A stretch of 27,723 nt of DNA from a virus: IMG/VR virus record IMGVR_UViG_3300031746_000132, positions 1 to 27,723 of that record; one strand, 5' to 3'. Positions 1 through 27,723 of the stretch are shown one piece after another. Positions within the stretch are counted from its first letter, which is position 1. Each line of letters opens with the position of its first letter. The position numbers and the translations under genes are program-made. The notes beneath the pieces were generated by a model. The model was not told where the DNA came from and searched no databases. It worked only from the letters and a program-made list of their open reading frames with translations.

Positions 1-321
1 TGCGTGAGTGTAACATTTAATCCTGCAGGAACAGCAATTGCGGTAGCGTCTGCGTCATCACCCAATATACACGTCTATCCTTGGAGTGCTGGCTTTGGCA
101 CTAAATATGCTAACCCTGCATCACTTGTTACTGGAAGTGGACGGGGTGTAGCATTTAATCCTGCAGGAACAGCAATTGCGGTAGCGTCTGGGTCATCCGC
201 AGGGTCACCATATATATTTGTCTATCCTTGGAGTGCTGGCTTTGGCACTAAATATGCTAACCCTGCATCACTTCCAGCTGGTCGCGGTAGTAGTGGTATA
301 ACATTTAACAACGTAGTTTAA
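1..321 (+). CDS. C-terminal end of a beta-propeller-repeat phage protein (5' truncated)
   Basis: The frame is open from the first base, so the gene starts upstream of the window. The visible 106 residues are almost entirely repeat: strand-rich units of about 46-49 residues built from FNPAGTAIAVAS, a short variable loop, VYPWSAGFGTKYANPASL, then the next FNPAGTAIAVAS. A third unit breaks off at the C-terminus. Such hydrophobic-strand/turn repeats are WD40-like blades. In phages these repeats are found in large tail-fibre or other surface proteins, so a host-contact virion protein is likely, but the family is inferred from repeat character only. The variable loop differs by three residues between copies. 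The gene ends 26 bases before the next start and lies just upstream of the lysis genes, a usual place for the last tail gene. Confidence 0.6.
   Translation, partial: CVSVTFNPAGTAIAVASASSPNIHVYPWSAGFGTKYANPASLVTGSGRGVAFNPAGTAIAVASGSSAGSPYIFVYPWSAGFGTKYANPASLPAGRGSSGITFNNVV
13..273 (+). repeat. Near-identical in-frame DNA repeats coding for propeller blades
   Basis: The block starting catttaatcctgcaggaaca at 14 returns almost unchanged at 152 (period 138), and the block starting tatccttggagtgctggctt at 76 returns at 223 (period 147). The 9-base difference is a three-codon indel in the variable loop. Identity at DNA level, not just protein level, points to recent duplication or gene conversion of blades. 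Confidence 0.85.
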
Positions 322-347
322 TTTTTTATTATATAGGAGAAATAATC

Positions 348-743
348 ATGGTAGTAACACAAACAGAACACTTAGATACATTAGTAACAAACTCATATCA
401 TCGTGAAAAAGAAGTTTATCAATACCAAGTCAATGTTGATAATTACACAGTCATGCTTACAGGATTACCGCAAGATAATATTCCAACAAGTTTGGCAAAT
501 TATGCAAATACAGAAATACATGACTTGCCTTGGGATATGGATGATGCGGATGTTCAAATGATTGCACAATACCAATATCGTAATAAATTGCGTTCATTAT
601 TGCGTTCTGAAAAGGTTGAACAAAACAAAGCAAGATTGATTTTAGAAGCATTAAAAGCACAAGTTGTTGCAGGTGGTTTAGACTACCCTACAGTAATTGC
701 CGAAAAGAAAATCGTGGAAGATGCTAAATTAGTAACTGTATAG
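348..743 (+). CDS. Conserved-looking phage protein, function unknown
   Basis: 131 residues with no signal peptide or membrane segment. The start is supported by an AGGAG ribosome site seven bases upstream. The N-terminal half is mixed strand and polar, and the C-terminal half (from about residue 65) is predicted helical and charged, with a long helix around RNKLRSLLRSEKVEQNKARL. It lies between the putative tail-fibre gene and the small genes that lead into the lysis cassette, where a fibre-associated or chaperone role would be plausible. Nothing in the sequence proves this. A tail-fibre assembly chaperone is one alternative. Confidence 0.6.
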   Translation: MVVTQTEHLDTLVTNSYHREKEVYQYQVNVDNYTVMLTGLPQDNIPTSLANYANTEIHDLPWDMDDADVQMIAQYQYRNKLRSLLRSEKVEQNKARLILEALKAQVVAGGLDYPTVIAEKKIVEDAKLVTV

Positions 744-759
744 ATACCTAGGAACTTAA

Positions 760-963
760 ATGTTTACACTATTAACTACACTAATCTCATTCGTAAGAGG
801 TCAAATGGAAAACCTAGTCATATCAACGCAACTGCTTAATAATATATTGGCTTATCTTGGAACAAGACCATATCAAGAGACGTACCAATTGATAACAGCC
901 CTTCAGGATGAGGCTAAAGAGCAATTGCCAGAAGAGCAATTTAAAGAGCCAGAGGCTGAATAG
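760..963 (+). CDS. Small unknown phage protein
   Basis: 67 residues, helical. The ATG at 760 has a TAGGA site 6 bases upstream. A second in-frame ATG at 805 has AGAGG just before it and would give a 52-residue protein starting MENLVISTQLLNNILAYLG. The first 15 residues (MFTLLTTLISFVRGQ) are hydrophobic, so the choice of start decides whether there is a short membrane-seeking N-terminus. The C-terminus is acidic (EEQFKEPEAE). The final TAG shares its last base with the GTG start of the next gene, so translation is probably coupled. No family recognised. Confidence 0.55.
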   Translation: MFTLLTTLISFVRGQMENLVISTQLLNNILAYLGTRPYQETYQLITALQDEAKEQLPEEQFKEPEAE

Positions 964-1226
964 TGGACTACCAGATTGTTCTTAATATCGGCGCTGGATT
1001 AATCGCATTCTTGGGTGGGTGGGTATTGAATAACATCACCAAGGCCGTTGAGCGATTAGATAGTGATGTAAGAGAATTGCCTAGGATGTATCTAGCCAAG
1101 GAGGATTATCATCGAGATATAGACTCTATCAAGAGTATGTGCAAGCAGATTTTTGATAAGTTGGATAGCAAAGCAGACAAAGAAGACAGGAGGCATGGAA
1201 ATGAAGACAGGAGGCATGGAAATTGA
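963..1226 (+). CDS. Small membrane-anchored coiled-coil protein (spanin- or holin-associated candidate)
   Basis: 87 residues from a GTG start that overlaps the previous stop. Residues 4-24 form a single transmembrane helix (IVLNIGAGLIAFLGGWVLNNI), followed by a charged, mostly helical domain with spaced hydrophobic residues (KAVERLDSDVREL; DIDSIKSMCKQIFDKLDSK). One N-terminal membrane anchor plus an outside coil, next to holin and endopeptidase genes, is the architecture of an inner-membrane spanin (Rz-like), but there is no sequence signature for it. The C-terminus carries a perfect seven-residue duplication (EDRRHGN twice) from a 21-bp tandem DNA repeat. The TGA stop overlaps a TTG start (TTGA) of a tiny signal-peptide-like ORF. 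Confidence 0.6.
   Translation: MDYQIVLNIGAGLIAFLGGWVLNNITKAVERLDSDVRELPRMYLAKEDYHRDIDSIKSMCKQIFDKLDSKADKEDRRHGNEDRRHGN
1182..1223 (+). repeat. 21-bp perfect tandem duplication containing AGGAGG
   Basis: Two exact copies of a 21-base unit (1182-1202 and 1203-1223) in the end of the membrane-coil gene. Each copy carries a full AGGAGG Shine-Dalgarno core. The second copy places AGGAGG (1209-1214) eight bases before the TTG at 1223. Confidence 0.9.
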
Positions 1227-1273
1227 AATACCTACTACTTAGCTTTATGTTGTTTGGGAATGCAATTGCTTGA
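1223..1273 (+). CDS. Possible 16-residue signal-peptide-like ORF, or remnant of a lysis lipoprotein
   Basis: A TTG start at 1223 overlaps the previous stop as TTGA and has AGGAGG at ideal spacing (8 bases). It encodes MKYLLLSFMLFGNAIA and then TGA. This is a textbook n-region plus hydrophobic core plus small-residue end, as in exported lipoproteins. The TGA sits exactly where a lipobox cysteine (TGC or TGT) would follow AIA. The same frame runs on, without another stop, into the next gene at 1301. It may be a genuine micro-peptide, a decayed outer-membrane spanin, or an initiation decoy upstream of the holin. Seen: start, ribosome site, hydrophobic peptide. Inferred: any function. Confidence 0.35.
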   Translation: MKYLLLSFMLFGNAIA

Positions 1274-1300
1274 AGGACATTAAAAGATGGGGAAAAAATA

Positions 1301-1717
1301 ATGGAGTTAAACGAATATCAGAAAGCCGCCTCAATGGCGGAGATTGATATTAAAAAAATTGAAGCCAATAGCACCGCAAAAGAAGTTGCAGGTAAAGCAA
1401 TCGGCAAACAGGGATTGTTTTACATCACCCTCATTGTTGTGATTGGTGTTGGGTCATCCCTTTTTTTGGAAGAGAGCAAGATAGCCGCAGTCATGGGGCT
1501 ACTAGGCTCTGCGCTTGTGGCTTTGATTTCCATGCTGAATGGCATCGCTGGAGCCACCTCAAAGCAAGAGAAGCCAGAGTTTGAGGTGATGAAGCAACTC
1601 ATCGACAAGTTGGACAAACTTGACCGAAAAGAGCAACCAATGAAAGTCACCGTAGAAGGTGAAAAGGTGACTGTCTCCAAAGGAGAGGACACCATCACCA
1701 CATCAAAAGGCGAATAA
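1301..1717 (+). CDS. Holin-like protein with two transmembrane segments
   Basis: 138 residues. A charged N-terminus (1-38) is followed by two hydrophobic helices at about 39-56 (GLFYITLIVVIGVGSSLF) and 61-84 (IAAVMGLLGSALVALISMLN), then a strongly charged tail (PEFEVMKQLIDKLDKLDRKE) ending in a Thr/Ser/Lys/Glu-rich strand region. Two helices, small size and position before another holin-like gene and an endopeptidase fit a class II-type holin or antiholin. The C-terminal coil could instead mean a partner of the adjacent holin. Ribosome site GGGGA seven bases upstream. The stop overlaps the next start (TAATG). Confidence 0.6.
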   Translation: MELNEYQKAASMAEIDIKKIEANSTAKEVAGKAIGKQGLFYITLIVVIGVGSSLFLEESKIAAVMGLLGSALVALISMLNGIAGATSKQEKPEFEVMKQLIDKLDKLDRKEQPMKVTVEGEKVTVSKGEDTITTSKGE

Positions 1718-2235
1718 TGATTCCAATAGTTGCGTCACTACTAGGTACATTAGCTCAGAATGGTCTGGGACTTTTGTCTTCTGCACTTCAAGCAAAGGGT
1801 AAAGAAGTCGTTGAGCAAACGCTTGGCGTGAAGATTTCTGATAACCCAAGCCCTGAAGAGGTCAGCAAGCTCCGTCAGTTGCAGTTTGAACATGAAGAGC
1901 GCCTACTTGAGTTGGGCATTGAGAAGGCTCGTATTGAACAGGAAGAGCTTAAAGCCCTACTAGCAGCTCAAGCCAACCAAGAAGACAACGTCAGCAAGCG
2001 TTGGGAGGCTGATATGACTTCCGACTCTTGGATGTCAAAGAATATCCGCCCATTAACTCTAGTCTATATCCTGACCGCCTACTTGATTTTTGCGGGTTTA
2101 AGTGCAGGAGGTATTGATGTCCATGAGTCTTACGTTTCTCTCTTAGGTCAGTGGGGGATGCTTGTGATGACTGCTTACTTTGGGGGTCGCACCGTAGAGA
2201 AGGTCATGGAGATGCGTAAGAAGGATAAAGAATGA
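1717..2235 (+). CDS. Holin of the three-TM, gene-transfer-agent release type
   Basis: 172 residues. Hydrophobic N-terminus (about 1-27), a charged coiled middle (about 45-100), then a motif around residues 102-113 (SDSWMSKNIRPL) leading into two membrane helices at about 112-132 and 141-156. The W..KNIRPLTL entry to a membrane pair is characteristic of the GTA_holin_3TM family, as I recognise it from sequence. Its role would be to permeabilise the inner membrane at the end of infection so that the endopeptidase reaches the wall. It is coupled at both ends: TAATG with the upstream gene and ATGA with the endopeptidase. Confidence 0.7.
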   Translation: MIPIVASLLGTLAQNGLGLLSSALQAKGKEVVEQTLGVKISDNPSPEEVSKLRQLQFEHEERLLELGIEKARIEQEELKALLAAQANQEDNVSKRWEADMTSDSWMSKNIRPLTLVYILTAYLIFAGLSAGGIDVHESYVSLLGQWGMLVMTAYFGGRTVEKVMEMRKKDKE

Positions 2236-2573
2236 GCCTAAGTCAAGAACAAGCCGCATTCCTTCTGGATGCCTGTAAACTCATTCAATACGCCACAGAG
2301 CAAGGCTTTATGGTTACTGGGGGTGAGTTAGCTCGCACACCTGAGCAACAAGCTATTTACGTCAAAACAGGACGCTCCAAGACAATGAACTCCATTCACC
2401 TCAAAAGGTGTGCTATCGACTTGAATTTCTTCAAGGAAGGGAAGATAATATGGGACAAGGGCATCCTCGCTCCGTTGGGTGCTTACTGGGAAACTTTGAA
2501 CCCCAAAAATCGTTGGGGCGGAAACTTCAAATCCCTAGTAGATTGTCCTCATTTTGAGCGTAATGACAAATAA
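2232..2573 (+). CDS. Endolysin: M15-family L-Ala-D-Glu/D-Ala-type peptidase
   Basis: 113 residues, the usual size for phage M15C endopeptidases. The zinc-binding pattern is intact: SIHLKRCAID (S54, H56, A61, D63) matches SxHxxxxAxD, and H107 in DCPHFER supplies the third ligand and nearby catalytic region. G-G-E-L-A-R-T at 30-36 matches the conserved segment before the metal site. It would cleave peptide bonds in peptidoglycan stems. There is no signal peptide, so it depends on the holin genes just upstream, with which it overlaps by ATGA. Confidence 0.85.
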   Translation: MSLSQEQAAFLLDACKLIQYATEQGFMVTGGELARTPEQQAIYVKTGRSKTMNSIHLKRCAIDLNFFKEGKIIWDKGILAPLGAYWETLNPKNRWGGNFKSLVDCPHFERNDK

Positions 2574-2588
2574 AAAAGGGACTTAGCA

Positions 2589-3224
2589 ATGACCGTTGCA
2601 TCGGTAATGACCTACGATTCACTAGTCGAAAACGTCCAGTCCTATCTGGAGCGTGATGACGTCGCTACTATAGAAAAAATCCCTCTGTTTATTATGCTTG
2701 CGGAACAAGTAATTGCCGCAGAGATTAAGTTCCTAGGAAACCTCACAGTAGTAGAGAGCAATATGGTTATCGGTGAGGCTGTAGTTAGCAAGCCTGCACG
2801 TTGGCATAAGACCGTATCTATGAATGTTAGCGTAGATGGAAACAAACAACCAGTCCTATTACGTAAGTATGAATACCTGAGAGAGTATTGGCCTGACGAG
2901 ACTCTTACTGATACCCCTGCGTACTATGCAGACTATGACTATACCCATTGGTTATTGGCTCCCACACCAGATGTGGCATACGACGTTGAGATTCTGTATT
3001 ACGAACGTAACCAACCACTAGACTCAACTAACCAGACTAACTGGTTTACCATATACGCACCACAAGCATTGCTATACGGCTCTCTGCTACAAGCTATGCC
3101 GTTCCTGAGAAACGATGACAGGATTCCTATGTGGCAAGCTCAGTATTCACAAATTATGGGCATCCTAAAGCAAGAGGATACTCAGCGTATCGGTGACAGA
3201 CAAGCTACGGTGCTAGACACATGA
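2589..3224 (+). CDS. Head-to-tail adaptor protein (SU10-adaptor-like)
   Basis: 211 residues. The N-terminus has helices typical of connector adaptors (YDSLVENVQSYLERDDVATIEKIPLFIMLAEQ), followed by a beta-rich centre with aromatic pairs (ARWHKTV; KYEYLREYWPDE; DTPAYYADYDYTHWLLAPTPD; VEILYYERNQPL). The C-terminal helix region ends ALLYGSLLQAMPFL...MWQAQYSQIMGILKQED. This order, helical start, P-x-Y/W-rich beta core and helical end, is what I know from podoviral gp11/SU10-type adaptors that sit under the portal. The position just before the nozzle gene agrees. Exact subfamily uncertain. Confidence 0.6.
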   Translation: MTVASVMTYDSLVENVQSYLERDDVATIEKIPLFIMLAEQVIAAEIKFLGNLTVVESNMVIGEAVVSKPARWHKTVSMNVSVDGNKQPVLLRKYEYLREYWPDETLTDTPAYYADYDYTHWLLAPTPDVAYDVEILYYERNQPLDSTNQTNWFTIYAPQALLYGSLLQAMPFLRNDDRIPMWQAQYSQIMGILKQEDTQRIGDRQATVLDT

Positions 3225-4450
3225 CATCCTTTGTATCCCCATTTACAGGTGATGTAATATTACCTACGGACGTCAGCTATGCTGACTATACGCTAGACGG
3301 AGACGTACAACTGCAATGGCCTGCTGACGCCACTGGTACAGAGAACCCAGCTGCTAGGATTATGGACATCACTGGCGATACTGGCGTTCTTATCATGCCA
3401 ACAGCTAATCAGGTATCAGTTGGTCAAGACGCCCTAATCCGTAACGTAAGCGGTATGAACTTTGATGTTAATAACTTCGATGGCGGAGTTATCGCAACGG
3501 TAGAAGCTGGCAAGGCTTCTTACTTGTATCTGACTAGCAATGCTACTACAGCAGGCGTCTGGGGAATCATTGACTTCGGTACAGGAACATCATCTGCCGA
3601 TGCTTCTCTATTGGCTGGCTTGGGATTGGTTGCAATCTCCACGACCCTTAATCAGAGTCACCCAACATCTTCAATGTCAGATGGATATACTTTACTGGAC
3701 ACCGATAGAGCGCAAACCAAAATTTGGGGAAGTGGCTCTGGTACGGTAACCCTACCATTGTCAAATACTCTTGGGAACAATTGGTTCTTTATATTTAAGA
3801 ACAATGGCTCTGGAACGCTTACCATTGACTGCTCTGGTGCTGAGACTATTGACGGTCTGGTAGAAAAACAATTCAATCCAGATGAGTCTGCATTTATCAT
3901 ATGCACTGGCACAGAATACGTTTCCGTAGGATATGGGCAGAGTAACTCATTCTTCTTTACGGTTTTAGTTAAACCCGTAGAAGACGGAACTTACTACCTA
4001 ACATCTACTGAAAATTTAGCCATCATCCAAGAGTATGTTGGTGTACTTATAGGTGATGTAACGGTAGTATATTTACCGATTGTTAACCTATACATAGTTA
4101 CCAACCAGACAACTGATAATGGCTTTACATTATCAATAACCACAGGATTTGGCAATACAGTCGAAATACCACCCGGACAGACTGCTTCAGTTGTTTGTGA
4201 TGGCACTGACTTCTTTAATGCCAATACTGTTCAGGCTGGTGCTACATCCCTCAATCTAATTGATGGAACGGTAGGAACGCCAGCCATTAACTTTTCCAAC
4301 GAAACAAACACAGGTATCTGGAGGTCAGGTGCTGGTGAGATTGATATTGCTGTATTGGGTGTGAACAGACTATCCTTAACTGCAACTGGTTTTACTGTAG
4401 ATGGAACTGGTACATTTATTGACGGTATTTCTGGTGGGGTATTCACGTGA
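3221..4450 (+). CDS. Beta-rich virion/tail protein between adaptor and nozzle
   Basis: 409 residues, Gly/Thr/Ser/Asn-rich with few long helices. Residues from about 20 to 335 look like three variants of one beta domain, each with an alternating strand, a NN or GSG turn and a late C(T/D)GT turn (for example SGTLTIDCSGAETIDG and FIICTGTEYVSVGYG, later SVVCDGTDFF). The last 65 residues (NFSNETNTGIWRSGAGEI... and RLSLTATGFTVDGTGTF) are typical of fibre stems or trimeric tail decorations. It overlaps the adaptor (ATGA) and the nozzle (GTGA), so it is made with the tail hub. A tail-spike or collar decoration is a reasonable inference, but no receptor-binding or enzymatic motif is visible. Confidence 0.55.
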   Translation: MTSFVSPFTGDVILPTDVSYADYTLDGDVQLQWPADATGTENPAARIMDITGDTGVLIMPTANQVSVGQDALIRNVSGMNFDVNNFDGGVIATVEAGKASYLYLTSNATTAGVWGIIDFGTGTSSADASLLAGLGLVAISTTLNQSHPTSSMSDGYTLLDTDRAQTKIWGSGSGTVTLPLSNTLGNNWFFIFKNNGSGTLTIDCSGAETIDGLVEKQFNPDESAFIICTGTEYVSVGYGQSNSFFFTVLVKPVEDGTYYLTSTENLAIIQEYVGVLIGDVTVVYLPIVNLYIVTNQTTDNGFTLSITTGFGNTVEIPPGQTASVVCDGTDFFNANTVQAGATSLNLIDGTVGTPAINFSNETNTGIWRSGAGEIDIAVLGVNRLSLTATGFTVDGTGTFIDGISGGVFT

Positions 4451-6450
4451 CCGCCAAGGTATTTGCACTAGATACACAGCCCGGTATTCAACGGGACGGC
4501 ACCATCTTTGACAAGAATTTCTATAATTCTGGTCGTTGGGTAAGATTCCAACGTGCTAGACCACGTAAGATTTTAGGATTCAGAGAAATTTCTGCAATAT
4601 TAGCAGGGCCATCACGAGGTATATACGTTAACCCACAAAATAATTTCAACTATGTTTTTAATGGGTACGCTGATGGGCTTCAGGTTCTACCTATAACCAA
4701 TACTGGCGTTGGCTCTGGGCTATTAGATTTTACTCTGTCTGAATTCACTCCTAGCGCTAATAACCTATGGCAGTTTGATTCACTATTTGATGCACAGGGA
4801 ACTGGCAATGAGACCCTATTGGCTCACCCCGGATTAAACCTGTCTGACATTAATAACTCTACCAATACTCCAGTCCTTGGTGGCGATATAACTGGCACGA
4901 CAGCGTCCCCAATTGGGGTGTTTACAGACACTGGTGGGTGTTCTAATGCAGACACATTCCTAACATTAGACGCATCTAGCATACTAGTTGGAGCTGGTCA
5001 GCTAGTCACTGGCGCATCCATTCCAGACGGAACTACCGTTGTATCTGTGGTAGGTGCTGTCGTTAACCTATCCGCCGCCGTTACTGGCACCGAGGCTTCA
5101 CCAACTACATTTACATTTGATAACCAAGTATCGGTATCTGGTGGTGTTGTTGTGTTGCACCCATATGTATTCGTATACGGAAACAATGGATTAATAAAGA
5201 ACTGTGCGGCAGGCAACACAAGCAATTGGGTGTCATCAGACTCTAACGAAACTAACGTAGCGTCCACTAAGGTTGTTCAAGGTTTACCAGTGCGGGGCGG
5301 CTCAAATGCTCCGTCTGGTCTTTTTTGGACTCTTGATTCTCTGGTCAGGGTTTCGTACACGCCAACCACAGTAACTATTGGGGCAACCGCATCTACCTTC
5401 TACTGGAGATATGACATCATATCTAGCCAGTCTTCAATACTGTCTAGCCAGTGTGTAATTGAATACGATGGTATCTATTACTGGATTGGCGTTGATAGGT
5501 TCATGCTATACAACGGTGTTGTAAAAGAAATACCAAACAACATGAACCAGAATTACTTCTTCGACAATCTTAATTACAATGAAAGACAGAAGGTCTACGC
5601 CACCAAGGTTCCTAGATTTGGTGAGATATGGTGGTTCTTCCCTAGTGGAGACTCAACAGAATGCGACGATTGCATAATCTACAACATCCGTGAGAACTGT
5701 TGGTATGACGCTGGAACTGCTGTGGGAGCAAGACGCTCTGCTGGATACTTCTCTCAGGTATTCCATTATCCCATAAATGCTGGAACAGAAATCAATGATA
5801 CTGGAGCTGTCAATCTATTTACTATAAGCAATGCTGGCTCTGGGTACACTGATGGAGTTTATCCTCTTACGGAATTAATTGGTGGCACTGGCACTGGAGC
5901 TTACGCAGACATTACCGTTGTTGGTGGTGTTGTTACAGAAGTGGTTATAGCTATTCGTGGTCTAGGTTATACAGTAGGAGATACGCTTACTTGCCCAGAC
6001 CTACCAGTTGGAATCGACTTTGCGATTACGCTTACATACGTCATGGACTACGTGTCTCTATGGCAACATGAGTTTGGAGTAAATTCTGTTAAGGGTGGGA
6101 TTGTGTTAGCCCTTGAAAGCTACTTTGAGACAAATGACCTAGGTTGGGTATCTGGAGGCCCTTCACAACCATCTATGATGGGTGAGAACAAATGGATTAG
6201 GGTAGAAAGAATCGAGCCTGACTTCGTTCAGGTTGGTGAGATGGAATGCTACGTAACTGGAAGACCTTATGCTCAGGCAGACGATGAGACTACAGGCCCT
6301 TACCTATTCGACCCAGACACACACAAGATTGACATGAAGGAACAGCGTAGAGAGATGCGACTAAAGTTTGTGTCTAATACACTTAATGGCAACTACCAAG
6401 TTGGTAGGCTGCTGCTTAACGCAACCTTTGGAGACGTTCGTGGCTATTAA
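4447..6450 (+). CDS. Tail nozzle / stabilisation protein (P22 gp10- or SU10-nozzle-like)
   Basis: 667 residues. The opening (PGIQRDGTIFDKNFYNSGRW...RPRKILGFREI) and the later block (IEYDGIYYWIGVDRFMLYNGVVKEIPNNM...FDNLNYNERQKVYATKVPRFGEIWWFFPSG) are diagnostic of podoviral nozzle proteins that close the short tail and hold DNA in. The C-terminus (MKEQRREMRLKFVSNTLNGNYQVGRLLL) is also family-typical. Two beta domains look inserted: about 159-224, and about 459-530, the latter the widespread phage module SGYTDGVY...GGTGTGAYADITVVGG...GLGYTVGDTLT. It starts with GTG overlapping the previous stop and is followed, with an 11-bp overlap, by a small gene. Confidence 0.75.
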   Translation: MTAKVFALDTQPGIQRDGTIFDKNFYNSGRWVRFQRARPRKILGFREISAILAGPSRGIYVNPQNNFNYVFNGYADGLQVLPITNTGVGSGLLDFTLSEFTPSANNLWQFDSLFDAQGTGNETLLAHPGLNLSDINNSTNTPVLGGDITGTTASPIGVFTDTGGCSNADTFLTLDASSILVGAGQLVTGASIPDGTTVVSVVGAVVNLSAAVTGTEASPTTFTFDNQVSVSGGVVVLHPYVFVYGNNGLIKNCAAGNTSNWVSSDSNETNVASTKVVQGLPVRGGSNAPSGLFWTLDSLVRVSYTPTTVTIGATASTFYWRYDIISSQSSILSSQCVIEYDGIYYWIGVDRFMLYNGVVKEIPNNMNQNYFFDNLNYNERQKVYATKVPRFGEIWWFFPSGDSTECDDCIIYNIRENCWYDAGTAVGARRSAGYFSQVFHYPINAGTEINDTGAVNLFTISNAGSGYTDGVYPLTELIGGTGTGAYADITVVGGVVTEVVIAIRGLGYTVGDTLTCPDLPVGIDFAITLTYVMDYVSLWQHEFGVNSVKGGIVLALESYFETNDLGWVSGGPSQPSMMGENKWIRVERIEPDFVQVGEMECYVTGRPYAQADDETTGPYLFDPDTHKIDMKEQRREMRLKFVSNTLNGNYQVGRLLLNATFGDVRGY

Positions 6451-6697
6451 TACCGCCCCAATAGTTGACCCACGCCATATGGATTTCCAGTATTGGGCAG
6501 AGATTATGTGTGACCAGTTTGCCACACAGCAACTAGAGATGCCTAGCAAGGACACCGACTGGAAGAAATGGGCGAACGGTCTCAAGGCTATTGACATATT
6601 TAACAACGAAGGTATGCCAGACGCATCTGCATTTGATAACTGGCATGAGTGGGCTGAGGCTTTAGTGTTAACAGTTAACATAAGTAGGGTGGCATGA
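6440..6697 (+). CDS. Small unknown phage protein downstream of nozzle
   Basis: The GTG at 6440, with GGAG about six to seven bases upstream, is preferred. The longer open frame begins inside the nozzle gene in another frame and gives an unlikely N-terminus. The resulting 85 residues are acidic and Trp-rich (DFQYWAEIMCDQF; DTDWKKWANGLKAIDIFN; FDNWHEWAEALV), predicted helical, soluble and without signal peptide. It overlaps the acyl carrier protein gene by ATGA, so it is the immediate upstream partner of the lipid-type cassette as well as the last gene of the nozzle block. No family recognised. Confidence 0.6.
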   Translation: MAINTAPIVDPRHMDFQYWAEIMCDQFATQQLEMPSKDTDWKKWANGLKAIDIFNNEGMPDASAFDNWHEWAEALVLTVNISRVA

Positions 6698-6978
6698 TTA
6701 ACTTCATTGACCTATTTAATGCTGTATCTAAGACATCCAGACCGTCTCATTGTAGGAATGCCGTAGCTACCTCGATGAGTGACTCGTTTGAGGATATAGG
6801 CATAGACAGTTTAGACGGACTAGTAATGATGATGTACCTCACTGACGTATATGGCGTCAGCGAGGAAGTGTCCAAGGGATGGGTGCCAACCACTCTACAG
6901 GAGATATATGACCTCCTGATGGCACACAAGACTAAAGAACCTACCTCAATAGATGACGTAATAGACTACATTAAATGA
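6694..6978 (+). CDS. Acyl carrier protein
   Basis: 94 residues, the size of a free-standing ACP. The phosphopantetheine attachment site is intact: GIDSLDGLVMMMYL (about 36-49) matches the (D/E)xGxDSLxxxx(L/M) motif, with Ser39 as the predicted carrier serine at the start of helix II. The acidic second half (DVYGVSEEVSKGWVPTTLQEIYDLL) fits helices III-IV. ACP shuttles acyl chains as thioesters after modification by a host phosphopantetheinyl transferase. ATGA overlaps on both sides tie it to the small gene upstream and the ketosynthase downstream, so its natural partner is probably the ketosynthase. The C-terminus (TSIDDVIDYIK) extends a little beyond a minimal ACP. Confidence 0.85.
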   Translation: MINFIDLFNAVSKTSRPSHCRNAVATSMSDSFEDIGIDSLDGLVMMMYLTDVYGVSEEVSKGWVPTTLQEIYDLLMAHKTKEPTSIDDVIDYIK

Positions 6979-8087
6979 TTTACCTAACCCACTACAGGTC
7001 ACTGTCAACAACGAATGCAGAGCTATTTGATGATGTCGTGTACCCACAGAGAGTGCATTGGTTCCCAGAGATTTACGCCAAGATTAAGTCTGGCTTGTTC
7101 TATGTCCCACACAAGATAGCTGAAAAGGTTATTGACCCAGAGCTGTGCAAGTATCTCAGGGAGAACCACGTAGGCAAGACTGCCTTCATTCTAGCTGGTG
7201 GGAATGCTCACTTTGCTGGTATCAATCCACGCCACTACCCAGACAACAAGTTGTCATACAACTACAAGTTCTTGCCATTTAGCTTGACTCAAGTATTTGC
7301 TGGACGTACAGCCCAGTCATTTGGTCAGATAGACCAAGTGGTAACGGACGCGTCTGCCTGTGCCTCTAGCCTGAAGGTTATGATGGATGTGCAGACCCTA
7401 ATCCGTTTCTATGGATTTGATAGGGTTATTGTCCTATCCGTAGAGGATGGCATATCTAACGCCATACTTGAGTTCTTTGGTGAAGCTAAAGCTGTTTTGA
7501 CCGAGGAACAGGAACAACAGGGAATTAAGCCGTCCGCCTTCGATAGCAAGAACTTTGGCTTCAGGATAGGTCAGGGAGCCGCCTTAGCTGTGTTTGAATC
7601 CGAGAGAGCTACCAACATACTAGGCACCACCCCACACGCCGAGTTTCTAGGGGCATACAGCGCGTCAGAACAGTCAACCAATGCCATCGGTCAACGTGAA
7701 GACGGAGAGGGCTTTAAGAAGGCTATACAGGGCGCTATAGACATGGCTGATGTAAAGGCTAGTGAGATTAAGATAGTCAAGGCTCACGGAACTGGTACAG
7801 CATCTAATAACGCATCCGAGTCTGCGGCACTACTTGCCATGATTCCCGACTTCATTGCTACGTCATACAAGCAAAAAATAGGTCATACTATGGGTAGTAG
7901 CGGATTATTAGAGACTTTATTGCTGTTGGACGACATGAAAAATGGCTTTGTGCCAGCTATTGAGAACAGAACTGAGATAGATTTGGTATTTCTTTCTCAC
8001 AAAGCACCTAGCCCAGATGGGTTAATTTTAAGTTTGGCAGCTGGTATGGGTAACATCTACTCTGCCGCAATCTTCAGGGAGTTGTAA
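6975..8087 (+). CDS. Beta-ketoacyl-ACP synthase (KAS I/II, FabF-like) with complete catalytic residues
   Basis: 370 residues of thiolase-fold condensing enzyme. The nucleophile is Cys129 in VTDASACASSL. The two histidines are His271 in KAHGTGTASN and His304 in KIGHTMGSSG, with Lys299 five residues before the second. The Cys-His and His-His spacings (142 and 33) are close to those of FabF. The C-terminus ends in a glycine-rich strand (LSLAAGMGN). About 34 residues are missing before the cysteine relative to FabF, so the N-terminal part is shortened and may have an altered dimer interface or acyl pocket. It would condense malonyl-ACP with acyl-ACP. The gene lies between nozzle and ejection genes, not in any fatty-acid operon, and overlaps ACP by ATGA. 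Confidence 0.85.
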   Translation: MIYLTHYRSLSTTNAELFDDVVYPQRVHWFPEIYAKIKSGLFYVPHKIAEKVIDPELCKYLRENHVGKTAFILAGGNAHFAGINPRHYPDNKLSYNYKFLPFSLTQVFAGRTAQSFGQIDQVVTDASACASSLKVMMDVQTLIRFYGFDRVIVLSVEDGISNAILEFFGEAKAVLTEEQEQQGIKPSAFDSKNFGFRIGQGAALAVFESERATNILGTTPHAEFLGAYSASEQSTNAIGQREDGEGFKKAIQGAIDMADVKASEIKIVKAHGTGTASNNASESAALLAMIPDFIATSYKQKIGHTMGSSGLLETLLLLDDMKNGFVPAIENRTEIDLVFLSHKAPSPDGLILSLAAGMGNIYSAAIFREL

Positions 8088-8539
8088 TGGCACAGGTCGT
8101 TGACAGTAAGCAAAAAGAACTTGACACCAATGCAATCATTACGATTGCCATACAAGAGACTGGGGTACAACTAGATGTTGGTACCGCATATGCGTCTATT
8201 ATTAATGAGATTAAGTCCAAGGGAACCACGGCTATCAGAGAAGGCAATACCATATTTATCATACATCATGCTAAGGACAGAATAGGTACATTCAGACCCC
8301 TGAACGCTGACACGGCACGTAACTACATTAATAACGTAAGTACATTTCTTACAGCCGCCTATAACATTGGCTTTGATACCCTATATACACAATTCCAAGA
8401 CCCGACTCTATTGTCCCTATTCAAAATAATCTTCAAGTCTAAGCCACCAGAGACAAAGATGGGCTACGCAATCAAGCGCACCCAAAACGATGGATACTCA
8501 GCCACTATAAAACTTGGCGAACCGAGGGGGAGTAAATAA
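8087..8539 (+). CDS. Unknown protein of the ACP/KAS cassette, possibly GNAT-like
   Basis: 150 residues, TAATG-coupled to the ketosynthase and to the next virion gene. No clear family motif. The predicted order from about residue 55 is strand (NTIFIIHH), strand (RIGTFRPL), long helix (TARNYINNVSTFLTAAYNIGF), strand (DTLYTQF), helix (PTLLSLFKIIFKS) and a beta hairpin (MGYAIKRTQ...YSATIKLG). This resembles the helix-strand-helix-hairpin end of the GNAT acyltransferase fold. If correct, it could transfer an acyl group made by the preceding two genes, but this rests on secondary-structure reading only. A small virion protein is the main alternative. Confidence 0.45.
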   Translation: MAQVVDSKQKELDTNAIITIAIQETGVQLDVGTAYASIINEIKSKGTTAIREGNTIFIIHHAKDRIGTFRPLNADTARNYINNVSTFLTAAYNIGFDTLYTQFQDPTLLSLFKIIFKSKPPETKMGYAIKRTQNDGYSATIKLGEPRGSK

Positions 8540-9978
8540 TGGGAGCCGTCGCTAGTTTCGTTGCAGACGTTGTAACAGCGCCAGTTCAGGCAGTTGTGCC
8601 ATGGGTTGGATTTGGTAGTGGTAGCGGTGGTGGCTTACTTGGTGGAATAACTGATGCTGTTGGTGACGTATTTGATGCCGCTGGCGATGTCGTAGAGTTT
8701 GTAACTGAAGAGGTCGTTGAGCCAGTATTGCAAGAGGCTGTAAGGCAAGTTGAAAGGGCTGTTGAAGACCCAATAGGCACAGCGGCTATGGTTTTGTCCG
8801 TAATGTATCCGCCAGCTGCCCCATTTATTATGCCAGCAGCCACTGCCTTAAAGGGCGGTAACCTAGAGGACATAGCTCTTAGTGCAGGTCTGTCTTATCT
8901 TGGAAGCGAGATAGCTACAAATTACGCTCCTGACGTGGCGTCTATCTTACCAGATGGCATTACAGACGCAACCGCAAGGCAGATAACAAATGTCGGAACT
9001 AACGCCCTTGTTGCTGGAACCAAGGCCGAGATTAATGGTGGAGATTTCTTTGATGTGGCAGGTAATGCTCTTATTACTGGTGGAATAACAGCTGGCGTTA
9101 GCGATGTCGTAAACTTCGCCAAGAACGAATACGACTCTTACACTCCGACAATGACGGATGTGCCAGTACAGGATACGCTTGCCACACCAGACACACCAGA
9201 TGCTCCAGTAGCTACACCACTAGAGCCTGTTGATATGCCTACTGTATCTACAGACGATACATCTAACGCACTTCCGCTATCAACTGGTGTAGATGCACAG
9301 AACATTATCAACGAATACGGTCAGACAACAGAGACCCCTACAACCAATGCCCAATTAGATGGCAGTGCGGTTCCCACAAGTTTATCTGACCTAGTTAATA
9401 CAGAGGTAGCCACACCCGGAGGTGTCAATCAGGCTCCAACTGGTGGTCTTGCGGCTGTGTCTGATACCATGACAAGTCAGCCAGTAGCCGTCTCTGGACT
9501 TGGGGACAAGACAGCCACAGTAGCTACAGATATTGGTGCAATTAATAGAGCCGCCGATGAGACACCTCAACCAGTAGCTCGTAATGCCGCTGATATGCCA
9601 ACCACACAAGTTGCGGTTGAGCAACCAACTGAACAACTTGCTGAGCAACCAAAAGAAGAGCCTAGCAAGCTAGGGGCGGCGGCAGAAAAGATGTTGACAA
9701 GGGGCGTTACAGGAGCGCTTACTGGTGCCGCTATGGGTGCAGTTAGACCAACTGGTGGATTGCCTCGTAGGGCTATGCCAAACAAGTTGTCACCAACACA
9801 AATAGCTACCATGAGGATGAGGCAACAGGCTCCAGCGCCAGCTCCGCTGATACCAACAGTAGCGCCTAGTACCGCGAACCAATATAAAGCACCAGCTCAG
9901 TATGCTGATATAAGCGCATTGACACCAGTTTCCAATATTTCTGGATTGACAGCACTACTAAAGAGGTTGAGGGGATAA
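8539..9978 (+). CDS. Probable internal virion / ejection protein
   Basis: 479 residues in two parts. Residues 1-200 are Gly/Ala/Val-rich with amphipathic helices and glycine-zipper-like stretches (GGGLLGGITDAVGDVF; PAAPFIMPAATALKGG; NALITGGITAGVSDVV). The rest is low-complexity Pro/Thr/Asp/Gln linker (PVQDTLATPDTPDAPVATPL and similar). It ends with a small hydrophobic or basic segment and ISALTPVSNISGLTALLKRLRG. Pore-like helical N-terminus and disordered linker are common in podoviral ejection proteins that leave the capsid with the DNA. The location, first of four such genes before the transglycosylase, agrees. No catalytic motif. TAATG junction upstream. Confidence 0.5.
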   Translation: MGAVASFVADVVTAPVQAVVPWVGFGSGSGGGLLGGITDAVGDVFDAAGDVVEFVTEEVVEPVLQEAVRQVERAVEDPIGTAAMVLSVMYPPAAPFIMPAATALKGGNLEDIALSAGLSYLGSEIATNYAPDVASILPDGITDATARQITNVGTNALVAGTKAEINGGDFFDVAGNALITGGITAGVSDVVNFAKNEYDSYTPTMTDVPVQDTLATPDTPDAPVATPLEPVDMPTVSTDDTSNALPLSTGVDAQNIINEYGQTTETPTTNAQLDGSAVPTSLSDLVNTEVATPGGVNQAPTGGLAAVSDTMTSQPVAVSGLGDKTATVATDIGAINRAADETPQPVARNAADMPTTQVAVEQPTEQLAEQPKEEPSKLGAAAEKMLTRGVTGALTGAAMGAVRPTGGLPRRAMPNKLSPTQIATMRMRQQAPAPAPLIPTVAPSTANQYKAPAQYADISALTPVSNISGLTALLKRLRG

Positions 9979-9981
9979 ATT

Positions 9982-11823
9982 ATGGCAATTTTAGTTAAAA
10001 AGGGTGACCCAAATCCAACCCCTACCTTTGGTAGCATTGGGACATTAGGGACTGCTGGAATCCATGCCCCAGTTACCTCTACCGTAATCCCATCTGGTGC
10101 GACGCCTACTGTACCGTCAGGCGGTGTAGCGCCTAGTAGTCCCACATCAATTACTCAGCCAACTGGCACATCAACAGTTCAAAAGCCAGTTGTATCTCCA
10201 CCTAGCACTAGTTCACCAATTACTAGTACGCTTGTCGGTGCTGGAGCTGGAGCGATTGCAGGTAACTTATTAAACGCCAAGACTGGCAAGACACTAACTG
10301 ACCTATTGGGAATCACCAAGCCTGCAACCATGCCCACAGGTGGTGCAACTGGTTCTGGCTCGTCTGGTGTTGGAGCAAAGCCTATAACTGGTGGTCTACC
10401 AAGTCTTCCAGCAGATAGAACCAACTTGGGTGGTGGATACTACCAAGACTCCAACGGGAATATGTACGACGGAAGCGGGAACTTAGTTCTTTCAAGCAAT
10501 GGTGAAAATGGGTATATATACTTTGGAGACCCAAATCATCCAGTTTATTTTGATAAGGATTACAATGAAATATCAAACCCAGACACTGGGATACCGTACA
10601 TAGACACCTCTGGAGCCACTGTGGTTGACGGCACGCCTACAGATACACCTAGCACTACTGTTGCAGACTCTGGATACATGATGGACGAACAGGGAAATAT
10701 ATACGATAGCGAAGGAAACTTTATTTCTTATGCTGATGGCTCTGTATATGACCCAACAGACGAATTTGATAGCCTTGCAAGTGACGACACTCAATATTTA
10801 ATCCCTTTCATGGAAGAAGCCAAAGATGGCGGACTAATAACTATGATGAAAAATGGCGGTAATGTTCAGCGCTTTGCTGATGGTGGTGATGTGTCTCAGG
10901 ACTTGTTAGACGCAGGCTACTCTGATAATGGGGATGGAACATATTCAACAACCCTAAATGACGGCAGTTCGTTTATGGTTGACTCTAGTGGCAACCCAGT
11001 AATTTCTAATGCAGAAGAGGATGCCACTGCAATTGGTGCCCCAACACCAAGTGGACAAGTTGGCTCCACAACAGATTCTACATTTGGATTGTCTGCTGTT
11101 ACGGATTTGCTTAAAAGTGGTGGAGTTCAGGGTGCGCTAGTTGGGTCATTGATAGCTCAACTACTAAACAGCTCTGGCTCATCTGGTGGTCAGAACAAAG
11201 GCGTAGATATGTCTAAGGTGGGAGCGCTAACCCCACGCACGACTAACTTCGGTATAGGGCCTGCCAACGTAGTCACAGCCGACCAGTACAGAAACCCTGT
11301 AGGGACAGGCACAGACATCTATGGCGGTACAGACTTGTACCATAACCTGAATGCTCCGGGGTTCAATCCTGTTAACCCAGAGCCTACACCAGCCGTAGCC
11401 CCAACAGCACCACCTATGGCAAATGGAGGACTAGCATCATCTGGTCAAACACATTACACTTTCGGTAAGCAAGTTTCACCTATGGAAAACATGGGGCTTG
11501 CCCCACAGGCTATGAAGAGTGGAGGTCTACCTAGACCAAGTGGCGTACCCATGGTAGAGGGTAGGAATGACTACAGAATGGGTGCGGCTGTTAGCGGAGC
11601 AGGAACTGGTCAGTCAGATGACATACCAGCGATGCTCGCAGATGGAGAATACGTCTTGGACTCGGACTTGGTATCAATGTTGGGAGACGGTTCCAACAAA
11701 GCTGGCTCACAGATTCTAGACAAATGGCGTGAAGAGATTCGCAGACACAAAAGGTCTGCTCCAGTGAATAAGATACCGCCACCAGCAAAATCGCCACTGG
11801 CGTACATGAAAGGGATTAAATAA
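9982..11823 (+). CDS. Large low-complexity internal virion protein
   Basis: 613 residues. N-terminal Pro/Thr/Ser/Gly linker (1-75), an Ala/Gly helix (VGAGAGAIAGNLLNA), then repeated short Asn/Gly/Tyr motifs: GNMYDGSGNLV near 158 and GNIYDSEGNFIS near 238. From about 285 there are several Gly-Gly patches (GGLITMM, RFADGGDV, MANGGLASSG). The C-terminus has the recurrent phage segment SDDIPAMLADGEYVLDSDLV...LGDGSNKAGSQILD and ends basic (RRHKRSAPVNKIPPPAKSP). That C-terminal block is widely seen in internal or structural phage proteins. Start supported by GAGGGG about seven bases upstream. The stop is TAATG-coupled to the next gene. Probably ejected or capsid-internal; precise role unknown. Confidence 0.5.
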   Translation: MAILVKKGDPNPTPTFGSIGTLGTAGIHAPVTSTVIPSGATPTVPSGGVAPSSPTSITQPTGTSTVQKPVVSPPSTSSPITSTLVGAGAGAIAGNLLNAKTGKTLTDLLGITKPATMPTGGATGSGSSGVGAKPITGGLPSLPADRTNLGGGYYQDSNGNMYDGSGNLVLSSNGENGYIYFGDPNHPVYFDKDYNEISNPDTGIPYIDTSGATVVDGTPTDTPSTTVADSGYMMDEQGNIYDSEGNFISYADGSVYDPTDEFDSLASDDTQYLIPFMEEAKDGGLITMMKNGGNVQRFADGGDVSQDLLDAGYSDNGDGTYSTTLNDGSSFMVDSSGNPVISNAEEDATAIGAPTPSGQVGSTTDSTFGLSAVTDLLKSGGVQGALVGSLIAQLLNSSGSSGGQNKGVDMSKVGALTPRTTNFGIGPANVVTADQYRNPVGTGTDIYGGTDLYHNLNAPGFNPVNPEPTPAVAPTAPPMANGGLASSGQTHYTFGKQVSPMENMGLAPQAMKSGGLPRPSGVPMVEGRNDYRMGAAVSGAGTGQSDDIPAMLADGEYVLDSDLVSMLGDGSNKAGSQILDKWREEIRRHKRSAPVNKIPPPAKSPLAYMKGIK

Positions 11824-12782
11824 TGGCTGACTTATTCCAAGGCTCACCACTACCAGCTGTCACCTCTACGGCACAGACGCAAGCAACTGCGCCTGAGTTC
11901 TACACTAACTACCTACAGGATATCGCTAACCTAGGGCAGAACGCGGTTACACAAGGTGGCGTAGCAGGCCCATCTGCTTTACAACAGCAAGCCTATAACA
12001 TGGCTCCCAATGTAGCCTTTGCTGGCTCTGGGAGTATGGGTGCTGGTTCACAGCTACTAGGTCAGGTTGGAACGACTACAGCCCCAGACGTGGTTCAGAA
12101 CTACATGAACCCATACACACGCAATGTTACTGACGAGATGGCTCGTCTACAACAGCAAAACATCCAACAGAATGTGTTGCCTAATCTGGGTGCAGCTGGA
12201 GTTTCATCTGGTAGTTTTGGCTCTTCCCGTGGAGCTAACGCCACAGGCCAGACCCTAGCTAATATGCAAGCCAACCTAATGGGTCAACAGACTGGTGCAT
12301 TACAGACAGGCTATCAGAACGCTACTACAGCCGCGCAGAACGACTTGTCACGCCAGTTACAAGCTGGTCAGTCCTTTGGTAACTTAGGAGCTCAGCAACA
12401 GGCTCTGGGGATTGGTGGTTTGAATGAGCTATCTACTCTAGGTGGTCAACAACAAGCCACTCAGCAGAACATACTAAACAACCCTATGCTTCAGGCTCAG
12501 AACTTTTCTAGGCTGATGTCTGGGTATCAAATACCATCTGGTAGCACTTCCCAGACTGTAGGGCCACAAGCTGGAGCTTACTCGAATAGCCCACTGTCCC
12601 AGATAGCTGGGTTAGGTTCTTTGATTGCATCCTTATATGGTCAAGGTAGGGTAATAGACACTACCCCACCCAAAAAGGACGGTGGCTCAGTTGGCTACGC
12701 AGATGGTGGTGAAGTAGGGAGTCCAGCTTACCATGATGGTAATGGTAATTTATATGATGCTAACGGCTACTTGGTGAGTTAA
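11823..12782 (+). CDS. Gln/Asn/Gly-rich internal virion protein
   Basis: 319 residues. The centre is a long Gln/Ala/Asn-rich helical region (LQQQNIQQNVLPNLGAAG; GYQNATTAAQNDLSRQLQAG), preceded by NYMNPYTRNVTDEMARLQQQ, a segment I associate with phage internal or DNA-ejection proteins. A hydrophobic helix (SQIAGLGSLIASLYG) lies at about 257-272. The C-terminus carries YADGGEV and GNGNLYDANGYLVS, which match motifs in the 613-residue neighbour. Gene order (between two other low-complexity virion proteins and the transglycosylase) supports an ejection-complex component. No enzymatic motif is visible. Confidence 0.55.
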   Translation: MADLFQGSPLPAVTSTAQTQATAPEFYTNYLQDIANLGQNAVTQGGVAGPSALQQQAYNMAPNVAFAGSGSMGAGSQLLGQVGTTTAPDVVQNYMNPYTRNVTDEMARLQQQNIQQNVLPNLGAAGVSSGSFGSSRGANATGQTLANMQANLMGQQTGALQTGYQNATTAAQNDLSRQLQAGQSFGNLGAQQQALGIGGLNELSTLGGQQQATQQNILNNPMLQAQNFSRLMSGYQIPSGSTSQTVGPQAGAYSNSPLSQIAGLGSLIASLYGQGRVIDTTPPKKDGGSVGYADGGEVGSPAYHDGNGNLYDANGYLVS

Positions 12783-12784
12783 TT

Positions 12785-14524
12785 ATGGCAAGTCCTTTAC
12801 AGCAAATGGCACCACCACCCCCTACAATTGACCCCAAGGCTCAACAAGAGGGTATTGTTGCTAACATGATTACAGAGGCTCCACAGAAATCTGCTGAGGA
12901 TGACTATCTTCAGTCAGTTCTTGCGAAGAGCAGTCTCGCCTCGAAACAACTAAGTGACCAAATGGAGTTGATGAGGTCAAACCTTGACCGTAGAACTAAC
13001 ATCCCATTTGACCCAACTTTGATGCAAGCCGCAGCTGGATTTCTAGCGCCGACTAAGACTGGTTCGTTTGGTGAGTCATTGGGAGCCGCCGCTGGAAATG
13101 CCGCAACACAGGCAGAGAAGGACTGGCTAAGAAACCAAGAGACCGAGAAGATTAAGATGGAGCTTGCACAGAAACAGGCTCTGCTACAACAGCAAGTGTC
13201 TGGTAGGGAATTCCTAACGCAACAAGGTGCATTTGGGGAGCCTCGTGGAACTGCTCAGCCATCTGGAGGCGCTACTGGAGTCTCAACAGGCTCGGTGGAC
13301 TCCGCTACTGGGGTAGCTACTGGTGCAGGCTCCGCTACAGGTGCAACACAGAGACCTCGTGGTTGGGTGACAGAGAGGGACATCTCTATAGCTGAGGCTA
13401 TTGGAGACCCATCTACAATTAAGCACATTGAAGATAAGTACAAGAGACAACAAGAGCAAGAGAAGCAAGATACGGAAAAGAAAAGGGTTGAGCAAGGTGA
13501 GTATGGTCAGAAGTTCACACCTTACCTATTGAACGACCCAATAGAGGGAATCTCAGTCAAGCAACGTGGCTTGTATGAGGCAGCGCTTGAAAGATTTAAC
13601 AAGACACATAACGAGCAAGAGCTTCTTGAATTCTACGATAGACTAGGTTGGTTGCCTCCTGAGTCACGCACACCAACAGGGTACAAAACGCCATTAAGCA
13701 AATATGAGAGAGAGTCTCAGCAAGCTGGTAATAAGGCTTTCTCTGAGCAAGCAGCAAAGGAGGATGTGGCAGACCAAACAACCCTTTTGGACAATTATAA
13801 AATAGCTCCACAGCAAATTGCTTTGGCTAGGGAAGCCAAGTCTTTAGCTATTAGCGCACCCAACGCATTTAAACTGCTAAACAACAAAGACTACCGCACA
13901 TGGTGGGACGGATTGTCAGCAGCCGCTAAGGCTGGCATAACAACGCCCGGTGGAACTATCAGTATCCCAACCGACATCCTTGAGCAGTCTGGATTAACTA
14001 ACACCGAAATTCAGGCACTGCAAAACTTTGCCACAATTGAGGCTAGGTTCTCACTTACAAATGCTCGTACATACTTAAAGGGTCAGGGGTCTGTGTCCAA
14101 CATGGAGCGTGACCTCGTTGCTCAGCTAGGCACTAGGTCTAGCGACAGACCAGAAGTTATCCAGATGAAGGCTGACGCCATTGAACTGAGAGCTGACTTT
14201 GATAAAAAGCTATATCTGGCATACGACTCATGGAGAGACAAGAACGAACACGCTCCTATGAGAAAATTTATTACCTCTGCTGACTATGACAAGGTTGTTG
14301 ATAAATATGCATCGGATGGGCAGAAGTTAATAAAAGCTAATGCTGAGTACATAAAGCAAGGTGCGTCAACTACAGCCAAGCCTACTACCACAGCCAAGCC
14401 TACTGCTACGACACCAGACACGACAGCACCAGCCACTACAACACCAACACCTGCGAAGACTACAGAAACATTCATGCAGAGGCTGAATAGACTTCGTAAA
14501 GAAGACAAAAAGGGTAAACCATAA
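12785..14524 (+). CDS. Helical internal virion / ejection protein
   Basis: 579 residues. Region 60-150 is a coiled, Gln/Ala/Glu-rich helix (NAATQAEKDWLRNQETEKIK; MELAQKQALLQQQVSGREFL), preceded by FDPTLMQAAAGFLAPTKTGSFGESLG, which recurs in podoviral internal proteins. Residues about 300-490 form a globular helical domain (LLDNYKIAPQQIALAREAKS; LEQSGLTNTEIQALQNFATI; YLKGQGSVSNMERDLVAQL). The segment after residue 520 is a Thr/Pro/Ala/Lys repeat linker (TTAKPTTTAKPTATTPD...) ending in a basic helix (QRLNRLRKEDKKGKP). It is coupled to the transglycosylase (TAATG). The basic tail could contact DNA, by inference. Confidence 0.55.
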   Translation: MASPLQQMAPPPPTIDPKAQQEGIVANMITEAPQKSAEDDYLQSVLAKSSLASKQLSDQMELMRSNLDRRTNIPFDPTLMQAAAGFLAPTKTGSFGESLGAAAGNAATQAEKDWLRNQETEKIKMELAQKQALLQQQVSGREFLTQQGAFGEPRGTAQPSGGATGVSTGSVDSATGVATGAGSATGATQRPRGWVTERDISIAEAIGDPSTIKHIEDKYKRQQEQEKQDTEKKRVEQGEYGQKFTPYLLNDPIEGISVKQRGLYEAALERFNKTHNEQELLEFYDRLGWLPPESRTPTGYKTPLSKYERESQQAGNKAFSEQAAKEDVADQTTLLDNYKIAPQQIALAREAKSLAISAPNAFKLLNNKDYRTWWDGLSAAAKAGITTPGGTISIPTDILEQSGLTNTEIQALQNFATIEARFSLTNARTYLKGQGSVSNMERDLVAQLGTRSSDRPEVIQMKADAIELRADFDKKLYLAYDSWRDKNEHAPMRKFITSADYDKVVDKYASDGQKLIKANAEYIKQGASTTAKPTTTAKPTATTPDTTAPATTTPTPAKTTETFMQRLNRLRKEDKKGKP

Positions 14525-16122
14525 TGCCGATAGACTTGGAGTCGCTAACACCTCAGCAAAGAAACGTAGCTGCAATGGTAGCGGAGGAGGCTGTGAAGCA
14601 GGGTGTTGACCCAGAGTTTGCCGTTTCTATTGCCTTGCAAGAGAGTGGTCTCAATGTAGGCGTAAAGAAGTCATCCAATGGTGCTATTGGTGTAATGCAA
14701 ATTATGCCAGATACAGCTAAGTCATTTGGCGTCAATCCAAATGATTTGCCTGAAAACATCAAGGGTGGCGTATCTAACATTAAAGAATTGTTTACGACAT
14801 ATGGCTCTCCATTCAAGGTGGCTGTTGGGTATAACTCAAGCACAGCAACAAGGAAAAAGTTTAATGAGCTGTACACTCAAGACCCAGATGCGGCAATCAG
14901 AAGCCTACCCCCAGAGACTAGGAAGTATCTAGAGGGCGTTGGTCAGAATTATAATCTGGATGAGCCAGCTCCTAGTGGAGATGAGTTTGTTCCATCGGCT
15001 ACAGGGTTTGCTCAACAGAATGCTGAAGCACCAAAACAGAGAGACTCTGTGGATAATGTTATTGCCGCTGGGCAACAGCACCCACTTGCAACTGGTGCGG
15101 CACTTGGTGCAGCCAAAGGATTAGCTGAGAAGGCAATATTTAATCCTAGCCTACCCTCTAGTAAAGAGTCACTAATGGCTGATGAGCGCCTAGCGCGTGC
15201 CAAGGCACAAGAAGGTATTATCCGTGGTCGCATGGGTATGAATGAGGGTGTATCTCACTTTGTAGACCAACCTCTAGAAAGCCAATTTGCATCACAGCTA
15301 CCTGAAGCAGAGAGACAAGCCGCTGCCGCTGAAGAAGCGCTTAGGGCGTCTGGTGCCAAGGTTCAGGGTGCGTCTGGTGCATCTAACTGGATGAGGACTA
15401 TGGCTGGTCAACAGCATCAATTGCCAGAGAACATACTAGCCTCAGCTACCGACATGACCAAGGCTAGTCCTACTGGCGGACAGAGACTAATTAACGAAGA
15501 CTTGCTTAATCTTAAAAAGATACAGGGCATGGGTGCTGGCAACTACTCTCTCGTTGGAGAGGGGGCTGGACAGCTTATGCTTCCGCCGGGTGTTGCTACA
15601 GAACGTGGGGCAACATTAGCTGAGCAAGCCAAGGCGGCTCAGGCTCCGCTGTATAATGAGGTGAAAACAACAACGAGTAGGCTGGCTACCGCAAGGGAGG
15701 ACGCCGCTAACGCTTCTGCCCTAGCGAAAGCCAAGGAAAGAACAGCGCTTGCACAGGACACAGCAAATCGCGCTCTCAAGGAACGTCCACCATCTGGGAC
15801 GCTAAAGAACATCGGTCTCAAGGTAGCTAAGTCACCAATATTGTTTAATGCGCTTAGTGGTGCTGGTACAGCATTGTCGGCTGAAGAGGCTTGGGACAGA
15901 TACCAACGTGGTGACTACGGTGGTGCAGTATTGAACACACTAGCTGCTGTGTTTGGTGGGATGTCAATGATACCGCCTGCTGGCCCTTTAGGGATGGCGA
16001 TTAAAGGTGTTGGTACAGTTGGTGGTTTGGGTCTAGCCATACCTACGATAGCGTATGACTATTACAACCCAAAGACCCCACAGAAGAAAGCCCGTGGAGG
16101 ATTAGTCCGCAACTCTCGCTAG
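14524..16122 (+). CDS. Virion lytic transglycosylase (SLT domain) / ejection protein
   Basis: 532 residues. The N-terminal domain (about 10-135) is a soluble lytic transglycosylase: catalytic Glu40 in IALQESGLN, GVMQIMPDTA at 56-65, and AVGYNSST at about 100-107 in place of the usual AYNAG. It would cut glycan strands to open the wall during DNA entry. The remaining roughly 400 residues are Ala/Gln/Glu-rich helices, typical of an ejection protein body, with Ala/Gly hydrophobic stretches near the end (LFNALSGAGTALSAEEA; AVFGGMSMIPPAGPLGMAIK) and a basic tip (KKARGGLVRNSR). It is the last gene of the rightward late block and overlaps the convergent 46-aa gene by 21 bp. Confidence 0.8.
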   Translation: MPIDLESLTPQQRNVAAMVAEEAVKQGVDPEFAVSIALQESGLNVGVKKSSNGAIGVMQIMPDTAKSFGVNPNDLPENIKGGVSNIKELFTTYGSPFKVAVGYNSSTATRKKFNELYTQDPDAAIRSLPPETRKYLEGVGQNYNLDEPAPSGDEFVPSATGFAQQNAEAPKQRDSVDNVIAAGQQHPLATGAALGAAKGLAEKAIFNPSLPSSKESLMADERLARAKAQEGIIRGRMGMNEGVSHFVDQPLESQFASQLPEAERQAAAAEEALRASGAKVQGASGASNWMRTMAGQQHQLPENILASATDMTKASPTGGQRLINEDLLNLKKIQGMGAGNYSLVGEGAGQLMLPPGVATERGATLAEQAKAAQAPLYNEVKTTTSRLATAREDAANASALAKAKERTALAQDTANRALKERPPSGTLKNIGLKVAKSPILFNALSGAGTALSAEEAWDRYQRGDYGGAVLNTLAAVFGGMSMIPPAGPLGMAIKGVGTVGGLGLAIPTIAYDYYNPKTPQKKARGGLVRNSR

Positions 16123-16242
16123 GACGTAGGCTTCGATGTTCCTAGCGAACTGCACTAGGTCTATATCTACAGCCAGAACTGCGTCTGGACGTGGTCTGTC
16201 ACTATAAAAAAATATCTGTGTAATCTCTTCTTCGGTTAGCAC
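16102..16242 (-). CDS. Small 46-aa acidic gene at the end of the leftward operon
   Basis: GTG start at 16242 with GGAGG eight bases upstream. The start overlaps the exonuclease stop by 7 bases. Product starts MLTEEEITQIFFYSDRPRPD and ends RNIEAYVLARVAD. It is acidic, with a predicted helix at the end (VDIDLVQFARNIEAYVLARV). Its last 21 bases overlap the end of the transglycosylase on the other strand, so the two operons converge with no room for a terminator. Ribosome site and overlap are the evidence. Function unknown. Confidence 0.6.
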   Translation of the reverse strand: MLTEEEITQIFFYSDRPRPDAVLAVDIDLVQFARNIEAYVLARVAD

Positions 16243-17024
16243 GTTGTAGCCTCCAGTTTGTTTTTAAGTTGCCAATACTGCAATAGTGCCATAAACATCT
16301 TCCACCCACGTATCAGGTCGTCGTGTTCCCACTCCTTTACCACAACCAACCCCGGTACGTTACGGCTGACGAAGACATTGGCACACCTAGCCTCTGGTAT
16401 ACCTAGTCCAACCCTATAGGCGGCTAACTGCATTAGATGCTCGTCGTAGCCCTCGACCTTGTCTGGGTCAGCAAACTCCTTAGTCTTTATGTCAATTACG
16501 ATGCCGTAGTCTTTAGTTGAGTGCATATCGCACTTTCCGCCGAACTTTAGGTCTGTATGAGCGAACGACCTCTCACATATCCAGTTATGACCGCTGTAAT
16601 GAGCCTCTACTGCGTTAACTGTGCCTTGGATATGCTCACGGTGCTTGACGGTTAGTTTGCCCTCGTAATGCCCCTGTATTGACTCGTGGATGCGTGTACC
16701 CTCATCAGCCGCAGAACGACCTTGTTCCTTGGAGTCTTGGATGATACGGTCAATGTAGTCCTTTTCAAGCTCGTCCGTCCGCTTGGGTAGGGTAAGAGCC
16801 GCCATAAGTACCTGTTGCTGTAGCCAGTTAATCAGGGCTGGCTTAGCAGCCACCCCCAATATTGTAGTCACACTAGGAACTAGGTTCATTGTCCTAGCGT
16901 CCCTCAGCGTAGTATTACGTGGCGAGCCATCCTTCTTAGATGGCACGGTGTACTGTGGTGCGCCGTCCATGGTGTACCAATGTGTGGACTCTTGAACGTG
17001 TGTGTTTTTTGCAATTAGTGACAT
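16236..17024 (-). CDS. PD-(D/E)XK exonuclease, Cas4/RecB-like
   Basis: 262 residues. RecB-type nuclease motifs are in order: H113 in EGTRIHESI, E151 before RSFAH, D166 in FGGKCDMH, D178 and K180 in VIDIKTK, and Q199/Y203 in MQLAAYR (QxxxY). This set defines metal-dependent exonucleases of the Cas4/RecB/AddB class, which often pair with a phage single-strand annealing or SSB protein for recombination-dependent replication. The upstream SSB-like gene fits that. Start at ATG with a GGGGAT site. The 5' end overlaps the upstream gene by 10 bp. No annealase of the RecT or Erf type is visible in the window. Confidence 0.8.
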   Translation of the reverse strand: MSLIAKNTHVQESTHWYTMDGAPQYTVPSKKDGSPRNTTLRDARTMNLVPSVTTILGVAAKPALINWLQQQVLMAALTLPKRTDELEKDYIDRIIQDSKEQGRSAADEGTRIHESIQGHYEGKLTVKHREHIQGTVNAVEAHYSGHNWICERSFAHTDLKFGGKCDMHSTKDYGIVIDIKTKEFADPDKVEGYDEHLMQLAAYRVGLGIPEARCANVFVSRNVPGLVVVKEWEHDDLIRGWKMFMALLQYWQLKNKLEATTC

Positions 17025-17290
17025 TGGTTATCCCCTTTTCCGAATATGCCATAAAACACATTTGATATGCTACGGCTCTTCTGTGTAAGCAGACGACGTT
17101 CTTTTATTTCCTTAACTCCTTCAATCACGGTTGCCTCATACTCTTTCTGTAGCAATACAATCCATGCCTTGAGTATGTCAGCCCTCAGTAGCACTCCATT
17201 TTTACGCCACCTAGGCAAGTTGCCAATATCGCCCTTCCCAATAACAAAGTTAGCCTTCAGAGTAATTTTAGAATTGTATTTTTTAGTCAT
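17015..17290 (-). CDS. Unknown small basic protein
   Basis: 91 residues, basic (many Lys/Arg), with a mixed N-terminus (KITLKANFVIGKGDIGNLPRW) and a helical middle (ADILKAWIVLLQKEYEATVIEGVKEIKERR). No domain recognised. The ATG has a GGGGA site, sits two bases after the upstream stop, and its end overlaps the exonuclease start by 10 bp. Being inside the recombination operon, it may bind DNA or the exonuclease, but there is no motif to show it. Confidence 0.55.
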   Translation of the reverse strand: MTKKYNSKITLKANFVIGKGDIGNLPRWRKNGVLLRADILKAWIVLLQKEYEATVIEGVKEIKERRLLTQKSRSISNVFYGIFGKGDNQCH

Positions 17291-17292
17291 CT

Positions 17293-17661
17293 TTATCCCC
17301 TATCTGCATATTCATACCAACGAACAATAAAGTTCTTTAGGTCATCAAAGCACTTTCCTCCGTGCTTTAATTCACCCCTCTTGTTAATCCAATCAAATCC
17401 AAAAACCACCGTATCGTCATCCGTGTGCCCATGAATGACGACAACAACAAACTGTGATTGTTTTGCTAGGGCTTGCAACAACATCACCTGCCCCTGACTC
17501 ATGCTCTCCCCTTCCCTCTTCCACTCGCCGACCAGAAACTTGCCCTTACGCTCAAGTATCATGTCTATGTCACATGGCAGAATCTTTGGGTTGGATTTAA
17601 TCATCCCTCTAAACTCGTTGAAGTCTATGTGGGGCGCATGAGCATTCCTCATTAACCTCAT
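17293..17661 (-). CDS. PD-(D/E)XK-type nuclease candidate
   Basis: 122 residues. The restriction-nuclease core pattern can be read: D31/D33 in PCDIDMIL, E46 and K48 in FLVGEWKREG, then Q56/Q58 on the following helix (SQGQVMLLQAL), followed by a strand (FVVVVIHGH). That is the D...ExK...Q signature of small Holliday-junction-resolvase or Vsr-like phage nucleases. It could be a resolvase or endonuclease acting with the exonuclease two genes downstream. The start overlaps the upstream stop as ATGA with only a weak ribosome site, so translation is probably coupled. Confidence 0.55.
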   Translation of the reverse strand: MRLMRNAHAPHIDFNEFRGMIKSNPKILPCDIDMILERKGKFLVGEWKREGESMSQGQVMLLQALAKQSQFVVVVIHGHTDDDTVVFGFDWINKRGELKHGGKCFDDLKNFIVRWYEYADRG

Positions 17662-17906
17662 TTTGAGGTGGCTGTGGTTGTCGTAAATATTCTGCTATCC
17701 AGTATGGTTGGGGGTGGAGGTTGGTTGCCAACCTGAGTTGGTGTTATGGATGTCGCCACTACATTGCCAAATGGATTGCTGTAAACAGTCATATTGCCAA
17801 CCGTAGTAGTGCTACCCAATGCGTTTCCCATATTGCCGTAGAGGTATGTATCGCTGTATGCGCCACCACATACAAACAAGCCAATAATCACATAAATTAT
17901 TTTCAT
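17658..17906 (-). CDS. Small exported protein inside the recombination operon
   Basis: 82 residues. I start at the ATG at 17906, which has GGAG six bases upstream. The longer TTG start at 17918 would place that ribosome site inside the gene. MKIIYVIIGLFVCGGAYS is a clear type I signal peptide, with predicted cleavage AYS/D. C13 lacks a proper lipobox (FVC), so a lipoprotein is unlikely. The mature part is about 64 residues, rich in Gly, Asn, Thr and Tyr (YLYGNMGNALGSTTTVGNMT) with a Pro run (QPPPPTI). A periplasmic role such as superinfection exclusion is plausible by analogy with other small secreted phage proteins, but unproven. Confidence 0.55.
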   Translation of the reverse strand: MKIIYVIIGLFVCGGAYSDTYLYGNMGNALGSTTTVGNMTVYSNPFGNVVATSITPTQVGNQPPPPTILDSRIFTTTTATSK

Positions 17907-17918
17907 AATATTCTCCAA

Positions 17919-18578
17919 TTAAAACGGCAAATCCGATTCGAACTCATCGAATGGAGAGCTAGGATTAATTACTGGGGCGCTAGTTGGTTGCTTAACTGGA
18001 GCTGACCTAGCTTGCCACTCTGGAGACAGCGCTATCTTTGCCCTAGTAAATTCAGAGAATGACTCGTACATCTCCATGTCTGGCTCTTCAATCCAAAATA
18101 TCTGGGTCTTGTTAATTCCCTCTGGAAGTCCAGCTTGTTTGATGATGCTAGGCACGGGATTTATGGATACTATGTTGGTGTACTCTTTGCCATCCTTAGT
18201 GCTAGTAGCCGCTGTAATCATAGCCCACACACCTACCACGTTAGATAGTTCAAAGCCAAGCTCCTCTGCCTTAGTGAAATCCTTCCCCCTCCATGAACAC
18301 AAATCAAGTCTAAGATTTGACTTCTCGGACAGGATGTTTGAGTAGGTCTTGGACATAGACATTGGCTTGCCTGCACTTGTTAGTATTGGCTGACCAGCAT
18401 CGTCCTCACCGTGAATCTCAAATTGCAACATCACTTGAGGTATCTTTTTTTTCTTTCCTTGCCACTCTTTGTCTTGTGTACCTAAATCAATAATCCTATA
18501 ACACCTAGCCAGATGCATACCTACTGGCACTGGTACAAAACTACATGACGACCCGCTTGATTTTGTTGTGAATCCCAT
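17919..18578 (-). CDS. SSB-like / phage single-strand DNA-binding protein candidate
   Basis: 219 residues from the ATG at 18578 with AGGAGA upstream. The longer frame beginning at 18683 has no site. The N-terminus (SSCSFVPVPVGMHLARCYRIIDLGTQ) and QVMLQFEIHGE are the beta-rich start typical of phage SSB-like proteins. The linker is Pro/Ser-rich, and the last residues DEFESDLPF copy the acidic, hydrophobic-ended tip by which bacterial SSB recruits partners. The tip is striking evidence, and the fold assignment is inferred. Context with two nucleases supports a role in recombination or replication. An alternative is a nucleoid- or recombination-mediator protein. Confidence 0.6.
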   Translation of the reverse strand: MGFTTKSSGSSCSFVPVPVGMHLARCYRIIDLGTQDKEWQGKKKKIPQVMLQFEIHGEDDAGQPILTSAGKPMSMSKTYSNILSEKSNLRLDLCSWRGKDFTKAEELGFELSNVVGVWAMITAATSTKDGKEYTNIVSINPVPSIIKQAGLPEGINKTQIFWIEEPDMEMYESFSEFTRAKIALSPEWQARSAPVKQPTSAPVINPSSPFDEFESDLPF

Positions 18579-18735
18579 TTGAATCTCCTTTATGTAAAAC
18601 TCCCATACCACACTCGTACCTAATGGTTTCCCAGTCGGCTCTACTAGCGACACCTGACTCAGCCCTAGTGAGGGCTCCTTCAAGTATCTGCATTCTTTCC
18701 ATCATGAGCTCATGCAACATAGCGGTATCATCCAC
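18541..18735 (-). CDS. Small unknown helical protein
   Basis: 64 residues. The GTG at 18735, six bases after a GAGG core, is preferred over an ATG further upstream. Product begins MDDTAMLHELMMERMQILEG and is helical (ALTRAESGVASRADWETIRYECGM). It overlaps the SSB-like gene by 38 bp and shares an 8-bp GTGGATGA junction with the upstream 52-aa gene, a coupling pattern used repeatedly in this operon. The long overlap makes the C-terminus uncertain. No family recognised. Confidence 0.5.
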   Translation of the reverse strand: MDDTAMLHELMMERMQILEGALTRAESGVASRADWETIRYECGMGVLHKGDSNGIHNKIKRVVM

Positions 18736-18886
18736 TTTTAGCCTCACCTTTAATGCGTTCAAAGGTCTTTGATATGTCCGTGTTGACTGAGTTCGTTGGG
18801 GTGTACTGATTATCCAGTACCCATTTACCCCTAGCCTTCAGCCACTCTAAACTCTCTTGACGTTTTTGCTTGTTGTACTTAGTCAT
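18728..18886 (-). CDS. Small basic 52-aa gene
   Basis: ATG at 18886, with GGGAGG eight bases upstream, overlaps the upstream stop by 8 bp. Product starts MTKYNKQKRQESLEWLKARG and continues with KWVLDNQYTPTNSVNTDISKTFERIKGEAKSG. Basic N-terminal helix, no cysteine or metal motif. It is tied to both neighbours by overlaps. Function unknown; a small DNA-binding or accessory protein is possible. Confidence 0.6.
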   Translation of the reverse strand: MTKYNKQKRQESLEWLKARGKWVLDNQYTPTNSVNTDISKTFERIKGEAKSG

Positions 18887-19259
18887 ATACACTACCTCCC
18901 ATTCCACTTTGGATTGTTACCTTGGCTGGCTTTCTAAGTTCTGGTGACTTGTAGCCATATTTTTTAGCTAACAAATCTCCAGCATGGACGATACGCGCAC
19001 CTTCAATCGTAGGCTTAACCACGAATCGTTCTATATCCTCATCAGTTCGTACACGATACGTACCAATGCGAGATATTTGGCTACCCGTCAACACAAGAGC
19101 AATTGACGGCTTTAATCTGTGTAAAATATTGTTCATCTGATTTATGGTTAGGCAGAAGCGCTCCATCATTTGTTGTTTGGTGCAACCCTCGTTGTTACGA
19201 ACATAGTCCAGTATTAAATCTTTATTGGTAGCGGTTTGTATCTTTCTATTGGGTTTCAT
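18879..19259 (-). CDS. Winged-helix DNA-binding protein, first gene of the leftward operon
   Basis: 126 residues. I start at the ATG at 19259, six bases after GGAG. The GTG at 19271 would precede that site. Residues about 10-45 (KDLILDYVRNNEGCTKQQMMERFCLTINQMNNILHRLKP) have the spacing of a winged helix-turn-helix: helix, short turn, recognition helix. A beta wing follows (IALVLTGSQISRIGTYRVR). It faces the Cro/YdaS-like gene across a region with a perfect palindrome and could be a repressor or activator there. It may also simply be a DNA-binding replication accessory. Confidence 0.55.
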   Translation of the reverse strand: MKPNRKIQTATNKDLILDYVRNNEGCTKQQMMERFCLTINQMNNILHRLKPSIALVLTGSQISRIGTYRVRTDEDIERFVVKPTIEGARIVHAGDLLAKKYGYKSPELRKPAKVTIQSGMGGSVYD

Positions 19260-19286
19260 TTTTATCTCCACAGTAAACTAATTGTC

Positions 19287-19315
19287 AATGTATCAGATGT
19301 AATTTTAAATTACAA
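19287..19315 (-). promoter_or_regulatory. Leftward early promoter candidate
   Basis: On the minus strand, -35 TTGTAA (19315-19310) and -10 TACATT (19292-19287) are separated by 17 bases. Transcription would start a few bases downstream and reach the GGAG site of the winged-helix gene at once. The palindrome at 19298-19314 covers the spacer and touches the -35. Found by eye; the -10 is 4 of 6. Confidence 0.5.
19298..19314. promoter_or_regulatory. Perfect 17-bp palindrome, probable operator
   Basis: TGTAATTT, one central T, then AAATTACA: eight paired bases each side. It lies between divergently transcribed genes for two helix-turn-helix proteins and covers the leftward promoter spacer. Dimeric HTH repressors bind such sites. 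Which of the two proteins binds is not shown by the sequence. Confidence 0.6.
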
Positions 19316-19320
19316 CCCCC

Positions 19321-19348
19321 TTGCAAACTATTTTTATTAGTGTAATAT
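19321..19348 (+). promoter_or_regulatory. Rightward early promoter candidate
   Basis: TTGCAA (19321-19326), 16 bases, TAATAT (19343-19348). The next gene's ribosome site (CGGAGA) and ATG (19380) follow. The 16-base spacer is slightly short, and the -10 matches the two other TAATAT promoters downstream. The -35 lies seven bases from the palindrome. Confidence 0.5.
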
Positions 19349-19379
19349 GCAAATAGATTCACAACTACGGAGATTTGAA

Positions 19380-19592
19380 ATGACACTCGAAAAGTTCTTT
19401 GAAGGAAAGCCGCGAGGCTCTAAATTGTTAATGGCTAAGTCGTTGGGTATATCCAAAACTTGGCTCTCACTTGTCATTAGTAGCCGTAAGCAAGCAAGCC
19501 CTGAGTTATGCGTTGAAATCGAGCGCTATACCCGTGGTGCCGTGAGTCGTAGGAATCTACGACCTGACGTATTTGGAGATATAAGAAAATGA
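19380..19592 (+). CDS. Cro/YdaS-like helix-turn-helix repressor
   Basis: 70 residues. The ATG at 19380, with CGGAGA upstream, is preferred. An ATG at 19347 lies inside the -10 box and cannot be the main start. Content: MTLEKFFEGKPRGSKLLMAKSLGISKTWLSLVISSRKQASPELCVEIERYTRGAVSRRNLRPD, a five-helix Cro-type domain whose recognition helix is near KTWLSLVISSRK. The ending (VEIERYT.G.VSR..LRPD) is the hallmark of the YdaS antitoxin/Cro family. First gene of the rightward early block, and it probably controls the divergent promoters. ATGA overlap with the next gene. Confidence 0.7.
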   Translation: MTLEKFFEGKPRGSKLLMAKSLGISKTWLSLVISSRKQASPELCVEIERYTRGAVSRRNLRPDVFGDIRK

Positions 19593-19981
19593 TATGGTAC
19601 AAATTCCACGTTGGTGACTACGTCAACAAGACATCCCACATCTCAGACGCTGAAGACCTGACATACAGGCGTATGCTTGACCTGTATTACATTAGCGAGA
19701 AGCCACTTTCGTTAAATATCGAAACAGTTGCAAATCAAGTCCAGATGGATGTTGACACGGTTGAGTCGGTAATAGATGAGTTCTTTGTTCGTGCAGACGA
19801 TGGCTACCATAACTACAACTGTGATAACGCTATAGCAAAGTACACCGCACAGGTTGCTAACAATGTAGAGCTAGGTCTAAAAGCTAGGGGCAAACCAAAG
19901 CCACATAAGAATACAAAACTAGCGGCAGTTCTAAGGGCACCAAGACTGAAGATAAAACTGAAGGTAAAAGCGAAGGGTTGA
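19589..19981 (+). CDS. DUF1376 replication-associated protein, C-terminus probably shifted out of frame
   Basis: 130 residues. Residues 1-75 (WYKFHVGDYVNKTSH...LTYRRMLDLYYISEKPLSL...VDTVESVIDEFFVRADDGYHN) are the DUF1376 domain found at the N-terminus of phage replication initiators. The last 20 or so residues (LAAVLRAPRLKIKLKVKAKG) are unusual. In the -1 frame the same DNA reads TSGSSKGTKTEDKTEGKSEG and then runs straight into the next gene, as a normal hydrophilic linker would. A frame change near the A run at 19915-19918 would make a tandem DUF1376 fusion. This could be programmed, a mutation or a sequencing error. Confidence 0.65.
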   Translation: MIWYKFHVGDYVNKTSHISDAEDLTYRRMLDLYYISEKPLSLNIETVANQVQMDVDTVESVIDEFFVRADDGYHNYNCDNAIAKYTAQVANNVELGLKARGKPKPHKNTKLAAVLRAPRLKIKLKVKAKG

Positions 19982-19983
19982 GC

Positions 19984-20685
19984 ATGAATTACTATTTTCA
20001 CAATATCGGTGATTATCGTAGAGACACTACCCACCTGTCTTTACTAGAGCATGGATTATATCGTCAGCTATTAGATACTTACTATCTTGACGAGCAACCA
20101 ATTTGCGCTAATCATACGAAACTGATACGTTCGTATAACGTCCGTACAGAGGATGAGCAACAAGCACTAACAAATGTGTTGAATGACTTCTTTTTGTTGA
20201 CAGAAAATGGCTACATACATACACGATGTGACAGTGAGATACTAAAATTTCACCAGAAAAGTGACAAAGCTAGGTCATCGGTAGCAGTCCGTTGGGCTAA
20301 TAAAACCAAGGGTACTGATACGAACGTAATACGAAAGCAATACAAACGTAATACGAAGGCATTACTAGAAACATACGAAGGCAATACTAACCAAGAACCA
20401 ATAACCAATATAAAACCCCCTATACCCCCTTCGTCGAAATTCGACGAGTTCTGGAATTTATGGCCTCAGTCGAAACGCAAGGTCGGCAAGGTTGCGTGTT
20501 TGAAAAAGTGGAAGGCGTCTGGTCTGGATGCGATAGCGCCTAAGATTTTATCTAGCGTACAAGCTCTCAAGACCAGTGAGCAGTGGGTTACAGGGTTTGA
20601 ACCAGCACCGATGACGTACATAAATCAACAACGGTGGGAGGATGAAACGGTAGTTTCGTTTGGTCAAGGTAGGAGAATTCTGTGA
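19984..20685 (+). CDS. DUF1376-family replication protein with C-terminal helicase-loader-like domain
   Basis: 233 residues from the ATG at 19984 (AAGGG eight bases upstream). A TTG at 19978 is too close to that site. The N-terminal DUF1376 domain (YYFHNIGDYRRDTTHLSLLEHGLYRQLLDTYY) is followed by a basic linker. The C-terminus has KFDEFWNLWPQSKRKVGKVACLKKW...EPAPMTYINQQRWED, the domain that ends many phage replication initiators upstream of DnaB-type helicases. Likely role: origin recognition or helicase loading, with the helicase three genes downstream. It is paralogous to the gene before it. Confidence 0.7.
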   Translation: MNYYFHNIGDYRRDTTHLSLLEHGLYRQLLDTYYLDEQPICANHTKLIRSYNVRTEDEQQALTNVLNDFFLLTENGYIHTRCDSEILKFHQKSDKARSSVAVRWANKTKGTDTNVIRKQYKRNTKALLETYEGNTNQEPITNIKPPIPPSSKFDEFWNLWPQSKRKVGKVACLKKWKASGLDAIAPKILSSVQALKTSEQWVTGFEPAPMTYINQQRWEDETVVSFGQGRRIL

Positions 20686-20798
20686 CCTCTCAGAACGCTC
20701 AGGAATCGACTTTGATTATACCTAGGCTACCTATACATATAACAGCACCAGTTCGTCTACTTACGAGCATCCTAGTGAGTTCTAGAGGCATATTATGA
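20682..20798 (+). CDS. 38-aa coupled small gene
   Basis: GTG at 20682 with AGGAG six bases upstream overlaps the previous stop as GTGA. Its own TGA overlaps the next ATG as ATGA. Product begins MTSQNAQESTLIIPRLPIHI and ends TAPVRLLTSILVSSRGIL; no transmembrane segment or motif. Both junctions and the ribosome site suggest it is translated. It may serve mainly to couple the initiator and primase-domain genes. Function unknown. Confidence 0.55.
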   Translation: MTSQNAQESTLIIPRLPIHITAPVRLLTSILVSSRGIL

Positions 20799-21214
20799 CA
20801 CCAGTCGAACAGTTATTATCAAGATTAGACAAAGTTAAGGGTAAAAGGGGGTCTTGGACAGCATCTTGTCCATCGCATAAAGATAAATCACCTTCACTGG
20901 CAATTCGTGAGACGCCAGACGGTACGGTGTTATTGAAATGCTTTGCTGGTTGCACCGCGTCAGAGGTTGTTAACTCTGTGGGCATGGACTTAGTTGACCT
21001 GTTCCCACCACGGGACGAAGAGCATCACCACAAACCAACTAAGCCAGCATTCTATGCCACGGACTTGTTGCGTATTTTATCTTTCGAGGCGCTGTTGTTG
21101 GCTGTTGCGGCTAGCGACATAGCTAACGGCAAGGAGATTACCCATGCCGATACCCAGAGGATTAAGTTGGCTGGAGAACGAATTCAGGAGGTAACACATT
21201 ATGCAAATATCTAA
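20795..21214 (+). CDS. Stand-alone primase zinc-binding domain protein
   Basis: 139 residues. The N-terminal half is the CHC2/zinc domain of DnaG-type phage primases: C25 and H28 in ASCPSHKDKSPSL, then C49 and C53 in LLKCFAGCTA, with AIRETPDGTVLL between. The rest is helical (LLRILSFEALLLAVAASDIAN; RIKLAGERIQEVTHYANI) and has no Toprim or AEP catalytic core. It may recognise template sites for a primase made elsewhere, or load the following helicase. It overlaps the helicase by 14 bp. Confidence 0.75.
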   Translation: MTPVEQLLSRLDKVKGKRGSWTASCPSHKDKSPSLAIRETPDGTVLLKCFAGCTASEVVNSVGMDLVDLFPPRDEEHHHKPTKPAFYATDLLRILSFEALLLAVAASDIANGKEITHADTQRIKLAGERIQEVTHYANI

Positions 21215-22205
21215 CATCGAGCAGAAGTCTAGGGCACTAGACGAGATGCGTAGTGTACGGATTATCCGTGACGGTGACGTTGACTTCAATAAATACATTA
21301 CCGCCGAGAGTCATGCTGAGCAAGTTAAGCCAGCAAGTCATTGGCTCAAGGAAATACTTGACGAGTTCAAGAGTCCAACCAAGGAAACATTTCAGACTAT
21401 GCCATGGGAGAAGACCAAGTCCACATTCCAGTTTCGCCCCGGTGAGGTTACCCTGTACGCTGGTAGCAACGGAGGTGGTAAGAGTTTAATCACTGGGCAG
21501 ATTGCACTAGGTCTGATGAAGCAACGCCAGAAGATATGCATCGCCTCATTCGAGATGAAGCCCAAGCGTACACTGGGTCGTATGCTGAGACAGTTCTGCG
21601 GTCAGAACTTTGAGGAACCACACATGATGTCCAAGGTCTCGTTCATTGAGAAGATTGTCGGACGCTTTGAGGCATACGCTGATAACAAGATTTGGTTGTA
21701 TGACCAACAGGGAACAGTAAACACCAAGCAAGTAATTGCCGTGGCTAGATACTGCGCCGTGGAGTTGGGAATACAGCATATCTTTATCGACAGCCTGATG
21801 AAGTGTGTATCGGCTGAGGATGACTACAACGCCCAGAAGTATTTTGTAGATGAGTTGACTGCTCTGGCTCGTGACCACAACGTACACATCCACCTGATAC
21901 ACCACATACGCAAGCTGGCTAGTGACGAGGTAACGCCTAACAAGAATGACATCAAAGGCTCTGGCTCTATCTCCGACCAAGTAGACAACGTGTTGCTAAT
22001 GTGGCGCAACAAAAAGAAAGAACATCAATTGCAGACTGGTGGGGCAGTGGACTACCTGACACCAGATGCATACCTAATGTGCGAGAAGCAACGTAATGGA
22101 GAGGCCGAGGAGTGGTACTCACTTTGGTACCAGAGGGAGTCTCAGCAGTTCGTCGATGCACACGACGCAACAACAATGGCATTCGACCATGGCGGAAGTT
22201 TTTAA
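21201..22205 (+). CDS. Replicative DNA helicase, DnaB/RecA-fold
   Basis: 334 residues. Walker A GSNGGGKS (88-95), catalytic Glu118 in ASFEMKPKRT, Walker B with Asp197 in HIFIDSLMK, the HIHLIHHIRK strand (229-238), and GSGSISDQVDNVLLMW, the DnaB-type H4 and finger region. The N-terminal 75 residues replace the DnaB N-terminal domain and contain no primase. It would unwind DNA at the fork, probably loaded by the upstream DUF1376 protein. AGGAGG precedes the ATG. Confidence 0.85.
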   Translation: MQISNIEQKSRALDEMRSVRIIRDGDVDFNKYITAESHAEQVKPASHWLKEILDEFKSPTKETFQTMPWEKTKSTFQFRPGEVTLYAGSNGGGKSLITGQIALGLMKQRQKICIASFEMKPKRTLGRMLRQFCGQNFEEPHMMSKVSFIEKIVGRFEAYADNKIWLYDQQGTVNTKQVIAVARYCAVELGIQHIFIDSLMKCVSAEDDYNAQKYFVDELTALARDHNVHIHLIHHIRKLASDEVTPNKNDIKGSGSISDQVDNVLLMWRNKKKEHQLQTGGAVDYLTPDAYLMCEKQRNGEAEEWYSLWYQRESQQFVDAHDATTMAFDHGGSF

Positions 22206-22407
22206 AGAAGGAGAAGGGGACGACGAGTTCCGACACCGATGTCTGGTGCGGCACGTGTTGTCCATGAGAATAAATGACCGTGGCGTCGCGTGGAAGTTTG
22301 TTATGGGGTGGAACGAGAAGCACCCCAACTCATGCTTGCAGAATGATGTAGTAAAGCAATGGGAGCGTGGCAACCGTGGTGTCAATGGAGACTGGAGAGA
22401 TGCGTAG
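22189..22407 (+). CDS. Small conserved phage protein (GNRG..GDWR family)
   Basis: 72 residues from the ATG at 22189, the first in-frame start giving a compact product; no good ribosome site is present, so the start is uncertain. It overlaps the helicase by 17 bp. Content: DEFRHRCLVRHVLSMRINDR, then AWKFVMGWNEKHPNS, and the C-terminal VVKQWERGNRGVNGDWRDA. The GNRG-GDWR ending is one I know from small uncharacterised phage proteins of replication regions. No metal or catalytic motif. It overlaps the VRR-NUC gene by 8 bp. Confidence 0.55.
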   Translation: MAEVFKEGEGDDEFRHRCLVRHVLSMRINDRGVAWKFVMGWNEKHPNSCLQNDVVKQWERGNRGVNGDWRDA

Positions 22408-22690
22408 AGCGGCTAAGGCTGACAAGAACCAAGCAGAGATAGTGTCCGCGTTCAGGACGTTTGGCTGTTCTGTGCTACATCTACACCAAGTCGGTGGTGG
22501 CTGTCCTGATATAGCCGTGGGTCTAAACAAAAAGACGGCTCTGGTTGAGATTAAGGACGGAGGTAAGGCTAAGTCTGCACGGGCATTGACAGCAGACGAG
22601 CAGAAGTTTCACGATAGTTGGAAGGGCAGTTTGTTTGTAGTAGAGGACTTGGGCGATGTTATCGCTCTGGTAAAGGGGCTAGAAAAATGA
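22400..22690 (+). CDS. VRR-NUC domain nuclease
   Basis: 96 residues from the ATG at 22400, with a GGAG nine bases upstream. Earlier ATG or GTG codons lack one. The core is GGGCPDIAVGL...KTALVEIKDGGK (PD...ExK) with ALTADEQKFHDSWKGSLFVVEDLGDV after it; Asp in CPDIA and Glu/Lys in VEIK are the metal and catalytic residues. VRR-NUC proteins are PD-(D/E)XK nucleases of Holliday-junction-resolvase type. It could resolve recombination or packaging intermediates. It is coupled to both neighbours. Confidence 0.75.
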   Translation: MRRAAKADKNQAEIVSAFRTFGCSVLHLHQVGGGCPDIAVGLNKKTALVEIKDGGKAKSARALTADEQKFHDSWKGSLFVVEDLGDVIALVKGLEK

Positions 22691-22863
22691 TTGGAGACAA
22701 TATGGAAGATGCACAGATGAGAGATGTATTTGCAATGATAGCGCTGTACAAAATTATGGGAGCATCCACCAAAGCCACGAGCAAGGAGGTTGCATACGCC
22801 GCATACGAACAGGCTGCACGCATGATGGACGCACGTAAGGACTTTACAGGAGAGACAGCATGA
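22687..22863 (+). CDS. Small unknown helical protein
   Basis: 58 residues if started at the ATG overlapping the previous stop (ATGA). An in-frame ATG at 22702 with GGAG five bases upstream would give 53 residues and may be the main start. Helical, with a short repeat-like Ala region (MEDAQMRDVFAMIALYKIMG; KEVAYAAYEQAARMMDARKD). No motif. Coupled to the next gene by ATGA. Confidence 0.5.
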   Translation: MIGDNMEDAQMRDVFAMIALYKIMGASTKATSKEVAYAAYEQAARMMDARKDFTGETA

Positions 22864-23189
22864 GAGAGATTGACCCACACGACGCAGTCGATTACATCCT
22901 ACTCAACGGCAAGAACTTTGCTAAGGCTAAGTCGGAGCGCGTTTACTTGGAAGAGTACCGCAAGAGTCTCAAGGCTCTGCTGATGAAGCGCTCTATGGAG
23001 ACAGCTATTGGCGCTCAGGAGAGGGAGGCATACGCCCACGAAGACTACCAAGCTATGCTACTAGGTCTACGTGATGCAATAGAGGCAGAAGAGAAGCTCA
23101 GGTGGGACTTGATAGGTGCCCAACAGCGGGTGGAAATTTGGCGCACGGAGCAAGCAACAGCTAGGGCTGAGGGTAGGGCTACGATATAA
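22860..23189 (+). CDS. Conserved helical phage protein, unknown function
   Basis: 109 residues, almost all helix and strongly charged: AKAKSERVYLEEYRKSLKAL, then QEREAYAHEDYQAMLLGLRD, and EEKLRWDLIGAQQRVEIWRTEQA. I recognise this QEREAYAH...EEKLRW...QRxEIWRTE layout from phage replication and recombination regions, but it has no assigned function. Coiled-coil dimer likely. Ribosome site AGGAGA; the gene ends immediately before the Mom-like gene. Confidence 0.6.
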   Translation: MREIDPHDAVDYILLNGKNFAKAKSERVYLEEYRKSLKALLMKRSMETAIGAQEREAYAHEDYQAMLLGLRDAIEAEEKLRWDLIGAQQRVEIWRTEQATARAEGRATI

Positions 23190-23846
23190 ATGAAAGTCTT
23201 GCCCATAAAAAATGAAGAGTCATACCCGTGGTTGCTTGAAAAGCATTATGCAAAACGGATACCACAAATCATGTTTGCGTTTGGTTTATATATCAACGAC
23301 GAGATGAAGGGTGTGGTTACTTTTGGTATACCAGCCTCACCGTCATTGTGTATGGGCATATGTGGACAGGAACACTCCACAATCGTTTTGGAATTGAATA
23401 GGCTTTGCTTGATGGATAACAATAAGAACGAGTCAAGTTTTTTGGTGTCCAACGCTATCAAACTTTTGCCAAGGCCGACGATAGTTGTTTCTTACGCAGA
23501 CAATGCCCAAGGTCACGTTGGATATATTTATCAAGCAACCAATTTTCTATATACAGGATTGTCGGCACATAGGGTTGATTGGACGGTGAAGGGCTTGGAG
23601 CATAAGCATTCAAAGACCATATCTGATGGCATGACACTTGAGTCAATTAAGGCAAAGTACGGTGACGATTTTTACTATACAGAAAGAAGTCGAAAGCACA
23701 GATACATTTTATTTCATGGCTCGAAGACTGATAAGAAAGTTTTGAATAGTAAATTGAAGTATGAGGTGTTGCCGTATCCAAAGGGTGACACAAAAAGATA
23801 TGACTCAGGTGGTGACGTCACAACACAGGGATTATTATTTATATGA
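23190..23846 (+). CDS. Mom-like DNA adenine modification enzyme (GNAT fold)
   Basis: 218 residues. Matches the phage Mu Mom family as I know it: EKHYAKRIP near the start, GVVTFGIPAS (41-50), VLELNRLCLMDN (66-77), FLVSNAIKLLP, and VVSYADNAQGHVGYIYQATN (99-118) followed by FLYTG. Mom converts adenines in phage DNA to N6-carbamoylmethyladenine, protecting it from restriction enzymes. It lies 3' of replication genes, and no com-like regulator is evident. Base composition looks more AT-rich than the helicase region. It overlaps the nuclease gene after it by ATGA. Confidence 0.75.
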   Translation: MKVLPIKNEESYPWLLEKHYAKRIPQIMFAFGLYINDEMKGVVTFGIPASPSLCMGICGQEHSTIVLELNRLCLMDNNKNESSFLVSNAIKLLPRPTIVVSYADNAQGHVGYIYQATNFLYTGLSAHRVDWTVKGLEHKHSKTISDGMTLESIKAKYGDDFYYTERSRKHRYILFHGSKTDKKVLNSKLKYEVLPYPKGDTKRYDSGGDVTTQGLLFI

Positions 23847-24112
23847 ACAACAAGCTAACCGCTGAAGAGCGTGTATACGTTGGCATGGTCAAGGCGCTAC
23901 CCTGTAGCGTCTGCAATGCACCACCACCATCTCAGGCGCATCACTTCAAGCAACACCTCCAATACACCACCATCGCCCTGTGTGAAGACTGTCACAAGGG
24001 CGCATTCAATGGCTGGCATGGGCAGAAGACTATGTGGAGGGTTATGAAGATGGAACAGATTGATGCGTTAGAATTAACTATAAAAAGAGTTATTAAAAAC
24101 ATGAACTTGTAA
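23843..24112 (+). CDS. Ref/HNH-like zinc nuclease
   Basis: 89 residues. C21 and C24 in LPCSVCNAPPPSQAHHFKQH, the paired His33/34, and C47/C50/H51 in ALCEDCHKGAFNGWHG form a compact zinc and HNH-type metal site. AHHF and NGWHG are features of the phage P1 Ref-like family, RecA-dependent nucleases that cut within displacement loops. A role in recombination or as a small endonuclease is likely. Overlaps the Mom-like gene by ATGA. The next 100 bases carry the promoter and leader of the downstream operon. Confidence 0.65.
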   Translation: MNNKLTAEERVYVGMVKALPCSVCNAPPPSQAHHFKQHLQYTTIALCEDCHKGAFNGWHGQKTMWRVMKMEQIDALELTIKRVIKNMNL

Positions 24113-24140
24113 TTATTTTAATTTAATTTGCAATTAATGC

Positions 24141-24170
24141 TTGACACCTTGTTTAATTCTGAATTAATAT
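24141..24170 (+). promoter_or_regulatory. Promoter P-A, TTGACA/TAATAT
   Basis: TTGACA (24141-24146), 18-base spacer, TAATAT (24165-24170), in an AT-rich gap. It is closely related to the promoter at 25300. Expected start near 24177-24178, where a hairpin begins. Confidence 0.7.
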
Positions 24171-24177
24171 ACGTTTA

Positions 24178-24193
24178 CTGGCTAAGGAGTCAG
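24178..24193 (+). promoter_or_regulatory. Hairpin at the predicted transcript 5' end
   Basis: CTGGCT pairs with AGTCAG across an AAGG loop (six pairs including one G-U). It starts at the predicted +1 of P-A. A 5'-terminal stem can protect mRNA from decay or set translation. Stem is weak but matched in position by the hairpin behind the second promoter. Confidence 0.4.
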
Positions 24194-24212
24194 GCATACC
24201 AAGGAGATTCAA

Positions 24213-24521
24213 ATGCAAAACGTACAACTTAAAACAGAATCGGTTCAGTCGCTATCAGCAGACGTACTAGGTGAGTTGCTTGCACAAATCAAAGTGCTGA
24301 CTGACCGCGCTGACTTCATCAAGGATGGTATCAAGGACTCTGCATCAGCAGGTGGCGCTAAGGTGGTAGAGGGCACACTGTTCAAGGCCACATATATCGA
24401 GGCTAATCGCTCCACAGTTGACTACAAGACACTGTGCGCTGACCTAGGTGTGACCGTAGAGCAGTTGGCTAAGTACACCAAGACCACGGCAGTATTCTCA
24501 GTCAAAGTAACTTCACTTTAA
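24213..24521 (+). CDS. Unknown helical phage protein
   Basis: 102 residues. AAGGAG lies ahead of the start, and the gene is the first behind promoter P-A. N-terminal helices (SLSADVLGELLAQIKVLTDRADFIKDGI) are followed by a beta segment (VVEGTLFKATYIEANRSTVD) and a helix with a Lys/Thr end (CADLGVTVEQLAKYTKTTAV). It is soluble with no catalytic motif. Expressed from its own promoter, it is probably needed early or in quantity. A recombination or DNA-binding accessory is possible. Followed five bases later by the zinc-ribbon gene. Confidence 0.55.
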   Translation: MQNVQLKTESVQSLSADVLGELLAQIKVLTDRADFIKDGIKDSASAGGAKVVEGTLFKATYIEANRSTVDYKTLCADLGVTVEQLAKYTKTTAVFSVKVTSL

Positions 24522-24526
24522 GTGAG

Positions 24527-25141
24527 ATGATGATGACCTCAAATCAAATCCGTGGTAACTGCCAGTGCTGTGGTCGTCAACAGGCTGTAGTCGGACGCTT
24601 GATGTCCAAGCACGGCTACACAGTTGATAACGGCTGGTTCAGTGGTGTGTGTTCTGGTCGCAACTACGTTCCGCTACAAGTGAGCCGTGCAGACACAGAC
24701 ATTATCGTTGCTAAAGTCCGCGATGACATACCTAAGTTGATTGCTCATGCTGAAGGAGTCAAGGCAGGCGTGATTACTCCAAAGACAATCAAACTTCGCA
24801 TAGGCTTTGAGATTCCATTTGCCGAAGGAAGCGAACGCCAACAAATGACAGCGTGTAACTCACTGGAGTGGAGTCTCCGTAGTCGCGCCCGTTCTGGTGA
24901 ACAGTTCGCCGACAGCATGGAAGCGCTTGCCAACAAAATCCACGGTACTGCATTGATTGAAGTTGCCAAGAAGGAAGCCCCAGAGTACATCAGCATCGGT
25001 CAACAGAAGTCTGACAACGGCACGATTTACACCTGTACATCAGTCGAAGGCGCTCGTGTGTACCACAAAGCGCAGAAAGGCGACAAAACCTTCAAGGGAT
25101 GGACTGGTTGCCAAGCATGGAGAAAGATGGAGGCAGTTTAA
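24527..25141 (+). CDS. Unknown protein with N-terminal zinc-cluster-like segment
   Basis: 204 residues. The start has a choice of three consecutive ATG codons; AAGTGAG precedes them. Residues 10-45 (GNCQCCGRQQAVVGR...WFSGVCSG) have Cys12, Cys14, Cys15 and Cys42 spaced for a small metal site. Beyond it are charged helices (IIVAKVRDDIPKLIAHAEGV; SRARSGEQFADSMEALANKI) and a C-terminal DNGTIYTCTSVEGARVYHKA...FKGWTGCQAWRKM with two more Cys. I recall this phage family but not a function. Single-strand or nucleic-acid binding is a guess. Confidence 0.55.
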   Translation: MMMTSNQIRGNCQCCGRQQAVVGRLMSKHGYTVDNGWFSGVCSGRNYVPLQVSRADTDIIVAKVRDDIPKLIAHAEGVKAGVITPKTIKLRIGFEIPFAEGSERQQMTACNSLEWSLRSRARSGEQFADSMEALANKIHGTALIEVAKKEAPEYISIGQQKSDNGTIYTCTSVEGARVYHKAQKGDKTFKGWTGCQAWRKMEAV

Positions 25142-25146
25142 ATAAC

Positions 25147-25162
25147 GGGGGCGGAAGCCCCC
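25147..25162 (+). promoter_or_regulatory. Intergenic hairpin 1, GGAA tetraloop
   Basis: GGGGGC-GGAA-GCCCCC, six perfect pairs closing a GNRA-type loop. It lies five bases after a stop and two bases before the AGGAGA of the next small gene. No U-tract, so not an intrinsic terminator. Confidence 0.75.
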
Positions 25163-25175
25163 ATAGGAGACCGCT

Positions 25176-25310
25176 ATGACCCCAAAGCATGACACATACA
25201 TACTCAAGATTAAGAACATCATACACAGCAAGCCATTGTTGGTAATTGTTGGCCTGAGACAGGAGAGACAAATATATTTAACTTTTTTGAATAAAGTGCT
25301 TGACAAGTAG
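25176..25310 (+). CDS. 44-aa small gene overlapping a promoter
   Basis: ATG at 25176 with AGGAGA five bases upstream, directly after hairpin 1. Product starts MTPKHDTYILKIKNIIHSKP and continues with LLVIVGLRQERQIYLTFLNKVLDK; basic with a short hydrophobic patch, not a clear membrane segment. Its last bases are the -35 box of the following promoter, so it is either a true small gene or a frame that happens to be open. Function unknown. Confidence 0.45.
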   Translation: MTPKHDTYILKIKNIIHSKPLLVIVGLRQERQIYLTFLNKVLDK

Positions 25311-25329
25311 TTTAACTCCATATTAATAT
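25300..25329 (+). promoter_or_regulatory. Promoter P-B, TTGACA/TAATAT
   Basis: TTGACA (25300-25305), 18-base spacer, TAATAT (25324-25329). Over 40 bases it shares 31 with P-A, including identical spacer length, GTTTAA in the spacer and the ATTAATATAC core. It drives the small-gene cluster from 25378. Confidence 0.7.
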
Positions 25330-25336
25330 ACATTCA

Positions 25337-25352
25337 CTGACACATTGGTCAG
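25337..25352 (+). promoter_or_regulatory. Hairpin at the predicted 5' end behind P-B
   Basis: CTGAC and GTCAG (25337-25341 and 25348-25352) around a six-base loop, starting at the predicted +1 of P-B. Same location relative to the -10 as in P-A, with the stem kept though bases differ. Confidence 0.4.
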
Positions 25353-25377
25353 GCTAGCGAAGACAGGGAGAAACGAA

Positions 25378-25605
25378 ATGAATACAGAGAAACAAGATTG
25401 GGATTTATTAAATCATATTGGTGCTGCATTACGGGATGCACAACAATATCAAAATGAAGTAATGACAAAACATGATAAATGTTGGGTTTTTCTAAGAAAG
25501 AAAGCTAAACAAGCCACAGAAAAAATGGAAGCGGAACACATAGAAGCATGGAATTTGATGATAGCCAATCGCGCAGCACGTTTCTTACAGGGAGAATCAA
25601 AATGA
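25378..25605 (+). CDS. Small unknown AT-rich gene
   Basis: 75 residues. ATG at 25378 after AGGGAG is preferred over an upstream in-frame start near 25345, which lies in the leader. Helical and charged (DLLNHIGAALRDAQQYQNEV; KKAKQATEKMEAEHIEAWNL). Codon use is more AT-rich than its neighbours. First gene of the P-B unit; coupled to the next by ATGA. No family seen. Confidence 0.55.
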   Translation: MNTEKQDWDLLNHIGAALRDAQQYQNEVMTKHDKCWVFLRKKAKQATEKMEAEHIEAWNLMIANRAARFLQGESK

Positions 25606-25895
25606 AATTCATTGTTACCGACAAAGCATCAGGAGAGCAAAGAAAATATCGCGCAACTGATTGGTCAGGTTTTGAGAATACTGTCCATGAGATTTACAGG
25701 TTTGGTGACCCTGAGTCTGAGATTGAATTTATCGTTGAGGGCAAAGTGGTTAATCTGGATGGCGCTCTCAAAGCCGCCGCCTCGGCTCGTCAGGCATGGG
25801 AAGATAAACGTGAACTTACCAAAAGACCAATTAGGGTTCTTATTGGGGCGAGCAGCCTACCTAGCAACTATCGCACCGTTTGGGTAAACAAATAA
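25602..25895 (+). CDS. Small unknown protein
   Basis: 97 residues from the ATG overlapping the previous stop (ATGA), with GGGAG upstream. Beta start (MKFIVTDKASGEQRKYRATD) and a mixed middle (DPESEIEFIVEGKVVNLDG), then a basic helix (RQAWEDKRELTKRPIRVLIG). The second open frame in the same stretch is a shadow. No catalytic motif or known domain. Followed by hairpin 2. Confidence 0.55.
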   Translation: MKFIVTDKASGEQRKYRATDWSGFENTVHEIYRFGDPESEIEFIVEGKVVNLDGALKAAASARQAWEDKRELTKRPIRVLIGASSLPSNYRTVWVNK

Positions 25896-25899
25896 CCAC

Positions 25900-25915
25900 A
25901 GGGGCGCAAGCCCCT
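25900..25915 (+). promoter_or_regulatory. Intergenic hairpin 2, GCAA tetraloop
   Basis: A-GGGGC-GCAA-GCCCC-T: six pairs with a GNRA loop, four bases after a stop and three before AGGAG. Core identical to hairpin 3. Confidence 0.75.
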
Positions 25916-25931
25916 AACAGGAGAAAATAAA

Positions 25932-26135
25932 ATGCAAAAGACATACTTGATACACCCCGACACAGGAAGCATAGGAACGCGAGGCGAGTGGTTAGCGGAG
26001 ATGCCTACTTGGGAGGTATACACGCTAGAGGGCGGATATTTTGACACGCCAGAACAGGAGCAAGCGGAGCGGCAGCGGCAGTTCGATGCTTTGGTCGAGG
26101 TCAAGAGAGTAGATGGAGAATGGGTCGAGGTTTAA
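25932..26135 (+). CDS. Small unknown acidic protein
   Basis: 67 residues, ATG with AGGAG eight bases upstream. Beta-like N-terminus (TYLIHPDTGSIGTRGEWLAE, then WEVYTLEGGYFDTP), Glu/Gln-rich helix (EQEQAERQRQFDALVEVKRV) and a strand. No domain recognised. It lies between hairpins 2 and 3, so each of these small genes is preceded by its own structured leader. Confidence 0.55.
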   Translation: MQKTYLIHPDTGSIGTRGEWLAEMPTWEVYTLEGGYFDTPEQEQAERQRQFDALVEVKRVDGEWVEV

Positions 26136-26140
26136 ACTAC

Positions 26141-26154
26141 GGGGCGCAAGCCCC
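26141..26154 (+). promoter_or_regulatory. Intergenic hairpin 3, GCAA tetraloop
   Basis: GGGGC-GCAA-GCCCC, five pairs with a GNRA loop, five bases after a stop and six before AGGAG. Core identical to hairpin 2; no U-tract. Confidence 0.75.
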
Positions 26155-26170
26155 ACTAAAGGAGAACAAC

Positions 26171-26455
26171 ATGGACATAGAATTTGATGCAGTTGTAGCA
26201 GACGACCTAGAGGTCACAGTCGAGGGAGAATGCTCAGGCGATAACTCACGCCACTTTGATTTTGAGTTGACCAAGGTTTATATAACCACAGATATGCGTG
26301 CCAACAATATACTTTACCTACTGTCGACGCTAGACAAGGACATCCTAGAGGGCAAGCTCTGGGACGCGTGCCACCTAGCCATTGAAGATAGGAGACGCGA
26401 CGCCGCAGAGGCCAGAGAAGACGCTAGACGCGATAACATGATGGTTGGAGGATAA
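26171..26455 (+). CDS. Small unknown acidic protein with charged helical tail
   Basis: 94 residues from the ATG after AGGAG; the longer frame starts before the hairpin and is unlikely. The N-terminal half is strand-rich and acidic (DIEFDAVVADDLEVTVEGEC; HFDFELTKVYITTD). The tail is a long Arg/Glu/Asp/Ala helix (IEDRRRDAAEAREDARRDNM). No motif. Ends 15 bases before the DruA-like gene. Confidence 0.55.
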   Translation: MDIEFDAVVADDLEVTVEGECSGDNSRHFDFELTKVYITTDMRANNILYLLSTLDKDILEGKLWDACHLAIEDRRRDAAEAREDARRDNMMVGG

Positions 26456-26470
26456 AAGGATAAAGCCAAA

Positions 26471-27229
26471 ATGGGGAAAGTTTACTCTAACCGACAATGT
26501 AGCACGTGCCCCACTATTGGTACGGTGATAGAGTCATGGGGGACTTACTACTGCCGTACTTGCTACGAAGCCAGACCTAAACGAGCCAACGGAAATGGCG
26601 GTATGGTATTTAAGGGGGCAAAAATTGAAGACTATGAACACGATTCTGTCGGTGTGACGCTGGAGAGGTGCAAGAAAAGCCACCCAATTTTTTGCGACTT
26701 ATACCTATCTCATTACCCCGGAAGCAAGGGGATTATGGGTAGGAGTCTGAACTATTTGGTAAGACTAGACGGTATCGTGGCTGGAATTATAGGCGCGAAT
26801 AGCCCTCCGCTCAATTACAAAATTTTCAGGAAGTTTTTTGAAACAGGTGATGAAAATATGTTTCTCAATAATAATGTTTACAGGATGATAAATAACACCA
26901 AGAACCTTGGTACACAAGTTCTTAGAGCTTTTCGCAATACTGTTGCACAAGACTACGAAGATTCTTATGGGGTCAAAATTCTTGGGCTTTGCACTTTTGT
27001 AGAGCCTCCGAGGAGTGGGGCTATTTATCTAGCCGATAACTGGACGTGCCTTGGTGAAACACAAGGAAAGTCGGTGCGAAAACGCGACATGAGTACATGG
27101 GAAAATAAAGAATGGTCACAGGGTACGAAAAAACTTATTTTTGCAATTAAGGCAAAGCCACATAACGTAAAGAAGATGTGGCGCGCTGGTGTTGCAATAC
27201 ACAATATACAACAGGAGTTAGCGATATGA
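26471..27229 (+). CDS. DruA/DUF4338-like protein with N-terminal zinc ribbon
   Basis: 252 residues. Residues 10-31 form a zinc ribbon (C10/C13 and C28/C31). The rest follows the DUF4338 pattern known from DruA of Druantia systems: LNYLVRLDGIVAGIIGANSP, NNVYRMINNTKNLGTQVLRAF (133-153), and TFVEPPRSGAIYLADNW (175-191), then CLGETQGKS. The motif GAIYLADNW aligns with GYIYQATNF of the Mom-like protein, and the preceding segments match in order, so both may share a GNAT-type fold. Molecular role of DruA is not established; here, in a phage, DNA modification or anti-defence is a fair inference. Base composition is AT-rich relative to replication genes. Confidence 0.65.
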   Translation: MGKVYSNRQCSTCPTIGTVIESWGTYYCRTCYEARPKRANGNGGMVFKGAKIEDYEHDSVGVTLERCKKSHPIFCDLYLSHYPGSKGIMGRSLNYLVRLDGIVAGIIGANSPPLNYKIFRKFFETGDENMFLNNNVYRMINNTKNLGTQVLRAFRNTVAQDYEDSYGVKILGLCTFVEPPRSGAIYLADNWTCLGETQGKSVRKRDMSTWENKEWSQGTKKLIFAIKAKPHNVKKMWRAGVAIHNIQQELAI

Positions 27230-27393
27230 TTGATAAAGATTGGGGCGGTTGGCAAAAGCCCATGGCATGGCTTGAGCCTGAGTGGGGCGAGGACATATGT
27301 TTAGAAATTGGATTTGAAGAGACGATGACAGAAGACCACCCAAGAGACTTGGGGTGGATTCCACTTTACGCACACCCACCAAAGGAGAGTTGA
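27226..27393 (+). CDS. Small unknown protein ending in PLYAHPP
   Basis: 55 residues from the ATG overlapping the DruA-like stop (ATGA), with AGGAG upstream. Trp-, Glu- and Pro-rich (GGWQKPMAWLEPEWGEDICL; DLGWIPLYAHPPKES). The GWIPLYxHPP ending is common in small phage proteins of unknown function. No signal or membrane segment. Confidence 0.55.
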   Translation: MIDKDWGGWQKPMAWLEPEWGEDICLEIGFEETMTEDHPRDLGWIPLYAHPPKES

Positions 27394-27394
27394 A

Positions 27395-27490
27395 ATGACA
27401 GATGAGTCGTTGACTAATAAGGTTTTAATCGGTATAATCGTGATAGCAATTGTGCTTGTATTGCTGTTCATGCCCGACCTGATAACCTGA
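27395..27490 (+). CDS. 31-aa single-membrane-helix peptide
   Basis: ATG with AGGAG upstream gives MTDESLTNKVLIGIIVIAIV followed by LVLLFMPDLIT, a charged N-terminus plus one strong transmembrane helix. A near-consensus promoter lies inside the frame, so some or all of the reading frame could be chance. If real, it is a tiny membrane peptide made from upstream transcription. Confidence 0.4.
   Translation: MTDESLTNKVLIGIIVIAIVLVLLFMPDLIT
27410..27438 (+). promoter_or_regulatory. Strong sigma70-type promoter before the next gene block
   Basis: TTGACT (27410-27415), 17-base spacer, TATAAT (27433-27438): 5 of 6 and 6 of 6. Start expected near 27445, giving a leader of about 140 bases to the ATG at 27584. 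In the leader I see no clear terminator, riboswitch or tRNA. Confidence 0.7.
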
Positions 27491-27583
27491 GTCGGTTCTG
27501 GCGCACTAAGCGTATGCATTGCATCTCGTGTAAGAATGGATTAAGCTAAGCTAAGATACATTTAATCAAAGGGAATACGGATA

Positions 27584-27723
27584 ATGCCAGAAACCGCTAG
27601 GAAGCGCAGTAGCGCATCTAAACCATCTCTAAGCACGGGTAACCTACCCGATGCTACTATCGTCTCTTGTAGACCATCTAAAGAAGCCCTAATCGCCGAA
27701 GGTAAGCAATACGTTGCACCCAC
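27584..27723 (+). CDS. Start of a basic protein truncated by the window edge
   Basis: ATG at 27584 with AAAGGG upstream opens a frame of 46 codons that is still open at the end. Residues begin MPETARKRSSASKPSLSTGN and continue LPDATIVSCRPSKEALIAEG. The basic, Ser-rich start looks like the N-terminus of a DNA-packaging or structural protein. Its position as first gene behind a strong promoter would suit a terminase or portal, but nothing proves it. Confidence 0.5.
   Translation, partial: MPETARKRSSASKPSLSTGNLPDATIVSCRPSKEALIAEGKQYVAP

Follow-up and report, generated by a model that had tools for sequence, protein, structure and literature searches.

Why would a phage keep genes for fatty acid chemistry in the middle of the operon that builds its particle? 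The question is raised by a linear IMG/VR phage record of 27,723 bases (hereafter the window, meaning the whole stretch analysed), in which the main genes from 4447 to 16122 all lie on the plus strand and include, amid virion genes, an acyl carrier protein (ACP), a FabF-like beta-ketoacyl-ACP synthase or ketosynthase (KS) and a third protein with a GNAT fold. Earlier papers (PMC8224337, PMC11705849, PMC5463345) interpreted phage acpP and fabF as auxiliary metabolic genes, and such genes are usually filed under that heading, whereas here they are invariant members of the operon that builds the particle, in no fewer than 154 distinct sequences. A sequence-only reading of the window had suggested that the lipid chemistry serves the particle. 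The answer that we favour, with a probability of roughly 0.38, is more specific: the ACP and the KS would feed an acyl donor to the GNAT-fold protein for N-terminal acylation of the ejection-type protein encoded by the next gene. If true, this would help to explain how short-tailed phages place their channel in the host envelope.

Gene order and coupling of the locus

The locus opens with a nozzle, or tail tubular B-like, virion protein (4447..6450; PHROG 3287 virion structural protein, E 1.3e-22), which is kept in nearly all relatives. Between it and the ACP sits a small conserved protein of the virion module (6440..6697, 85 aa, GTG start), whose homologues have the same place in 114/129 KS loci among the matches listed, and which has a homologue in Caulobacter phage GB2A, where the cassette is absent. 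The sequence-only reading was right to place the cassette between the nozzle and the ejection genes, but it omitted this small gene, which separates the nozzle from the ACP. There follow the ACP (6694..6978, 94 aa, with Ser39 in a DSLD motif), the KS (6975..8087, 370 aa), the GNAT-fold candidate acyltransferase (8087..8539, 150 aa) and the ejection-type protein (8539..9978), which has the hydrophobic N-terminus MGAVASFVADVV with a candidate acyl acceptor at residue 2 and which follows the GNAT in relatives as well; all of these genes, like those downstream, are on the plus strand. The four proposed couplings can all be read in the sequence, as ATGA at 6694, ATGA at 6975, TAATG at 8087 and TAATG at 8539, and stop and start codons overlap at every junction from the nozzle through 8539. 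Gene 8539-9978 is a further member of the unit, added to the three genes first described.

The remainder of the block consists of an ejection or tape-measure-like protein (9982..11823; weak PHROG tape-measure matches), a probable ejection protein (11823..12782; a weak match to PHROG 4287 DNA ejection protein, E 0.035, and a homologue in GB2A), a protein assigned to the ejection block by position, with no significant Pfam match (12785..14524), and a gp16-like SLT transglycosylase (14524..16122; PF01464, E 1.8e-14), which ends it. The order of nozzle, small protein, ejection proteins and terminal transglycosylase is common to T7 genes 12-13-14-15-16, although T7 has neither ACP nor KS at that place. 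With the nozzle on one side and the gp14-like ejection protein on the other, the GNAT gene corresponds in position to T7 gene 13. The 8539-9978 product holds the place of gp14, the first T7 protein to be ejected and the one that makes the pore in the outer membrane (PMC8954989). Elsewhere in the window, the M15 endolysin gene (2232-2573) has 83-98% identity in many relatives in which the adjoining virion genes have only 46-75%, a pattern that looks, from these identities, as if the gene were horizontally exchanged. Positions 26471-27229 give a weak match, below the cut-off, to Druantia DruA (PF14236, E 8e-5), and positions 23190-23846 strongly match the Mom family of DNA modification (PF25680, E 3.9e-39).

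Carrier protein, ketosynthase and GNAT-fold protein

Taken alone, the window ACP falls below the cut-off of Pfam PF00550 (18.2 bits against 20.8, E 0.003), but when the family profile was searched against the PDB, nearly all of the best 60 matches were acyl carrier proteins and the remainder were complex I ACP subunits. D38-S39 is invariant in the 28 ACPs aligned, and the DS motif with its carrier serine is present in 154/154 distinct relatives, the best-scoring ones in IMG/VR. The KS passes the cut-off of 20.8 bits for both synthase domains (PF00109, 33.1 bits; PF02801, 61.0 bits) and is closest to FabF (E 1.8e-30), but it scores 106 bits against the FabF equivalog TIGR03150, for which the cut-off is 493.75; on these scores it is a distant family and not FabF itself. 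Its residues C129, H271, K299 and H304 are invariant in the 29 KSs aligned, and the catalytic motifs are intact in 154/154 distinct best-scoring relatives. The positions first given for the carrier serine and for the four KS residues are therefore correct. Because the catalytic residues are intact in all these relatives, the KS and the ACP are under selection as working enzymes, and the same count rules out a chance or degraded pseudo-cassette. Compared with bacterial FabF (KAS II) and AcpP, the phage pair has the common Cys-His-His-Lys set, both synthase Pfam domains and the DSL carrier motif, whereas the phage KS is shorter in its N-terminal part and has an invariant Met where FabF has the gate residue Phe400 (Met358 by alignment), the gate motif being GMGN in 154/154 and not GFGG(T)N as in FabF. 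A bacterial source of the KS was rejected, since only one genome contig matched, from a Balneolaceae MAG, and that contig is itself phage-like.

The homology of the KS and the ACP to FabF and AcpP, with active sites intact, also suits a metabolic explanation, in which the two proteins join the fatty acid synthase of the host late in infection and alter chain length, membrane composition or flux. Their position in the virion operon would then do no more than ensure expression at a late stage, with the GNAT as an unrelated neighbour. We regard this as the main rival explanation, somewhat less likely than acylation. Against it, 12 records of 53-62 kb (completeness uncertified) were searched for FabG, FabD, FabA/Z and a phosphopantetheinyl transferase, and no further gene of fatty acid synthesis turned up; the phage would therefore rely on its host for the remaining chemistry under every hypothesis. 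Unlike bacterial type II fatty acid synthesis, the phage pair lies in a virion operon and without other fab genes. The fabG-acpP-fabF clusters of Rhodobacteraceae prophages likewise combine an ACP and a FabF on a phage, but they keep the bacterial fab order with fabG and were read as metabolic (PMC8224337), whereas the present pair comes without fabG and is fixed in place by virion genes on either side. Such a tight association of two fatty acid genes with ejection genes is surprising even if their role is metabolic.

For the third protein, whose sequence family (29 members) gave no usable match in Pfam and PHROG searches, an AlphaFold2 model built with 37 relatives is confident (pLDDT 92.4, pTM 0.86) and has the GNAT order of helices and strands, so that the early description of this gene as GNAT-like is borne out. 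In VIA-align the best match is RimI (Z 11.0, rmsd 3.3, 123 residues), followed by Ard1 (Z 10.4), with NatC and NAA80 close behind and many other GNATs within about 1 to 1.5 Z; because these matches are so closely tied, the N-terminal acetyltransferases do not stand out. Foldseek agrees on a GNAT (E 2e-4) and has FeeM and TofI on its list. RimI, Ard1, NatC and NAA80 acetylate N-termini, and their presence among the best fold matches speaks for the acylation reading; FeeM and TofI take acyl groups from ACP. The phage protein has the fold in common with FeeM, LuxI/TofI, RimI and Ard1, but its identity to them is about 10-15% and it is without the Q/RxxGxG/A loop by which GNATs bind the acyl-CoA pyrophosphate. 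In its place, after strand 4 and before helix 3, stands RxxNxD, with N73 and D75 invariant, and because of this replacement the third protein may be inactive.

The atypical cofactor loop is also what might be expected if the unit worked in assembly and not in catalysis, that is, if acyl-ACP tuned by the KS docked on a degenerate GNAT as a chaperone for the hydrophobic next protein, with no transfer of the chain. Acyl-ACP acts in an analogous way on LYR proteins in mitochondria, and the place of the GNAT at T7 gene 13, just ahead of a membrane-inserting ejection protein, would suit such a role. However, the polar residues E41, N54, N73 and D75 are all invariant in KS-linked GNATs, which exceeds the needs of a scaffold, and we hold a purely chaperone function to be unlikely.

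Linkage to virion genes and the GNAT outside the cassette

KS-first and GNAT-first scans of IMG/VR yielded more than 580 candidate stretches. The relatives are nearly all metagenomic contigs, and the samples are best-scoring relatives, not random ones, so that the counts given here are lower bounds. In the scanned KS loci the ACP, the KS and the GNAT are all present save where a contig end cuts them, and among the distinct KSs examined that had room on their contig, none was without an ACP or without a GNAT. Co-conservation of the three genes is therefore strict wherever the KS occurs. Sequence distances of the KS correlate with those of the nozzle (Spearman 0.83) and of the ACP (0.91), which points to long co-inheritance with virion genes. 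Of the distinct KS loci among the matches listed whose contig reaches 3.5 kb or more upstream, 117/129 have a nozzle. The remaining 12, with no nozzle within the profile's reach, are a second lineage in which the order of the unit is kept behind other upstream genes (in L061, L068 and L309, those examined); one of the 12 is the contig binned with a Balneolaceae genome. In two of these loci, L068 and L061 (2442-3694 in both), a reverse transcriptase (RVT_1, E 1.4e-13) and a small upstream ORF lie close before the cassette and are possibly a diversity-generating retroelement.

In both lineages the cassette always lies among virion genes in the relatives listed, and this fixed residence in two contexts, together with the intact motifs, favours a role in the particle. 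It is harder to reconcile with the metabolic explanation, under which the pair would be expected sometimes to occur elsewhere or without the GNAT, which was never so among distinct KSs with room, and under which gene order need not have been kept in two virion contexts. The converse linkage is looser. In a nozzle-first scan, 75 of the best 80 relatives were without a complete cassette, some of them through contig ends, and in many cassette-less modules the small gene is directly followed by the 9982-type gene. The cultured Caulobacter phage GB2A has this arrangement and is without the GNAT, the KS, the ACP and the next gene (8539-9978 type) together, a joint absence that counts in favour of the acylation reading. 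Among the 188 distinct GNATs listed, the preceding place is held by ACP-KS in 143, by a PF10118 protein in 23 and by only the small gene in 21. In 44-45 of the 188 distinct sequences, then, the GNAT has neither ACP nor KS, the protein that follows it is of the same kind, and the basic job of the GNAT therefore requires neither. On account of such GNATs, first met in the nozzle-first scan, an indivisible three-gene enzyme cassette was rejected, and the missing acyl-CoA loop of the GNAT also speaks against one.

The proposal that the lipid chemistry serves the particle is thus strengthened by the intact motifs, the virion residence, and the GNAT fold and co-conservation, the lack of either of which would have refuted it as first framed, and weakened by the GNATs that occur without ACP and KS and by the atypical loop. 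These last two points keep both the metabolic and the chaperone explanations alive: related phages that carry the GNAT without ACP and KS are compatible with the GNAT being an unrelated neighbour, and a GNAT that pairs with a hydrophobic next protein whether or not ACP and KS are there is compatible with a chaperone.

A further possibility is that the slot from the small gene 6440-6697 to the GNAT is an insertion hot spot that takes unrelated cargo, so that adjacency does not mean shared function. Before the GNAT the slot holds ACP-KS, a PF10118 protein or nothing, and in GNAT-less phages it holds other genes, as a hot spot would. However, a branch of the GNAT tree supported at 100/99 separates the sequences without KS from those linked to ACP-KS, and random cargo would have shuffled more. 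The sole clear exception is L270, a KS-less sequence among the KS-linked GNATs, which is a probable case of ACP-KS loss inside that side of the tree. In 23 distinct loci (e.g. L307, 10461-11159) a PF10118 protein stands in the ACP-KS place before the GNAT. Its confident model (pLDDT 94) is a carboxylate diiron fold that resembles aldehyde deformylating oxygenase, R2lox, methane monooxygenase and ribonucleotide reductase R2 about equally, with Z close to 12, a score that for a helical protein is not strong evidence alone; two invariant ExxH motifs fit this fold. Given this oxidase-like model, the PF10118 protein and ACP-KS could both serve acyl chemistry, which also tells against unrelated cargo, and we regard a hot spot as quite improbable. 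A wider form of the acylation reading would be a phage-encoded protein lipidation, comparable, in prokaryotes, to the myristoylation of animal-virus entry proteins, in which ACP, KS and GNAT place a fatty acyl chain on the N-terminus of an ejection protein of the same phage. A large group of phages from aquatic habitats would carry it, with a PF10118 diiron-oxidase version in a sister group. We offer it tentatively, as less likely to be right than wrong.

The next protein as candidate acceptor

Among the matches listed, the gene after the GNAT begins with Met-Ser or Met-Gly in 161/172 distinct loci, and it does so in 12/12 loci of the second context. In GNAT-less modules the first gene after the small gene starts in this way in 4/34 and has mostly Ala, Pro or Thr at residue 2. 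The Fisher p of 1e-22 for 161/172 versus 4/34 is a description and not a test, because it ignores relatedness and the genes compared are non-homologous. Where the KS is present, residues 3-5 of the next protein are mostly Ala-Val-Val. Dependence of this N-terminus on the KS was ruled out, since KS-less GNAT loci start MGAV or MGSVV, and so was strict N-myristoylation, which takes only Gly, since Ser is commoner with the KS. From these N-termini, it is with the GNAT and not with the KS that the N-terminal form of the next protein goes. In the window product of 8539-9978, residues 2-20 are the most hydrophobic stretch. Such a conserved N-terminus would fit N-terminal acylation and would equally fit a plain membrane helix, and virion genes often encode a small residue at position 2. 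Both points count against the acylation reading, as do the GNATs without ACP and KS and the atypical loop. The 8539-9978 product is nevertheless a candidate target, and a more specific one than the ejection protein or tail part first suggested.

On the acylation reading, genes 6694-8539 and 8539-9978 would form a late, virion-coupled acylation unit. Host AcpS would put phosphopantetheine on Ser39 of the phage ACP, and the KS, through Cys129 with His271 and His304, would build or trap a particular acyl chain on it. After removal of the Met, the GNAT would take this chain from the ACP and attach it to the amine of the N-terminal Gly or Ser of the 8539-9978 protein. In this way the hydrophobic N-terminus of that protein would become anchored in the host envelope while the DNA enters. 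Some membrane-penetrating entry proteins of animal viruses, such as picornavirus VP4 and reovirus mu1, are N-myristoylated by host NMT with myristoyl-CoA and strictly on Gly. If our hypothesis is right, the phage protein would be like them, a virion protein that penetrates membranes and has a lipid on its N-terminal residue, but it differs in that residue 2 is more often Ser, and the enzymes would be phage-encoded. Our search of the open-access literature found no paper on virion-coupled ACP-KS or on lipid-modified phage virion proteins, and, should the acyl chain end there, this would be to our knowledge the first phage ejection protein lipid-modified by enzymes of the phage's own. What the relatives establish is that in many aquatic phages an ACP and a KS stay linked to a protein of GNAT fold and to a membrane-seeking virion protein.

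In L285, L294, L296 and L306 a different small protein, possibly another GNAT, stands in the slot and is followed by a protein starting MGGGGSSG. Octadecabacter virus DB2 has a similar pattern, with an annotated acetyltransferase followed by MSGGGGKG.

Follow-up and report, generated by a model that had tools for sequence, protein, structure and literature searches.

The 27,723-nt IMG/VR virus record IMGVR_UViG_3300031746_000132, the whole of which is referred to here as the window, encodes a Mom-like protein and, 2.6 kb further on, a protein that the first-pass annotation had called DruA-like, raising the question of whether the two are distant relatives of one fold, as that annotation proposed, and whether the phage carries two DNA-targeting enzymes. 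Both open reading frames, and all the peptides quoted from them, were found where they had been placed (Table 1). The Pfam score of the first gene confirmed its Mom identity, and its product matched Mu Mom in the PDB (8bv8, E 6.6e-11), an entry whose title describes the inactive mutant S124A of a protein named methylcarbamoylase. The serine mutated in 8bv8 (S83 in the window protein) is present, together with R71, D104, Y114, and N118. Mom relatives occur in 275 of 50,697 named phage records. For the gene upstream of Mom (22367-22690), which had been read as a nuclease, Pfam gave no match.

Table 1. Positions of the two genes and of their principal motifs in the window
Feature	Position	Strand	Support
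Mom-family DNA-modification gene, 218 aa	23190..23846	+	PF25680, 134.9 bits (cut-off 27.1), 3.9e-39
Mom H19-Y20, start of GNAT domain; pairs with DUF4338 H-Y	23244..23249	+	alignment
Mom S83, the Mu serine changed to Ala in 8bv8	23436..23438	+	Ser in 18/19 and Thr in 1/19 Mom rows
Mom S101-Y-A-D104 block	23490..23501	+	alignment
Mom GYIYQATNF block, residues 111-119	23520..23546	+	Y114 and N118 each 19/19 rows
DUF4338-related Mom-like GNAT gene, 252 aa	26471..27229	+	PF14236, 22.3 bits (cut-off 27)
N-terminal CxxC-CxxC zinc ribbon, residues 10-31	26498..26563	+	weak ribosomal uS14 likeness, best E 0.012
GNAT domain, residues 59-231, superposed on Mu Mom	26645..27163	+	predicted structure
H81-Y82	26711..26716	+	H 11/11 (11-row phage alignment); H 31/37 and Y82 37/37 phage relatives
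T148, at the Mu Mom serine position	26912..26914	+	Thr 29/37 and Ser 8/37 phage relatives; Ser 47/47 bacterial DUF4338
T175-F-V-E178, counterpart of Mom SYAD	26993..27004	+	alignment
GAIYLADNW block, residues 183-191	27017..27043	+	G183, Y186, A188, D189, N190, W191 each 37/37
K221, invariant Lys in last strand	27131..27133	+	37/37 phage relatives

Profile-profile comparisons drew on a family of considerable size, with at least 363 bacterial relatives and 256 viral loci. From 80 bacterial loci, 69 open reading frames were obtained, those passed over being for the most part short matches or further copies from Acidithiobacillus, and 47 of the 69 were aligned, leaving out long fusions and truncated forms. 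The phage set of 61 assembled proteins was reduced to 37 by an 85% identity filter, while a 33-row alignment was a separate pick. Using hhalign, a diverse 19-row Mom alignment matched 11 phage relatives of the second protein, the 33 phage relatives, and the 47 bacterial DUF4338 sequences with E-values of 7.1e-7, 2.1e-10, and 8.8e-7, respectively. The match persisted in every one of 20 half-samples drawn at random from the Mom alignment (E ≤ 9.2e-5 for the phage and ≤ 3.0e-4 for the bacterial rows). Column-shuffled Mom profiles gave best values of 0.05 and 0.03 (60 shuffles each, 59 valid) and, in a further control, 0.02 (99 valid of 100); across the shuffled and unrelated-family controls, E never fell below 0.008. 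The signal depends on diverse families, because the window pair alone gave no BLASTP match (E 3.0) and a narrow alignment of close Mom homologues yielded E 0.021 against the 11 phage rows (1.7e-5 against 37 rows). Likewise, single Mom sequences ranged from 8.8e-6 to 0.11 against the profiles, the window Mom being among the worst (0.079 and 0.089), and the second protein gave no hit to PF25680. The proposed kinship is thus significant between the families, not between the window proteins taken alone. In 39 viral records with a DruA-like gene (about 15 kb or longer, from 80 of the 256 viral loci), all nine sub-cut-off PF25680 matches fell on DruA-like genes. Two loci illustrate this overlap, with PF25680 scores of 19.6 (L096) and 17.4 bits (L094) against the cut-off of 27.1, and PF14236 scores of 39.0 and 38.3 bits, the latter above its cut-off.

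The profile-profile alignment further allowed the four peptide pairs of the first-pass annotation to be placed in register. Three were exact, namely GVVTFGIPAS with GIIGANSPPL (Mom G41 = G105), PTIVVSYAD with VKILGLCTFVE (S101 = T175, D104 = E178), and GYIYQATNF with GAIYLADNW (G111 = G183, Y114 = Y186, N118 = N190), while the pairing of VLELNRLCL with NNVYRMINN was about three residues off, N134 pairing with L69. Three common features had been overlooked: a His-Tyr pair (H19-Y20; H81-Y82), an N-x-x-[ST] motif (S83; T148), and a C-terminal lysine. The bacterial DUF4338 proteins align in the same manner, with HY on HY, S198 (47/47) on S83, T225 on S101, Y237 (47/47) on Y114, and N241 (47/47) on N118. 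Their R184 (47/47) corresponds to Mom R71 (19/19), a pairing that is unstable, recurring in 7 of 30 resamplings with the bacterial rows and in 3 of 30 for R138; in 34 of the 37 phage members, an arginine is found at 136 or 138, never both. The acid at position 178 is E or D in just 22/37 phage rows.

Predicted structures were obtained from two alignments with different lead sequences, one headed by the window protein (59 rows) and the other made up of the 47 bacterial DUF4338 rows. The AlphaFold2 model of the window protein (mean pLDDT 83.0, pTM 0.69) adopts a predicted GNAT fold, and Mu Mom (8bv8) was the best PDB match of both models, ahead of other GNATs. In Foldseek it ranked first, with 6.5e-6 for the window and 5.7e-7 for the bacterial model, and in VIA-align it was again first for the window model (8bv8_A, Z 15.1, rmsd 4.2, 164 aligned residues; next entry Z 13.2) and for the bacterial model (Z 14.4 versus 12.7), at 10–16% identity in the structural alignments. 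Among predicted viral structures, the best functionally named entry, at rank 2, was 'Mom' of Salmonella phage FSL SP-031. For the window model, the PDB matches listed are Mom and acetyl- or acyltransferases of the GNAT superfamily. The view that a common GNAT fold alone accounts for this likeness appears quite improbable. GNAT structures are indeed alike throughout (742 of 998 chains reached Z ≥ 8, and other GNATs follow closely in score), Mom and DUF4338 have each separately been published as GNATs, and, among controls with a single GNAT sequence, the best matched bacterial DUF4338 at E 0.0038, a lower value than several single Moms gave. However, the PF00583 alignment, a weak control because its 30 rows are gappy, gave no match to DUF4338 or Mom (E ≥ 0.12, against 7e-7 to 2e-10 for Mom), Mom came first in both structure searches, and both families have the HY and N-x-x-[ST] blocks. 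These comparisons support a closer relationship between Mom and DUF4338 than either has with the other GNATs tested, and the proposal that their cores are distant relatives of one fold holds. No statement of this kinship was found in the literature.

Like Mu Mom, the second window protein shows a GNAT core over the whole domain and has in common with it the HY, N-x-x-S/T, S/T-x-x-D/E, and GxxYxAxN blocks and the C-terminal lysine, but it falls below the PF25680 cut-off, has threonine in place of the key serine, and carries an N-terminal zinc ribbon; ahead of the TFVE strand it also has two elements absent from Mom, a longer helix and a segment containing YG. The transposon-associated bacterial DUF4338 proteins display the same motif set and retain the serine throughout (47/47); they differ in an N-terminal helical region and an occasional transposase fusion, whereas the phage forms are without this region and some have the zinc ribbon (CxxC-x(10,20)-CxxC in 13/37). 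Searches of PDB sequences with the DUF4338 profiles returned just uS14-like zinc ribbons and chance matches; PRP8 and endolysin matches of a single sequence (E 0.04 to 1) were also dismissed as chance. Since the window protein scores below the PF14236 cut-off, its relatives at L096 and L094 pass it, and the phage relatives match the 47 bacterial sequences at E 2.7e-23 (4.5e-33 with 37 phage rows), we regard it as a sister branch of DUF4338 rather than a filed member of PF14236.

The name DruA, in its Druantia sense, does not fit this gene. The profile of Druantia type I DruA (PDLC00002), which belongs to the same Pfam family, does match the 37-row phage alignment (E 2.7e-11), but DruA has lost the HY motif and the Ser/Thr (Gly in 5/5 DruA-type rows), so that the window gene is not a Druantia DruA. 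A genuine example at another locus, L262 (PADLOC 1e-196), is adjoined by DruD and by a DruE of 1858 aa. A phage-captured piece of Druantia, serving as a decoy, inhibitor, or anti-phage defence gene, would explain the weak PF14236 'DruA' hit, yet this is the least probable reading: PADLOC matched the protein to no family at E ≤ 10; DruE is absent from the window, since its longest open reading frame is 667 aa (the record may be a fragment); and the Druantia DruA branch, which has other residues where Ser and HY would be, gave no match to the Mom profile (E 0.045). Nothing was found in favour of the suggestion that the protein counters a defence by means other than DNA modification. DruA-like proteins of Synechococcus phages have been recognised by structure using Phold, according to the available part of PMC12774648, whose text on them there does not mention Mom. 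One cyanophage protein, CYVG_00044 of S-SSM6a, matched our 33-row phage profile (E 3.5e-6), whereas the Phold DruA-like protein of S-PRM1 did not.

Genome context links the family to Mom in other phages. A Mom gene above the cut-off accompanies the DruA-like gene in 8 of the 39 records, and in a survey of 84 loci, four of them second copies (L271=L093, L272=L094, L273=L095, L275=L096), the two genes overlap at L294, L299, L300, L302, L303, and L311, pairs that form one lineage with DruA-like proteins at least 77% identical. The pairing is not obligatory, because 31/39 records (which may be fragments) have no Mom above the cut-off and PF14236 was found in none of 42 Mom-phage records checked out of 80. 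N6_N4_Mtase genes occur in 10/39 records, a raw count with no matched background, and at L090 the DruA-like gene lies among terminase genes rather than modification genes. Exact peptide patterns taken from the window protein alone found no close relatives in viral or genome contigs. In tblastn searches of named phages, there was no match to the window protein (thresholds E ≤ 0.01 and ≤ 10), to a bacterial DUF4338 protein (E ≤ 1), or to the phage relatives L312, L294, and L286 (E ≤ 0.001).

The overlap with Mom in one lineage, the zinc ribbon in 13/37, and the threonine in place of serine in 29/37 would also suit a diverged, non-catalytic or regulatory paralogue that aids Mom in DNA binding or site choice. 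We consider such a partner improbable, as the residues at catalytic positions are polar and conserved (Y186 and N190 in 37/37), no Mom was seen in many of the records that carry the gene, the bacterial forms retain the serine, and, among the matches listed, the Mom-profile matches are all DUF4338 genes. A somewhat stronger, though still minor, contender is a GNAT related to Mom that acylates something other than DNA: RNA (mRNA or tRNA), a small molecule, or a protein of the host, for example RNA polymerase. Many amines serve as GNAT substrates; with the bacterial DUF4338 model, Foldseek placed TmcA, which acetylates a cytidine of tRNA(Met), at rank 8; the zinc ribbon is similar to the one in ribosomal uS14; and a phage GNAT acetylating RNA polymerase is described in the available part of PMC7824862. 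Against this stand the DNA modifier Mom as the closest match by structure and profile for both models, the pairing with Mom genes, and the fusion of some bacterial relatives to DNA transposases.

We therefore favour, with some confidence, the reading in which the second protein is a DUF4338-branch, Mom-type GNAT acyltransferase behind a zinc ribbon, and probably a second base-modifying enzyme. Mom and DUF4338 would have arisen from one GNAT ancestor and retained a common signature. In it, the first helix bears His-Tyr, a hairpin of two strands closes with G-[IV]-[IV], and the strand after that has an Arg; N-x-x-[ST] then opens a long helix, followed by the motifs [ST]-x-x-[DE] and G-x-x-Y-x-A-x-N-[WF] and by the C-terminal Lys. 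By analogy with Mom, the enzyme probably transfers a small group of acyl type, donated by CoA or a similar carrier, to an exocyclic amine of a DNA base, adenine N6 being a first guess. It is plausible, from the shared catalytic-position residues and the Mom pairing elsewhere, that this phage has two DNA-targeting members; two such base-modifying enzymes might differ in target or timing, and the modified phage DNA would be shielded from host nucleases. More speculatively, and with roughly the standing of the non-DNA reading or slightly above it, phage and transposon DUF4338 could form a second clade of Mom-type base modifiers with an unknown mark, fused to transposases in at least three transposon types so as to label target DNA or that of the transposon itself, with DruA as a derived form that lost the catalytic serine and perhaps acts as a reader.

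We know of no demonstrated activity for DUF4338. The role of DruA in Druantia type I is listed as unknown in the available part of PMC7251935. If DUF4338 is a sister of Mom with a Mom-like active site, base modification would become an activity to test for in the family, the N-x-x-[ST] position would be the residue to mutate, the overlapping Mom genes would supply a natural partner, and its association with transposases and phages would have a reason. That the second protein is a distant sister of Mom with much of its active-site signature suggests that chemical modification of DNA may extend to a large uncharacterised family carried by phages and jumping genes.

The window, 27,723 bases of a virus record with genes for replication, virion and tail, carries a bona fide Mom gene and a gene whose product scores below the PF14236 cut-off (table). 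Thiodictyon plasmid DUF4338 proteins align directly with the latter (BLASTP 4e-14 and 5e-12), and its residues 171-206 are matched by the PHROG Mom profile (E 0.01), in the very block that the first-pass annotation had seen when it proposed one fold for the Mom and DUF4338 cores. XF1762, which matches the window Mom, is perhaps another distant member. Elsewhere in the window, a primosomal-protein domain looks as if it were duplicated.

Coordinates and matches of the genes, gene rows and fusions discussed
Record	Positions	Feature	Details
Window	23190-23846 (+)	Mom gene	PF25680 134.9 bits (cut-off 27.1); phrog_1384 7.2e-55; Mu Mom 8bv8 E 6.6e-11; NCBIfam XF1762 (NF045478) 5.9e-4, under cut-off
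Window	26471-27229 (+)	DruA-like gene	CxxC...CxxC ribbon at start; PF14236 (DruA, formerly DUF4338) weak, 22.3 vs 27 bits
Window	19589-20685	Two overlapping ORFs	Each matches N-terminal part of same primosomal-protein families
Window	18879-19271 (-)	Ren-like exclusion protein	Weak match, phrog_142, 2.6e-6
L261	4813-8901	Three-gene row	
L263	3284-7400	Three-gene row	
L264	6555-10731	Three-gene row	
L265	9894-14000	Three-gene row	
L333	288-2539	Tandem Mom copies	
L294	9768-11322	Tandem Mom copies	
L295	3052-4609	Tandem Mom copies	
L090	3652-5861	DruA-like ORF and next, terminase-large-like ORF	Share first nine residues; four-base overlap
L339	1394-2536	S-SSM6a CYVG_00044, ~380 aa	Between clamp-loader genes; phage DruA-like profile E 3.5e-6
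L335	40478-41629	S-PRM1 gp050	Like-sized, same place as CYVG_00044
L109		DUF4338 fusion	ISAs1-type DDE transposase protein
L121, L150, L174		DUF4338 fusion	Tn5-like transposase protein
L158		DUF4338 fusion	IS66 TnpB transposase protein

Searches with a three-row seed (18 viral and at least 363 bacterial relatives; 80 kept) and with an 11-row phage alignment (256 viral loci; 80 kept) provided relatives for comparison. The alignments comprised 11 phage DruA-like proteins with the window protein in the first row (A2), 47 bacterial DUF4338 proteins (A4), 19 diverse Moms including Mu Mom (A5) and a broader set of 33 phage DruA-like proteins (A7); a further, 37-row phage alignment was made separately. 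In profile-profile comparison, A2 matched A4 (probability 99.5, E 2.7e-23) and A7 matched Mom (96.8, E 2.1e-10, 154 columns). Mom was also matched by A2 (91.9, E 7.1e-7) and by A4 (91.5, E 8.8e-7); therefore, phage and bacterial sets without common sequences match Mom at the same places. Random halves of A5 kept these matches in 20/20 cases each (E 4.5e-8 to 9.2e-5 against A2; 2.1e-9 to 3.0e-4 against A4). Shuffled-column Mom profiles reached E values of 0.05 and 0.03 at best (60 shuffles each, one invalid) and 0.02 in a second set (99 valid of 100), 23 unrelated phage families reached 0.012 against A2, 0.031 against A4 and 0.0083 against Mom, and unrelated families reached 0.11 against the 37-row alignment. 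The best of 30 single GNATs gave 0.0038, against A4, while a PF00583 acetyltransferase alignment (30 rows), gappy and thus a weak control, matched 0/3 alignments. All nine sub-cut-off PF25680 matches in the scanned records fall on DruA-like genes by coordinates, and in L096 both Pfam profiles score (PF14236 39.0 bits, PF25680 19.6 bits). Mom and DUF4338 are thus very probably kin, as the first-pass annotation had suggested, with three of its four alignment blocks fitting and one off. Passages of PMC7824862 describe Mom as a GNAT, with adenine N6 as the target of Mu Mom, and those of PMC10853773 place DUF4338 among the GNAT domains and report it fused to DndF; no Mom-DUF4338 link was found in the open-access library searched.

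The window DruA-like protein, folded with a 59-row alignment (mean pLDDT 83.0, pTM 0.69), found Mu Mom as its top PDB match (8bv8_B, E 6.5e-6, rank 1 of 776), and a second structural comparison placed Mu Mom at Z 15.1 (rmsd 4.2, 164 aligned; next entry 13.2). For the bacterial DUF4338 protein of L102, folded from A4 with phage sequences absent (pLDDT 91.4), 8bv8 again ranked first (Foldseek 5.7e-7; Z 14.4 versus 12.7 for the next). In a viral structure library, an unnamed haloarchaeal virus protein ranked first and 'Mom' of Salmonella phage FSL SP-031 second; a PDB sequence search found no DUF4338 proteins.

The 8bv8 chain, titled as inactive mutant S124A, differs from Mu Mom by a single Ser-to-Ala change in the block PRNSES, and this serine corresponds to window Mom S83 in A5. 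Its column holds Ser in 47/47 bacterial DUF4338 rows (register agreed by 30/30 resamplings) and Thr (29/37) or Ser (8/37) in phage rows (25/30 resamplings for A2). Mom S101 shares a column with T175 of the window DruA-like protein and DUF4338 T225, as do Y114 with Y186 and Y237, and N118 with N190 and N241, the last two columns being invariant; Mom HY lies opposite HY of the bacterial rows (H in 30/30 resamplings). Less certain is the pairing of Arg: DUF4338 R184 (47/47) faces Mom R71 (19/19) in the full alignment and in only 7/30 resamplings, and phage rows have Arg at position 136 (16/37) or 138 (18/37), never both. An acid (E or D) follows the second block in 22/37 phage rows.

Druantia DruA, the function of which is given as unknown in PMC7251935 (PMC12458937 treats the Druantia helicase), was represented by the DruA of L262 (PADLOC 1e-196), which lies beside DruD and DruE. 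In this protein and four related ~400-aa proteins, Gly or the like replaces the Ser/Thr (LGGKL; LCGKL in L261) and W-S-x-P replaces HY, while Tyr is kept. These five proteins gave E 6.9e-11 against DUF4338 and 2.7e-11 against the phage set, but did not match the Mom profile (E 0.045). It is therefore the phage/transposon branch that has the residues in common with Mom, and the name DruA, applied in the first-pass annotation, is misleading for the window protein. A row of three genes recurs in four gammaproteobacterial contigs. It encodes a DruA-type protein of ~400 aa, an unknown protein of ~395 aa (in L261, 424 aa) and one of ~570-595 aa, which in L264, where it was scanned, is HerA-like. DruE was absent from the stretches read of L261, L263, L264 and L265, and the row is possibly an undescribed defence operon.

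Eight of the 39 records of ~15 kb or more that bear a DruA-like gene carry Mom over the PF25680 cut-off; as a rough yardstick by another method, window-Mom tblastn found Mom in 275/50,697 named phage records. Co-occurrence spans five lineages (compared pairs at most 53% identical): the window, L093, L278, L282, with the genes 20 kb apart, and seven records with DruA-like proteins at least 77% identical. In this last lineage, the stop of the DruA-like gene shares one base with the Mom start (L294, L300, L303), the two ORFs have 8 to 29 bases in common (L299, L302, L311), or 810 bases intervene (L295). A PF14236 scan of 42 Mom records gave 0 matches, and in L090 the DruA-like gene sits between terminase genes, both of which count against pairing. 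N6_N4_Mtase genes occur in 10/39 records with a DruA-like gene, a count without matched background. Several of the phages with both genes carry Mom as two or three tandem copies. Cyanophage S-SSM6a has a Mom gene elsewhere, and S-PRM1 gp050 is perhaps the protein called DruA-like by Phold, which names such proteins in six Synechococcus phages (PMC12774648).

The adenine N6 target of Mu Mom is also general knowledge. The window DruA-like protein may be a partner of Mom or act on an RNA or protein substrate. We lean towards a working DNA base modifier, on evidence that is all indirect: its nearest relative is Mom, the catalytic positions are conserved, and Mom gene pairs and transposase fusions occur.
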